Assembly (NCBI GenBank): GCA_021432635.1
Contig: MU270023.1
Coordinates: forward strand, 186,001-250,000
Length of the DNA: 64,000 bases
Reading direction: 5' to 3'
From: Thozetella sp. PMI_491
Lineage: Eukaryota; Ascomycota; Sordariomycetes; Chaetosphaeriales; Chaetosphaeriaceae
The translations under genes and the position numbers were made by a program. The notes below the pieces were generated by a model, which was not told the origin of the DNA, did no database searches, and saw only the letters and a program-made list of their open reading frames with translations. This document shows, piece after piece, positions 1 to 64,000 of this stretch. How positions within the stretch are numbered: position 1 is the stretch's first letter; every line of letters begins with the position of its first letter.

Positions 1-606
1 GTTGTCCCAATCTCCAGCTGCCTCGGGTGTGGAGTTGTACCACTTGTAGTGCTTTCGCGGTGGATTCAGTTTCGCCAACTCCGCCTGGATATCCGTTTTG
101 TTTTTCTCTTTATCTCCAAGCGCGGGCGAAGGCGGAGCGTGGTGAGGATGGCTCATCTGAATGGTGGACTTGAAGATGTCCGGTCTCATCAGGGCAGCCA
201 TCGCAGAACTAACGGCGCCAAAGTCATGACCGATAATGCTGTGGACCTCTGTGTACCCCAACTTATATACCAGGCAGACCAAATCCCGAACTAGATTAGT
301 GAATACGTAATCGTTGAGGTCGACTTCGTGGAACGAACTTCGGTCCCAGCCGGTTGTCCGACCGTATCCCCGCTGGTCCATGGCGATACAGTAGTAGCCT
401 TCCGGGGCAACGGCTGGTAAGATTTTCCTCCAAGAAAATGCAAGTTCAGAGTAGCCGTGAACAAAGAGAACGAGCGGTTTACCAGCCTCTCCCGCCTTTA
501 GGACGTGGAAGGTGAGGCCGCATGAGGAACTGCAGTCGATATAGTCTTCAGTTACACCTACCGGCAGGGGAAGGCCTGGAGGAGAGGTCATTTCGTGCCC
601 ACTCAT
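1..606 (-). CDS. Epoxide hydrolase-like alpha/beta hydrolase, C-terminus cut off by window edge
   Basis: The minus strand is open from an ATG at 606-604 to the window edge (202 codons, no stop), so the 3' part lies outside. Seen directly: an oxyanion-hole motif His50-Gly51-Tyr-Ser after a hydrophobic strand (LVLFVHG), a MDQRGYGRT segment at about residues 76-84, and a nucleophile elbow GHDFGA with Asp at residue 128. In the alpha/beta hydrolase superfamily an Asp nucleophile in this elbow is typical of epoxide hydrolases and haloalkane dehalogenases; HGxP/HGxx plus DQRGYG favours a soluble epoxide hydrolase that opens epoxides to diols. The catalytic His and acid, and the lid tyrosines, would be in the missing part. 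No signal peptide is visible. A second in-frame ATG follows at codon 6. Substrate unknown; an MFS transporter lies downstream of its promoter side. Confidence 0.85.
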   Translation of the reverse strand, partial: MSGHEMTSPPGLPLPVGVTEDYIDCSSSCGLTFHVLKAGEAGKPLVLFVHGYSELAFSWRKILPAVAPEGYYCIAMDQRGYGRTTGWDRSSFHEVDLNDYVFTNLVRDLVCLVYKLGYTEVHSIIGHDFGAVSSAMAALMRPDIFKSTIQMSHPHHAPPSPALGDKEKNKTDIQAELAKLNPPRKHYKWYNSTPEAAGDWDN

Positions 607-1114
607 TATAGTATCTCGAGAAATGTGACGGTTAACCGCCTCATCACTTCCTAACGAAAAGTATATCGTGTGCTCTGTAGGAAATGGAGAGGGCTTATGT
701 GCGGTCGCATCGGCAAAGAGCCTCTATAATGCTTGCCGAGGCTAAATTGACACCCCGCTCCTGTCCCAGAAAATACTCGCTAGTATGCGGGTATACTTAT
801 TGCCGTGTGGGGATTCTTTATCCATTTTTCACTCTTTCAGTATTTCTTGTAACCACTGGAGTTGCAAACATTGTAGGGAGGGTTCATGTCTGATAGTTGT
901 ACTGATTTGGTTACTCGTATATTAGCATGTCTATTACTGAAGATAACATTTACTACAGATATAAGGTAGTATTGCGATCGAACTTTTTTTAAGTGTGATG
1001 TTTCCTGATTGCAACATCCTCTATACTCTATAAAAGATTCCGACTAATCTTATGCCATTTCCCTCGATTACAGCCAAAGTGGTGAATCAGATTCACTAGT
1101 TCAAACGTGACTCA
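607..1114. other. Intergenic, promoter side of the hydrolase and 3' side of the MFS gene
   Basis: AT-richer spacer between the start of the hydrolase gene and the stop of the transporter gene, both on the minus strand. It must hold the hydrolase promoter and the transporter 3' untranslated region. A 69-codon plus-strand frame at 684-893 has no protein-like features. No motif I can assign. Confidence 0.5.
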
Positions 1115-2766
1115 TCATGGTTCTGCCACTGGTGCTGGAGCAGGGGCGGCTTCTTGAGGGATGAAGTGACTCTTAGACCTCAACCATTTGCCGTATCTGA
1201 ACAAGAGCCAGGGGATCGGGAGGAGAAGCACAGAAAGACATGCAAATATGGTGCTTGCGTTGTGCACGCCAAGGTTTTGATACATCTGTACCGTAAACAG
1301 CGGAAACACTGCTCCTAGCGTGTATCGTAAAATACCATTAGCAGCGATCGCTAAGGTTTGAGTGTCAGCAGAGTGGCTATCAAGGCGGAAACTCTCGCTT
1401 AAACATACCAGATGCTGCCGCTTTGGCGCGATAGAAGTCTACCATGTAGGTGATTGCGGAGAGCTGTTTATACGTCATTAGCAAGTAGTTTGAAGTGGAA
1501 CAGATAGCGGAGCAGATAGTGGTACGTACAAAGAGGGTGAAGGCGCCCAGTCCCAAGAAGATACCAGACGCGACTTCTGCTGCCCAGTTTCCGCCTGGGT
1601 TCGCCTCCCATGCGTACCAAAACAACGCGGCAGGGAGAAAGACGCTGCCTACCAGAGCTGCATAGAGTCTGTTTTCTGGTTCGGCCTTTCCCGTTGGAGA
1701 CTTCTTGGCAGCCCGAGCGAACAATGTCTTGTCGAACACCGCGAAGATAACGGTGGCGATAAGGTAACCAATAATGACGCTGATGAAGGAGAGACCAATC
1801 TGGCGCAAGTCGAATCCGTAGTAAAGTTGCAAAACATAAGACGAACTAGCGAAGTAGCTGAAGATCATGGCGTACGAGAAGGCCGTATAAAGAGCGAGAG
1901 ACGAGACGATGACTTCTTGGACGAGCATTTTGCAGGGTCGCACCATCGCCTCCAATATCTTGTGGTGCACCCTCCTCTTCGCGGCTGGGGTCTCAGAATG
2001 CAGTTCTTTCCTCAGGATTCGATCCTTCGATGTTTCCTTCATCAGAAGGCTTCCCAGCCAGATAGGGGCGCCAACCATAAGTACGATGTACTGCGTCCAT
2101 CTCCAATCATTATCATGGCTCTCGAGAAGGTATGCCCCGGCTAACGGTCCGAGTGTTGGCCCTAGGAAGGGACCCAAGATAAACAGCAAGGATGCTTGAG
2201 CGCCGGCTTTCTCAAGGGCCCAAATATCGGCGATAGTGCCGGCACCAACTGCGATGCCGGAGCTACCAAGGAAGCCAGCAAGAAAACGACACACAAGGAG
2301 GGTCGCAAAGTTCTGCGCCCCCGCCGCACCTCCAGTGAAGGCGAGGAGACAGGATATTGTGCCAAGATAGATGTACTTTCGGCCGAATTCTTCGGAGAGA
2401 GGAGCGATGAAGACGGGCCCGAAGGCTACGCCTAAGGTATAAAGAGTGAGAGGTAGTAGGGATTCGGTACGAGAGATGTTGAACTCGGCGGCGATGAGCT
2501 GCGTAGCGGGGACGGTAACGGAGGTAGCGAATGTTCTAAACCAAAGTCAGTTCTCTGCCACGGGATCTATATAGGTCGTGCTCCTACATTACGAATGCCA
2601 GGAAACATGGGACAGTTGTATGAAATACTTTGGTCCAAATACCCCAGTGCTGCGGATTTCTCGTCTCTCGAGGGTCATCCCACGTCAATACACTACCAGT
2701 ATCCGAGTCGGACGATGTGGACTTGTCTGGCCGTGTCTTTTCGGCGAGCTTCCGCAGCGAGTCCAT
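1115..2766 (-). CDS. MFS drug-type transporter (DHA1-like), four exons
   Basis: Exons on the minus strand: 2766-2588, 2535-1530, 1463-1409, 1350-1115 (491 residues). The introns are 52, 66 and 58 bp; the 66-bp one (1529-1464) keeps the frame open but has a clean GTACGT donor, a TGCTAATG branch site and an AAACAG acceptor, and removing it restores a normal helix. Seen: a hydrophilic N-terminus with WDDP and NPQHW, about 12 hydrophobic segments, the MFS motif A GPVFIAPLSEEFGRK between helices 2 and 3, and the late segment AAASAIAANGILRY followed by GAVFPLF, characteristic of fungal DHA1 multidrug or polyamine-type transporters. Known for the family: proton-coupled export of small molecules at the plasma membrane. 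Substrate cannot be told. It could serve the adjacent hydrolase, but same-strand neighbours alone are weak evidence. Confidence 0.9.
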
Positions 2767-3159
2767 GGCGGCTGAGGGGATTTCTACTTGTCAGGAGAGT
2801 TGCAGAGCCGATTTGAAAGAGCCAATGGGTTCAAACGTCATCAAATTAATAGAATATATTTCAGTAACAGTTCTTCTTATCAGTTCGCGTGTTGTGCGAT
2901 TTAGAAATGCAGCGCGTTTTGGATTAGTGATCATAGCCAAGACACCGTTGGCAAAGACTCACACATCTCAGGCTAGTTTCCAGGGCGCCTCGTCACCTGC
3001 AGAGCTCTGGAGTCCGAACAGATCCGTGCCGAAATTATTCGAGAACATTATAGGCTATTTCTGTCGCCATTACGGAATTGTAGGGGAGCGAATGGGTGGT
3101 GGACTCTTACGTGCTTGTGGGTAAGCCCCTGATCACTAATATGATATTTTCGCTTGTAC

Positions 3160-3326
3160 CTATGCTGTGGGGAAGCCTCGGTAGCCGATGGGTGGCACAC
3201 CCCAACAGTCCGGAACGGCACTCCGTCCCAAGGGAGTGGCTCTCTTAGCGCTGAGACTTGGGGGCGCCGGGGCGACGCCTCAGCCTTAGCCCAGATACTA
3301 ACCGATTGAGCCGCACAGACTGCCAC
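3160..3326 (-). repeat. Candidate tRNA-derived SINE-like element or tRNA relic
   Basis: Read on the minus strand, the block opens with GCGGCTCAATCGGTTAG, close to a tRNA D-arm/A-box (compare GCTCAATNGGTTAG in ordinary tRNAs), followed by GGGCTAAGG and, about 30 bases on, a GTCGCCCCGGCGCCCCC stretch where a degraded B-box/T-arm might lie. A clean T-loop (GGTTCGANNCC) and a pairing acceptor stem are absent, so it is not an intact tRNA gene. It is much more GC-rich than its flanks. Fungal SINEs with tRNA-like heads are known; no target-site duplication or A/T tail was identified, so this is a weak call. Confidence 0.3.
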
Positions 3327-3366
3327 CCTAGATCTCCGTTTCCGTCGGGGATTATCTAGGTAATCC

Positions 3367-3385
3367 AGATTTGGGGACCAAATCT
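3367..3385. repeat. Perfect 8-bp inverted repeat with 3-base loop
   Basis: AGATTTGG, GGA, CCAAATCT: a perfect short hairpin just outside the tRNA-like block. It could be incidental or part of that element's end. Confidence 0.6.
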
Positions 3386-4350
3386 CCGTCTGGGGGCGAG
3401 AACTTATTTATTATTCCCGTGCCTCCCGACTAGAGGTATCGTAAGCAGTGTAGACAAAGGATGCCTAGAGCTAACAGCTGCTTGAATAAGCTAGTTGCCT
3501 TCCTTCCAAGTGGCAGTCGATCGTCACTAGACATTTACTTGACATGGTACAATACGTCTTGGACAGCGCGGTAATGTACTTGTCCGCTTTCTTCGCAAGT
3601 ACTCGCCGCTCCACGAAGACCAGGGGGACTGACTGTGACTATGGCCTCAGCGTGAAATTCTGTGTGTTAGACTTGTCGCAGTGCATCACGCATCTTCGGC
3701 ATTTTTTCTTTACTAAAAACGTCTCCTATTAAAATAGCACTGTTACGGCCTGGGACTGCCTCCGAGTATTTATCAGTGATAAAACCCGAGCCTCTCCTGA
3801 TTATTCACATTACTCGACACTTTCAGTCCTCCTGTTCTGCACCACTTGGAGAACAGCCGGCATATAGTGAATGCTAGCAATTTAATTGACCAGATAGCTC
3901 CTCTGATCCGCCAACCCCTGAGAACGGTATGTAATCTGCCACTGAGAATCCGATTTGGGATGGGAGGGGGGAGGGTGGGGATAGAAGGAGACGATACTTA
4001 GTTACGCCTTGGCCATGCATTGGGCATTGGCGAAAGCAACAGGTAACGAAACGCCTGCTTCTCGGCTCGGAGGATACCACTATGAGAACCAGCCCTTGGT
4101 ACGGATGGAAACAAAAGATTTTTTTTTTTCTTTTTCGCTCAAGAGAGGATTAATAAAAGGATCAAGATTCCTCTGGTCGCAGCTGCACACTCTAGGTATC
4201 CTTGTTGAGTCGCTGCCGCGATAGGTACCGGTAAATTATATTGCTGTACAAAATTGACTTTAAATCACCACTGATATGGCTACCAATTCATAGATCGTTC
4301 GTAGAGCATATAGACTCCCAAAGACACAATGCTCATCAGGAGCAGCAGGA

Positions 4351-5673
4351 TTATAATTGCACCGGAACAGGAGACACCACGCCCGCCAAGTTATACCACG
4401 AGGAGACCATTCCTCCGTCTTTTGCCATCCAGGCTGACAGGATAATATTTTGCACCCGCTGTTTGTATTCAGCAGAGAATCCGACGAGAGACTGAAGCTT
4501 CTGGAGCCATCGTAGCCTCTCGCCGCCTTGAAACTCCAAGTATGCCACCACAATGGCCAGTTCAGCGCACCTGACGGGCTTTTCGGTGACCAGATGTGTT
4601 GTGACCAATTGATTCATTATTGCACTCGCAAGAACAGCCGCGGGCTCGTCGTTGGAGCCAAATGGATGTACTAGGCGATGGATGATGAGCAAGGCAGCCA
4701 TGCGCATGACTTCAGCCTGGCAAATAATATGAGCTGTCTCTGAAGCAGTAAACCGTGAAATGAACCTGGACGGCACTGAAGGGCGCCAGTTTCTCACGGA
4801 AACCTCCAGGGCGTCTAGGGAGTTCATGATATCGTTCTTATCGGTTTCGTCCGCATGAGTTAGGGCATTATTGAGCTCGCAAATGTCTTGGAGAAGTGGG
4901 AGGAGCGTGGTGCAGAGACCGGCGAATCGATCTACATAGTTCGGGTCGGTCGGCGGTTGGTATCTCAGTGATGGTGCTTGACCTAACAGCAAACACTCAA
5001 AGATGTCCGCATTGACCATGCAGGTAAGCATGAAGCATCTGTCGGGTTCGATTTGAGGGTTCGCTTCGTAGACTACCTTGATGCGCCCCAAGGTCTGGGA
5101 GCATATGGCCGATATGTCATTAACTCGGAGTTTCAAGGCAAAGGTATGGAGCGAGGCTCCCAGAGCGAGGCAGATTGCCATGTCATCCTCGTCTTTGACT
5201 TCAAAAGAATACAAAGTCGTGAGCGCCGACGAGGCTTTCCGGTAAGAACAGTCAAGCTCCTCGGAGGCCCCCAGCCAAGCAGTGGAGCATGCCAATACCG
5301 CGTCCTTGAGAATACTGCCATGGGAGACAAAGCTGGAAATGAGAAGCTGGCGGTGGCTGTTGCAAAAGCTTGGGCCCATTAAGAACTGCTCCAGATTCTC
5401 GTCAACAGATAACATCCTGGAGACCAGCTGGCACTCGCTCTTGGGGACACCGGCCAGGACATCGCTTCCCTCGAGGACATGAAGGCTGGGATGAAGCTGG
5501 GGCATCTGGGGAGTGGACTGTGGCCTTCTACCGGCTCTCTTGACTTGGCGGACAGTGGCGCAACTGTGGCCTAGGCGGGCACAGCGCTGGCACTCGGCGG
5601 AACCGGGGATCCATCGGCAGAGCTCCTTGATGGAATGGCAGCGGTCGCAAGACCGTGGGGGAGGCGAGGCCAT
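4351..5673 (-). CDS. Zn(II)2Cys6 transcription factor with an atypical zinc cluster
   Basis: Single-exon frame of 440 residues from the ATG at 5673. The frame stays open to another ATG at 5781, but 5673 has a strong start context (ACCATGG) and puts the zinc cluster at the N-terminus, whereas 5781 has a poor one. The cluster reads CDRCHSIKELC then CQRCARLGHSC, with the six-cysteine spacing 2-6-8-2-6 of fungal binuclear clusters. Odd: the usual basic stretch between the second and third cysteines (CRxxKxKC) is replaced by HSIKEL. The rest is an alpha-helical regulatory region with no membrane segment, shorter than the common 600-800-residue regulators. Known: these proteins bind CGG-type sites in the nucleus. 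Target genes are not evident; it reads toward the MFS gene but is separated from it by 1.6 kb. Confidence 0.85.
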   Translation of the reverse strand: MASPPPRSCDRCHSIKELCRWIPGSAECQRCARLGHSCATVRQVKRAGRRPQSTPQMPQLHPSLHVLEGSDVLAGVPKSECQLVSRMLSVDENLEQFLMGPSFCNSHRQLLISSFVSHGSILKDAVLACSTAWLGASEELDCSYRKASSALTTLYSFEVKDEDDMAICLALGASLHTFALKLRVNDISAICSQTLGRIKVVYEANPQIEPDRCFMLTCMVNADIFECLLLGQAPSLRYQPPTDPNYVDRFAGLCTTLLPLLQDICELNNALTHADETDKNDIMNSLDALEVSVRNWRPSVPSRFISRFTASETAHIICQAEVMRMAALLIIHRLVHPFGSNDEPAAVLASAIMNQLVTTHLVTEKPVRCAELAIVVAYLEFQGGERLRWLQKLQSLVGFSAEYKQRVQNIILSAWMAKDGGMVSSWYNLAGVVSPVPVQL

Positions 5674-7343
5674 GGTCGCTGCCGCAGTGGAATCTCGCCG
5701 CCGGTGGATTGGACAGGTCAACCTATCCATGAGTTCCCTTTGATGTGCTGCTATGCCGGCGGAAGGCGTCTCTGCATCCAAAACTGGGGAAAGTCCAACC
5801 TCGGTCTAGCGATAAGGGTCTTTGGCTAAAGGTATTCACGATCTCCCCCCCCACTAACAATAACAGCCCACCCCTGGTCGAATCACACGCGTCAGGCACG
5901 GAAACAGCAGAGCCCAATAGGCGGCCTGGACGACTCCAACTGCCCCCGCCCCTCAGCGGTTGCCGGTGCAGCCACGGCGCCATCCTTCTCCAAATGTGCC
6001 CCCTATTTTACTTTTTGCTTGTTAGTCGAGTTAGTCTACAACCTGACCTCCCTCAGGCCCCCTCCCTGGCTCGTCAGCTGCTTCTTGGTTTCTCCGTCCG
6101 GCCACGCGCCTGCGCAAACACCCCCCCAAACCCACGAGAGGGCGGAGTGCAGGACCGAGGAAGCAGAGAATGCAGACAGATCCCTGCGAACGGAAGCTCC
6201 CTAACCTGATGTGCATGTCGCCGCGCTAGGTAGGATGCAAGGCAGCCTGCACGGTCTTCCGCCTCGCTCCCCCGCTGCCTGCCCATAGCCAACCTTCAGA
6301 GCAGGGCCATTACTTACGTGGACGTGGGACAAATAGGCACTACGCCTACCTACGGAGAAAGTAGATAGGTAGGCTCGGGACCGCGCGTTGGAGGTAACCG
6401 CAAACACGTAAGGTAGGCGCAAATCGCCGGGCCCACTCTGATTGTATAGATTGTATCTACGGAGGGGCTCGAGGGGGGTAAGGTACTTTCCCGCCGCCGC
6501 CGCGGGGGAGGGGGGCTTCCGATAAGAAACGCGGGGTGGCGGGGTAAAAAAAAAAAAAAAAAGATTAGGATAGCACAGTGAACAGGCACTGGCAATGGGA
6601 CAAATTGTTTCTTGGAGGGGGACGGGATTTGACATCCTTGGCCCTACGTTAGGTTTTCATTACAGAACATGTCACTGAACGGTGGCGCATGGAGGGGGCC
6701 GCTTGATGGGCTCTGGCAAAACCAAACACCGTAGCTCCTGCCGTGGGAAGCCGGTGAATAGCATGGATAGCACCGCAACATGGAGCGGATCTCCCAAACG
6801 AGGCGAAGGGGGAGCGGGCGGTGGGGGGAGGGGGGAGGGGGGAGGAGAAGGTTCGAAGGCTTCGAGAAACCGGCTGGAAGTAATATGGGACGGCAAGTCG
6901 CCCATTTCCCACGAACCAGAAAGAGCAGCCCCGCCGTGGAACAAATCCCTTTCCCCCCCTCCCCAAATTGCCCCCCTCCTTCCTTGGTCGGGCTGGTGTC
7001 CGTGGCTCCAGAGTAGACAGCTTAGGTACCACCTCACCTTACATGACGGCCGCTTTACGGGATGGGAACAGTCGACGGTCTGGTGGCGCGACCGAAGGAA
7101 CCATCCCCCTACCCATGCGACCATTATCAGATGCATTATCCGGAATACGGCAAAGCACGAAAGGGGGACGGATAGAGCCTGGGCTACTGCACAACAGAGC
7201 TGCGTTGGAGTCCAATGGCTGGCCCCCCGGGGTGGGCGGCTGCGCCCAGGGCCTCGGCAGGCCCGCCTTTACCTAGGTAGGCAAGCCTTCGGGGCGGCGG
7301 CGGCGCCCAGGAAGCTGGGGGTGGGTTATGGGGAGGGGGTAGG

Positions 7344-7346
<3 letters not shown>

Positions 7347-7378
<32 letters not shown>
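7347..7378 (+). repeat. 32-base poly-G run
   Basis: An uninterrupted run of 32 guanines, preceded by further GGGG blocks from about 7330. It has strong potential for G-quadruplex formation and for length error in sequencing. Confidence 0.9.
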
Positions 7379-10300
7379 CGTGCTAGAGTTCGCGCCCGAC
7401 CTACATATGTCCAGCAAGGGAGCCAGGGTTCTCACGGGTGGATGCGACGTGGAATCCCGGATCGTATGCACTCCGTATGCGTGTGATTTTTCCTTACACA
7501 TTCGCTCGCCTTGCCTCCGGCGATCCAGCCCCGACCGAGGAAAGCGTGATATATCACATGCGGGTGGCCTGTCGGACAACGCATCGCGGAGAATTGGTGC
7601 CTGACTGGAGAGGGTTCGAGCGCCGTTGCTCAGCCAAGAGTGTGTGTATCCTGGGCCGTGGCCGTGGCTGGGGTTGTGGTTGTGGTTGTGGTTGTGGTCA
7701 CGGGCGTGGCCATGGTCATGATAGCGGCCCTTGGTCTGGGTCTTTGGTTCTGGCTGTAACCCATTGCTATTCTTGGACAACGCAGCTCGTCTGGCTTGGG
7801 TGCGCGCCGCTCTGTGGCGGCCATGGGTGGGCGTGACGTGTAAGTGGAGGTGGGCCTCTACATCTGCGGCCACCTCGGCCTACCATCACTGATTGTCCCC
7901 AACCTCGTTCTACCTCTAATGCCTTCTTCTGGGCGGGAAGGGCACCTGGGTTTGCGTATTAAGCCCAACGAGAAGAAAAGGGGGGTCCGAGGGCCCCGAG
8001 AGACTTACTGTGTACCCTGTCCTTCTCTCTGCCTCTCTCCCTCCCGTCTCCGTACAAGCGCCAGAGCTGGCCGTGGCCCAATGCTAGAGAGACAGGACCG
8101 GGAAATGGCTTGGCACTGCGCCCGTGAGCTGTCGAGCTATGTCGTAGCACGGCGGAGTATAGCCGCGAGGACCTATCGTAAAAGGCGCAAAACAGTTCGG
8201 GGGGGTGCCACAGCCCCCGTCCCGTGGCCCGCTGTGTACCCATGTCGGAATCCATCTGCCGAGCACATGGCGGTTTGTGTGGTTCGACGCACGGGGTGAG
8301 AAATAGGGCCAGCTCTTGGTGATACGCGGACCTCCTGGCCCGTCCTCTCAATGCAGTGCTGCAAAACACCCAATGCGGGCGCCCCCGTGTGAGAGCTACA
8401 CGCGGGCTACGGATGCGCATAAGGGTAAGGTATGCACCTATACAGCGGTGCTGGCAAATCCGGCGCAGAGCAATACTGGAACAAGAACAGACCGCGAGGA
8501 ACGGCAGGGAACGCAACACCCGAGAAGACCGACCCAGAGAGAAGGACGGCAGGCCCGTCATGCAAGCCGCTCCTAGCCGTCCTGTCAACGGGCGTCTACT
8601 GACGTCCCTGGCCGTTTCTAAAGGAACAATGTTTACGGCATGGAGAAAAGGTAGAGGTACAAAGATCTTGGGGTAGCTTTGTAATCGCCACAGAGAGCAG
8701 CCTCCTGGCTTCTAGCTCGTGGCTTCGTGGCTCGCTGGTGTAATCTGCAGCAGACGTCGACACCCGCGACGCCCGCGACGCCCGCATCCCTCGAGGAGCG
8801 TAACGCGGGGGTGTATTCTGCTTCTTTTGTCCTCTCTGGGGCAAGTTCGAAGCCGTTTCTGGTTACAATCCTGGTTTACTGAGCGCTTCGTGGCGACTGA
8901 TTCCCGGCTCGTCGACTCCCTCCTGGGCCGATCCGGTGTCCATCGAGGTGGTGGCACAGCCAGGGCCCGGCTTGTCAGGCCCCCCTTCCGCGACCCTCCA
9001 TCACGGCCCCCCTTTCTTTTTCTGGCCGCGGCCGGCCAATCGGTGCCCGAGGTGGGCTCTGATGAGGCTGCTATTGAGACACCCGCAACCACCCAGGCCC
9101 GTCACCCGCTTTCCCAACCGGCGACCCGTGTACTATCCCTGCGCGCCGCTCCCTCACTCGATCGCTTAGACCAGCATCCCGGGGGCCCCATTCGCCGTTG
9201 CTGGCTGGCTGCGACCGCGACAGCTCCGAGTGGGAGGGTTGCAGCAGCACCTCAATCCGGCGCAGCGCTCAGCAATCTCGAATCAATAGTGTGGCAGCAT
9301 ATCGTGAGCTTCAGGTGACTTGAGACGAATTGCCGAAGCTGAAGCTTTCCTCTCCCCCCCCCTTTTTTTTTCTTCCTACCGCGAGGCCCGGCAGCTGGGC
9401 AGCTCCTGGGTATTGCAATTGACCAATCCGCATGCGCGCCGCCGCCACCTACAGAGAAGGCCAGACCGGTTCTAAAAGTCTATCTTCCCGTGGGAACCCA
9501 CCACGAGCCCGGTTGGATTGGCTGGTCCGTCGCCACACCACGCCTTGGGCCATGGCAAATCATGGCAAAAGAAGAATGTCAGAAGGCACGATTGCGGGTG
9601 CTTTGCGCGACACGCGGCCGGCCAGCGGGAACACAAGGACGGGGAAGCGTTTTGCGAGCGAAAAAGGCGGGAAACTCTGCTCCCCACCTGCCCGCCTCCT
9701 CCCACCCTTGTTTCCCTACCCCCAGTCACCCCCCCCCTTTTCTCCAGGCTGTGTGTGTAAAGGCGGAATTTTTTTTTTATCAGGCGCAGCCGGGTGGCTA
9801 GGCCATCTGTGTTTTGTTTGTGGTCGCTTACCCCTTTTCATCGGTTACGAATCCTTCGCTGTGGGCCCGCAAAAGGGACGGCCCGTTTGGATCGGCCAGG
9901 CCGGCTTTTGGGTCGCGACGGCGGCGGCAGAACACGGTCGGTCGGCGCACCAGACCGACTCGTGGCGTCCGAAAGCGGTTGGCCTCCTCCACTGGCCATG
10001 TTTACTACGTAGTGTCCCGCCTGGCCGGCCGCAGATGGGGCGGCCCCGTGGAGTAAACAACCCCCCTCGGCGCTCGGGTGATACCAGGCAGGAACAAGCC
10101 CCGGCGGGAAGCCGCCAACCCACGGAGAAAAGGAGGAAGGAAGGGGAAAAGCCTATCAAAAAAATTTAAAACATTGAAAACATGGGAGTTTGGCCGGCCA
10201 TGAGAGGGGTGCGGTGTGTGTAAGCCATGCAATGGTTTCCTAAAAGAGCAAAGCAGAATAGAGACAACGCATCAACCACTCTTCCGGACTAGATTGCCTG

Positions 10301-13300
10301 ACATCCCCCTTCGCTACATGACAGGGGTAAGGGGGTACTTGCTCCGTCGACCACGGCCGAAGCTATTTTCCTTCTTGTCCATCGATATGGGGATGGGACG
10401 CGGCGGTCGGCGCCGATGTGTCCTTTTTTTTTTCATTTCTTCTTCTCCTGTCATGCCCCGCCGCTCTACACTGTGCACCCCCCTCTTGGCGGTTGGGTGG
10501 TACCAGCCTCCTGAGCTGGCTCAACCTTTGACTAACTCCCACATCCTGTGGTCAGGCAGCCCTGGACGACGCGTGGGATGGTGCGAAGGCAGCTGCTCGA
10601 CAGTTCTGCGCCACGGATGAGTCAGTCTCATCTCTCTAGGCACAGCAACTTTCAATCGCCGCCGACGCCGTATTACCCTCCACCCCCCTCATGCGCCATG
10701 GCCACGGTCCTCAGAGTCAATGAGCTCATCAGTCCCACGGTAGAGCGTCTTGCAACGCTAACCCATGACACACGGCGGCCGTTGGATGGGTCGCTTGACA
10801 GAAAGATTCTGGACTCGCATTGCCTGTCCTGCCGTCGACGGATGAGTGGCCACAACAGCCTGAACCGGTACCTTGTCGTTCCCTCTTGTGCCTCCCCGTA
10901 TACCCTCCTCAGGCCTCCTTTCCCATGTTCGTCTCCCTGTCATCCTCTACCCGCTTGTTTTTTATCCATCCTTCCTTTCCTCCTTCTGGTCCTCCTCATT
11001 GACGGTCCGAAATGCGCCACAGATTGGTGCTTCGTTCCTATTTGCCCCGGCTCAAGGCCACCTCATCCCAGGACTGGTCCGTCCTCCTTCCCAACTGATG
11101 CGCCTGCAGGAGGGAGGGAAGCGAGGCAGGGCGGACGGCATATCCTGGCGGCGTGCTTTTTCGTCCAGAACGGACGTCCCGCTGGTCTGTGCTGCGGATG
11201 TGCAGCCTCTTCTTGCCTCTCGGTCAGAGGCGTCATGTAGCAGACACTCGCGCGCCGGCGCCGCCCGCGCCCACGGTGTTCCTGTCCGCCTCCCGGCCGT
11301 CATGTCACTTAAACAGGCGGGACATATAGCACAACTGCCACCCCAGACGCAGTCGAGGTTCACCGATCCCATCTTGGACTCTCTGCCGGCTTGCCCCCCC
11401 CGGCGTGGTAGACAGGCGGCGGCGCTCGGGAGACAATGCAGAGCAAGTGGGTCATGACCAAGAAGCTCTGGGCTGCTTGAGAGGTGCCACGTCGCCATCC
11501 ATTCCTCGCCCGCACGCCCTGTGGGTGTGCCGAAGATCTCCTTGCTGATACAACGGAGCGCTAGCCGAGGGGGTCCTTCTCATCATCTCGTCGTGCCCAG
11601 CGCCCAACTCGAGCACGACACCGTCGCACGTTATTCATGTGAGAGTTGTTCGATGCATGCGTGCCCTCTTCTCGTCCCCTACGCCTCGTGCCGGTCCCGG
11701 GCGAAAAGAAAAAAGTGACTAGATCGTGGCAGCGACCGGCGAATATGGCACCCCTCCCGCTCTGTGCCCCCCCTCCCCCTTTCTTCGGGACAGAGACACA
11801 AGGGCTTGGCGTGCGAGACAGGGGCACCACCCTGCCACAAGGGGGAAGGGAGGGGGGGGGAGGGAGACACAAGGGGGGTGACATTAAACGGCGCGAGGGT
11901 TGCGTGGACGTGGGAATAAGGTAGTCAGTCAGAAGCTAATTGTACCCGCCGCTGGCTTGGCTCTCGCTGTCTGGATGCCTCGCGTTTCTTTATCACACCC
12001 ATAGTGACTGTGGATCGCACCCTACCCAGCCCATGCTACTGTTACCGGCTCTCCGGCTGCGATACCCGGGCCTGTTAGGTGTTGTGCTAACCTGGTCGTG
12101 AGCCACGCATAAGCCGTCGAGATTCTCGCGTGGCGTGCTCCTCATCCCAACTAAGGCCAAACAAGACCCGTGCGGTGAGTGAGGGTCGCGCAGCTTGCTG
12201 CAGGTTGCGCTGGCTGCCCGGCCACCCCACGAGAGACGAGCTCCTGTTTGCGAGACCCGGCAGGACTAAGACAGCCTGGGAGCCGCCGCTATAGCAGCGG
12301 GTCCGGGAAGGCGCTTGAGCACACTACAAGCCGGCTAGGGATCCGTAGATGCCCAGTCTAGGCGAGCATGGCAGACAGAAAGTGGCAACATCCATCGAAC
12401 CACCCGGACGTTGCACAGTTCTCGAGCTATGCAAGGGCTTGCAGCTCTTGTCCAGGCGTGCGCAGCCATGCGTGTTCTTGCATAGACGCAGGCTGAGACG
12501 GAAGGCCATCACGGAACCGGACTGGCCCCAATCTTTGCGGCGATCTCTAGGGCCGAGTTTGGGGTTGGGGGAACAGGCTCTGTGAAGTCAGACCGTGCGG
12601 CGTGCCCCCTGCAGCGACTGTGTATCGCTTCCCTATCGCAAGTACCGTTTCCCGGCCCCATTGCAATGACGGTAGCCCTTGCCCTGAGTGCAGCGGTCTT
12701 GGCCACGGCCCTGGTGCTGGCCTGGTCAAGGCCGCGGTCGGGGCGGCCCACCCCTCCTCCCACCCCCAGGCGGACGCGCTTGTACCATGTGGGCCCGAAC
12801 CTGACGCAGGCCGTGACGGCAACGGGCCTAAACGGGAAGATCCTCTTGATCCTTCTACGGGGTGCTGCTAGCGGTGGTCGACGGGGAGGTGGTCGACGGC
12901 CGGTGGCGTGGTTCGGGGATCAGGGATCAGTGTTGATGGGCAGTCGTCCCGTCCCGACTCTAGTAGCATAACGTGGCCGCCAACGGCCGTACGATCGTAC
13001 AGGAACCCGCTTGGTATGCATGAAGGGAGTATTCGGGAAGGGAAATAAAACAAAATAGAAAAATACCACCAAAAAAAACAAGGGACGAATCTGAGGTGGG
13101 AAAGGGGGGGCAGGAAACAGAGCTCGTTTTGGTGTGTACGGAGCAGATACGTATTGGCCTACTCGCTTTTCGCACCCCTCACTCACGACTGGCTCGCCCC
13201 CCCCCCCAACCCCAACGGCTAGCCAAGGGAAGGATCGGACCAATGGTAGAGGCCTTGGGGCGGGCAGAGACCAAACGCCAGGCCCTGCGTGGCCGATGCG

Positions 13301-13668
13301 TCTTGCCCCAATGGATGCGTACTTTGGGTGCAAAACTGGTACCGCGGCTGTCCCTCGGGCTGAGGAAACACTGCCCATGCCCAGGGCCACTGGCCGTTAG
13401 TGGGGGAATAATGGTCGTGTGTGTAAAACAAAGCCGGTCGTAATTAGAGCCCATGATCGACGTGGCTCCATCGAAGGCCGGCCGGGACATGGGGAGTGCG
13501 CGGGAAGAAATGGGCCTAATCTGTTGGACCGCCGGCCTATGGGTCCTGCCGCTGCTGCACACCCCCCGGACAGGGGGGCAACAGAGTCGAGTCGACGTGT
13601 GATCGCAACGGCCTGGGCTGGACAGTGCAGCGCAGCGCGGGTGCGTCGTTGGAGGAACATGGCTCATG

Positions 13669-13778
13669 CTGCCTCATGCTGCCGCTGCCGCTGCTGCTGC
13701 TGTTACTACTACTGCTGCCGCAGCAGCTGCTGCTGGATGCTTGCTTGCTGCTGCCGCTGCCGCTGCCGTTGCTGCTCG
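13669..13778 (+). repeat. CTG/CCG trinucleotide-rich repeat
   Basis: Imperfect run of CTG, CCG and GCT triplets interrupted by ACT and CAG. In translation it gives poly-Leu on the plus strand and poly-Gln/Ser on the minus strand, which explains the long frames here. A second, weaker CTG tract lies at about 14155-14210. Confidence 0.8.
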
Positions 13779-14386
13779 TTGCTTTGCCCGCGTGCAGGGG
13801 GAGGGGGAAAAGGGGGCCTGTTGGTGCGTTGTTCGATGGGGAAGGGGTCCGCATGCATATGACCTCGAAAAAGTTGAGGTTCACGAAAATATAAGGACGG
13901 CTTGCTCCCAGGCCTACTTTTGCCCTCTGAGCTTCCCCTTTCTTCAACGAGCGACCGACCCATGTCGAGACAGCCCACCAGAGCGCACAGCAGGTTCTGA
14001 GACTTGGCCTGCGCAGCCAACATACAAGGAAGCGTCAACGTCACCTAGCCAGTTACCTCTCTGCCAGACCACCGACGACAGGAACGGAGACCCACATTAG
14101 CCTCCGCCCCCCTCTCCCAGTGTGAGTAGTAGCTCTCTCTACAAGCAAGCGCCTGGTGCTACTGCTGCTACTGCTGCTACTGGTTGCTGGTTGCTGGTTG
14201 CGGGTGCTGGTACTGCCACCGGCGCCGTGCCACTACAGCGTCGTCGAGAGCCCCAGCGAGCCAACTGCCAAAAGCCACACACGCCGAGACACTGCCTCGC
14301 TAACCCCTACTCGGACCTCCTCCAGACTCTACCCCCTTCCGCCCCGACCCACGGTCCAGCCCACCCCCCTGGTCTGCGCCGCCGCA

Positions 14387-14719
14387 ATGTGCTACTTTGA
14401 GCAGACGCGATGGGATTGCGGGTATTGGAAGTGGGGGAACTTCAGGGCACAGTGCAACAAGGAGTACCGGACCGGCGAGACGTGCGGGCTGAAGCTCGTC
14501 TACGAGACCATATACGCGCAGGGGCAGTGCAAGCTGTGCGACCAAATCGCAAAGAAGGAGCGCCGGGCAGCCAAGATGCGCGACGACATAAAGCGGTGGC
14601 AGCGCGAAGGCAACCGGCGAGCTACGGTCGAGAAGACCCAGGCAGACGTGGCCGAGATCGACGCCCAGATATCTGACATGGCCTACCAACACGCGGAGAA
14701 GCAAAGGAGTATTGCATGA
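14387..14719 (+). CDS. Conserved small cysteine-containing fungal protein with coiled coil
   Basis: 110 residues, single exon. The N-terminal half carries six cysteines (residues 2, 11, 23, 33, 48, 51) with many aromatics (MCYFEQTRWDCGYW), ending in a CKLC pair; the C-terminal half (about 55-105) is a charged helix rich in Lys, Arg, Glu and Gln with coiled-coil character. It looks like a small zinc-binding or disulfide-free cytosolic protein: there is no signal peptide. The composition is clearly protein-like, and I associate this N-terminal pattern with hypothetical proteins of other filamentous ascomycetes, but I cannot name a function. The frame is open upstream to about 14156 without an ATG, so the start at 14387 is preferred. 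The leader is CTG/C-rich, and the preceding 8.7 kb have no other gene. Confidence 0.8.
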   Translation: MCYFEQTRWDCGYWKWGNFRAQCNKEYRTGETCGLKLVYETIYAQGQCKLCDQIAKKERRAAKMRDDIKRWQREGNRRATVEKTQADVAEIDAQISDMAYQHAEKQRSIA

Positions 14720-17204
14720 GCTTTATAGGTACGTTGCCGGTCGCACCGCTCGAGGGAACGCGAAGCGGGAAGGAGGAGGGGCGGGAGGGGCAAGGCATGA
14801 CGAAGGAGGGGGGAGGGGGGGTAAGGGGAGGATGATGAACAAAAGAAACAAGCCGCTTGGTAGGCGAGACTCCAGGGGAGCGGAGGAGGGAAGGACGAGG
14901 AGGGGAAGCGCATTCAACGCAGCATTACGAGATCTGACGCCTTCTGGAACAGATACCGAGCGTGTGTCGAAACCACACCACGCGAACCGGCTTCGGCGGC
15001 AAAGACCACCACCCTCCCAGGCATGCCAAGACCTAGCGGGCCTTTGGGGTCGGCAGGAAGGGCTGAGGGCAAGGGCGGATTTCTGTTTTGATAGTCTCGT
15101 TTCTCTGGAGCGTCGGCCCAGTAATTTTTTGGTGCGGACCTCTCGCGCAAGCCCCAGGGTTGGGCAGGAAGAAATGGGCCTCCGTGGGTGGAATTTGTGT
15201 GTTTGGGCAGGGAAACATCCGGGCACTGGGAAACTCGGGAGGGACAAATGGAAAAGGCGGAAAACCTATATCAGTAACGACTCGCCTCGCCTCGCTCGGG
15301 GAGGCACCGTTTCATAGGATGGAAATACAGTGTCCTTCAGCATCCCGTTGGGGAAAGCCAGCACCCCTCCACTCCCCCCCCCTTCCCCTCCCTTTCCCCT
15401 CCCGTCATCCTGCCGTCTCGCTGGGAACCGCTGCGGCGGGCAGTTTTTCTTGGACAAGAGGTCGTTTCCGAGGAGAAGGAGCCAGAGGGGGGCGACGGGA
15501 GCCGGGGCAGAAAATGGGTTGGGGGAGCATCAGGAGAGGAGCTAAGGAGGGAGGGGGCATTGGGGACATTTCAACTGGTTGCCTCCCCCCACAAGGTTCG
15601 TCGGCGCGAGTCGGAGTCGGGAAGGGGGCTGTCCGTTTGGCAGGCCTCTTAGTTGGCAAGCTACGGTAGGCTGTAGGCGAGAGTGCCCGGTCCACTTGAA
15701 GTCCAAGCAAATAGGAGACGGACGCTACGATGGGTCATATGCTTTCTAAAGCGGCTGGCGGGCGGATCGTGTTCAGGTTGGCACTTGGGGCAAGCGGAAG
15801 AAGGCACCGGACAGTGGGGAGACAAGAGGAACACATGGGCATGCGAGCGCGCGATGGGCGCGATGGACCTAAAACAGTTAACCCCCCCCCTGGCAACTGT
15901 GCCGTCGTGCGGAGGGAAACGCGGATGTTTTGTGCCTGGAACGAACAGGGTAGGGAGTTAGGGCAGACCACGGCGTGCGGTGCAGGGGTTTCGTCCGACA
16001 TCCCCGTCAGCAGGGAGCAGGACGAGGGTATCGATTATGTGCCTCAAGCTCAAGCGAGTCTCCGGACTCCACCAGTTCGAGATCCGGTGGATATATTCCC
16101 CTAGTAGGAGATCGTGGTTCCTAGGCTCGCAAAACTCCGGCCAAGGGCCAGGGAGCAGACTCGATCGGTTCGAGGCCTTCCCGGTCGGCCGCCGTGGCGT
16201 GCAGCGTTTCTTTCGTTGTCTCGAACCCGGCAAAATCTCCGTGTCGAGGCCTGCCCCCCTCCTATCGCGATGTGTTGTGCGTGCGTGTAAAAACCCCCTC
16301 TTTCACGTCCTCGATGGCCGCCTGCACGCCTGCCCACAACGCCTGGTTGGGCCAATAAGGAGGCTTCGTTTCCGGGATTCCTGCATGACATGTCCACCAA
16401 ATGCCCCATTAGGGCTTCTGGCCACTGCAATGGGTTGCGATAGGATGATGCCCGCGATATCTAGGTACGCGAGGGCCACCGAAGCCGGTCGAGGAGGACG
16501 AGTGAAAAAACGGACAGCAACGCCTCGAGACTGTGTAGGGGCAGGCTAGAACTGCGGCCTTTATACTAGTCTCCACTACGAAGCAACACCAGCCGACCTT
16601 GCGCACGTGTCCGCTGCTCAATGGCGGCGCTGTGAGCAAGGCGATGCGCACAGAATTGGGGGTCCCAGGTTGGCGATTGGTTCAGCACGTCAGTGCCGAC
16701 TCGCTGGCGCTATGGGAAGACAAACGGAAGCTTTTTATTGATCAAATGCTGTACATGGCCCCCCTCCCCCATTCCACCTCCTCTCCACACCCGCCAGGTC
16801 ATTATCGTGGTCGTGCCTCTGCCAAGAAAACGGATTTATAAAAAATAAAAAAAATAAAAAAGTTGGGGTACGGTCCTTCGGCCCCCCCATGTTGGGTATC
16901 GAGAAGTCCACGGCAGCTGACTCGTGGTGCTCACCGTGAGACCTGTTAGTGGTTTGCTGTAGCCTTAGCGATATGTCAAGGGACAGCCGACACTGGTGTG
17001 CCTATATCGAGGCCACTCCGCGCCACGGGAACACATGGATATGTCGACAGGCCCGATGTGTTTATCGGAGCAAGGTGGCTGCGGTTGCCTGTTATTCGGT
17101 TCTTCTCCCCTCAGCTACCGTCGTTCGTGCCCGTGATCTTCTTGCTCTGCGGGGATAGTCGCCGCTGAGGGACAGGACTGAGTCGGTGCTGGGCCGAGAT
17201 GAGC
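14720..17204. other. GC-rich gene-poor region
   Basis: Follows the 110-residue gene and ends at the stop of the LAMTOR1-like gene. It contains purine-rich tracts (14775-14840), C/T-rich tracts (15360-15410) and an A/T tract (16840-16862). No exon with protein-like composition was recognised on either strand. Confidence 0.5.
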
Positions 17205-17983
17205 TCAGCGCATGGCTGCCACGGCGTCGGCGAAGTTGCCCACGAGGGCGCCGCCGCTGCCTTCCAACTTGACGGCGGCAGGGGAGCTCCTCTGCATCTC
17301 TATGGGGTCGTCCTCGGGAGTGCCCCAGTCCACGCGGGCGACGGAGCTGAAGTCATCCCGCGAAGAGAGCTTGGTGAGCAAGGTCTGGTAGCGAGCCATG
17401 CGTGCCTCCTGGCCAACATGCGCGTAGGGGTGGGCGGCAGAGGACTGCAGGGTCTTATCCTGTGGATCGATCTCGTAGATGTCGACTAAGTTACTGTGCA
17501 GTCCGGTCAGCCATGGCCTGCCCTGCCCTGCCACACCATGCCACACCATGCTGGTGTCCCCGGATCCGGAACCTGCGACCTAGGGTCTGGGGGAGGGGGT
17601 TCTGGGATCCGGGGTCGAGGGCCTGGGACGGGGAGGGGTACGTACTTGGAGGTGCGTGCAACCACCTGTTGCAGAGCCTCAATCTCTCTTTGGACCTCTT
17701 GTGGATCTTCCTGACCGTTCAGGTGTTGCTGGTCGAAACTTCCATAGTGCATGCCACTGGGGTCGTCGAAGAGTCTTTGGGCCTCGTCTTCCTGTGTTCC
17801 CCCCCACTCGTCGTCAGTAAAGGTTCGTCAACGGCGCCCAGATCGCCTAGGCTCGGCGGGGCACTCGGGCAACTCCAAAGCCCCGACCCTCGAGAGCAAT
17901 ACGAGAGAGCAAACGGTCGGCCGACTGACCTCGTCATACGTGTCGCGATGTCGCTGGCCGAAACAAGAGGAACAGTTTCCCAT
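17205..17983 (-). CDS. LAMTOR1/Meh1-like lipidated scaffold of the Ragulator/EGO complex, three exons
   Basis: Exons 17983-17930, 17791-17646 and 17493-17205 give 162 residues; introns of 138 and 152 bp have GTCAGT and GTACGT donors, CTGAC branch sites and CACAG acceptors, and phases 0 and 2 join without a break. The first exon is only 54 bp and starts MGNCSSCFG: Gly2 fits N-myristoylation and Cys4/Cys7 palmitoylation. Then come an acidic EDEAQRLFDDP segment, an ALQQVVARTSNNLVDIYEI helix and an Ala-rich C-terminus. This matches the LAMTOR1/Meh1 (Ego1) pattern: a vacuole-membrane anchor that holds the Rag GTPases and links amino-acid supply to TORC1. The family call rests on this pattern and the short length; sequence identity in the family is low. 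Confidence 0.82.
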
Positions 17984-20900
17984 ATTGTCGAAGGGGGTCG
18001 GGCTCGTGGCGCCGAAGGAATGGTCGTATTACGAAGCTTGGTAGGAGAAAAAAAAAAGAATCGCGAAGGATTGACTTGAAAACAATGCCAAGTCCCTTTG
18101 CGAGGGAATCTAGCGAGGTCGGTTCATAAGGAGGGAATGATCGCGGGGTCGCGCAGGGCCGCTGGATCGAGGACGAGTCGGGATCCGCGCTGAGGTCGTG
18201 CTTGTTTATCGCATGCGTCGGCCAGCTTCGCGAGCTTCACCCGTTCGCGCGGCTATTTTCCTGCTCGGGTGACGAGTTTCGCAGCTCAAAATTTGGGAGA
18301 TGGGTCTATGTGGGGCTCTTCTGGCAGATGTCCGGAGAAATGTCCAAAGTGCGCACAGACCCCCCGAGTCGAGTCAACATTGACCCCTGAACCCCTTTCC
18401 ACAATGTTTGCGGTCCGAGTGTAAACAGAGTGCCCAAGCCGTCGTCCCGATTCGAATGCCGTACCCTCCCTCGAAAAGATGATGTGCAACTAGCCGGCAC
18501 GGTTGCCAACAAACCATGCTTCCTTGGCCCTGTCTAAATGCATGCTTACAACATGCCTAGACTTGGTCACTAAAATAGAGTAGATTTTCAAGAGTTCGAA
18601 GAAAAATCCATCGATCAGAGATTGGAAGATTACTCGTCACAACTCTCAGTAACACCATAGCGCCGAGAGAGGCAATTCGTCAAGCCAATCCTGTGGCTGC
18701 TTCTTCGAGGAGAGGAAATAGGACTAGTAAATCCGCCTGAGAATGAACTGCGAGACATTGATGTGGGGATCTGTAACGGCATTCTAGCGAAGAAGGGACA
18801 GGGCCGTCCGGCGGTGTGCAATTCACGTACGCCTACTAGATATTTCTATCATATGAGGCATGACTAGAAACTTTAAATGGTCATCTCACGAATACGCGGG
18901 TAGGTAACCGGGATGCAGGTCTCACAGAACAAGGAACGCTGCGCAGCAAGGTTAATTGACGATGCGCACATATTACCACTCATAATTAAATGAAGAGTAT
19001 TTTACAATGCGTTCCTACAATGATGCAATATCACATCTAATTATGTAACTCAAACTCCTTAAAATCAGTCTTTTATTCTAACTGTGATAGAGAGTCAGTA
19101 TACTTGTTCGGGTTCTCCTACATGAATTCAACTCTGTGGTATTCCGTATTTGATGATACCAAGAGCCAGTGCTTTGAGGTGGCTTTTGATTGGTGGCGAT
19201 CTCAGGTGCCGTGGCAGCCTACTGGTTCGCGACCTTCCTCTCAACAAGGTGGGACTTGCGGCTGACGTTGGACTTGGTCTCGGTCATGGCCTAGCTACCT
19301 CCGTACCCTCATCTTCTTCGCTTTAGAATGGTACAAATTGCTCCCTCTAGGATTCATTGATATGTTGAAACCTTCTTATGCTATTTGATATGAGTGATAG
19401 TTAACAGTACTTTTCATTCAATGAAATGGCACAGCCACTAAGTTATCGCATTATCTAGGCTCTGAGTCTTCACGTGAAATGTCATGGACCACCGGATAGC
19501 GCAGAATAACCCCTAGGGATATCATTAAAAAATAAATAAACCTATATAGAACGATGTCACCTATATCTGTAATGATATCATAGCTTTAAGGAGCTTGGAT
19601 TACAACTTCTCCTAACTAAAGGTTATGAGTTACCTTTGTTACTGAAGCTCACTACGAGAAATCACGGTTATCGATAGAAGAAATCGAATTTCTCCAGATT
19701 GACAAAAATACTTGAGGATTATTAGAATTCCACTTGACCTCCCTGAATAATAAAGCTAACGTAATGGAAGGGTTGAGGTACAGCGGGTGACACTAAAGTT
19801 GGAGCGACGCGAGGGCCTTACCGACTTGAAGAGAGAAACAGCAGAGAATGTCGGTTCGTGGATTCATTTGGTTGCCGAGATAATCGCGAGCTAGACGTGC
19901 CAATTCAGACCAAAGATCAACCATTGCAATAAGATCGTGGTGTATTGTTTGTGGATGCTTGTGTTTATGGTTTGTTGAACTGTGTACAGACTGTCATGGT
20001 TTGACTTCTTGTTGTTGCGCAAAGAAAGGGAAGAGGTCCTTCGTTTGGCCGTTACTAGGCTTGCTTGCTTATATATACAAAGCATATGGATACAAAGGTG
20101 GTTGTCAGGGGGATTGGGGAATTAGTAGTGGCTCGTGCTGTGACACAGACTATGAGGAAAGACGTGAAGGTGCCGGCGAATGTTACTCTGGTGGGTTCAA
20201 ATCACCTCCGATTGATGTTCCTCTCAGCTAGATTGCTTTTCACATAGCTAGCTAGATAAATAGTTACAGAGCATATGGTTTACATGCATGCCGACAAGAT
20301 CTAGTCGCCGAAGGTGAGTAAACAGCTGACTTTCTAGCCAGATTTGAGGGTATTTGGTCAAGCAAGTACTCATCTCTTTCAAATACTCGATTACTACCCT
20401 ATAAATATATATATTAGCTTGTTGTTTTGACGATTGTTGCATCGGTTCCATGCCGGGTGATATGATTGCTTCATTGCTACAACGACAGATTACGCCCTCC
20501 TGGCTAGCCTGATACCTGACCCACTGGTTTGGTTTACCCTTTATACTGCAGTGAGTATCTGAGGGACGCTGGGGGGTCGAGGGCGTGCATACCATCCTAT
20601 TGGTTAGGTGACTGGGCGCATCTACCCTATCATTGGTTGGATGGCTTTAGGGAGAATAGAGGTCCGAGAGGGTTAGATATTGCAGTGTAAGGACGTCCAT
20701 CTGGCTCAACGCGTCTATCCTCCCCTTGAGTGGGTGGTTTTAGGAGAGGAGGTGCTCGAGTTAGACTTAAGGTTCGCTGCACAGGCAACTAGGTAGAGAA
20801 CAGGTTTACCGCAAGATGCTTAGTTCTCAAGAAAATCGAGGATAAAGCTCACAGGTGGATAATCTGTAAAATGTTGAAGATAGTTACACAAATCCTGAGC

Positions 20901-21760
20901 CCTTTCCATATGCTAATTTGGGTGATGATTGTTGGCAGTGTGCAGGCTCTCTGGCTTTGTCATCGTGCCTATTTACTTATATGGTGGTGCCAGCAAAAGT
21001 CCCATCTTAGCGATGGATAGCGAGTAATGAGATCCTTCTTCTATTATAGTATCTGCAGTGACCTTATAATTTTAGCCAAATCGTGACATCTGCCACGGCC
21101 TTAAGCTGAGACGCAACTCTAAACAGGCCACAGATTGTAACCCATATGATAGGAAGCGCCTTTTACGGCCGGCGCATATCAACACATGTCTACTACGCCC
21201 CAAGGACAAGTAGTTACATCTAAGGAGCGATTTAAGGAAAATGTCAATGAGGGAAGTGCGACAAGTTACGTTGACTTGCTGCAAGGTGACCTTGTTTAGC
21301 CTTTAGGTCTCAGGGATGGTCGTCGCATCTTTGGAGGAGCTAAGATGTCTCCTCCAGCTCACGTGCCCTCTAATATCAAAGGTCTAATATATACATATAC
21401 CTAATAATAATTAATTGTTAGATACGGTGGAAGAGGCCCACGTGCAACCGAGAAAGCCCAGGTTTCTCTAGACGGAAAGAAGCATGAGATTACAGTGGTC
21501 TTAACATCCCTGATCCGCGATGGCAATCTATTCCCCTAAATAGCTTGAAGGACTACTGACGTAGAAACCATCAAATATCTTGGCGGGCATGTATTTGCCT
21601 TACGGGTTCAACGTGGAAGAAATTGGTGTGCATTCAAGCTTTTTGACGGAGCCCGGCACGTGGTAATGGCATCGACCCAAGGTGGTGTGCTCATGCAGCC
21701 GCTTTGATAAGTTTTGACTAGATTGAGAGGAGCGATATCTTAAATTTAAATAGTTGTAGC
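17984..21760. other. AT-richer gene-free tract, possibly decayed repeats
   Basis: The first ~500 bp, still GC-rich, should hold the LAMTOR1-like gene promoter (an A-tract lies at about 18048-18057). From about 18.5 to 21.7 kb the base composition shifts clearly to A+T with frequent TA and short AT runs, no long frame and no recognisable gene. This is what mutated transposon remnants look like in fungi with repeat-induced point mutation, but no element family could be identified. A T-arm-like GGTGGGTTCAAATCACC occurs near 20185 without the rest of a tRNA. Confidence 0.45.
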
Positions 21761-22678
21761 AATAGTTGCATTACATCGACCTTTGCGTACACCGAGCCTC
21801 GGATGTTCCCGAAATGAAGTATAAAAACAACCCGGTTTCCCAACCTAGCCTTCTCCGTGACGGGGGGCGTAGTATCATCAAACTAACGGCTGTTGTTCTC
21901 ATCAATGCTTGCCCCCCAGCGCGACCCTTCGTCATATTGACGGGTTCTTGCCACGATTACTTTCTCTGGTGCCTGCGGCTGACATTGCCATCGGAGCCAA
22001 AATGGAACCCATGGCTACTAGCGGCTGGAGGCGCTGCACTCTTGCACACGATTTACTGGAGCCAAATTTCCGTCCGTGGGTCTGGTTTGAATACTTCGGC
22101 AACGGACCAGAATACAGTATACCGTTGGACCGTCCTTTTGTGGTTGTGGGCGCGGTCCTTGACGTGGCTTGCCTCTGGCCTCCGCGCTTATGTCGCTGGC
22201 ACACTCCAGAACAAGTGGAACATGTACGGCAATGCGAACAAGTGGGACTGCAGTCTTTCCAACCAACTACTCGGAAGCGAATGCAATATATATGCATATG
22301 CCATATTTAGAGTAGTATAGACCGTGAAGCAGGGCTACTGGTACTGGTGGACAGTGCCAGGTGTTCTGGGAGCCGACGTCACATGCGACCAAAAGCACTC
22401 GCGCACTGGCAGCGAAGTGATTGGCGGTTGGGAGGTTGCTGCACGCGAATAGTGTTGTGGCTGGAGGAGAGGATTGGGGGCCGGAAGAGGTTATCGGAAA
22501 CGGGCGGGGCCGGGGAATTGGCCTAGGTGCAATCTGTACCGGACCGAATCTAGGGCGGCCTCGCCGGCCTGGCTTGCCTGGGCAGAAATTTTCACGCCTT
22601 CAGGGCTTGGTGCTCACGTCACTGGGCTTCCAGAAGTACGGCCGGCGTTGTTCTTGTCCGAGCAGAGTGCTTCTTTGG

Positions 22679-22702
22679 TGTGTGTGTGTGTGTGTGTGTG
22701 TG
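22679..22702 (+). repeat. (TG)12 microsatellite
   Basis: Twelve consecutive TG dinucleotides starting within ttctttggtg and continuing into tggtgtgctc. Confidence 0.9.
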
Positions 22703-23453
22703 GTGTGCTCTGCAACGGGGTGGTTCACCGGCGGGATGTTCAGGGGTTGCCCCCGGTACTAACTCCACACCCCTTGTTCCCTGGGCATGGGTTGTTGGGG
22801 AGAAGCATCGAGGACCAGCCAAATACCCCACGTGCTCGATTGCCAGTTTCTGCTGCAAAAGCTAGCCTTAAGGGTGGCGTCGATGGTGCCAAGCTAGCAA
22901 AGCCGATAGGCTAGAGAGGTACCGTACCTTACCTCGCTGACTGGACAGGCTAGAAAAGACAGGGCACTCCACACGCCCAGAGCTCCACTCTAACTGTAAC
23001 CTCTCCAACTGGACACGGCACGCATATTATGCGTCCCGTCCTCCTGGACTAAGAGGGCACCGATGTGCCACCACCACCAGAGAGCGCCTCCAAAGAAGCA
23101 CGTTGTAGAGGGCGTGGAAGCTGGCGCAGCGCCAACCGTTCGGCCGGTTCACCTAACGGCGCATGGTTGGGCGCCACCGACCCCGAGCTCCGGTGACCCA
23201 AACCAGGCCGCGCAATGGGCTTTGGCATATCTAACGACCAGCGGGCCACCGGGCATGTCTCGAACATACCACTACAGAAGGGGTTCGCCTCCTGGCTGCC
23301 GGATGCTGCTGCACCGCACGTAGGCTGCAGAAATGAGGGTAGCAGTATGGTGGGAACCTGCCTTGGGAGCGGAACCTGAGTGGCTGCGTGGCATATCTTT
23401 GGAACTCGCCCCGACCTAGTAGGAATACCGACTTCGTGCTTTCTCCGACATGT

Positions 23454-23538
23454 NNNNNNNNNNNNNNNNNNNNNNNNNNNNNNNNNNNNNNNNNNNNNNN
23501 NNNNNNNNNNNNNNNNNNNNNNNNNNNNNNNNNNNNNN
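23454..23538. other. Assembly gap (85 N)
   Basis: A run of 85 undetermined bases, followed directly by twelve cytosines. The real length is unknown, so any exon here would be missed. Confidence 1.
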
Positions 23539-24867
23539 CCCCCCCCCCCCGGATCCTGCGTGGTCTGCGTGGTGGTGTCGATGCTGGACGTTTCGACGAT
23601 GAGGTTTCCCAAGCGTAGCACCGAGGCACGCACATGGAACGCGGAACCTACCATAGGATACGCGGACCAAGAACCTGCCAGCCCCCCGTGGCGCTATCCG
23701 GGCCGAGCACGAGAGTTGGAGGAGGATACCACCTTGCACACCTCCCGGGGATTGCGCACCTTCTGGGGAGTGGAGTTTCAGGCCTTCCCGTCCTGAACAT
23801 AGTTCCTTTCGCGTAATGCCGGCCTAGCTTGCTCTTACGATATGGGCTGAGATGCATCGGCGCCAGGATAGTGTTACCCTGTAGCTTTGTTCGTGATTGC
23901 TAGCTGAGTGCCAGGGGACGACCTAGGATAGTAACCTTAGGAGTCCACAAGTTCAGCCCGGCGTGTGTGCGCCCCTCCATCTCTTCGCCCCTTCCCCCCA
24001 ATCTCTCCGCAAGTCAGTGCACTGCATTGTAGACCGATCGCTGATGGAGAGGAGGAATAGTAAAAAATAGCTTATCGGGCTTGCGCTGGGCCCATTCCGC
24101 CGATCTGTCAACCGTTTGGGACTTCTGCGTGCCCGGGGACACCTGGTCAGTCGATGAGTTGACGCGCAGGAGGAGCAGACCCAAGCTCTCCCGCCTGGTT
24201 GGATGCGTCTAGAGCCGATCTCGAAACGTGCCCGCTCGAGGCAGCCATTTTAGTCGACCGACGAGCGTGTCCCGCAGGCCAATAGCGTGCGGTGCATGCG
24301 AGGCGTTATGGCAAGTGGCGGGCAGGCGAGTGGGGCCCCTGTCAAGCCCCAGGGTCCACCCCGCTGATAGGTTAGCGGCTTGCCTGCCCCTTGTGCTTCA
24401 GCTATTCCTCGGGAAGGCGCACCCACCGCGGAGGAACGACGTGGGTGCGTTGGGAGGCTCGACTCATTGCGCCTGCCGAGTCCTGCTGGGATGGAGTCCA
24501 TTACTTGCTTCTGCCGGAGCTGACGCTATAGAAAATGGAGACGGATGTCCTTTTGCGGGGGCCCCTTCCCGTCCGTCCTCTTGGGCCATCTCCCCCCTCT
24601 TCTCGCTCCCAGCACCGCCTGCATCTTCCTGAAATCACCTCGGTCCGTGGCCTGCAGTGAAGGAAGCTCTTGCGCGAAAGACCATTGCGTCGTTCCTGGA
24701 TCTCGGCAATACCACCGCGCACGTACGGAGGATTCGCCAGAGCAACCCCCACAGCCACGCTAAAACCACCGGCCCCATTAGAGGCCTGCCAGCGCACGTG
24801 GAATACCCTAAAGGACTGATCTGGGGTGCCGTGAAGGGGTGCCCCGGCCGTGAAACAAACCTGCCGG

Positions 24868-27792
24868 ATGGCGGTGGACATCGAGGAACTAGTGATTGCT
24901 CCCTTCCGGGAGGTGGTTGAGCGAGGCAAGGAGGCCCTCGCAAACGCAGAGGCGGCCGTCGACGACAACGAAGATGCTGCAAAGGCTATGGAAAAGGCCG
25001 CAAAGGCCGTGGTGCGCGAGGGCGAGCGCGCCCTGAAGCGGCTGCAGCCGTTGTGGGACAGCCAGGTTGAGAAGTATGGCGATACCTTCAAGACGACCAT
25101 GAGCAAGAACGGTATGGCGACCCGGCCTGTGACATGGCTTGTCTAACCCTCCCTCCTTCCTGTTCTATTCTCTCACCCCGTCGCCGCCAACTAATATGAG
25201 GAACTAGAGGATATTGAAGACAAGAGGAGAAAGCTGGAAGATCTTCTTTACGACTTTGAAGACTATGTCGAGATCGACACGTTCGAAGAGGAGAGATTCA
25301 CCGAGCTGCAGGCAGCGGCGAAGTCCCTCGCGCTGGACCTGCTCGACATCATCAAACGCTTAAGGATTGATGGCGTGCCCATCTCACCGCCAGCAAAGCA
25401 GCCGCTCTTCCCACCTCTGCCACCCCTTCCGCCCCTTCCACCGCATGCGTTAGCCGCTATCAAGCAGCCCATCCGATCACCGACCAACCCTAGCCCGCCT
25501 AGGCCAGGATCAAGCGGCAAAAGAGACTCGGTCCTGATAGCTGATGCACGGTTGCGAGTGCCGAAGGCACCGGGGAATGCAACCTGGAACAAGGCGACAG
25601 AGGCGCAAAGGCCGATGCATCACAATCTTGCGAGGAGCGACACCAAGGCCTCCAGAGGGTCCTCGGTGACGAGTGTTGACCCCCTGCCTCCTTATTCCAG
25701 CCAAGACCTCCCGACGCCCATCCCAGATATGCCGCGTCCCTTATTCACGCCGGCTGGATCGGCCCGCCCCGGGTCACGCCCGCAACCTCCGACGGTGGAC
25801 ACCGACCTTGGCCGTTCTACCTCGGTCCGGCGGCCCGAGAGTCGCATGTCGACAACTTCCAATGCCATCAGCGCCGACGGGAGCCAACCACGGGCAGCCG
25901 CCGAGCCCTCTAGTCCGGCAAGCACGGAGCGGAGCGTGTTTGATATACCGACATTTCCTCTCCCGACAAGAACGACTGCGTGGGTACACGACCAGTCTGC
26001 AGGGATCGCCCCTCCTCGGCCTGTCCGGCCGATACCGCCGCAAGGACAGGCACTCCAATCAAGGGAAGCCGCGATCCCAGAAAACGCTGTGCTCGTCAGC
26101 TCCCCGCATACAGAAATGATCAACTTCGAACACCCAATGAGTCCGGTCTTGTCCAAGCTGAAGCGATTCTCTGTCGAGGCATCCATGGGAGCACGCGTCA
26201 CCGCAATGCTGGACTCGCCCCATGATAGCACACCAGCGACAACACCCGCGACGAGTGCGAGCAACAACGGTTTCAGCCAGACCAGCAGTATCAGCTCAAC
26301 CTCTCCCTCGACTGGAGTAGCGCCGCAGAAGAATGACGGGCTTGGGGTCTCTGACCGCACCGAGAGGAGCTCATCCCTCGCCAAGACAGATCTGAATGTG
26401 ACGTCGGTGAGCCTGCCTTCGGGAGCCGAGTTCGAAGAGGGCTTGATGGTTGCTGAGGACTGGACGACGGTGGTTTCGGACGGGGGCAGTTTGGCAAACG
26501 GCAAGAGGGCGCTATCCACTGTTAGTTCCCGGGACGCCGACTGCAGTGTCGGCCCGAAGAGCTCTCTCTACCAGATGAAGGGATTCTGCAACGGCGCCCA
26601 AGCTTTCAAGAAGGGGAGTCATTGGGACGGTGTCAAGAAGACATCTGGTTATGTGGCTGTGCGTCTTCCCTCGACATCTTAAACCCTCGGGGTCCTATGC
26701 TAATCTGTCTTGCAGGGCAACACGACTCACATTGGTAGATGCATTGAATGCGGGTATGCTCACCAGTACGATGAGCTGAGCCTGGACATGGATAGGAACC
26801 GTAAGTCCCCTTTCTGGCTTTCATGGAGTTCTCGGGTTGACTCTTCACTAGCCAAGGCAAGCTTTAACCAAGGCGGACTTCGTTTCCGTGTCCGGTTCCT
26901 GTATAAGTCGCACCTTGCGGCTACTAAGATGACAGAGGCCTATTATGGGTGTGTATTCTGCGCCCAGACAGGATCAACTGTTCGCGAGGGCGATGCTACT
27001 GTCTTCACATCCTCCGACATGCTACTCCGCCACCTCATGCGCCACCCGCAACCCTTGCCCGACGTCCCCGGCATCACAGTTCTCTACGGAAAGGATCTGC
27101 CAGCCGACGACCTGAGGCTGAACAACTTCGATGTTCATTTCGTCGAGCCGCCGATCACGTCTAGTGGTCTGCCTGCTTCCGTCATCAACGACATCGCGAG
27201 ACTGCCGGTCGTAACGGGGGTGAAGACGCATGTTCAGAAGTGGGGGGAGAAGAAGCTTCAGCGCCCAGATGGTATCGGCGAGAAGGAGATGCTGCAGTTC
27301 TTTGTTGGTGCCCGCATCATCGGTGTCGAGATGCACGGTCAGTGGCAAGGCAAGTGGGCAAGTGGGTGGCACGACGGACAGTGGGGCGTGTTCCCGATCA
27401 AGTCGGTCGAGTTCGAAAAGCCGAGACGCAACGAAATACCCCCTATCCTACAGGCGGGAAGCGTCGGGCCGGTCGGGACCAGTGTGACTGCGCGGTGGAA
27501 GTTCGATCCCAAGGACGCCGCGGATAAGGGCTGGCTGGTATTCGATAAGGGAGAGACGATTAAGAATGTCGGCTGGATCTACAAGGAGCACTGGTGCTGG
27601 AGCGGCACGAACAGCAAGGGCAAGGTCGGGGTCTTCCCACGACCATATGTCATGTACGATGCGGTGAAGGAGGAAGCTATACGGCCTGGGTCGATAAAGA
27701 GCAAGAAGACGCCGAGTCGACCGAGGCTCTTTGGCCGGAGCAGGACGACCAGCTCGAGCGCGGCATCTAGCGTGGTCGAGATTGTGCTGTGA
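24868..27792 (+). CDS. Fungal SH3-domain protein with N-terminal coiled coil and CxxC pairs, four exons
   Basis: Exons 24868-25111, 25208-26658, 26716-26800, 26852-27792; 906 residues, all phases consistent (introns of 96, 57 and 51 bp; the 51-bp one keeps the frame and starts GTAAGT). Residues about 1-150 are a charged helical, coiled-coil-like region; then about 400 residues rich in Pro, Ser and Thr, likely disordered with many PxxP sites (a PPLPPLPPLPP run after the helical part). Next comes a cysteine/histidine region with CIECG and, 50-60 residues later, CVFCAQ and HLMRHP, which could bind zinc. At the C-terminus are two SH3-like folds: one around WASGWHDGQWGVFP, and a clearer one (about 795-855) with ALYDY-like ARWKFDP, a Trp pair and GVFPRPYV. 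A scaffold role in signalling or polarity is inferred. No membrane segment. Confidence 0.82.
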
Positions 27793-28336
27793 TTTAATTC
27801 GGATTGGGATTCTTCTGGGAGCTTTGGAGTGTATGTCTGGGGCGCTATTAATGTTGGATAATTAGCGGGACCTTTGTGCTTATTTTAGACCAGGCGAACT
27901 GGGAGAGCGACAGCACCCCATGGAGCGGCTATGATTCCTTCTGGATCGAGACTATTAGAGATTACCTAGTACTGGATATACCACCTTCGAGCATTCCAAA
28001 TTTGTTCGGACTTTTTGGTGCTGAAGCCGCAGGCTCTTCCACCCAGTGCCTCGATGCAGCGCAGTTCCTTGACACACTGGCTTATTGTGTTCTTCCTGGG
28101 CGAGGAGCTTGCGTCATATGCAAGTTGGTCACCCCTTTCGTATGTGCCGAGTTGATGATATGGCTGCTTCTGCCGCCTTGCTTCTAAGTGACCTCAAAAC
28201 CAGCAAGCTATGGCTACTTAAAATGGGTTGGAGTCTTATCCTTCCGATTAGGCGGTGACATGGGACGTTGAATGTTATGTGGGTATCTAAGACATGTCTA
28301 ATGCAAAGGAGGCTGCACACTTAGTTGTTTTTTTCT
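27793..28336. other. 3' intergenic between convergent genes
   Basis: Holds the 3' ends of the SH3 gene (plus) and of the U1-type zinc-finger gene (minus). A 103-codon frame at 27876-28187 has no conserved pattern and probably lies in the 3' untranslated region. Confidence 0.5.
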
Positions 28337-29224
28337 TTACTTTTGTCGTGAATTCTTTGGTTTCCGCTTCTTGAACACCACTGCAGGTGCCGCAGGATCT
28401 GACCCCGTGCCGCTATCTGGCAGGCTAGAAAGCCCCTGCTTGTCTTCCCCATCCGGGTCGGGCTTGACAGTAACGGCTTCTGCGGTCGACTCCGGCAAGG
28501 GCTCATCGCCCCCGGACGCGCCATCTTCTGTTTTGACGACGGGTTTCTCCTCCGCCTTCTCCTTCTTCGGGGCAAGCCCGCCGCTCAGTAGGGCATCGAG
28601 CTCGGTGTCAGCCTCCGGCATTGCCCTCGCCCCCCCCCAAGTCCTTCGCTTCTTGAACAGCGCCTGGATGGCCTCGTTCTCCTCCTTCTTCTCTTCTGTC
28701 TCTTCCGCCTCCCGCTTGCGGACGCCCTTGGCTCGCCCCTCCGCCGAGCCTTGCTCTTCTCCCTCGTTGCTCTCCTCCTGCGCTTCGTCCTTGATCACTC
28801 GCGTCGCCGTCACTGTCCAATCGCCTGCCAAGGCCATGTTGGGCCGATATTCTGTGGGGATCTCGACCCCCATGGCCGAAAGCTGCTCGAGTTGCGCTTG
28901 GCGTTGTGCTTCCGTGGTCTGCCGGGGCGCTTCCGCGCCGTAGGCTCCTGCGCTGGGCTTCGCAGCGCTGGGGCCGGGTCGCGAGCCGGTGGCGTCGCTG
29001 CTGGCGCCGACGACGCCATTCAGTCGCGCGACCTCGCGCTTCGCCCGCTCCTTCTCTCGCTCTTCCTGCTCATGGTTGCGGTGAAGGTCGCGAAGGGAGC
29101 GTTTGAGGGCGCTCTGGTGGCGGCCGGTCGACTCGTGGTTCGCGCGCTCGAGGCCGGTGTCGCGCACGTAGACGCTGCAGTATTTGCACCAATATTTGGG
29201 CGTGGATTTCCAGTATTCGGACAT
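28337..29224 (-). CDS. U1-type C2H2 zinc-finger protein, WBP4/FBP21-like splicing factor
   Basis: 295 residues from the ATG at 29224; the frame is open further upstream (to 29323) but the usual family start MxxYWKS lies here. The N-terminus reads MSEYWKSTPKYWCKYC with Cys13, Cys16, His30 and His36, a U1-C-type (matrin-like) zinc finger. It is followed by a long basic/acidic helix (about 40-75, EQEEREKERAKREV), an acidic Glu-rich middle and a Lys-rich tail (FKKRKPKNSRQK) fitting a nuclear localisation signal. In known proteins, the YWKS-type start plus U1 finger marks WW-domain-binding protein 4 relatives, which associate with the spliceosome. No WW domain is visible, which is common in fungal versions. 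The gene is convergent with the SH3 gene and divergent from the DUF7730 gene. Confidence 0.82.
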   Translation of the reverse strand: MSEYWKSTPKYWCKYCSVYVRDTGLERANHESTGRHQSALKRSLRDLHRNHEQEEREKERAKREVARLNGVVGASSDATGSRPGPSAAKPSAGAYGAEAPRQTTEAQRQAQLEQLSAMGVEIPTEYRPNMALAGDWTVTATRVIKDEAQEESNEGEEQGSAEGRAKGVRKREAEETEEKKEENEAIQALFKKRRTWGGARAMPEADTELDALLSGGLAPKKEKAEEKPVVKTEDGASGGDEPLPESTAEAVTVKPDPDGEDKQGLSSLPDSGTGSDPAAPAVVFKKRKPKNSRQK

Positions 29225-30271
29225 TGCCCCGAGAAGCGGCGCGATTGGGCGCCGGAGGGGAGGATGGGAGGGGACGCGACGTAAGAAAAGGGTCGTCTTG
29301 GCAAGCTCACTCGGAGTTTGCAAGCAGGTGACGGCGCCCCAGCACCGGCAAGAGCCTTAAACGTGACCCACAAGTGGTGCATACCGGCGTCTGTGCGGCC
29401 CATGACGCGTGCCCCACATAAGAGCCTCTCAGCGACTCCAAGTCAGACCCTCGATAGAGAGATACCAGGGTGATCTTCCCTGTAGCACCCTATCCCACTC
29501 GTCCGAAGCGAAGAAGGGACCACGGCCAGCCTTGAGGCAGAGGTCAGACGAAATTTATTTCTTGCATCTCTTGTACTGCACCTTAACAAGCTGGAGAAGG
29601 CTGGCATGTCCCACTGCGAAAGGGTTGCCTGATGAGATAGCGGCGCTAGGGGTTAGTCAGGACCCCTGCAATATCTCTCTAAGCGATTGGTGCGGGGCAG
29701 CCAACAGCCAACAGCTCCTCCAATCGCGTTTGGACGGAAGGGGAGCTCAACTCTTCGATCAACGACCTCACGGTCTCAAATGTCTGACAAGCGCAAGGTG
29801 TCCCGCCAACCTCCGCGTCGCGCCGCGCTCGACTCAGACGTCGTTCCATCGTCAACCCCCGATCGGTCGGCACAGACGACCAGGCGCTTTGCGGGGACGC
29901 ATCCGAAGAGCGACTGCGACCGACCATCGCAATCGGCGCCGACTCCGGGCCTCCATCCCCCGGCCTTTCGGCGCCACCCCCCACCTTGGGCATTGGCAGC
30001 GTGCCGGGGGGCCCCTTCCCGATCCGCACCAACCTGCCTGGACGCCTGTCTTAGGTAGAGACTTCCTCGCAAGTCATCCTCGGTCGCCTCTTGTCTTGCC
30101 GGGCCACATTATCTCTCACCCCGCCGTCTCGGGCTTGGCGACGACTTCTCTCATCACCAATCCTCAAAGGCGGCCCATCCTCGCTCATCCATCAAACCGG
30201 CCTCTCATTCCATCGTAACTATCTCTCACCGACCAAGGCCCAACACTTACCCAAAGGTCGACCATCTCACG
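29225..30271. other. Divergent promoter region
   Basis: Separates the start of the U1-type zinc-finger gene (minus) from the start of the DUF7730 gene (plus). It contains several long but non-protein-like frames and C/T-rich stretches near 30160-30240, just upstream of the DUF7730 start, consistent with a transcription-start region. Confidence 0.5.
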
Positions 30272-31363
30272 ATGCCACGAAAATCATCCAAGGTGGCGCC
30301 ACAGCTGCCCACGCGGTTTCTCCCCCCGCGCTCCAGCGCAAACCGCCAAGGCAGCTTCCCTCGATTTCTCGACATGCCGCTGGAGCTGCGTCACATCACC
30401 TACAGCCACCTGCTGGTCTCTCCCACTTCGGTCGATGTCTGGAGCGCGCAGACCCCGGAAGTGCCGCTGACCAGCTGCAGCTGCAACCGCCGACTGGAGG
30501 TGGGCATCCTCCGCACCAACAAGCAGATCCACGCCGAGGCCACCCGCTATCTCTACAGCACTAACACTTTCACCTTCATGGAGCCATGTGACTACCACGA
30601 ATATGACCCCGAGGCCGGGAGCAGTGAAAATCCTGTCGTCAGCTGGCTTCAGAAGATTGGCCCTGGCAATAGCAAGCACATTCGCAATATTCAGCTCCGC
30701 ATCCGCACCGAGCGCGAGTTTGAGAAATACTACTCAGACCTGCTCCAAACGTTTGCTAAGGAGATCCCTAACCTCACCCGGATTGCCATCGTCGCGGAGC
30801 GGCACAAGAGCTGCAAGATCCTGCGCTATGACGGTCCCCCGGGCGCCGGCGGCTCCATCGAGTATGATGGCGAAGATACCGACGATGAGGAGTCTGGGGA
30901 GGAAGTGGACGACGACATGGTCCTGGTGTGGAGCCAGAACCTGGGCATGTTCATCGACCGTGTTCCCAAGGTGTTCAAGTCCTACTTCGTCACCGCCATC
31001 CCGCACCGGGCCCGCCCGTTCCTAGCTGAGGAGCTCCAGGCATTCCAGCAACTCGGCCTCATCATGCTCTTTGGCAAGAATAACAAGGGATCCCCAGATC
31101 TCAAGGATTTCTGCGCAGCTGCTTGCACCAAGCTCGCCCAGTGCAGCATCCAAGAGACCCATGCAACGAAGCTGCCGCGCCTGACCCTCCCTTGGGGCCT
31201 CGAGATCGCCAACGAGTATCAATGGAGGAACAGAGGTGTTCACAAGGTCGACCGTGTGCCGTCCAAGTCGAAGAAGGGACCGGTAGATGAACACGCGCAC
31301 GGAGAAGACGAGGACGAGGACATTGGGGACATCGATATACCAGGGCTGGAGGCCCACATTTGA
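30272..31363 (+). CDS. DUF7730/2EXR-type fungal protein
   Basis: 363 residues, single exon, start context CACGATGC. After a basic N-terminus comes the block FLDMPLELRHITYSHLL and, about 45 residues later, ILRTNKQIHAEATRYLYSTN. The pair 'LP-E-R-IY--LL ... LR-CRQI--EA---LY--N-F' is the hallmark of the large fungal DUF7730/2EXR family, related in shape to F-box-like start regions. The middle has an acidic stretch (EDTDDEESGEEVDDD) and the C-terminus is acidic (EDEDEDIGDIDI). No catalytic motif, signal peptide or membrane helix. Biochemical role unknown; protein-protein interaction is a reasonable guess only. Confidence 0.85.
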   Translation: MPRKSSKVAPQLPTRFLPPRSSANRQGSFPRFLDMPLELRHITYSHLLVSPTSVDVWSAQTPEVPLTSCSCNRRLEVGILRTNKQIHAEATRYLYSTNTFTFMEPCDYHEYDPEAGSSENPVVSWLQKIGPGNSKHIRNIQLRIRTEREFEKYYSDLLQTFAKEIPNLTRIAIVAERHKSCKILRYDGPPGAGGSIEYDGEDTDDEESGEEVDDDMVLVWSQNLGMFIDRVPKVFKSYFVTAIPHRARPFLAEELQAFQQLGLIMLFGKNNKGSPDLKDFCAAACTKLAQCSIQETHATKLPRLTLPWGLEIANEYQWRNRGVHKVDRVPSKSKKGPVDEHAHGEDEDEDIGDIDIPGLEAHI

Positions 31364-32690
31364 ACGTGCATAGCATCGGCCTGGAAATTCCAGAGACAAT
31401 TTCCAAGAGGCGATAAATGCTCAGCTAATATGCGAATTCATCACTTATCGCAGCCGAGCAAGACCCGGGGGGCGTCCGGAATCTCTTCAGCCGCTTGGGC
31501 TGGAAACATGAATTACATGATGACCTCCACGAGAACTACACCACAGCATGGATTGGGGCCTGATATTCTAGCCGGAACGGAGGTTGGCTGAGCATAGATA
31601 TTTGCTGGCGTGGGTGCCCCGAAGGGAGAGGCAGTTGTCACATGTACCATTACAATATCCATGGAGCGTCGAGCTATCCTTCCCACCATAGTGAGATGAA
31701 TATTCCGTGCAAATGGCCTTTGCTCATTCGAGACTTGATAGATTTGGCGCATACGTGATGTGGTCCGTAGATGAGTAGACACCTTAGAAGATCTGTGGTG
31801 GCATCCGTCAACCTTTGATCTCTGCCGCTTGTGTCAGTAAGGACGAAGATATTCGAAGCTCATGTTGAATTGATCCGCTCTAGAGCTCGCAGTTGATTCA
31901 TGGAGTGACCTTGTTGCCTTTGAACCAAAGTTGCCTCTGAGTTGCTAAGGCTCAGTTACTTGCTTGCTGTGGTATATCCTACTTCAACGTCTGATCACAT
32001 AAACTAGTTCCTATCTACTCTATCACGCAGGAAGTTCTGGAGGATCTCGCAGAGCGAGTCTCTGCCTGGAAGTTGGACCAAGTGGCACAGCTAGGGTAGG
32101 GCCCGCTGTTTGCATTGCTAAGGTAAGGTACCTCTGTGTAGGTACCGGCCGGTGGTGGGCACCAAAGGGGGTTGACCCACTTTTTTGGGCAACCAGCCTA
32201 CCAACCACGGTCAACTTACAACGTCACTACAACCCATGACTGAATGCTTGCTCTATTGCAAAGAGTCGTGTAAATCCGCATATACGGTAGAAAAGAGGTC
32301 ATGAAGGGCATGCATGTCTTGCTAACCTTTGGGCGATTCTCGAAACCCGATTTGTGTGCAGGCAGCTTGGGTGAGTCTCTCTTGAGTCCCCTTCTTGTCT
32401 CTGGTCCTCCTCCTCCTGAGAAGTGTTGCCTCAGGCCATAACTTGGTTCCCCTGGGGGTATAAAAGCAGGCAAGTCCCTTCCCCCCTTTTCCTGACCTCC
32501 TTCCCCCCTTTCCTCCTCCTCCAGGACTCTACTCCTAGCCTCCCCCCTCCCACTCCTGATACCCCCAAACTCCAACTAGGCCACCACCAGACCAAACAAG
32601 CATTCATCAACCCTTCACAACACCATCAACTAGTCAGATAGGACTCCACACAACTATTACCCCTTAGCCACCCCCACCTCACCACCCACC
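31364..32690. other. Intergenic with TATA-type promoter of the RT-like gene
   Basis: The first part is the DUF7730 3' flank and AT-richer spacer. A minus-strand frame at 31513-31782 is short and unconvincing. The last 250 bp show a TATAAAAG box, long C/T tracts (32470-32570) and an A/C-rich leader before the start codon, a typical fungal strong-promoter layout. Confidence 0.5.
32459..32466 (+). promoter_or_regulatory. TATA box of the RT-like gene
   Basis: TATAAAAG, 225 bp upstream of the ATG at 32691, followed by pyrimidine-rich DNA of the kind where fungal transcription starts. Confidence 0.6.
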
Positions 32691-35588
32691 ATGTCGGCAT
32701 CCGGTAGCGTCTTCTCCGAGACCCTCCAGGCGATCACCACCACCAAGCTTGAGGAACTCTCCAACCGCCGCACTGCCTTTGAAAAGAAGAAAGAAGCTCT
32801 CCTGGTCGCTCTCCAGAAGCATGGCGACTCTGTGGATGGCCTCGTTGCCCTCAGCACCGACGTCAAGAAAGCAATGAACATCCCCGTCGATAGTGACGGC
32901 AAGGTAGTCAAGAACATGGGCAAGCACCCGGTCAAGGTCGAGCTCCTGAACCTCGATCGCTTCCTGGACCAGGCGCGCTACGACCCCTCGGTGTCTATTG
33001 AGACCTTGAAGGCTTGGAAGGCCTCCCTACTGCGCCATTTAGACATGCAGTCGCTCAAATTCTCTTACGCTTCTCTGTACGGCCAACTGGTTAACGAATG
33101 GCTTTCGAAGGAGGAGGGAGCTGCTCCGGACGAGGATGTCGAGATGAAAGGTGAGTTCGAGAATGTGGATGATGCAAAGAAGCTCAAGTCCCGCATGGAG
33201 TGGGAGAAGTTGGTTTTTGAGCCTGGCGAAGTCAATGTCGGCGCCCTTAGAACCTATCTCGAGACCCTCTTCGGCATCAAGGATGAAGAGGAGAAGACCT
33301 CTCACAAGGCACTTAAGCTACTTCGCGAGGAAGTGGCCGAGTTTGAGAAAAGTTTGGACCCATTCCAGGAATTCACCTCGGACACCCTCAGACCAACGAT
33401 TCTGGGCCTCATCGACTCCAAACTTCTCACTGACGAGAAGCGAGAGGTACTGAAAGACTTCAACAATAATCATGTTATCTTGGCAGAGGTGGCTGATGTT
33501 TTGAACATGCGCATGGGGTCTATGGAGACGTGGTCTTGGGGCTCTGGCGTGGTTATGGAGCAACGTCGCTCGATAACTGGTGCCTTTAATATCATGATGC
33601 ATGAAGACCTCCTTCATGCGATCTTTCTTCAGCGAATTGGCGTCAGATTATCTGTTTTCCTTAAAGAAGCATTGGTTAGATTTCGTCGGCGAGGCGGGGC
33701 ATGGAAACGACTTGCGGAAGACGTGCCTGCCATCGCTCGGAAGCGGCTCGGTTATTACATGGGCCGTCTCGACGATGACGGGACGACAGTACAGGCACGG
33801 AGGCGGAAAGAGTATCGCAGAAATTATTTCCTGTCGCAGCTTCTGAGCTCTGAAGAACAGAGAGTGGAGCTGGATGATGGCGAGGAGGAGGCCGAATACG
33901 AACAGTTCAGTGAGAGCTACGGAACAAAGAGGAAGAGAGTCTCGGACCATTCAACCGCTATCCGAGCTTCTAGACCTAACGCAGGAAAGGGATTGGGAAG
34001 AGGCGGGGCGAAGAGGCACCGAAAGATTATTGTACGAGAATTCGAAGACTCAGAAACGGAGGGCGAAGATGACCCACCGCCGAAGAAGCCCATGGAGACC
34101 AAGAGCCGTCTTCTAAAGCTCCTATCGACCGAAATCGTTTTCAATACTCGGACGAAAGGAGAGCTGACGGCCTTCCACTCCACTTTCGCGTCCTGGAACG
34201 CACTACTCCCACACAACACTATCTATGCTGTCTTCCAGTTTCTCGGATTCTCACCGCGGCTGCTTCGTTTCTTTAAGGCATTTCTGGAAGCCCCACTTAG
34301 GTTCCTCGACGATGACGCCTCGTCGCCCGCGCGAATCCGCCGTCGCGGCACCCCGGCATCTCATGTGCTCAGTGATGCGTTCGGGGAGGCCATTCTCTTC
34401 TGTCTGGACCTCGCTGTCAACCGTGCCACGTCTGGCAAAGTGCTGTGGCGTATGCGTGACGACATCTGGTTCTGGTCGCACGAGCAACAGCATTGCGTCC
34501 AAGCCTGGGAGGCGGTTCGGCAATTTTCGACGATTACGGGGACTTCTATCAACTACAAGAAGTCTGGAAGCGTCCGAATCACAGCGAACAAGAAGGCCCA
34601 GCCCAAAATTCACCCATCCCTTCCCACAGGAGACATTCGGTGGGGATTCCTGTATCTTTCTCCCGAGACCGGGCGGTTCGTCATTGACCAGGACATGGTT
34701 GATGCCCACATCGATGAGCTACGGAAGCAGCTGCAGGAAGGCAACAAGAGCATATTTGATTTTGTACAGACTTGGAACACATACGCCGCTACGTTCTTTA
34801 CCTCCAACTTCGGGAAACCGGCCAACTGCTTCGGCCGAGACCACGTCGACGAGATGTTGCGCACACACGAGCGTATACAGCGCCAGATCTTTTCATCTTG
34901 GCCGTCTTCGGGAACCATCGAAAAACCAGTGACAAGCGTTTCGGAGTACCTCAAGAACGCTTTGCAAGATAGATTCGGGATCAGGGGAGTGCCTGATGGT
35001 TATTTGTTCTTTCCTGTCGAGCTGGGCGGCTTGGACCTGCGGTCTCCTTTCATTTCCCTGCTCCAGGTGCGCGACTCGGTCTTGCAATCTCCTGAGCCCC
35101 TGCTCGATACCATGCAGGAGAATGAACGAGAGTTCTACGGGAAGGCTAAGAAGACTTTTGAAAACGGTGAAATTGATGGACTGCGCCAGCATTTGGACGA
35201 CCCAGGCTGGGAACCCGAATCTGAGAAGGACCGAGAAAACTTCATGAGCTTCCAGGAGCTTGTGAGATACCGCGATGAGTTCGTATTCGAACACGAAACG
35301 AATGCTGCCGACGTATGGAGCCAGCTGATGACGGAACCAAGCCAGGAGGCCGTCGAGCCTGACGAGGCAAGCATCAGCGCTGCACTCTCGGCACTCTCGG
35401 GGCTGCCCAACTTGGAAAGTATCAAATCGGACTGGAACTGGATGGAGCCTTACTGGAAGTGGGTCACAATGCTGTATGGACCGGAGCTTGTGGAGAGGTT
35501 TGGCGGCATCAGCATCGTCGACCCGGGGCTGCTGCCGATGGGAATGGTGAAAGTATTCAGGGAGAGGCGTGTCAAGTGGCAGACTTGA
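32691..35588 (+). CDS. Domesticated reverse-transcriptase-related protein (fungal rvt-like) with altered motif A
   Basis: 965 residues, single exon, start context CACCATG. The N-terminus has a coiled-coil-like helix (LEELSNRRTAFEKKKEALLVAL), followed by a long helical region and a basic, disordered stretch (about 400-450). RT-like motifs appear in order: a motif A-like block at 491-520 (ELTAFHSTFASWNALLPH), motif B RRGTP at 551-555 followed by LSDAFGEA, motif C RMRDDIWFW with Asp590-Asp591, and a motif D-like GTSINYKKSG. No RNase H, endonuclease, integrase or gag regions and no terminal repeats, so it is not a retrotransposon. Known: rvt genes are widespread single-copy cellular RT-related genes in fungi. 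Odd: where motif A should have its catalytic Asp, this protein appears to have Thr498, so polymerase activity may be lost. Assignment to rvt proper rather than a sister family is inference. Confidence 0.78.
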   Translation: MSASGSVFSETLQAITTTKLEELSNRRTAFEKKKEALLVALQKHGDSVDGLVALSTDVKKAMNIPVDSDGKVVKNMGKHPVKVELLNLDRFLDQARYDPSVSIETLKAWKASLLRHLDMQSLKFSYASLYGQLVNEWLSKEEGAAPDEDVEMKGEFENVDDAKKLKSRMEWEKLVFEPGEVNVGALRTYLETLFGIKDEEEKTSHKALKLLREEVAEFEKSLDPFQEFTSDTLRPTILGLIDSKLLTDEKREVLKDFNNNHVILAEVADVLNMRMGSMETWSWGSGVVMEQRRSITGAFNIMMHEDLLHAIFLQRIGVRLSVFLKEALVRFRRRGGAWKRLAEDVPAIARKRLGYYMGRLDDDGTTVQARRRKEYRRNYFLSQLLSSEEQRVELDDGEEEAEYEQFSESYGTKRKRVSDHSTAIRASRPNAGKGLGRGGAKRHRKIIVREFEDSETEGEDDPPPKKPMETKSRLLKLLSTEIVFNTRTKGELTAFHSTFASWNALLPHNTIYAVFQFLGFSPRLLRFFKAFLEAPLRFLDDDASSPARIRRRGTPASHVLSDAFGEAILFCLDLAVNRATSGKVLWRMRDDIWFWSHEQQHCVQAWEAVRQFSTITGTSINYKKSGSVRITANKKAQPKIHPSLPTGDIRWGFLYLSPETGRFVIDQDMVDAHIDELRKQLQEGNKSIFDFVQTWNTYAATFFTSNFGKPANCFGRDHVDEMLRTHERIQRQIFSSWPSSGTIEKPVTSVSEYLKNALQDRFGIRGVPDGYLFFPVELGGLDLRSPFISLLQVRDSVLQSPEPLLDTMQENEREFYGKAKKTFENGEIDGLRQHLDDPGWEPESEKDRENFMSFQELVRYRDEFVFEHETNAADVWSQLMTEPSQEAVEPDEASISAALSALSGLPNLESIKSDWNWMEPYWKWVTMLYGPELVERFGGISIVDPGLLPMGMVKVFRERRVKWQT

Positions 35589-35658
35589 AGTCAGGATTGA
35601 GAATTATGCAGTATGGCTTTCTTGATTTTCCTTAGGGTATACACATATTGAGTTTATT

Positions 35659-36731
35659 CTACAGGCCGTTTCCTTCGTCGTGGCCCTTGTGCGGGTTCTC
35701 AGCCCCGAAGTACTTGAAAAAGTCATCGGGTGCGAGGATCTCCTTTTGGCCCTTCGGCTTCCTGGTGACATTGTAATACACATCCATATCAATCGTGTTC
35801 TCGTAGCGCCAATCCGTAATCTTGTCGAACGCGACGCACTGGCGGTTGATCGACCTGGGACGTGTTAGCGCGGTCAGAAGTAGGATGGCTGGCGGAAACC
35901 TACATATCCGGGTAGGGCGTGTCCTGAGTCTCGACCCAGTGAAGAGTAATTAGGTTTAGGTTTCCGCTGCACTGGATTGCCTGTATCAGGATGTCCACAC
36001 AATGGTTGATGTGGATCTCGCGCAGGCCTGTCGAGTTATTGGCGTTGCCTAGTGGCTTGTGGTAATACTCGCCATACGCGATCTGCCGCAACGTGTTGAC
36101 GCAGTGCAGCTGGTGGTAAACATCAAAGATCGCTGCATATGCGTCTTCACCGAGGCCGTAGTATCGGTCCTCGAGCTTGACAGCAGTCTCGGGGTCTTTG
36201 CCCATGGCGCGGATCTGTGCCGCCGTCACTGGCAGGACCCTCGTGAGCTCCCACTCCTGCCACAGTTCGTCGGACTCCTTGTTCGGCATCTTGCGTCCGA
36301 TCCCAGGATATTTGGAAGGGAATAGTGTCCCGTTGATGATCTGATTGCTAGGGGAGAGATCCAACCGATCCATCACCGGAGCTAGCGAGACGTCAGTATT
36401 CGCAAGGTAAGATTTGTCACGGGATAGGCTGCATACTGTAGCTCTGGACATGGCGTAGCCTGGGGTTCAGCCGAATATGGTTGTCGTAAAACCACGTTCC
36501 AAAGAGTGTACACGAGATTATGAGGGCTACGAGGTTGAAGCCCGTGAGTGCAAGGAGGGTTGAACTCCTCGCGGGTTTGGCAGCCACTCTCGAAGTTCCT
36601 GAGATAAAGCCCTTGGCCTCATCGTCACCAGAATCTGATGCACTCGATGGCGATGACACTGGCGCATAGTCTGACCTCCACCGAGGCATAACGACAGCCA
36701 GCTTTCTCTTGAGTATGGAAATAGGTGCCAT
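35659..36731 (-). CDS. UstYa-family (DUF3328) oxidase of a RiPP-type cluster, three exons
   Basis: Exons 36731-36437, 36381-35904 and 35854-35659; 322 residues. The introns (56 and 49 bp) have GTATGC and GTAGGT donors, and phases match. Seen: a Ser-rich cytosolic N-terminus, one membrane helix at about 58-80, and the two signature motifs HQLHC (188-192) and HINHC (222-226), followed by LHWVETQDTPYPDM. Known: UstYa/UstYb-type DUF3328 proteins carry two HxxHC motifs and install oxidative cross-links or cyclisations in fungal RiPPs such as ustiloxin and asperipin, probably in the secretory pathway. It is divergent from a secreted repeat precursor 1.08 kb away, which makes a peptide-modifying role likely. 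Its stop lies only 70 bp from that of the convergent RT-like gene. A later in-frame ATG (codon 15) is possible. Confidence 0.93.
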
Positions 36732-37814
36732 GTTGAGATGCGAGGGCGCACAGGGCCTACCAGTGCGCAGCGTAACAACTGATGGCTACGGCTAACGAGA
36801 GGCGGTTTACATAGGAAGAATGGCAGTTAAGACTTCTTCGAGGAAAGGGAAGTACAGACAAGACGAGGCGCGGGGGCCGGGCAATTGTTTCTTGGCTGAA
36901 GGAATGCAGTCTACATGTTAAAGATGTACCTTCTGTACCTTACCCTGGCATCGCCGAGCCTTTAGCCCTTTATAGGGAGTCTCGCCACAATAGGCAATTC
37001 ACACGACTTTTTGCCAGCGGTTGGAGGGGCTGATCGATGTAACCCCGGAGCGCGACATGGCGGGCACTAGTCACGATCTAATCGATTGGATAGGCGAAGA
37101 ATGGCTCTAGGCGGCCGCCATTTGTGCAAGGGTCTCTTAAGAGCGTTACCAGGGCCCGGCGTGTCGTCGCCAGTCGGCGGACGGAGCAAGCGCGAGCGAA
37201 TGTGCGCTTTTGTCCGAATGCGGGAAGCCTATCACCGGCTCGCCTAAAACCTGCGGCTGCGCAGCAGGATTCATACTCGATGCGGCAGCTGCTGGTGGTA
37301 GGATGCTTGGGACTTTTATCGCGAAACCTATCCTTTGGAACACCTTCCGCATCGCGTATGGGGAGCAAGAGCAGGGAGCATTCGTAAGCGCCGTGGCAAA
37401 ACCTAAGAGGAAGGCCAAGTGGCTCGACGATCTCGAAGGTGGGTGGCATCAATACTAGTCGTCGGCCAAGCTCCAATTATGCTTGGCTAGGCAACACTGA
37501 CTAAGAATGCCGCTGCTGAGAAGGAACAGGGAGGGAGCACAACCAGCTCCACAGGTGCGAGGTTGGCAAAATAGCCAAACATCTCGGAGGCGAAGTACCC
37601 TTGTTTATGGGAATCGAGTGGGTAAGTAGACCAAAGAACCAAGCATGAGCCGGTATAGCTCCCCTGGCTCTGCGAGGCTCATAAGCCTGCCTTGTTCCCC
37701 GACTCTTTGCGCAAGTTGGAATCCAAGTCCACGAGTGCAGCTGTATCACCTTGCTACCTAGCCCGCGCCAGTTCGCCCCTTCGTCAGTTTGTGTCACAGT
37801 TTCACAAAGCCATC
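36732..37814. promoter_or_regulatory. Divergent promoter region of the RiPP-type pair
   Basis: The only non-coding DNA between the oxidase (minus) and the precursor (plus), so it should carry both promoters. CTTTATAGGGAG near 36968-36979 could act as a TATA element; this is uncertain. An 82-codon plus-strand frame at 37210-37458 has no ATG start but partly protein-like composition (ending KWLDDLEGGWHQY) and might be a gene remnant. Confidence 0.5.
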
Positions 37815-38347
37815 ATGCGTACCAATCTCTTCAGCGTGGCTCTGGTAGCCCTTCTCGCAGCTCCTTCCCTCGCTGCCCCTGTTGATGCCCAGGTGAGAGC
37901 ATCTGCTTTTCTTCATCATGAGTCTCCCGCTCTAATAGTCTCGCCTAGGCCGCCAAGGAGAAGAAGGCTGTTGACCCTCTGTACTCTGACGGTGATCTTG
38001 GATTTTACCCCCTGAGGGCCTTGGCTGTAAAGGAAAAGCAGAAGAAGGCCGTTGACCCTCTGTACTCGGATGGCGACCTTGGATTCTACCCCTTGAGGGC
38101 CCTTGCCGTGAAGGAGAAGGAGAAGAAGAAGAGGGCTGTCGACCCTCTGTACTCTGATGGAGACCTTGGGTTCTACCCTCTCAGGGCTCTGGCTGTGAAG
38201 GAGAAGGAGAAGAAGTCGGTCGAACCTCTTGCCGTCAAGGAGAAGGAGAAGAAGGCCGTTGACCCTCTGTACTCGAATGGCGACCTTGGATTCTACCCCT
38301 TGAGGGCTCTTGTCGTGAAGGAGAAGGAGAAGAAGCGTGAAGAATAA
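37815..38347 (+). CDS. Secreted tandem-repeat RiPP precursor (dikaritin/UstA-like)
   Basis: Exons 37815-37892 and 37949-38347 (56-bp intron, GTGAGA donor, CCTAG acceptor, phase 0); 158 residues. Residues 1-20 or so are a signal peptide (MRTNLFSVALVALLAAPSLAA). The rest is tandem repeats: four full units containing the core DPLYSDGDLGFYPL (residues 35-48, 62-75, 91-104, 131-144; the last has Asn for Asp) and one truncated unit (116-128) without the core. Units are separated by Lys-rich linkers (KEKEKK, with KR at 87-88) suited to kexin cleavage in the Golgi. Each core has two Tyr, the residue type often oxidised in this class. With a UstYa oxidase next door this fits a ribosomal peptide precursor whose cores are cut out, cross-linked and trimmed. 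The exact core ends are unknown. The alternative, a plain secreted repeat protein, is less likely. Confidence 0.9.
37967..38335 (+). repeat. Tandem coding repeats of the RiPP precursor
   Basis: Unit starts at 37967, 38048, 38135, 38216 (shortened, 39 bp) and 38255. Full units are 81-87 bp and nearly identical at DNA level (gac cct ctg tac tc), indicating recent duplication or gene-conversion-like homogenisation. The 87-bp spacing of unit 2 comes from an extra Lys-Arg pair. Confidence 0.92.
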
Positions 38348-39110
38348 ACCTCGGTGGCTAACTCATCCGGAGGTCGCTTAGGGAGCTCGTCATGTTGCAA
38401 ATAGTCCGCTCTCACCATCCTGAGACGAATAGGATTTAAATGAAGACTCTTGAAGGCCCTGCCACTCTTTGGCCATTTGATGAATGATATATTGCAGGTT
38501 AATACGGTCCACAGGCTTTAGTTTGGGGTGCAACTTTTCTATTTGCATCGCCTCGGGTCTTCATCTCCATAAGCTCACATACGAATTAGAACCGACGGTC
38601 ATTTGTGGTTTTGGAACGAGTCTTTAAATTATATTCTTGATATGGTAAGTGCTCTCGCCATATATATTTTGTTCAGTTGCTGTCCATCCATTGCCTGAAC
38701 TAAAGCCTGAGGGCGTATCGACGATCAGAGACAACGAGGTTGCGGATAGAATGATAAAAAAAAAAAAAACTGACTGCAAAAGGCCTCAGGAGACTATGAG
38801 AAGCTGAGGACTACTCCTAGTACACCATTGGGCTTTAGCAGGCGACAGATCAGTCGACGGCACGGATCGGGGGCTGAGGACTGTGGTAAGGCTTACACTG
38901 GGTGTTGGTTGGAAGTCTAACCAAACGGGTGCGGGGCCAACCCTGCGCCTCGGCGTGAGTCAAATCTACACCTCACTCGGCCTCTGACACATACCTGAAT
39001 GCAACGGAGCCTGGCTACTATTTAGATAGAATCTACCGGCCGTATTTTCAGATTGGCCTTCTTTCATTACATGTATTTTTGTTTCCTTGCACAGCGCAAG
39101 GACTCTCAAC
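38348..39110. other. Intergenic
   Basis: 3' flank of the precursor gene and promoter of the VWA-RBR gene. An A-tract (about 38756-38769) and moderately AT-rich DNA; no gene seen. Confidence 0.5.
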
Positions 39111-42100
39111 ATGGCAGAAAGCTATGATCTGCTGATTCTCACCGACGCGACCGCGTCGATGGGCCACTACCTCCGGTCCCTCAATGCGTCTCTGCCGGAA
39201 ATCATCAGAATCTCGTCACTCACAGGGTGTTTTGACCGCATTGGAGTTCTAGCCTATCGAGACTACTTCCATGGGAAGTTGACGGAATGGTCTGGGTATG
39301 CACCATTTCACTCTGCGGCACGACCACATCAGATGCTAATATCACATTGCCTCCGTCACAGATGGCATGGCGAAGGGTGCTCTTTGTCGCAGGAAGATCT
39401 GCTGGACTTCACCAGGAAGCTGCGGCCCGATCACGGGGGAGACTGGCCCGAGGCCATGAAGACCGGCCTCGCACATGCTCATCAAGTGATGCGAGCCGAA
39501 GCCAAAACCTTGATCTTGGTATATGCAGATGCTCCGCCTCACACGCCTGCGACCGTACGCAACCTATTTTTGCTTTCCATATTCCCCTCCTGCTGGCTGA
39601 GATTGCGGGCGGCTAACCGCGTAATGACGTTGATGCAGGGAGGCAAATACCACGAGAATGAGCAGAAACTCCTCCAGTCGAATGCATACGGTAGCAGTGG
39701 CCCTTTGTTTCTGGACTGGATCTCGGCCGCGAACACGCTACGAGACGGTGACAAGAAGGCAATCGTTTTCAGTATCATCCAGTCGCACCTCGCCGATACC
39801 CTCTCCCTGCACCTATTTCTCTCTCGAAAGACAGGAGGAGTATGCCTTAAGATCGGCGAAAACTCCAAGTCCGACTTCATTTCGTCTCTCACCATCAATG
39901 TGCTCTTGACTTGGATCGGCGTTGAGAAGACAGGTGCCAAGGTTGCGGATTCGACCAAGCTGGCGTCGGTCAAATGCTACAAGGATGCCTCTACAATTGA
40001 GAGTGTGACGTCCGAACATGACGATTTGAGCAAGACCTACTTCGTCAAGATTGACAACAAGGAATGCTGCGACTTGGTGAAGGGCAACCTTGGATCGATC
40101 GCACTGTCCCTGGACACGATGAAGCGCCTGATCCCGTGCCGCGCCGTCGATGGGCAACCCATAGACTTCTCCAAGCGCTATGCTGTCGACCACGCATACC
40201 GAAAGGTCGTCGTCAAGCAACTGGAAGAGATTATTCGCTCCGACGTGACTGCTGTTACTGTGAACCCTGTATTCGGATCTCTTTGGCGATCTGTGTGCAA
40301 TGATCGCCAGAACGAGGCACGAGACAGGCTCATCGAGCTATTTGGAGCACAGGTTAACGCCATCGTCTTCCCAAACAAGAAAGCCCAGATGAAGAGCTGG
40401 CTGGACGAGTCGTATGACTATGCCGGAGAAATTCTGGAGATCATTCAGTCGGTTCCTCAGGAGGAACGTTACCCATGCGTTTTCCTCGACCCGACCATCA
40501 GCTTCACAGAGGTAGATGCCGACGGGATCAGGAACCAGGTCCCTATGAAGTTCACCCGGGAGGAACTAATGGAGATCGGCCGTTCTTGTGACAACCGAAT
40601 TCTCCGCCGGTTAGGTCGCGTCCTGGCTCGACTGACCTATGTTTCGTCAGAAGCGGACCTGCCGGACTACGTCAAGAGCACCCCGGAGGCCGTGGTTCCA
40701 CGAATTCCTATGGCCCTGGTCACAAAGCGGCACAAACGGAAGTTCTGGAAGATCCTGCTCCACGTGGTACTCCCGGGTACTATGCTGGCAGCTCGTCCTG
40801 CGGCCTTGCTGGCAGCTCTGAGCCTCAGAATTGGGCTCAGGCCCCTCCAGAGCGCAGCGGATATGGAGCTCCTGGATTACAAGACCTGGAACAACCTCGA
40901 TATCCCGGAAACTTGGAACACAAACTGTTTGGCCCTTCTGCTTGAAGCGGACCAGAACTACCGTGAGCGCCAACAGGATGGTTTCCAGGAAAAGGAAAGC
41001 ATTGGATTTTTCAGCAAGAAGGATAGACAACTTTTCCGAACTTTGGTCGACTACAAGATGCTGGAGATGAATCTTCACACCACTCTCACAGCGCGCATCG
41101 GATGGGCTCCTGCCAAGATAAAGTCTCCTCTAGGGCCACTTGTTACTTGTAAAGAATGCAAGTACCCGCGCTCCGTTACCATCATGGCACGAGACGGACT
41201 GTGCGGAATCTGCAACCAGAACAAGGAGGATGAGTGCACCCCCGAGCAAAGCAAAGAGAATGCGACGACGAACGTGTCATTGAAGGATAACACGAAGACC
41301 ATGGGGTCATGGGTAGAGTGTTCGATGACGTACTGTCGCGCTCAGTACGTAGTATACAAGGTCGACAAGTTGAATGTCCGCGCGAAGTGCTGGTACTGTC
41401 GCCAGGATGGCTTCGTCCCCAAGAACCACCCCGAGCGCGATGCGCTGACCAACGCACCGTGCGTTGAATGCTCGAAGTGCCTGAGCCGAATCATCTGGCC
41501 CGAGGAATACCGTCCTGAAGTGTTCAAAGAGGCCGAATTTAGGTGCCCCGCGTGCGACCACGGCCGCAGAAGTACCGTGGTTGATGCCGACACTTCGGCC
41601 CACGCGCTGATCCACAAGGAACACAATGGCACTGGGTGGCTTCTACGGAACGACATGGGCAAGATCAAGGAGCCCTTCAACGGTCGATCCCTTTTCCACA
41701 CCATCTCCACAGCCGGCACTGACGGCTTTGTGGACCAAGTTGAGGTCTTTCCTGGGAAGGCGGGTGCGGACGAGGCCCCTACCCCCCGCTTGACAATCAG
41801 AGGGAAGACTATCCAGAACGGGGACGCCCTGATTACTTCTCTGCGCTCGTGGGTGGAGGCGCGCCGTGTCGAGGCTGGCACCTGCAGCCTGTGCTTCAGC
41901 GACTTCAAGAAGACGGATCTTCGCCCTGCCTGCGGACGTCGCGGGTGCGGGCAGCTAATCTGCAGCGGCTGTTTCGATGGATGGTACGGCATGAACTACC
42001 CCGGGGGTCTCATCAACCCGGCAGCCCTGACGTGCCCGTTCTGCAGGCGACAGCCGACGGCGAGCGTCCTCCCAAACGCGCTCCGGCTGCTGGGCGACCT

Positions 42101-42497
42101 GGCGACAGCGATGCAGGACCCCGGGTGGATTTATGCCTGGTGCTCGAGCTGCAGCATGGCCTGCCAGTTCGTTGCGAGGGCCTGTGCCGCAGGGGCACCG
42201 CCGGCGCTCGAGGCGTGGAGCTGCAACGACTGCCGAGGCGTCGGCGGGATCCGGGCGGCCCGAGCTGCCAAGATTCGGAACTGTCCTGGCTGCGGCGTCT
42301 TGACTGAGAAGATTAGTGGGTGTGACCACGTGGAGTGCACACAGTGCCACACTCATTGGTGCTTCTTCTGCGGCAAGACCGCAGAGCACAACATCTATGA
42401 TCACATGAACGAAGAGCATGGCGGGTGGTACAACGGCGGAGATGACGAAGACGACGGTGATGACGAGATTGAGTACGGTTTCGTTCTCATGGACTGA
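39111..42497 (+). CDS. VWA-domain RBR-type E3 ubiquitin ligase, three exons
   Basis: Exons 39111-39295, 39362-39554 and 39639-42497; 1078 residues. Both introns (66 and 84 bp) are multiples of three and hide inside an open frame, but have GTATGC/GTACGC donors, GCTAAT/GCTAAC branch sites and CACAG/TGCAG acceptors. The N-terminus is a von Willebrand A domain with the MIDAS-like DATASMG (Asp12). After a long middle region come several CxxC pairs (about 630-800), then a RING-like module starting at Cys875 (CSLCF ... CGQLIC ... CPFC), an in-between Cys-rich segment, and a RING2-like block CPGCGVLTEKISGCDH with Cys1021 at the position of the catalytic Cys of RBR ligases, followed by a HWCFFCG pair. 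The tail is acidic. Known: RBR ligases pass ubiquitin through this cysteine. Substrate unknown; the VWA domain may bind partners. Confidence 0.85.
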   Translation: MAESYDLLILTDATASMGHYLRSLNASLPEIIRISSLTGCFDRIGVLAYRDYFHGKLTEWSGYAPFHSAARPHQMLISHCLRHRWHGEGCSLSQEDLLDFTRKLRPDHGGDWPEAMKTGLAHAHQVMRAEAKTLILVYADAPPHTPATVRNLFLLSIFPSCWLRLRAANRVMTLMQGGKYHENEQKLLQSNAYGSSGPLFLDWISAANTLRDGDKKAIVFSIIQSHLADTLSLHLFLSRKTGGVCLKIGENSKSDFISSLTINVLLTWIGVEKTGAKVADSTKLASVKCYKDASTIESVTSEHDDLSKTYFVKIDNKECCDLVKGNLGSIALSLDTMKRLIPCRAVDGQPIDFSKRYAVDHAYRKVVVKQLEEIIRSDVTAVTVNPVFGSLWRSVCNDRQNEARDRLIELFGAQVNAIVFPNKKAQMKSWLDESYDYAGEILEIIQSVPQEERYPCVFLDPTISFTEVDADGIRNQVPMKFTREELMEIGRSCDNRILRRLGRVLARLTYVSSEADLPDYVKSTPEAVVPRIPMALVTKRHKRKFWKILLHVVLPGTMLAARPAALLAALSLRIGLRPLQSAADMELLDYKTWNNLDIPETWNTNCLALLLEADQNYRERQQDGFQEKESIGFFSKKDRQLFRTLVDYKMLEMNLHTTLTARIGWAPAKIKSPLGPLVTCKECKYPRSVTIMARDGLCGICNQNKEDECTPEQSKENATTNVSLKDNTKTMGSWVECSMTYCRAQYVVYKVDKLNVRAKCWYCRQDGFVPKNHPERDALTNAPCVECSKCLSRIIWPEEYRPEVFKEAEFRCPACDHGRRSTVVDADTSAHALIHKEHNGTGWLLRNDMGKIKEPFNGRSLFHTISTAGTDGFVDQVEVFPGKAGADEAPTPRLTIRGKTIQNGDALITSLRSWVEARRVEAGTCSLCFSDFKKTDLRPACGRRGCGQLICSGCFDGWYGMNYPGGLINPAALTCPFCRRQPTASVLPNALRLLGDLATAMQDPGWIYAWCSSCSMACQFVARACAAGAPPALEAWSCNDCRGVGGIRAARAAKIRNCPGCGVLTEKISGCDHVECTQCHTHWCFFCGKTAEHNIYDHMNEEHGGWYNGGDDEDDGDDEIEYGFVLMD

Positions 42498-43072
42498 GAT
42501 TAATGTGTGGGATGACATATAGTCTTGAGATCGTGCTGTACTGATTTTCTTTTCCTATCGAGTTTGTTTTGTATTCAAAGCAGCTTTCCGTTAGCCGTGT
42601 TCTAGGGAGGAAGTGCTTGCTACACAAATACACTGCCTGGAGATCGTACTAGTCGCGATTGAATGGCGGTTAGCGAACGGTCCGTGTCTCCGAGCGCAGT
42701 GTGCTTGGCGATCTGTTTGTTCCAAGAGATTAAATCTCGTCTAATGGTCAAGGACAGTGTTGCGAGTAACAACGAGCATGTGGGCAATCAGCCCGGGCGA
42801 TGCGAGGCCACAGATTATGCATCTATAAATGATTCTACTTTCCAATTGGCCTCCAAATAGAAAACCTAACATGTATATATGGGTTGGCACGGAGGGCTTT
42901 GCGCAATATCTTTGTCTATCATGAAGTATGAGGGAAATCGCTTTTTGGCTCTCGTCAAAACATCCTGAGACAAACTTACGTGCACCCTTCAGACGGGTTC
43001 TTGACCTCCCCTCCGTGATTCCAGCGTCATATGTCCCACCTCCCAATCTACCCAGCTGTAGCTGGGCTGCCA
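42498..43072. other. Intergenic
   Basis: 3' flank of the E3 ligase gene and 3' side of the pseudogene. AT-richer, no gene recognised. Confidence 0.5.
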
Positions 43073-43955
43073 CTACCGAAGCCAGTCAAAATATTCGCAC
43101 AGCTGCGACAGAATCGTGATGATGTCGCCTATAATGACCTTGGCGGCGCCTGTGAGTTCAGGGGCAAGGACGTTGTCCCATGTCGTGATCTCCTCGCCGA
43201 TATGCCCTTACCCCCGCTCACAATCCATTTATTCGGTTCATCTTCAGGTCCAAGTGAGCCAGCTTTGCCCAGTTATGTCACTCATTTGATGTCAGAATAT
43301 TCTTACAGCGTCTGGATAAGGTGTCCTACACGGTCTCCTCAGAGACTGACGACACACTCAACGTAGGCAACAACTAAGCCACTGGGCAGTGTCTTCTTCT
43401 GCCAGGCAAATGGATTACCTCTACTATAGCCTTTCTATATATCCCCCAGGAATCGAGAAAGCTGGTAAATGTAGCCGACGACTGACAGGTCTGCCTTGCC
43501 CATGTTCCCCAGGTTCAACTGCACGAATATCGTCGCACAGTTCTCCAGGGTCGGCGGCTAGAAGTGGACCACAGACGCATCCTTCCCCATCGACGACAGA
43601 TATATGATAACCGGGCTGGCGTAGTTCTCCTTGTACGAGAAGCTGGGGAAACAGTTGAAGACCAAGGTCTCCGAGTCGAGCTGGGTGGCCGTAGGGTGGT
43701 GCCAGTTGAACTGCTTGTCAGACTTTTCAGAGTCTGCCGCCATCGCGCCAGGCGGGCGGATGTAGGCGCCCGCGGACCTCAATTCGGGGCCATGGTGGGG
43801 GGGCTCTCGATGAGTTAGTGAATATTCTTTTCTACGTACGGAAATACGACCCGGTTCATAGTGTGTCCTGTCACATCTGTGACGATATACTCGAACCGGG
43901 TGGTGCGGCGACATCGGAAGGGGCCGAAGCAATTGGCATATTCCCAGACCCAGAC
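43073..43955 (-). pseudogene. Multi-exon pseudogene with in-frame stops, family unknown
   Basis: Read on the minus strand, an acceptor (CTCCCAG) at 43956 opens an exon rich in protein-like sequence (VWVWEYANCFGPFRC), then a GTACGT donor and a TTGAG acceptor join in phase to a second exon (43776 downwards) that ends at TAG 43560-43558. The same frame continues after this stop with equally protein-like sequence (PPTLENCATIFVQLNLGNMG), then TAG and later TGA stops, and a last exon-like piece ends at 43073 (VIIGDIITILSQL). Such persistence of coding character across stops indicates a formerly longer gene. All three stops could come from C-to-T or G-to-A changes. No upstream first exon or signal peptide was found, and the family was not recognised. 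Stop-codon readthrough or a mis-modelled intron are less likely alternatives. Confidence 0.55.
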
Positions 43956-44569
43956 CTGGGAGCAGTCGGACAAGAAAAACAAAACAGCACCGGCCCCGGA
44001 TGGGAAGAGAAGGCAGCGGAAGGGCACACAAGGCTACCGGAATAAAGCGCTAAAAGTCCGAGACTTCCGTGCTCAACCCGGCCAGTGAACTAGTAGGGTA
44101 TGGAAGTCGCCGGTCCAGGGTGGCCAGCCAGGCTCGCATGACGGTGTGCTACCTGACCAGCAATTTACCACCTACTTTAGCTAGGAGCAGGTGAAGATCC
44201 ATGAAAAATTGAAGGCAGACCATATCGTCTCCTGCGAGGATATGACGCTGTCCCAATTTAAGCTAAATGCCCTAGGCGAGACTCCGCGAGATGCTACCTT
44301 GTTCGCTATGGCACGGTTAAACTCGCTATGTTTTGGGAGCGTCGTCTCCGTCCCTCCATCTCACCTACTGCCCCGCGGTATCGTAGAGGCTCTGCTGCGC
44401 AAACACGCATGATCGAGGAAGATAGCCATAGTTAATAATAAAGCTATCGTACTTTATAGTACTATACTAATATCAACGGAAAGCAGCCCCCGAGGCAACA
44501 TCATGAACTCGAGTTTAGAATCAGTTCTGCAGCCAGCAGCTTCAACTTGTCCTCATGGCCCAAATCAAG
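43956..44569. other. Intergenic with possible gene remnant
   Basis: Contains a plus-strand frame (44191-44412, about 73 codons) with protein-like composition (CEDMTLSQFKLNALGE) but no convincing start, possibly another remnant. AT-rich near 44430-44480. Confidence 0.4.
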
Positions 44570-47500
44570 TTACAAGTTGGTTTTAAATCCTTCAGCCTCA
44601 AGTATTTCAGTCATCTCGGCGTCATCACGAGCAAAACGAGCTGCATCAGACTGAGCCATCGGCGATCGATCGAGCCGACCCGTACGAAGCATTTTCTTCA
44701 CTAACCTTTTCCGGCTTTTTATAATAGCCATCATCAAAGGAGAGACAAAGAAATCTACTGGCAGTGGTAATTCCCCCCCTCCTCCCACAGCAGCCGACCC
44801 GCAGTTCACATTAGCACCATTGTCCACTAGCAAATTTATTGTTCGGATTGGAAAGTCCGTTTCTTGTAGGAGTGATGCAACCGAGAGAGGAGTTATTAAA
44901 ATGTGGACTTTTAAGGGTGATTCTGGGAGTGACATCACTTCGCAGAGTGAATCAATATCGGCGCCGTGCCTGAGTAGCAATTGGGCGAGACCAGTTAAGT
45001 CAAAGATGGCTGCAGCATGGAGCAGGGTTAGATTGTGCGTACTGGTTCCCGCGGTAGAAATCGGCCAAGGCCAGTGAGACGGCACCGTCGTTATGACTGA
45101 ATTTGGATTTGCCCCAAGTATGACCATGGTTTCCAGTACTTCTGAGCAGAAACGTAGAGGCACGGAGGGTTGAGACAAGGCGTAGACCAATGCAGGTAGG
45201 CCGTCGATTGTATAGTCACTGAGATTCAGGCCCCTGGAAACCAGAAGTTTAACGATACTTTTCGAATTAGACTCAAGAATATGGTCGAAATACTTGATGT
45301 CCTTCAGGCGCTCCCCCAAGTTCGCTTTCACAGGCTGCTCGCTGTCGGAGGAAGCATTGCCGAGGATTTGATCCAAAAAGACCCCGACGATACCTTCCAG
45401 TCCCGACTGACAAGCGATCGCGAAAGGGGTGAGACAGCCTGCCTGCTCGTAAAGCGGATCGGCACCCCGGGTTAAGATCGCTTCCACTAGCTCGCGGGAC
45501 TGGGAAAGCGTAGCCCAACGAAGTTGCGCCCCGAGTTTACTCTTTGTGTTTCCGTCGGCGAGGCATTCGGTCTCTAGGAGAACATCGACAACTGTGAAAT
45601 AGTTTGCTTGTGCAGCTAGTGAGACGAGGGTGAGGTCTGCATCACCAGCGTTTGCATGTGCGGCCTGGTCCATGGTAGACTCCCATCCTTTCTGAATAGC
45701 ATGTCGCAGCACCCGTCGCCAATGTTTCGGATTGAATGATCCCTTAAAAGCACCGATTAGACGCCTAAATGTACTCTCTGAATATGCAAGAGAGGATGTG
45801 GCTTCATCTAGAAGCTCGTTGACGGTCGTCTCCGATAAGTTTATGTCCGGCTGCTTTCCAATTACCTCCAACGTGTCGATGTGGACAAGGCTAGCAGCCC
45901 ATTGAAGTGGAGACATTCCACTGCGATCAGCCAGAGTAGCAGACGCGCCATGCTCGAGTAGGCATTGTAGAGCGATGTGGGAATTGCGTTCAGAAGCGCG
46001 GGAGGCAGCGGTTCGGCCATCTTTATCTGTTAGATCGATAGATAGGCCCCAGCTTTGGCACCATTCTCCCTCAAGCGTTCCCCTTTCTGCAGCTCTGAGC
46101 AAATCGGCCACGATACTTAAACCATGATGCTCTAGGCGTCCAGAGACCCCGATGTTTCGGCGAGCATAAGCATATATGAGGGGCGACTTGCCGTCGGAGG
46201 ACCTCAGCACCGGGTTTGACCCATGCTGGAGAAGGAGATCGACCATGTCGGCATCCGCGCTCCCAATGGCTGTAAAGTGAAGAAGGTTGCATCCAGAGAC
46301 TCTCCTCTCTCCCTCATCGTCCCAGAACGCGGCAAGCACATCAGCCTTTACGCCTTGTCTAGCACCTTCTTCCAGAAGGACAAGGGCGATGTCGGGGTGG
46401 TTGAACTGCACCGCCACATGGATTGCTTGCTGGTCTAACTTGCCCTTGATTGACAAGTCTGCACCGAGACCCACTAGAGCCTTAACTAGTTGCAAGTTGC
46501 CTCTTTGGACCGCATACCGAAGCGGCGTCATGCCGCTGTTCTGATGGTGGAAATCGATGTTAGCGCCGTGACTAGCGAGCCGTGTAGCGATGCGACCGAC
46601 GAACTCGCTTTTACTTTCAGCACATCGATGAAGGGGCGTTAATCCGGATTTGTCGGGGACGTTCGGATCCTCTCCATCGTCGAGCAACTTTGCGACTGCG
46701 TCTAAATCGCCGCGCTTGACAGCAGAGACAAGGTCCAGAGGATACAGCTTCACAACACTTGGACTCTCGCTTGTCTGTCTGAGCATTACAGAGGTGTCGT
46801 TCCTAGCCATCCTATTCCTCATCGCGTTTCGATAGACGTCGGAATTCACAATTTCATCATCAAAATCAAACCTTGTCGAAGTTACGTTTGAACTGAGGCT
46901 TATCGAATCCGAGCCGGGTAGCAAAGATCCAGCCTCCGCTAAATTTTTAGGTGCCCGCTGATGTTGATTATGTCTCCTCCAGGACTTTTTGGATTGTTTG
47001 TAGACGCTATATGAATCGTGCTTTTTGTCGAGAAGAATCTCACGCATTTCGCGGCGTGACTCGCTGTGTACGGCGAGTTTAGTCAGGCCTCGAACGACGG
47101 TGTTGTTGAATCTTTGACCGGCTCACCTCTGAAGCGCTGTTTGCAGATTGGTAAGGGCAAGGGATTGCCCTCTGATCAAAGTGGCCAGCTCTTGGATCCG
47201 AGTTTCATCGAGTACATATTTAGCCTTCCCTCGCAAATCGAGACGACCATTGGAGCGGATATTACGTCGGATGCTTGCGATTTCATCATTCAGCTCTGAG
47301 AGGGTCATGGTCGAGCTGCATATCAGGTCATTTATCGCATAAGTGACGACACCATGCTTGCCGAATAGTGGCGTCGCGGAGTTGTCGCGAGCGCCGGATT
47401 CGAAATCTACCCGATGGGCCGATATCGTGGGCCGAAGCAGAGCTAGCGAGGCCTGGAGCACTGCGCATTCGCTTGCTATCGCCATAAGGCTTAGGCTTGC

Positions 47501-47599
47501 ACCAGTCCATTTTCCTCTCAGCGAGTCGATCCCTGAAATCGCTTGGCCGCACGCCTGGGACAAGGCGACGACGGTTGCGAAGATTGTAACAGGATCCAT
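44570..47599 (-). CDS. Ankyrin-repeat protein with STAND-type fungal N-terminal domain, two exons
   Basis: Exons 47599-47127 and 47063-44570 (63-bp intron, GTGAGC donor, CTGAC branch, CACAG acceptor, phase 2); 988 residues. The N-terminus MDPVTIFATVVALSQACGQAI and the following helical bundle (1-160) match the fungal N-terminal domain of STAND/NLR-like proteins (PigL_N/Fungal_N type). A basic linker follows, then from about residue 270 to the end a long series of ankyrin-type repeats, for example SGLTPLHRCAES, GMTPLRYAVQRGN, GMSPLQWAAS and LTLLHAAAIFD, some degenerate. No NB-ARC or NACHT P-loop is present, so it is an N-domain plus ankyrin protein without the nucleotide-binding core. Known relatives take part in fungal non-self recognition; that role is inference here. 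Start chosen at MDPVT, 3 codons inside the longest frame, which has no earlier ATG. Confidence 0.85.
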
Positions 47600-48345
47600 T
47601 GCGAGCAACCAAACGAAGGGAAGTTGCAGAGGGGAAGTGTGAATCTTTTCTATCGCTTAGCTTCAGCTCCAGCCAAAGGGCTCCAAGGCGAACGACGAGG
47701 CAGATCGCCCATAAATAGGTGCCTGTACCGGGGCGTGGCTTGTTGAAATCGCAGGCCAGGAATGGCGCTGCATAAAGCGCACACCGGTAGGTACATTTTT
47801 GGCGGGAGTTATGCACTTGCACAAAACACTTTGCAAACCGCTGTACTGTGCAAACACTGTAGGCTCGAGCACGTGTTAGAGTAGCACAGCACAATCCAGC
47901 GAGGTTGGCAAGGATGAGAAGCCTCAGACGCTGACTCATGTCTGTACATGGACAGCAGCGAAGAACGGGACTGTAGATTCGCCTTGCTGCTCTATCTTGT
48001 ATCCATTCTAGAAGCAGGTAACTCGGTAAGGTAGTTTTACCTATAACTAGTTATCTGGTATAAGGACTCGGTAGCGCCTACCTTGTAAGTTATAGTTGGC
48101 CCCACCTTGGCCCTCGGCATCCACCTTCTAACCCGGACGAGATTTCGTGCGAGTTCGTCCGAGAATCTGCTGACACTGAGAAGTAGCCCACGTCGTTCAC
48201 CGTGACGCTTCAATCAAAAGTGTGCATGGAATCATCTGCACCTAGTTGGAGCAACTAGTCTACTGTCATTCTAATTCGGAATTAAGGGGCCCTGCCTAAA
48301 ACAAGGGCTTCTTCCTTTTCATTGCCGCCCAAACGGGTACCAGCC
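47600..48345. other. Divergent promoter region
   Basis: Shared upstream DNA of the ankyrin gene (minus) and the second Zn2Cys6 gene (plus), 746 bp. No specific site assigned. Confidence 0.5.
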
Positions 48346-50520
48346 ATGATGACGAGCCAACGAGCTTCCGAGGACCTCGACCTGCGGCCCAAGCGCATGC
48401 GCCTGGGAACACGCAGCTGTGCTGAGTGTCGAAGGAGAAAAGTAAAGTGTGTCTTCCCAGAGGACGCTGCCGTATGCCACGGCTGCAAGCTGCACGACGT
48501 ACCGTGTTCGCCGCAGATCCCTCGAGCCCGAGAGAAGAGGAAGGCGGGCGAGGACGAGAGCAACGAGGCGGCCCTGAAGCAGCGGCTCGAGGAGTTGGAA
48601 GGCGTTGTCCGACAAGTATGCGGCGCCGTCGGTCTTGATGCCGAATCGGCGACTATGTCTCAGTTCAAAATGGGCACGGCAGAGGCCCTCAGGCGCATCC
48701 AGGAATCCTACCGCCCTCCGCCTAGTCTCGGTAGCGGGCCGGAGGACAGCCTCCAAGGGCTCAGTACTCCTTATAAGCCAAGTCCCGTTGCGCCGTGCTC
48801 CAGTGACTCAGGATTCTCGGAGAAGACCCACTCCCCCGAGACTTCGGACGTGGTCGGCACCTTTGACGACGCCCCCTTGATCACCATGTTCAAGGATGCC
48901 ATGTTGATTCAGAAGCGGGCCGCTCCCAGCACGACCAAAGCGAGCGACGATGTGGCCGATTCGACTCCCGGCACACAAGTCTGGGATATTTTGCGTCCCA
49001 TTCTTCACCTTGTACCTACTCCTGTGGACTTGAAGCTGATCCTCGAGAAGACGGAGGTTTACTGGGCTCTCTGGCCCCCGTGCCATACCGGCGCTGATTC
49101 GTCCGAGCCGTCCGAGACGCTGCAGGGAGGTGGGGTGCCTCTTGCCCTGAACTTCATCTCCACTGGGCTCGAGTCTGGGGACCCGGTACTCGTCGCCAAG
49201 GTTCTACCTTTCCTTGGGATGTGCCTACACCAGCTCCCGACCATCTGGCTGCTCAATCACGTGTCCCTCCCAGCTACATCCCAAGTCATCAAAGAGGCCT
49301 TCGTGCAGGCCACTAACCTCCTTCTTACCCTCGCAGCCGAGCATGGGGACAGCCCCGATAGCGTGGAGGGTTACATGCTCCTACACAGGCTCTACATGGA
49401 CATGGGGTTCCCTCGGAAAGCATGGCTTACCATCCGCCAGGCGATGAACGCAGCTCTGGTGCTCGGCCTTCATCGCAAGAACGCATGGCTCGACATCGAC
49501 CCGTCGAGGAACGTGTGGCCATACATCTGGCAGGTCGAGCGCCTGCTTTCCGCCGTCCTGGGCATGCCGAGCGCGGTGCCGGACTGGCACATGGCCCTCT
49601 CGCGGGAGCTCGTCGGGCCGGAACCGATGCACCGGTTGGCCCACGAAGTCGGCCGCATCATTGGTGCTGTCATACAACGCGACCAAGCACCTGGCGACTC
49701 CAGCTACGCAGTCACGGTACAGCTGGATCAAGATTGGGAGCGGTGTCGGAATATCATGCCCGCCGAGTTCTGGACAAGCCCCCCCTCTCCGGGAACGCCA
49801 TTGGCGGCTCTGTATCACCGTCAGCATCTCAAGCTTGCCTACTGGACTGCTGGACAACTCATCCACATCCCATACCTCAACAAAGCAGCCGAAGACCGCA
49901 GATTCGAGATCAGCCGAATTTCCTGCTTGGAAGCCTGCAAGGGGATCATCCACGATTACAAGGACATGCGCAATGGTGGCCTCAAGATTGTCATGTGCGA
50001 GCTCATGGACTTCAAGGCCTTCTCTGCCGCAGTGACTCTTGCTCTCAGCATGCTGTTATCACCCAAACCCGATCCGCACGCTGCTGATTCGGCTGCGGCA
50101 TCTCAGGATTGGGCGTTGGTCGAGGACGTGACGCGTGACCTAAGGGCCACGGGAGGGCAACTGGACTGCGTGGTGGCATCCCAAGCAGCTCAGCTACTGG
50201 AGTTCCTGATCATGCTTCACAACGGCACATACAATGGACCGGACCGTTATGAGGCGACGGTTCCGTACTTTGGCAGAGTTCGGATTAGCTGCAAACATAT
50301 GAAGGGTGCGAGTCGACCTTCACCTGGCAGTGACCAAACTAGCCTCTCCTTCGAGACACATTCGCAGCAGACATCGCCGCTGTTGCAGTTCAATGCCGTC
50401 CCATTCCCTTTCAACTTTGATAACCCCTTCGATAGTGGTCCTGAACTGGAGCTTCAGTGCGACTGGGTCACAAGCAACTATCCTACCACATTTGACTGGG
50501 TTGAAGTTTTGGACACTTAG
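48346..50520 (+). CDS. Zn(II)2Cys6 transcription factor with fungal-specific regulatory domain
   Basis: 724 residues, single exon, start at the first ATG (48346; another ATG follows directly). The cluster CAECRRRKVKC ... CHGCKLHDVPC has the classic basic stretch between the second and third cysteines. A short coiled coil follows (NEAALKQRLEELEGVVRQV). The middle homology region carries the fungal_trans pattern around WPYIWQVERLLSAVLGMPSAVPDW and DMGFPRKAWLTIRQAMNAALVLGLHRK split over residues 350-430. The C-terminus is Ser/Phe-rich. Known: nuclear, binds CGG half-sites as a dimer, controls metabolism genes. It shares a divergent promoter with the ankyrin gene and is convergent with the glyoxal oxidase gene; either could be a target, but nothing in sequence proves it. 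Confidence 0.9.
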   Translation: MMTSQRASEDLDLRPKRMRLGTRSCAECRRRKVKCVFPEDAAVCHGCKLHDVPCSPQIPRAREKRKAGEDESNEAALKQRLEELEGVVRQVCGAVGLDAESATMSQFKMGTAEALRRIQESYRPPPSLGSGPEDSLQGLSTPYKPSPVAPCSSDSGFSEKTHSPETSDVVGTFDDAPLITMFKDAMLIQKRAAPSTTKASDDVADSTPGTQVWDILRPILHLVPTPVDLKLILEKTEVYWALWPPCHTGADSSEPSETLQGGGVPLALNFISTGLESGDPVLVAKVLPFLGMCLHQLPTIWLLNHVSLPATSQVIKEAFVQATNLLLTLAAEHGDSPDSVEGYMLLHRLYMDMGFPRKAWLTIRQAMNAALVLGLHRKNAWLDIDPSRNVWPYIWQVERLLSAVLGMPSAVPDWHMALSRELVGPEPMHRLAHEVGRIIGAVIQRDQAPGDSSYAVTVQLDQDWERCRNIMPAEFWTSPPSPGTPLAALYHRQHLKLAYWTAGQLIHIPYLNKAAEDRRFEISRISCLEACKGIIHDYKDMRNGGLKIVMCELMDFKAFSAAVTLALSMLLSPKPDPHAADSAAASQDWALVEDVTRDLRATGGQLDCVVASQAAQLLEFLIMLHNGTYNGPDRYEATVPYFGRVRISCKHMKGASRPSPGSDQTSLSFETHSQQTSPLLQFNAVPFPFNFDNPFDSGPELELQCDWVTSNYPTTFDWVEVLDT

Positions 50521-50907
50521 AGTTTACATTTGGAATCAGGGACTTTGAGGAGCACCAAAAGGTTGAGCAGACTAATGGTAGGAAAGCGGCGTTTGGGTAT
50601 ATACTGTCACAACGGATTTGCTTATTTCGACTCTCCAAGGACTTGGCTTGTCGGCTACTAGGCCCCGGTACCGTACAGGAGCGCCCTGAAGCAACATATG
50701 TTATTTGGTGAACCGATTGCCGGGGGTTAACCGATACAGAACAGGACCGCGGGAGGGGGACTATCGTTTTGTATTGGCTATATTTATGTATGAATACCTA
50801 CCTATAGAGAGACCTATCGTAGTCGATTCGTCAAGGCACAGCCAGCACATGCATGAAACTTTTGATTAACATTACACCGGCCCGTTCTACATAACTAGGG
50901 AAGATAC
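50521..50907. other. 3' intergenic between convergent genes
   Basis: 387 bp holding the 3' ends of the Zn2Cys6 gene and the glyoxal oxidase gene; short AT-rich motifs near 50780-50800; nothing else seen. Confidence 0.5.
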
Positions 50908-53900
50908 TCAAGCCACCTGGACGAACTGCCCAATAGCAGGGACCCCATCAACAACTACATAAACGACGTACGGTCCGGGGGGCGCGACATTATTGGTCGG
51001 GGGCATGGTTACAGTGATAGTCTGCTTGGTAGCCCCGGCCTTGAATCCCGTGTTGTCTAGGAAAAGCATGCGGTGGCCCATGTGCAGAGAATGGGTAACG
51101 AATCCTCCATAGTAAAGGGAAACTTTGCAACCCTGCGCCGTGGCAGGGGCAGTGAAGGTGATAGTGAAGGTCGAAGACGTACCGACCGTCAGAGACTTGC
51201 TCGAAAGCACGACATCCGTTGGCCGAGTCACGTTGCCGGAGAGGTACGGGGGCGTGTAGGTCTCGACGCGGAATTCGGTCACATAGGGGTTCTGCGTCGT
51301 CGCCTGCAGCACTGGCTGCTCCACCGGGTTGCTGCCGGCAACCATGACTGTGCCGTCGAGGAGTAGGAGAGCCACAGAGTGGTACAAGCGCGGGATCGTG
51401 CTGGCAGCGCCAGTAGTCCACCGCTGCCCGAGAGTCTTGGCGGGATCATAGATCAGGGTCTCAAGGGTCGGGCTGGTGGCTTCGCCGAAGCCCTGAGCTC
51501 CCTGGTTGGCACCGTTCAGGAAAAGCACGGTACCGTCGGGGAGGAGGACGCCCTCGACCATGCATCGGCCCTCCGGCATAGCATCCATCTCCCAGGCTGG
51601 TGTAGCCGACTGCGGCTGCATGCGTCCGCACGAGGCGTCGGTGGGCGAGGTGATGTCCTGGTAAGAACCGCCTCCGCAGATGATGACGTCGGCAGCCCAG
51701 TTGTTGCTGCTGGAGAGCGGCAGCAGGACGGAGGTACCGGTATTGGGGTATGTGCGGTAATCACCAGCAAGCTCGGGCAAACTCTTGACGGTGGTGTTGG
51801 TTCCCACATTGAAGATTTCGCTCGACTTGGCCACGGAGACGAAGAGGTTGCCGTCCGACAGGAGGTGCATGAACGGGTACATGTAGTACGGCATGGACTT
51901 AGCAAGAATTGGCATGGGAACCGAAACGCCGCTCGAAACGCCCTGGGCGTTGAGGATCTCGTAAGTCGGGTTGTTGTTGGCCGGCACGTTGGGGTCGAGG
52001 CCGTTCAGACTGCCCGAGGCGACAAAAATGGTGCCATCTCCCATGATCTGGGCCGAAGCGTACCAACGAGCACTCGAGAGTTTGTTACCCGGCTCGCTCC
52101 AGTCCTGGCCGTTAAGGGTGGCGTCAGATGATGAGCGCTTCAAATATCTGATGGCAGTGAAGCCGTCTCCCACGGTGGGGTCGATGAAATCCAGGGGCGC
52201 GTTTCCGCCGAGCGAAACGAAGCGACCGTCGGCAAGGAAAATGCCGCCGGAGCAGAAGGCGTTGGTCTTGTACCCCAAGGCAACGACGGTGTTGTCCGCC
52301 GGGTTGTACTCGGATGAGTATGCGAGCTGGCCGTTGGTGAGATGAAGTTGCGTGTAATTCTCAACCTTGTCCAGGAACACGACGCGCCCGTTGGGCATGA
52401 GACCGGCGTGCATAGCAGGGACGCCAGACTGGCCTACGATCTTGAAGGAGCCAGGGTTGGCGTTTTGAGGTGCCGCCTTGGGGCCCGGAGCAGGAGTTAC
52501 GGCACCATTAGTGCAGTTACCGGACTGGCATCCGTCGCCGCAGTGCCCCGCAGTAGAGCCACAATAGCCGAACATTGAGCAGCAGTTGCCCTGCGGCCAG
52601 TTACCGCAGACAGTCCCGCCGTAGCTGGTTCCGCAGGTGCCGTCCGTGGTTACAGCCGTGGTCGGCTCGGTAGCGGCTGTGGAGGCCGCTGAGGGGCCCT
52701 TTGAGGACGATGGGGTGACAGGAGCAGCTGAAGATGATAAGCTTAGGCAGGGCCCAGACTGGCAGCCATCACCACAGTGCAGAACTGAGTTGCCGCAATA
52801 CCCGTAGGAACTGCAGCAGCTTCCCTGAGCCCAGTTCCCGCAGACAGTTCCGCCGTTTGCGGCGCCGCAGGTGCCGTCCTTAGTAACCGGGGCAGAAGAC
52901 TGCGCCGCGGAGACCGAAGATGCTGGAGTGGATGCTCCACCAGCCGAAGACGACGGGGCGGATGATGCAGCAGCCGAGGAGAATATGAGGCAAGGGCCGG
53001 ACTGACATCCATCACCGCAGTGCACATCAGTGTTTCCGCTAGATCTTGGTGTCAGCAAAGGCTCCTCAAAATCAACGTGAAAGGGAAAGCAAAAAACTTA
53101 CCACCAGCCATATGAGCTGCAGCACGAACCCTGAGCCCAGTTTCCGCAGATGGTTCCACCGTTCGCCGCTCCGCAGGTACCATCTGTAGTCACCTTCACG
53201 GATGGCGAGGATACAGGAGCAGAAGATGCAACTGAAGAGGCAGGCGGTGATACGGCAGAAGATGAGGCAACGACCGAGATAAACGTCGATGGCGTCGAGG
53301 AAACCTGGAGCGTCTTTGCTGGCTGTACGCTGCTCGAGGGAGAAGCAGCGGGGTTCTGAGGCAGCGAAGAAGACGAAGCCGCCTTGGAAGTAGAGCTCGA
53401 CGAACTAGAAACCGGCTTCACCGGCTGCGCGGTGCTTGAGGAAGGTGTGGCCGGCTTCAGGGTGGAGCTTGAGGAGGTCGACACTTGCAGTGTCTTAGCC
53501 GGTTGAACCGTGCTGCTAGAAGTTGTAGCTAGCTTCGAAGATGTCGTTGGGACAGGATCGCAGCCGCTGATGCATCCTTTCGCAACCGAACAGTAGGACG
53601 GAGACCGCCCACACCAGCTGCGAGAATTCTTTAGTAAATAGCCTGGTGGGAGTTATAGACGCATTAACATACCCATCACCGCTGCAGCAACCACCGAAGA
53701 GCCCCTTAGGGTTGCATTTGATGCCTCCAAATTTAGGCCCGCATCGCAGGACGAGGCTGCTGAGCAAGTCTCCCAAGAGATCTCGCTTCTCCACGGCACT
53801 GACCCTGTTCGTAGATGGGACGAAGTCTGCGTGACACGTCGTGCCTACGCACGTCTGTCCCTTCAGACAGCCAGTGTAAGCCTTGTTCTCAATGCAGCTC

Positions 53901-53983
53901 GGCTGAATCCAAGTGAAGTTGATGTTAGCGGTGGCAGTCGTAGCCAAGGTGGCCGCCACCACGAGAGAAGAGAGATGGACCAT
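50908..53983 (-). CDS. Secreted glyoxal-oxidase-type copper radical oxidase with four chitin-binding modules
   Basis: Exons 53983-53673, 53617-53102 and 53038-50908; 985 residues; donors GTATGT and GTAAGT. A signal peptide (about 1-19) is followed by a Cys-rich part with a possible Kex2 site (EKRD at 65-68), a divergent CBM18-like module (about 80-125: CCSGDGWCGRSPSYC), Ser/Thr-rich linkers, and three near-identical CBM18 modules (about 249-292, 330-373, 408-451; DGTCGAANGGT ... CGDGCQSGPC). The C-terminal half is an AA5_1 glyoxal oxidase domain with DUF1929. Copper/radical residues are present: Cys538 (FCSGG) and Tyr602 (RWYAS) for the thioether pair, Tyr828-His829 (RLYHS) and His925 (VTHS), with spacing like that of known glyoxal oxidase. 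Expected reaction: aldehyde or alcohol plus O2 to acid or aldehyde plus H2O2, targeted to chitin-containing walls. Confidence 0.93.
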
Positions 53984-55169
53984 CGCGTAGGTCCTCCGGG
54001 ATAAGAATAATACAAATAAGCAAAGGGTTAACGAATGTATATGGTTTGCTATCTAGAAAGAGCGTGGTGGGTTAGTGACGGCTAGCCAGACTGGCGCAGC
54101 ACAAAACGAGCGACGGGCAACGGTCATCCAAGACCTTGAGAGCCAAGCATGTCAAGCACAGGGCCAAGAGGCGGGCAGCATTGTCAGTTTTTAAAAAAGC
54201 CCTCGGGTCCCCGGAGCCAAGCTCGGATGGCAGGCAGCTCATCTGTCGGCTCCGCGGCGAGGCGAGGCGCATGGCTTGCGATCGCGCGTCATGGCGAAGT
54301 GGCTCTCTCGCCGGTGGCGCCCAACATGGCGTACGGATCCATCCCAGGCCTTTGAAGATTAAGGAGGCCGCGCCCGCTGGAAAGGTACCGCGACTGCACC
54401 TGTTTCCTTGGCCGAAAGCTTGTGCTAGACCGGCGGACACAGGGTTAGCGTGGCACGGGGCTGCCGCGGTGAAACGCCTAGGGAGAATACGAGTCGGTGC
54501 GGTGTTACCGCCCTCTGGAGCCTGCCCGTATCCAGGCGTTGGGGGGACGCTATTTTTATTTCACCGGCAGACCAGGTCAAGGCGTTCGCGGGGAGGTTCT
54601 AGCGTCTGAGGACGCTTTAGGTAATTCTAGGAACTAGGGGGGGATGGCCTCGCCGCCGATCTATAGCGTTAAGCCGGATTGAGTCAAGCAGCTTGCGGCG
54701 AACTAGCCGCCGCATAACCGGTTCCAAGATCAGGGTTCGATCTCATTTCCCGCGAACTAGCACACTCTCGAAAGAAAGGACGAAGTGCCGTGTGCCGCGC
54801 ATGCCCCTGGCGATCGCCCATGCAGGGAAGCACCATGCGGCAAGCGGAGCAAACTAGAAAGTATCATCGGGTCTGCTTCCTGCGTCGAAACTGCTGGCTA
54901 CTCAGCATATATTAATTATTGTGCTTCCCCGTCGACAGCCATCGAATGACGATGGAGAGAAGCGGATATTTCTTAAGCCACTCCGGTAGAGCCTTGGGCT
55001 CACAGGCGAGTCCCACATGGTACGTCATGCTGTCAACTGAATTAAATCAAACACTCGGGGTTCTCCCCGAATCGAAGCCTCAGTGATACTGAACGGATGG
55101 AGCCAGCTAGTGAGCTACAACGGCCAATGAATTTCCACAATCCTTCGCACATCAGTTCCATGCATCGCC
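53984..55169. other. Intergenic
   Basis: 1.2 kb between the glyoxal oxidase start and the stop of the Pro/Thr-repeat gene. GC-rich first half, AT-richer near 54890-54920. Frames at 54072-54609 lack protein-like features. No tRNA: the GGGTTCGATCTC near 54736 has no matching A-box or acceptor stem. Confidence 0.5.
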
Positions 55170-58018
55170 TCACGCTCCATACCAGCCACCGCCTTCGTAG
55201 CACTTGGTCATGGACCTGTAGTCGGTGGAGACGGAATACTGCGTTTGTCTATTGGAGCCACGGTCAGCATCAGAGGAGAGCGGAGAAGAATAGGCCGACT
55301 TACCGAACCCACACCGTCTCATACGTGTTGTAAGTCACGTAGTCTACATGGTACTCGGTATGCGGAGGCCCTTGGTAGTACAAGGTCACTGTAGAATCCG
55401 CCTCGCAGACCGTTTGATCAGGCGGGTAGCTAGCACGGGATATTAGTCTAACCTAACAGCACGCTCGAGCAGGGGGGCATCATACTATGTAGATGTGACA
55501 TCGTAGTAGTTTGTCTCCGTGACAGTGTCGGCCGGTGCCGTCTCGTAGACGGTACTGGTGACTGTGTAGGTCGTTTCCGTGATGGTGCTTGTAACATCCG
55601 CGAGCCTAGCAGCCGCACGTCGAGCTAGTGGAGTATCTTGTTAGCGAATATATTGCAAGTCAGGAATGGGAGTAGCTCACCGATTTCGACCGTCACTTGA
55701 GGCTCGCCGCTATCGACGGTGATCATAGGAGCAGGAGTTGGTCTGCCTCCTCGGCCGCCACCGCCGCTGCTACCACCACCGCCACCGCCGCCGCCGCCGC
55801 CGCCGCCTCCCCGCGAACCTCCATTATTACCACCACCGTTGTTGCCTCCGCTTTGTCGCGGCGGCTCAGAGCTTCGTGGTGGCTGCTGAGTTGTTCTTGG
55901 TGGCTCCTGGGTCGGCTGCCTGGTTGGTTGTTGTGTAGGTTGCCTAGTTGGCTGTTGTGAGGTAGGCTGCCGAGTAGGTTCCCGGGTTGGCTGTTGCGTT
56001 GGCTGTCTTGTCGGCTCCTGTGTAGGTTGCCTAGTTGGCTGAGTGGTAGGTTGTCGAGTTGGCTCTCGAGTTGGCTGTTGAGTCGGTTGCTGAGTTGGCT
56101 GAGTGGTGGGTTGTCTGGTAGGCTCCCGTGTTGGGTCGTTAGGTCGAGTAGTCGGCCGAGTCAGAGTTGTAAACGTAGTTGGGTTTTCTGTCGGGCGCGG
56201 AATGGTGGTGATCCTTGTCGTGACGGTCGGAGGGTCAGTATCCCGCGGCCGGGTGGTGATCCTTGTGGTCGTCGGAGGATCTGTGTCACGCGGGCGAGTA
56301 GTGCCTGGCAGCGTTGTAATCCTCGTGGTGATAGTGGGAGGATCTGTGTCACGCGGGCGAGTGGTGATCCTTGTCGACGTCGGCGGCTCCGTGTCATGCG
56401 GCCGAGTAGTGCCTGGCAGCGTGGTGATCCTGGTGGTTATAGTCGGAGGATCGGTGTCGCGTGGCCGAGTAGTGATCCTTGTCGACGTCGGCGGCTCCGT
56501 GTCATGCGGCCGGGTAGTGCCTGGCAGCGTGGTGATCCTGGTGGTTATTGTCGGAGGATCGGTGTCGCGTGGCCGAGTAGTGATCCTTGTCGATGTCGGC
56601 GGCTCTGTGTCGTGCGGCCAGGTGGTACCGGGTAAGGTGGTGATCCTCGTTGTGATTGTCGGTGGGTCAGTGTCGTGGGGACGAGTGGTTCCAGGGAGCG
56701 TGGTTATCTTCGTGGTGACTGTCGGGGGAGGCGTGTCGTGTGGCCGAGTGGTACCAGGCAATGTAGTTATCTTCGTGGTGACAGTGGGAGGCTGTGTATC
56801 GTGCGGACGCGTGGTGTCGGGCAGCGTGGTCGTCCTTGTAGTTATTGTTGGCGGGCGCGTGTCATGCGGCCGAGTGGTCCCGGGCAAGGTGGTTATTCCT
56901 GTGCTCACAGTGGGCGTGGGCCGTGTCCACGTTGTGAGCGTGGTGGTACGAGTGCGGACTCGGGTAGTCGTCGTCGTCGGGAGCTGGGTCCAGCTCCAAG
57001 AGCCGCTAGTGAACCAGGGCCGACTGCAGTGGTCTCCGTCACGGTCGCGCACGCAGCTAACCGTTGCGGGTCGGGATGTCGGTGGCCCGTCTGCAGTCGG
57101 GGTGGGCCAGTGGCAATAAGCTTGGTTGTAGACGGTGGTCTGGTAGTAGTTTGTCAGGACCCCGTTGGTCTGCCATCGCTGTATGGTGTTCCATAAAGTG
57201 GTTGTGGGCCCCTGCAGGTACGAGTAGAATGTCTGAGTGGGCACGTCACAGTCGTCCGTAACCGTATATGGCTCCCCAACAACCACGTCCGTTGCGACAA
57301 TTTGCGAGATCACGGCTGCATACTCGTTAGTGCCCGAAGGTGGGATATGGTTGGACCTTCTTACTAGAGGGCTGAACTGCAGTTGTAACCCCAACGAAAA
57401 CAGTTGGAGTTGCCTGTAGCCTGCTTTAGTATATATCTGCTTGCATGTCCTGAAGAACAAATCTCACCGTCACTACAACCGTGTTGGGGCTGCCACCGGA
57501 AGTAATGCGGAAGCTCCGCTGGACCACGAAGTCAAACCCCGTGGCCTGGATTACGACATTCCATGTTCCCGATGCCATCTGGGAGTACATGATATTGCTA
57601 GTTCTCGTCAGTCACAAGTCGGGAACCCGGGAACAAGCCCAAGAAGAGAGTGCGAACCATTCTGACACCTGTTCGGTGTCCGCAGGCTGAGAGGTAATGG
57701 TGGTACATGCGAAGTCGTTCCCGTTCGGGTCGACTAACACCGGAATCACATCGCTATCCTGGCAACCTATTCAGACTGTCAGTGAGCGCGGTCAGGGAGC
57801 TTGAGACGGCCTAACACCCTACCTTCGAAGACTGACGTAAAGGTGAAATTAGTATTGGCAGTTCCGTCGATGAGGTATGATCCGCCGTTGGTGTAGTCTA
57901 TGCCCGTGCAGTAGCACTCGCTGGGGCTGGTGGACGGCTGCTGGTCCTGCTGTGCCAGGGCAGGCACAGCAAAGTTGGAGGCGGCGAGCGCCAGCAATAG
58001 CCCGGTCAGAGAAACCAT
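55170..58018 (-). CDS. Secreted Pro/Thr-rich repeat protein, seven exons
   Basis: Exons 58018-57823, 57766-57667, 57597-57468, 57376-55681, 55624-55486, 55429-55304 and 55248-55170; 821 residues with every phase consistent. One donor (57666, GTCAGA) is weaker and was chosen to keep the frame. A signal peptide (about 1-22, MVSLTGLLLALAAS) is followed by an N-terminal domain with Cys (ECYCTG, GCQDSD) and Trp-rich beta-like stretches. Residues about 295-640 are low-complexity repeats: 20-residue units (TTRITTLPGTTRPHDT) arranged in 36-residue higher-order copies, then short QPTR-type repeats, then a Gly-rich run. The C-terminal part (YTVTSTVYETAPADTV, YHVDYVTYNTYETVW) is conserved-looking and ends with few cysteines. 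Heavy O-mannosylation of Thr is likely. Probably a wall or surface protein; no GPI signal is seen. Function unknown. Confidence 0.83.
55905..56130 (-). repeat. Short Gln-Pro-Thr coding repeats
   Basis: 12-bp-scale repeats encoding QPTR/QPTQ-type tetrapeptides inside exon 4 of the repeat protein. They also create a spurious long frame on the plus strand. Confidence 0.85.
56373..56696 (-). repeat. 108-bp higher-order tandem repeat (three copies)
   Basis: The plus-strand block starting GTCGACGTCGGCGGCTC recurs at 56373, 56481 and 56589, exactly 108 bp (36 codons) apart, with few differences. Diverged 60-bp (20-codon) units flank it. This suggests recent unequal exchange within the array. Confidence 0.9.
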
Positions 58019-59632
58019 ATTGGGCTCCTTGTATGTCTAAATGCTGATCGGTGACTCGAGAACCCGGAAACCAAGAGCCCAAGAACGCGCATGGGCTGGG
58101 GTCATCATCAACGCATTATGTAGTCGCATCACGCACATCCCCCCTCGCCACCCCGCCGCCTGTCCGCGTTCGGTAAACAAATGAATTGCGCGGCCAAGTA
58201 TATCGGGCGGCGCTCCGCGCACCGGGTCATGCGTCTCCGCATCATGAGCTAAAGCGTTGGCGGTGGGTGAGAGCACTGGCGATAAGCAGGGTCAGTATTC
58301 AGCCTGTCGAGCGCCGTGACCCGGACCGTTCTTTCTCCAGACTTCGGTGCAAAAGTCCAAAGTCTGCCAAGAACCGAGGGTAGTCGCTCACATGTCATCT
58401 TGGTGGCCCATCTTTCGAGGCGGGACGCGTGACTGTGGGAGGTGCGCCATGCGTTCCTGGCGAGATCGCGCGCGGGGCTCTCGAGATATTGCGGCCCCGG
58501 CGTTCGACACATTTCGGCCTATGGGGGCGCGGAGCTTGATGTAGGCAATATCTTGGGGGTTAAAATTGGAACAAAACAACCTTAATTTTTCCCGGCCGGA
58601 TGGATTATGCGTCCCTAGATCGTGTCGGTGGCGTACGAAGCGGACCAAATGTTGGGGCCGGGTGTTAGGGGCGGCATGGCGATATTGGACTAGCGGCCTA
58701 CTTCATTTTCGCTGCGCATTTTGCCTATTATAAAAAGACCAAAGTGTATAAGGTGCTCGGGGCTCTTTCCGCCTTGAGGTTCTTCCACCTGAGCCGCAGG
58801 ACTGGCCGCGGCATGCCATCGTAAGTTGTTGTCCGTAAGGGTGTCCTTGGCAGGGGACCATATGCAGACCAGCATAATTCGAGATTTCATGGTTCTGGGG
58901 ACGCGATTTATTCCTTCTACGACGCTCCCATGTGGCCGTCTAGGATATGGCGTGGGGAAAGGACCCGTCCTGCCACCCACCCACATCGTTGAGATCGACA
59001 CCGGCGTGTGTATGATGGTCGTACCGGGACACCTAAATACGACATTATCCATTCGAGTACCACCCCGGGTGGCTGATAAATGAATATCCGCACATGCCAT
59101 TTTATTAGCGGATCTCCCACGACGACGACCGAACTCTTGCTGTCGTGAAGCAGCAACAGTGTCGGCGCCAGGGGGGGTCGCAGTCTAGGATAGGGCAAGC
59201 TGGCAAGCGCTTGGGTGCATGGTCGATTTCGCTTACGGCGCTCAACTTTCCAACTTTGGCCTGGATATCTCAAGGAGTTGCGAGAACCAATCTCATAGAC
59301 TGAGCTGTTAAGGCGCGCACAGAAGTTATCACCAGCTGGGCCGGTTTTATACATAGCTATGCCTATAGAGATCAATGATGTGGAATAGAAAGTCGTTGTA
59401 GAACCACAAAAATACTATAGAGTTGAAAGAACTTTATTTTTGTAATAGATACTGTGCCACGTATCAACGTTTCGGTTACTAGGAAAGTAACTTAGTCAAA
59501 TAATGAATTAGAGAAATCAGCAGCAATCCTACAACCCTACCAACTCCGAGCTAGCTATGTGACTACCGGTATTAAACAAAAGCTTCGCAGTCCTCCAGAC
59601 CATATTGTGTTACCTTCCCATTATTCCCAGAC
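58019..59632. other. Intergenic
   Basis: 1.6 kb containing the promoter of the repeat-protein gene. The first ~600 bp are GC-rich, later parts AT-rich (59380-59600). No gene recognised; the longer frames (for example 58690-59100, 58917-59375) overlap each other and lack conserved-looking sequence. Confidence 0.5.
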
Positions 59633-60130
59633 CTAAAGGTTGTCCTGTAGACCAAGCTTCTCGGCCAGCGCATGCCCTACACGGTCAACCGAGTCTAAGA
59701 ACGTGATGCCCATCTTCTGGCAGACAATCTCCACGTTGCCCCTCTTCTTGTAACCTGCGTGACAGGCAACTAGGGCTTTGTTAGGCCGCGCACAGAGTCC
59801 AAACTCTAGGAGGCTGATGGGAGCATCGGTGTCAGGCCCAAAGTAAATGACCACGATATCGGCGAGCTCCTGCATGTCCAGCTCCCACTCCACCTGGCCG
59901 CGGAAGGGTGCGAACGAGGCGTCCTCACGCCACGACCCGTCCCAGTCGGCGCGGAAGGGGTTGAATAGGGTGATAGGAAGATGAGACAGTGAGGCAGCCA
60001 GCGTCTCGCGCCAGTCTCCCTCTGCCGACTGGGTCGTGGTACCAGCTAGGAAGACGGACTTGACACCGATGATCTCTGGCCGCTCCGGCGCGAACACGAC
60101 CTGGGCCCGAGACGGCGGTTGTGGCGCCAT
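59633..60130 (-). CDS. Nucleoside 2-deoxyribosyltransferase-like protein
   Basis: 165 residues from the ATG at 60130 (MAPQPPSRAQ); the frame is open further upstream to 60415, but that part is Arg/Pro/His-rich, unlike coding sequence. Seen: VKSVFLAGTTTQS (about 23-35) at the first strand, FNPFRADWDGSWRED (56-70), a helix with QVEWELDMQELADIVVIYF, and APISLLEFGL with Glu109 placed like the catalytic Glu of the nucleoside 2-deoxyribosyltransferase superfamily. Members of this fold (PF05014/PF15891-like) cleave or transfer N-glycosidic bonds of nucleosides; many fungal ones are uncharacterised. Length suits a one-domain protein without signal peptide. It shares a promoter region with the RGG-protein gene. 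Confidence 0.85.
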   Translation of the reverse strand: MAPQPPSRAQVVFAPERPEIIGVKSVFLAGTTTQSAEGDWRETLAASLSHLPITLFNPFRADWDGSWREDASFAPFRGQVEWELDMQELADIVVIYFGPDTDAPISLLEFGLCARPNKALVACHAGYKKRGNVEIVCQKMGITFLDSVDRVGHALAEKLGLQDNL

Positions 60131-60813
60131 GGCACGTGCAAGTCTGTTGCGAATTCCAACGTGACACGTGGGAGAAGGGTGCACGCCCTGCGCAATGTTT
60201 GGGTCCGCTTTTGGTCTCGAGCCGGAATGTCGAGACCGCGCGCGGTTCGTTGGGTGGAGTGGGAGGTGGTGAAACCAGCCTGCGAACACAGCCGAACGGC
60301 GAGCAGAATTGTGCCGACCACGGGCGATTGCGGGCCGGTAGTTTTTCAAACTAGGTGGAAAGAAGAATCTCATTCCAGGTTCAGGTTCTCTCTCTGGTGT
60401 ACTTGAATCGATCAAGGCAGCACAGCACAGATATATTTATGTATATGCGAAGGCCAACGGACGGGCTATAGGCACCCGGCTTACATCTGCAGCTGCTGGC
60501 AGTTGGCTGGCGCTGTGGAGCGGGCGCTACAATCGAAGGAACTTTTAGGCGATAGGCAGCCAGCCCCGCGCTGGGGGTTCGCGGTGGGGCTGCGAAGCTA
60601 GAAGTTGGTTTGCAAGCTTGTGTTCAGCCTTGGGACATCTCCCCTCCCAGTTAGAGACAACAAAACCTTGTCGCACGGCCCATAGCGGCAACTTTTCGTC
60701 TCGCCACGAGCACACATGTCTTAAGCAGCAGCATCACCATTGATACCCCTTCTCGCGCCCCCCCGTTCGAATAGCGTCCTATTCCGTCATCAAACCCCGT
60801 GAGTAACGCCAAC
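60131..60813. other. Divergent promoter region
   Basis: Between the nucleoside-transferase-like gene and the RGG-protein gene. A CCCCGTGAGTAACG stretch just before the RGG start codon resembles a splice donor, but no matching acceptor is seen downstream before the ATG, so a leader intron is not supported. Confidence 0.45.
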
Positions 60814-62076
60814 ATGGAAGACCAGTTCAACGGTCGTACCGACGATGACCTCTTCGCGGACGACTTCGAGCCAGCCGCTGCGCCTACCCAACTGCAGCCC
60901 GCCGCCGCGGCCCCTGTGCCTGTGGAGGCTCCAGCGGCCCCAGAGCCAGTCGCGCCCGTAGCAGCGCCCGCAAAACCTGCTGCAGCAGCTCCTGCGAAAT
61001 CCCCCGCTCCAGCGCCCTCTCCGGCGCCCTCTCCGGCGCCTGCCCCGGCGCCGGCAGAGCCACCAGTCGAGACGAAACCAAAGGCTGCTCCGCCTGCTAA
61101 GGCGGCGGCGCCAGCATCACAGCCGCCCAAGTCCCTCGCGCAGTCCCGGCACAACAAGCCGGCCCCTAGCAACCGCCCCCCGAAACAAACGGGCGCTGCA
61201 TCATCACGCGCGCCGCCGGCCGCAGCAGCGCCTCCGGCCCAGCCAGCCGCTACCAAGCCACCCCCGACCGGTCCCGCGGCGGCGGCGACAACCAAGGAGC
61301 ATGCCTCTAACGCGAAGGCGGGCGGCGAGTCCCGCCTGGGCTCCGGCGCCAATCCCCGCACGAAACTGACTGATGAGGAGCTGGCGGCGAAGATGGAGAA
61401 GATGCGAATCCTCGCTGCTGAGAAGACACGAAAGTTCGAGGAGGAGAAGCGCGACGAGAGCGAGCACGCCGCGGCCTACGCGAAGGGGATGGAGGAGGCG
61501 CGCAAGCGCCGCGCGGCCGACGAGGAGAAGCGGCGTCGTGGCGAGGAGGAGCGCAAGCGCCTCGACGAGGAACGCGCCAAGAACCGCGAGCGCAAGCTCC
61601 AGGCGATGGGCATGAAAGAGGGTGGCTGGGATGAGGGCAAGCAGGAGCGCCTCGAAGAGGAAGAGCGACGAGGATTCCGCGGCGCAAACGGGGGCGTCCG
61701 TGGCGCGCGGGGCCAGGGCCTATCCGGTAGCCGCTATGCCGACGCCCCGGAGGATCGTGGAGACTTGTTCGGGGGCGACCGAGGATCACGGGGCCGTGGA
61801 CGGGGCCGCGGCGGTCGGGGCCGAGGCGGTCGGGGCGGCTTCGGCGAGGGCTACGGCGATCGGAATGGCAGCTCAGCCAGCACCGGGCGGAGCGGGCCGT
61901 CGCAGTTGGTGCCCAAGTCCGAAGACTTCCCCGCGCTCCCGGCTTCGAAAGCTCCCAAGGCTGACACGATCATGGTCGCGCTACCACCGCTTTCGCCTTC
62001 CGACATACCGCTCTCCCCGCCCATCGGGAAATGGGATGACGAAGTGGCTGCCATGGAGGCAAGGAAGAACGGGTAG
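60814..62076 (+). CDS. RGG-box coiled-coil protein, probable RNA-binding factor
   Basis: 420 residues, single exon; start at MEDQFNGRTDDD (AACATGG context), although the frame extends upstream without an ATG. The N-terminal 165 residues are Ala/Pro-rich and likely disordered. Residues about 185-290 form a long charged helix (KLTDEELAAKMEKMRILAAEKTRK and following, very Arg/Glu-rich) typical of coiled coils. Then an RGG/GRG tract (RGRGRGRGGRGRGGRGGFG, about 330-350) typical of RNA binding, and a short conserved-looking end with SEDFPALP and GKWDDEVAAME. The FPALP and WDDE ends recall ribosome- or mRNA-associated fungal proteins, but I cannot assign an orthologue. No membrane or signal segment. 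It converges on the Luc7 gene. Confidence 0.78.
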   Translation: MEDQFNGRTDDDLFADDFEPAAAPTQLQPAAAAPVPVEAPAAPEPVAPVAAPAKPAAAAPAKSPAPAPSPAPSPAPAPAPAEPPVETKPKAAPPAKAAAPASQPPKSLAQSRHNKPAPSNRPPKQTGAASSRAPPAAAAPPAQPAATKPPPTGPAAAATTKEHASNAKAGGESRLGSGANPRTKLTDEELAAKMEKMRILAAEKTRKFEEEKRDESEHAAAYAKGMEEARKRRAADEEKRRRGEEERKRLDEERAKNRERKLQAMGMKEGGWDEGKQERLEEEERRGFRGANGGVRGARGQGLSGSRYADAPEDRGDLFGGDRGSRGRGRGRGGRGRGGRGGFGEGYGDRNGSSASTGRSGPSQLVPKSEDFPALPASKAPKADTIMVALPPLSPSDIPLSPPIGKWDDEVAAMEARKNG

Positions 62077-62423
62077 CTGCCGCGATCGGCTGGCGTACCG
62101 TTAATTGGATAACATGGATGCGCACATACCGCAGGAACGACGGCTTTTTATGTAGAAACACAGCATTGGAGAGAGACAGGGCACAGGAACCGCTTCATGG
62201 TCGATGGCATCCAGCAAAAAAAGTTCGAACCAGATATCCCCAGAGCTAGCTAGCATCAACACATCCAGACTTGAAAACAAGAAAAGTCGCATTGGTTTTA
62301 ATCTCCTACAAGCACGATACGCCTTGCTGCCCTAGAGAACCTCCACCTATGAAACGCCGTGACCCTTCCCAATGCATTGCGCGAGCTCGCGCGACACGGC
62401 AGCACGACCGCGCTCCTTGGCGA
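62077..62423. other. Convergent 3' region
   Basis: 347 bp between the stops of the RGG-protein gene and the Luc7 gene. Must hold both 3' ends; nothing else seen. Confidence 0.5.
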
Positions 62424-63377
62424 TCACCACCCGCCCCGGTAGCCCCTGCCGCCGCCTCTCCTATAGCCGCCACCCCGTCCTCCGCCGCGCGGCCCGCGCC
62501 CCCAGCCACCATCGCCGTATCCGCCTGGCCCAGATGGCGGGCCGTTCTTGTCGTCGTCGCCGAGCGGCATAGGCGGGCGTTGGCGGCCACGCATCTCCTT
62601 GGGGAAGGCGTCGTAGGTCTTGCGCATCTGAGCGTAGCCCAAGTGCATCTTACCGTAGAAGTGGTCGGCCAGGCGGCGATCGTTGTCCAGGCGGCTGAGG
62701 TAGGCGCCGCACACGTCGCACACCTGGAGCTTCTGGTGGCCCGACGGCCCGCTCGTGTCGCTGAGCGCCTTGAGCTCCTTCTCGCGGTCGGCCTTGGCGG
62801 CCTGGGCGGCGCGCACCTTGAAGTACTCGTCGTAAGCGCGGTTGACCTCTCCCATCTCCCCTAGAATCTCAACCTCGACGAGACCGGCGGCGATGGACAG
62901 GTTGTGGTCGGCGATGGACTTGAGCAGCACGTTGGTCTGGCGGATCTCGTCGGGCGTCTTCTCGAGGCGGCGCTGGGCCGCGTCGATGCGTCGATTGCAC
63001 TCGTCGATGTACTTTTGCAGGTCGCGCATGTAGTCGTACTCGAACCCGTACTTCCTGCGCTCGCCCTCGGGCAGCGCCTCGAACTCGGCCTTGAGCGACT
63101 CCGAGTGCACCTTGGGGCAGGGGCCGAGGTCTTGCTTGGTGTTGGTGAAGAGGTCATGCGGGCAGGTGCCAGCGAGGTAGGAACGGCAGACCTTGGGGTC
63201 CGTCAGAGATAGCTGCGACGAGCGCGAGGCCACCCCGCCGCCCATGAGCTGCTCTGTGGCAAAGTCAGTGTCGGCTCGCCAGGGACGGGATGGGTGCAGA
63301 GGGGAGGAGGGACAGGATACGAAGGGGTAGAGGGGATAGCTCTTCTTACCTAGCAGCTTCCTTTGTTCGGCGGCCAT
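62424..63377 (-). CDS. LUC7: Luc7-type U1 snRNP protein, two exons
   Basis: Exons 63377-63350 and 63253-62424 (96-bp intron right after MAAEQRKLL, GTAAGA donor, CCACAG acceptor, phase 1); 285 residues. The N-terminus MAAEQRKLLEQLMG and a CCCH zinc finger (Cys32, Cys40, Cys55, His59) with DPKVCRSYLAGTCPHDLF are diagnostic of Luc7. A long helix follows (RDLQKYIDECNRRIDAAQRRLE), then the second finger (CDVCGAYLSRLDNDRRLADHFYGKMH), and a Gly/Arg-rich RGG tail with YRRGGGRG. Known: Luc7 is a U1 snRNP component that helps choose 5' splice sites. The 28-bp first exon is missed by simple frame searches. Confidence 0.96.
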   Translation of the reverse strand: MAAEQRKLLGKKSYPLYPFVSCPSSPLHPSRPWRADTDFATEQLMGGGVASRSSQLSLTDPKVCRSYLAGTCPHDLFTNTKQDLGPCPKVHSESLKAEFEALPEGERRKYGFEYDYMRDLQKYIDECNRRIDAAQRRLEKTPDEIRQTNVLLKSIADHNLSIAAGLVEVEILGEMGEVNRAYDEYFKVRAAQAAKADREKELKALSDTSGPSGHQKLQVCDVCGAYLSRLDNDRRLADHFYGKMHLGYAQMRKTYDAFPKEMRGRQRPPMPLGDDDKNGPPSGPGGYGDGGWGRGPRGGGRGGGYRRGGGRGYRGGW

Positions 63378-63869
63378 GATGTCTGGCGCAACAAGATCGG
63401 AGAGGATGTCCGGTCGGCTGCGGCGTCGTGATGGCTGGGCCCAATTGACGACGGCTTGGACGAGAGAAGCTGGTTTGAAATTTGGGCCAGCCGCGCTGCA
63501 AGGCTGGAGATGCAAATCTGCCGCGCCCAATCAGCCGGCGGCGACGCTGGCTAGCACATTATAGTGGGGGCCTTTCAGGGCCAGCAGGGGCGAGGGGTGG
63601 TCTAAAGTGGTCCCACCCGCTGTGCCTGCGCTGTCCAGAGCACCCGCCAACAGCCTCTCTCAACCGGCCAATCAGCCGGCTTTCCCGAGGAGCTGGGGAA
63701 GTGGGGCCGGCCGACAGAGGTGCCCGGTGTCATCTTCGGCCGTCCAAAAAAATACGAGCTCACAAACGCGCCTGGGCCCCTATTCGATTGTAGCTTCCTT
63801 TTCGTCTTCTCCTGCGATCAACTGCAGCATAGTCGGCGTCCAGACCCAATGGACGGTCGACGATGAACC
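63378..63869. other. Divergent promoter region
   Basis: About 490 bp shared upstream DNA of LUC7 (minus) and the GPI16-like gene (plus); GC-rich, with a few possible CCAAT boxes (CCAAT at 63518 and 63669, among others). No gene seen. Confidence 0.5.
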
Positions 63870-64000
63870 ATGCGCCAATCCCTTCTGCAGTCCAGCCTTC
63901 TCTCCCTTTTCGTCTTTCTCTTCTTTAGCCGGGCCGTCGTCGCCGAGTACCACGAGCAGCTCGTCCTCCGGCCCCTGCCGCTGTCGGCCCTCCTCGCGAG
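63870..64000 (+). CDS. GPI16: GPI transamidase subunit Gpi16/PIG-T, N-terminus only
   Basis: 43 complete codons from the ATG at 63870 to the window edge. A signal peptide (MRQSLLQSSLLSLFVFLFFSR) is followed by EYHEQLVLRPLPLSALLA, the mature N-terminus typical of Gpi16/PIG-T (compare EYHE-L-LRPLP in that family). Known: an ER membrane glycoprotein of the transamidase complex that attaches GPI anchors to proteins. The rest lies outside the window. Confidence 0.85.
   Translation, partial: MRQSLLQSSLLSLFVFLFFSRAVVAEYHEQLVLRPLPLSALLA

Follow-up and report, generated by a model that had tools for sequence, protein, structure and literature searches.

DUF3328 proteins are indispensable for cyclising the cores of ustiloxin, asperipin-2a and phomopsin (Umemura, PMC7329392), and 22% of 7878 KEPs (precursors of the Kex2-processed repeat type) have a DUF3328 gene among their 15 nearest genes, according to the same source. 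Two DUF3328 proteins serve the ustiloxin pathway and five the phomopsin pathway, each of which also has a tyrosinase and a YxI core; the asperipin-2a pathway has just one DUF3328 protein (PMC7329392) and is cited for its single ustY homologue (PMC12048977). CctR, of the same family, is described as membrane-anchored, dimeric and dependent on copper and O2; its HxxHC pair is a binuclear copper site, and a lumen-facing catalytic domain has been proposed for it (PMC12435403). In Venturia inaequalis nine putative dikaritin clusters have been reported, the criteria being a DUF3328 gene near a signal-peptide precursor whose repeats of at least 10 residues have kexin sites between them (PMC9632046).

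The window analysed here is a stretch of 64 kb (contig C9 (MU270023.1):186001-250000) from Thozetella sp. PMI_491, one of the Sordariomycetes, in a genus placed within the Chaetosphaeriales. A gene for a UstYa/DUF3328 oxidase lies on the minus strand at 35659..36731 and a gene for a repeat-bearing precursor on the plus strand at 37815..38347; they are divergent neighbours, 1083 bp apart from ATG to ATG (36732..37814), and the region between them is a possible shared promoter. A sequence-only reading had placed both genes at these coordinates and described them as head-to-head, and the gene models agree with it on both counts. The precursor gene thus directly adjoins a DUF3328 gene, the arrangement by which dikaritin loci are recognised. 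We regard the pair as a minimal UstYa-dependent, Kex2-processed fungal RiPP locus of the one-oxidase, asperipin-like type, a reading to which we give a probability of roughly 0.7.

The oxidase gene has three exons (36731-36437, 36381-35904 and 35854-35659) with both introns bounded by GT...AG, and the spliced model, picked by eye among several open alternatives, encodes 322 residues. Residues 53-277 match the Pfam family PF11807 (UstYa) at E = 7.8e-47, scoring 160.4 bits against a curated cut-off of 25. The HxxHC(x)nHxxHC motif is present as HQLHC at 188 and HINHC at 222, and a hydropathy peak marks a single putative membrane helix near the N-terminus, at about residues 59-77. The protein had been called a UstYa/DUF3328 oxidase with two HxxHC motifs, and the profile comparison that was proposed as a check shows it to be a true family member. 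In a same-family alignment of 45 homologs, the focal protein left out, each of the two motifs has an invariant Cys and an invariant second His. Their first His is invariant in motif one and conserved in at least 90% in motif two. Sequence comparison with solved structures gave no match to the oxidase at E <= 1, and NCBIfam, which is built for bacteria and archaea, returned nothing for it.

Homologs of the oxidase are numerous (142 at E <= 1e-20 among 938 candidates, 120 of them listed). Among the matches listed, the best full-length homolog shows 53% identity across 92% of the focal protein, and shorter ones reach 64% across 53%; going by species names, we take many of those listed to belong to the Dothideomycetes and Sordariomycetes, and one to be a Leotiomycete. 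A quick tree was built from 123 rows, 11 from Thozetella and 112 from homologs, leaving out the C15 and C88 duplicates and six homologs shorter than 205 aa. In this tree the focal oxidase stands by itself on a long branch, within a group of weak support. Because the Thozetella rows need six label changes, at least three of which are forced by starred branches, the Thozetella oxidases are not demonstrably one recent group; they do cluster in this tree more than shuffled labels, which require 10.7 changes on average and as few as six in 0 of 500 shuffles.

The precursor is a protein of 158 aa encoded by two exons (37815-37892 and 37949-38347). Exon 1 supplies a signal-peptide-like sequence, MRTNLFSVALVALLAAPSLAAPVDAQ, whose N-terminal stretch is strongly hydrophobic, and ends in APVDAQ; a phase-0 intron of 56 nt (37893..37948, GTGAGA...CCTAG) then separates the signal peptide from the repeats of exon 2. 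The exon 2 product consists of four units of the form AVDPLYS(D/N)GDLGFYPLRAL(A/V)VKEK and a core-less unit, with KK or KR between them. The conserved unit, AVDPLYSDGDLGFYPLRALAVKEK, is 24 residues long, and in the fourth copy N replaces D and V replaces A. The tandem-repeat character that the sequence-only reading gave this protein is borne out by its repeats of the Kex2-processed type, its hydrophobic N-terminus is consistent with the secretion proposed there, and two further details of that reading hold in part. Four cores with two Tyr each are indeed present, but only three are identical (DPLYSDGDLGFYPL), the fourth being DPLYSNGDLGFYPL; a fifth unit, SVEPLAVKEKEKK, sits between units 3 and 4 with its flanks kept and its core gone; and the conserved unit has 24 residues rather than the 14 of the proposed core. 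Likewise, the Lys-rich, kexin-type sites before the cores exist, but they read KR in one case and KK in the other three, and KK is a poorer Kex2 site than KR. Umemura's definition of a KEP, at least three repeats of at least 8 aa between KR/KK/RK/RR, covers the four 24-aa units as counted with our own detector.

The NCBI model of this gene (P0001, GQ53DRAFT_760742) encodes 273 aa and is identical over all 158 residues of ours; it begins 115 residues further upstream, which would leave the signal peptide inside the protein, and we take it to be an over-extension. Pfam matched the precursor to DUF6373 at 26.2 bits, where the cut-off is 25, and twice more below threshold. These matches are short and contain no stretch that is significant alone, and we discounted them as effects of composition. 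A pheromone was also considered for the precursor and rejected. By eye there is no core of the alpha-pheromone type. Pheromone KEPs, moreover, almost never adjoin a DUF3328 gene in the published survey (PMC7329392).

Units 1-3 encode the same protein sequence: their three pairs show 12, 12 and 11 synonymous differences and not one that is nonsynonymous. With about 18 synonymous and 54 nonsynonymous sites per unit, the contrast between 12/18 and 0/54 gives a Fisher p of 1.2e-9 when sites are treated as independent. Units 2 and 4 are near-copies (1 synonymous and 2 nonsynonymous differences), and the fourth unit differs from unit 1 at 11 synonymous and 4 nonsynonymous positions and from unit 3 at 9 and 3. 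The many synonymous and zero nonsynonymous differences among units 1-3 indicate that the full 24-residue unit is under strong purifying selection and that the repeats are not a product of chance. Because selection extends beyond the 14-residue core first proposed, conservation alone does not delimit the mature peptide. Run over the window, the repeat detector flagged 10 of 849 ORFs, among them the focal ORF and two of its antisense frames; the others are six frames in or antisense to a Pro/Thr-rich ORF (55628-57463) and a Ser-rich ORF (53101-53652). At least three dibasic pairs are found, besides the focal ORF, in two of the ten, both of them frames overlapping the Pro/Thr-rich ORF.

A single other protein with the focal core, P0002, was found in a database of 5.8 billion proteins (about 8000 candidates scored). 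It is a metagenome fragment of 126 residues on a 983-base ENA contig, and KR ends each of its three units. The last two units (EPLYVDPENGLYPLRALII) agree with the focal unit at 14 of 22 positions (.PLY.D...G.YPLRAL..KEK), and the first agrees at 16 of 22; the comparison used the 22-residue string of the last unit, from which the middle unit departs in having A for E in its KEK. Both Tyr and the YPLRAL tail are kept (PLYxDxxxGxYPLRAL). A profile made from the focal precursor and P0002 retrieved nothing further at E <= 10 among 7999 candidates scored. Six core strings are absent from the open-access literature searched, a body of 5.39 million papers outside which subscription papers and preprints fall, and the earlier statement that the core matches no known product holds within it. 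Thozetella does not appear among the matches listed from the open literature on RiPP, DUF3328, Kex2 and UstYa, nor 'PMI 491' among those listed from the open literature on Thozetella and its genome.

The surroundings of the pair set it apart from clusters of the ustiloxin/phomopsin type. The cluster peptidase of the ustiloxin/phomopsin type belongs to the S41 family. Neither this peptidase nor a cluster tyrosinase is present at the locus: none of the 80 genome matches to PF00264 (tyrosinase) and none of the 7 to PF03572 (S41 peptidase) falls in the 64-kb window, and the only PF00264 matches on contig C9 lie about 686 kb past the window end. Pfam scans covered 38 window proteins (the two spliced models, 35 of the 138 ORFs of at least 120 aa, and one shorter ORF), and among these there was no methyltransferase, tyrosinase, P450 or peptidase; the only transporter was an MFS protein at 1383-2546, 33 kb away. 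The other matches in the window were a Fungal_trans_2 regulator, ankyrin repeats, a glyoxal oxidase with chitin-binding domains, SH3, a U1 zinc finger, LUC7, a PT repeat and a nucleoside deoxyribosyltransferase-like protein, with RING/IBR, a Zn-cluster regulator and DUF7730 below threshold; Rfam found no family in the window. Since genes broken by introns may escape ORF scanning, the absence is solid for tyrosinase and S41 peptidase and weaker for other partners. The sequence-only reading, which saw no partner genes beside the pair, is therefore firmly supported for those two enzymes but less so for a methyltransferase or a transporter, where it depends on 38 proteins and an MFS gene 33 kb off. 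The genome has a single match to P_proprotein, the Kex2-type P-domain, on contig C4.

This inventory bears on the pathway to which the pair is assigned. The asperipin locus carries transporter and reductase genes; we found neither beside the focal pair, whose core also differs and whose unit is longer, with 24 conserved residues against typically 8. The two systems are alike in having one DUF3328 protein, a Kex2-type repeat precursor and a Tyr-containing core, as described for asperipin-2a of Aspergillus (PMC7329392). With ustiloxin and phomopsin the locus shares a putative signal peptide, tandem repeats, dibasic sites and a UstYa oxidase, but it has one UstYa gene, no tyrosinase match in the window and no YxI in its core. 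The dikaritin assignment first proposed was thus right in pairing a KEP-type precursor with DUF3328; yet ustiloxin and phomopsin also need a tyrosinase (PMC7329392), which makes asperipin-2a the nearer model. The pair likewise fits the bioinformatic criteria applied to Venturia inaequalis (PMC9632046), a different species, the likeness being one of criteria.

KEP-DUF3328 pairs are common, and the Thozetella genome holds several. At least 149 exon-level matches to PF11807 were found (150 of 203 candidates scored), which, with one further match, merge into 126 groups, a figure that is not a gene count. We examined 270,140 unique bases around them, including the window, with at least 3 kb on both sides of 24 of the 126 groups and shorter stretches elsewhere; tandem-repeat ORFs were picked out by repeat detectors and then read by eye, antisense and shifted frames being dropped. 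Eight such ORFs lie near UstYa matches in this part of the genome, the focal one and seven more; counting the focal one, six of these ORFs are oriented divergently to the UstYa match closest to them, and six of the further seven have dibasic sites. The precursor on contig C15 (loci L012/L039) has repeats EPQYTSPNALRLKEKEKR and EPAEYTFSTLKIIGKDGAEVEKR, and that on C84 (locus L015) has repeats EPGTYGVDTFAAIKR; these are the only two beyond the focal gene with a spliced signal-peptide model. The remaining ORFs are one on C63 (LPQVYGAHQLKTAEDDFKVK), in which the units close with K-(P/A/R)-R, for the most part a non-dibasic ending, and which runs past the locus end; two on C2, at 1.597 Mb (repeats GIDYIKEGKRA) and at 1.477 Mb (repeats WSDDFGAADGPASGYGQDKKR, interrupted by a run of N); one on C3 (repeats DVSVNTPGDRTGIYWGKVDSEKR); and one of 50 residues on C5 (repeats YCGEDELKKR). 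Their proximity to UstYa is by design, the search having been made around UstYa genes with the window as the only control region; the informative point is the number of repeat ORFs in so little DNA, set against an ascomycete average of 5.25 KEPs per strain obtained with a different detector (PMC7329392).

The pairs on C15 and C84 resemble the focal pair most, being divergent, with a signal-peptide exon, a short intron and repeats. The closest paralog of the focal oxidase is that on C15 (56% identical), and the C84 oxidase is 50% identical. The C15 layout is also the closest, with a signal-peptide exon ending in APVEQ followed by a phase-0 intron and the repeats; one pairwise comparison of the C15 precursor with the focal one gave a similarity of E = 6e-6, part of which comes from the Lys/Glu-rich framing. 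The cores differ, however: that of C15 (EPQYTSPNALRL) is another Tyr core, and that of C84 is EPGTYGVDTFAAIK. C15 and C84 have EP before the core where the focal precursor has DP, and their sites are mostly KR rather than KK; C15 shares the L-x-(V/L)-KEKEK tail with the focal precursor, whereas C84 has no KEKEK tail. Every KR of the C15 precursor is followed by Glu-Pro, as is the KR of most units on C84; for the focal protein and P0002, Asp/Glu-Pro lies at least two residues downstream of the basic site. Compared in six pairs, the four EPQYTSPNALRLKE units of C15 have no nonsynonymous difference and at most three synonymous ones; the C84 units differ both synonymously and nonsynonymously. The pattern KEKREP occurs at three sites, all in the C15 precursor, so framing of precisely this form is uncommon. 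No tandem-repeat precursor was found in the flanks examined of the paralogs on C20, C76 and C88, the last of which has lost the first His of the second HxxHC motif. Among the 24 well-covered groups, including the focal one, 11 have a tandem-repeat ORF within 5 kb (several sharing one) and 13 have none; from these and the three paralogs it follows that a neighbouring precursor is not universal.

If the pair is a minimal RiPP locus, the precursor would enter the secretory pathway through its signal peptide, and the UstYa protein would be held by its one N-terminal helix with the two-HxxHC domain in the lumen. There a binuclear copper centre, by analogy to CctR, would oxidise the repeated cores. 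Kex2, for which one candidate gene exists elsewhere in the genome, and trimming peptidases may then free up to four peptide copies around [DP]-LYSDGDLGFYPL-[RALAV]; trimming by a dipeptidyl peptidase at Asp/Glu-Pro is possible, though speculative. Unmodified candidate peptides have computed [M+H]+ values of 2252.160 (AVDPLYSDGDLGFYPLRALAV), 1869.974 (LYSDGDLGFYPLRALAV), 1515.748 (LYSDGDLGFYPLR) and 1359.647 (LYSDGDLGFYPL).

By comparison with the known pathways, the main modification is most likely an oxidative cross-link through one or both conserved Tyr. DUF3328 proteins are indispensable for cyclising, and Tyr is enriched in the repeats linked to them, occurring in 65.6% of DUF3328-linked KEP repeats against 38.2% otherwise (PMC7329392), so a Tyr cross-link of LYSDGDLGFYPL is the first choice. 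The same figures, together with the retention of both Tyr in P0002, argue against the main rival to the cross-link, a UstYa-dependent RiPP whose enzyme hydroxylates or oxidises the core without forming a ring and whose product is linear. We consider that outcome unlikely, but it draws on the fact that CctR is a C–H hydroxylase in a family implicated in halogenation and hydroxylation as well as macrocyclisation (PMC12435403); because DUF3328 enzymes do such chemistry, the Tyr cross-link is likely but not required.

That the pair is not a modifying system at all seems quite improbable: the gene would encode plain linear secreted peptides of the pheromone or effector type, for which a signal peptide and Lys-rich spacers are enough, and UstYa would be a bystander neighbour, as the 78% of KEPs without a DUF3328 gene among their 15 nearest genes might suggest (PMC7329392). 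Stretches within 3 kb of a UstYa match group make up only about 1% of the genome, however; the genes are divergent, comparable pairs recur elsewhere in the genome, and mating-factor and pheromone KEPs were without DUF3328 neighbours in that survey, with three exceptions (PMC7329392). A structural or decaying secreted protein that is never cut could account for the core-less unit, the three KK sites of four and the differing NCBI model P0001, but it is hard to square with units 1-3, which have accumulated many synonymous and zero amino-acid changes, or with KR at every unit end of P0002, and we think it very improbable. For the minimal, one-oxidase RiPP locus as a whole, the points in favour are PF11807, the HxxHC pair, the helix, purifying selection, P0002, the recurring pairs and the Kex2-type gene, and those on the other side are KK at three of four cores, the lone tree branch, the hydroxylating and halogenating DUF3328 relatives and the paralogs without a precursor.

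The locus thus presents a new two-Tyr core, PLYxDxxxGxYPLRAL, with one distant relative in the protein database, within a known kind of pathway, and its genomic setting is unusually rich, with at least 149 UstYa exon-level matches and several similar pairs. We suggest, tentatively and as a possibility rather than a probability, that Thozetella holds a cassette family with a fixed framing ([DE]P before the core and an L-x-(V/L)-KEKEK follower) around a swapped core, each member with its own long-diverged UstYa; the full framing has so far been seen in the focal and C15 precursors, and P0002 has a shorter follower. If this is so, recognition would lie in the framing and not in the core, and two genes with housekeeping proteases would suffice for a product. 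The pairs would then be a natural test set for substrate recognition by UstYa proteins, and could also show whether a precursor needs more than its oxidase to give a product.

In the NCBI model of the precursor (GQ53DRAFT_760742; window 37815-38347), 115 residues precede the likely signal peptide, giving a protein of 273 amino acids; the start of this model is probably mis-annotated. About 12.6 kb from the UstYa-precursor pair, the minus strand encodes a copper radical oxidase (window 50911-53097) that resembles glyoxal/galactose oxidases and carries chitin-binding domains; this gene is probably unrelated to the pair.

Elsewhere in the Thozetella sp. PMI_491 genome, UstYa (PF11807) matches are densely packed on contig C36, at 596800-610866 and 630011-657821. 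The UstYa paralog on contig C88 (stretch L016) carries EINHC at the second motif in place of HxxHC, and no repeat precursor was seen near it in the flanks examined; upstream lies an ORF that appears HET-like by eye. On contig C2, a minus-strand repeat ORF of roughly fourteen (A)GIDYIKEGKR-type units adjoins a UstYa gene (3160-3705 of stretch L029). The tandem-repeat precursor of another such pair, on contig C84, has a protein match at C18:637634-638011 (48% identical, E = 9e-6). The closest UstYa match to this C18 sequence is some 33 kb away, and the sequence may be an orphan sister precursor.

On contig C5, six UstYa match groups (merged exon-level matches, not a gene count) occupy 13 kb (300371-313087; loci L033-L036). 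Amid them lies a short repeat ORF whose units, YCGEDELKKR, hold a Tyr-Cys core. The C5 locus is not a two-gene pair but a multi-oxidase cluster.
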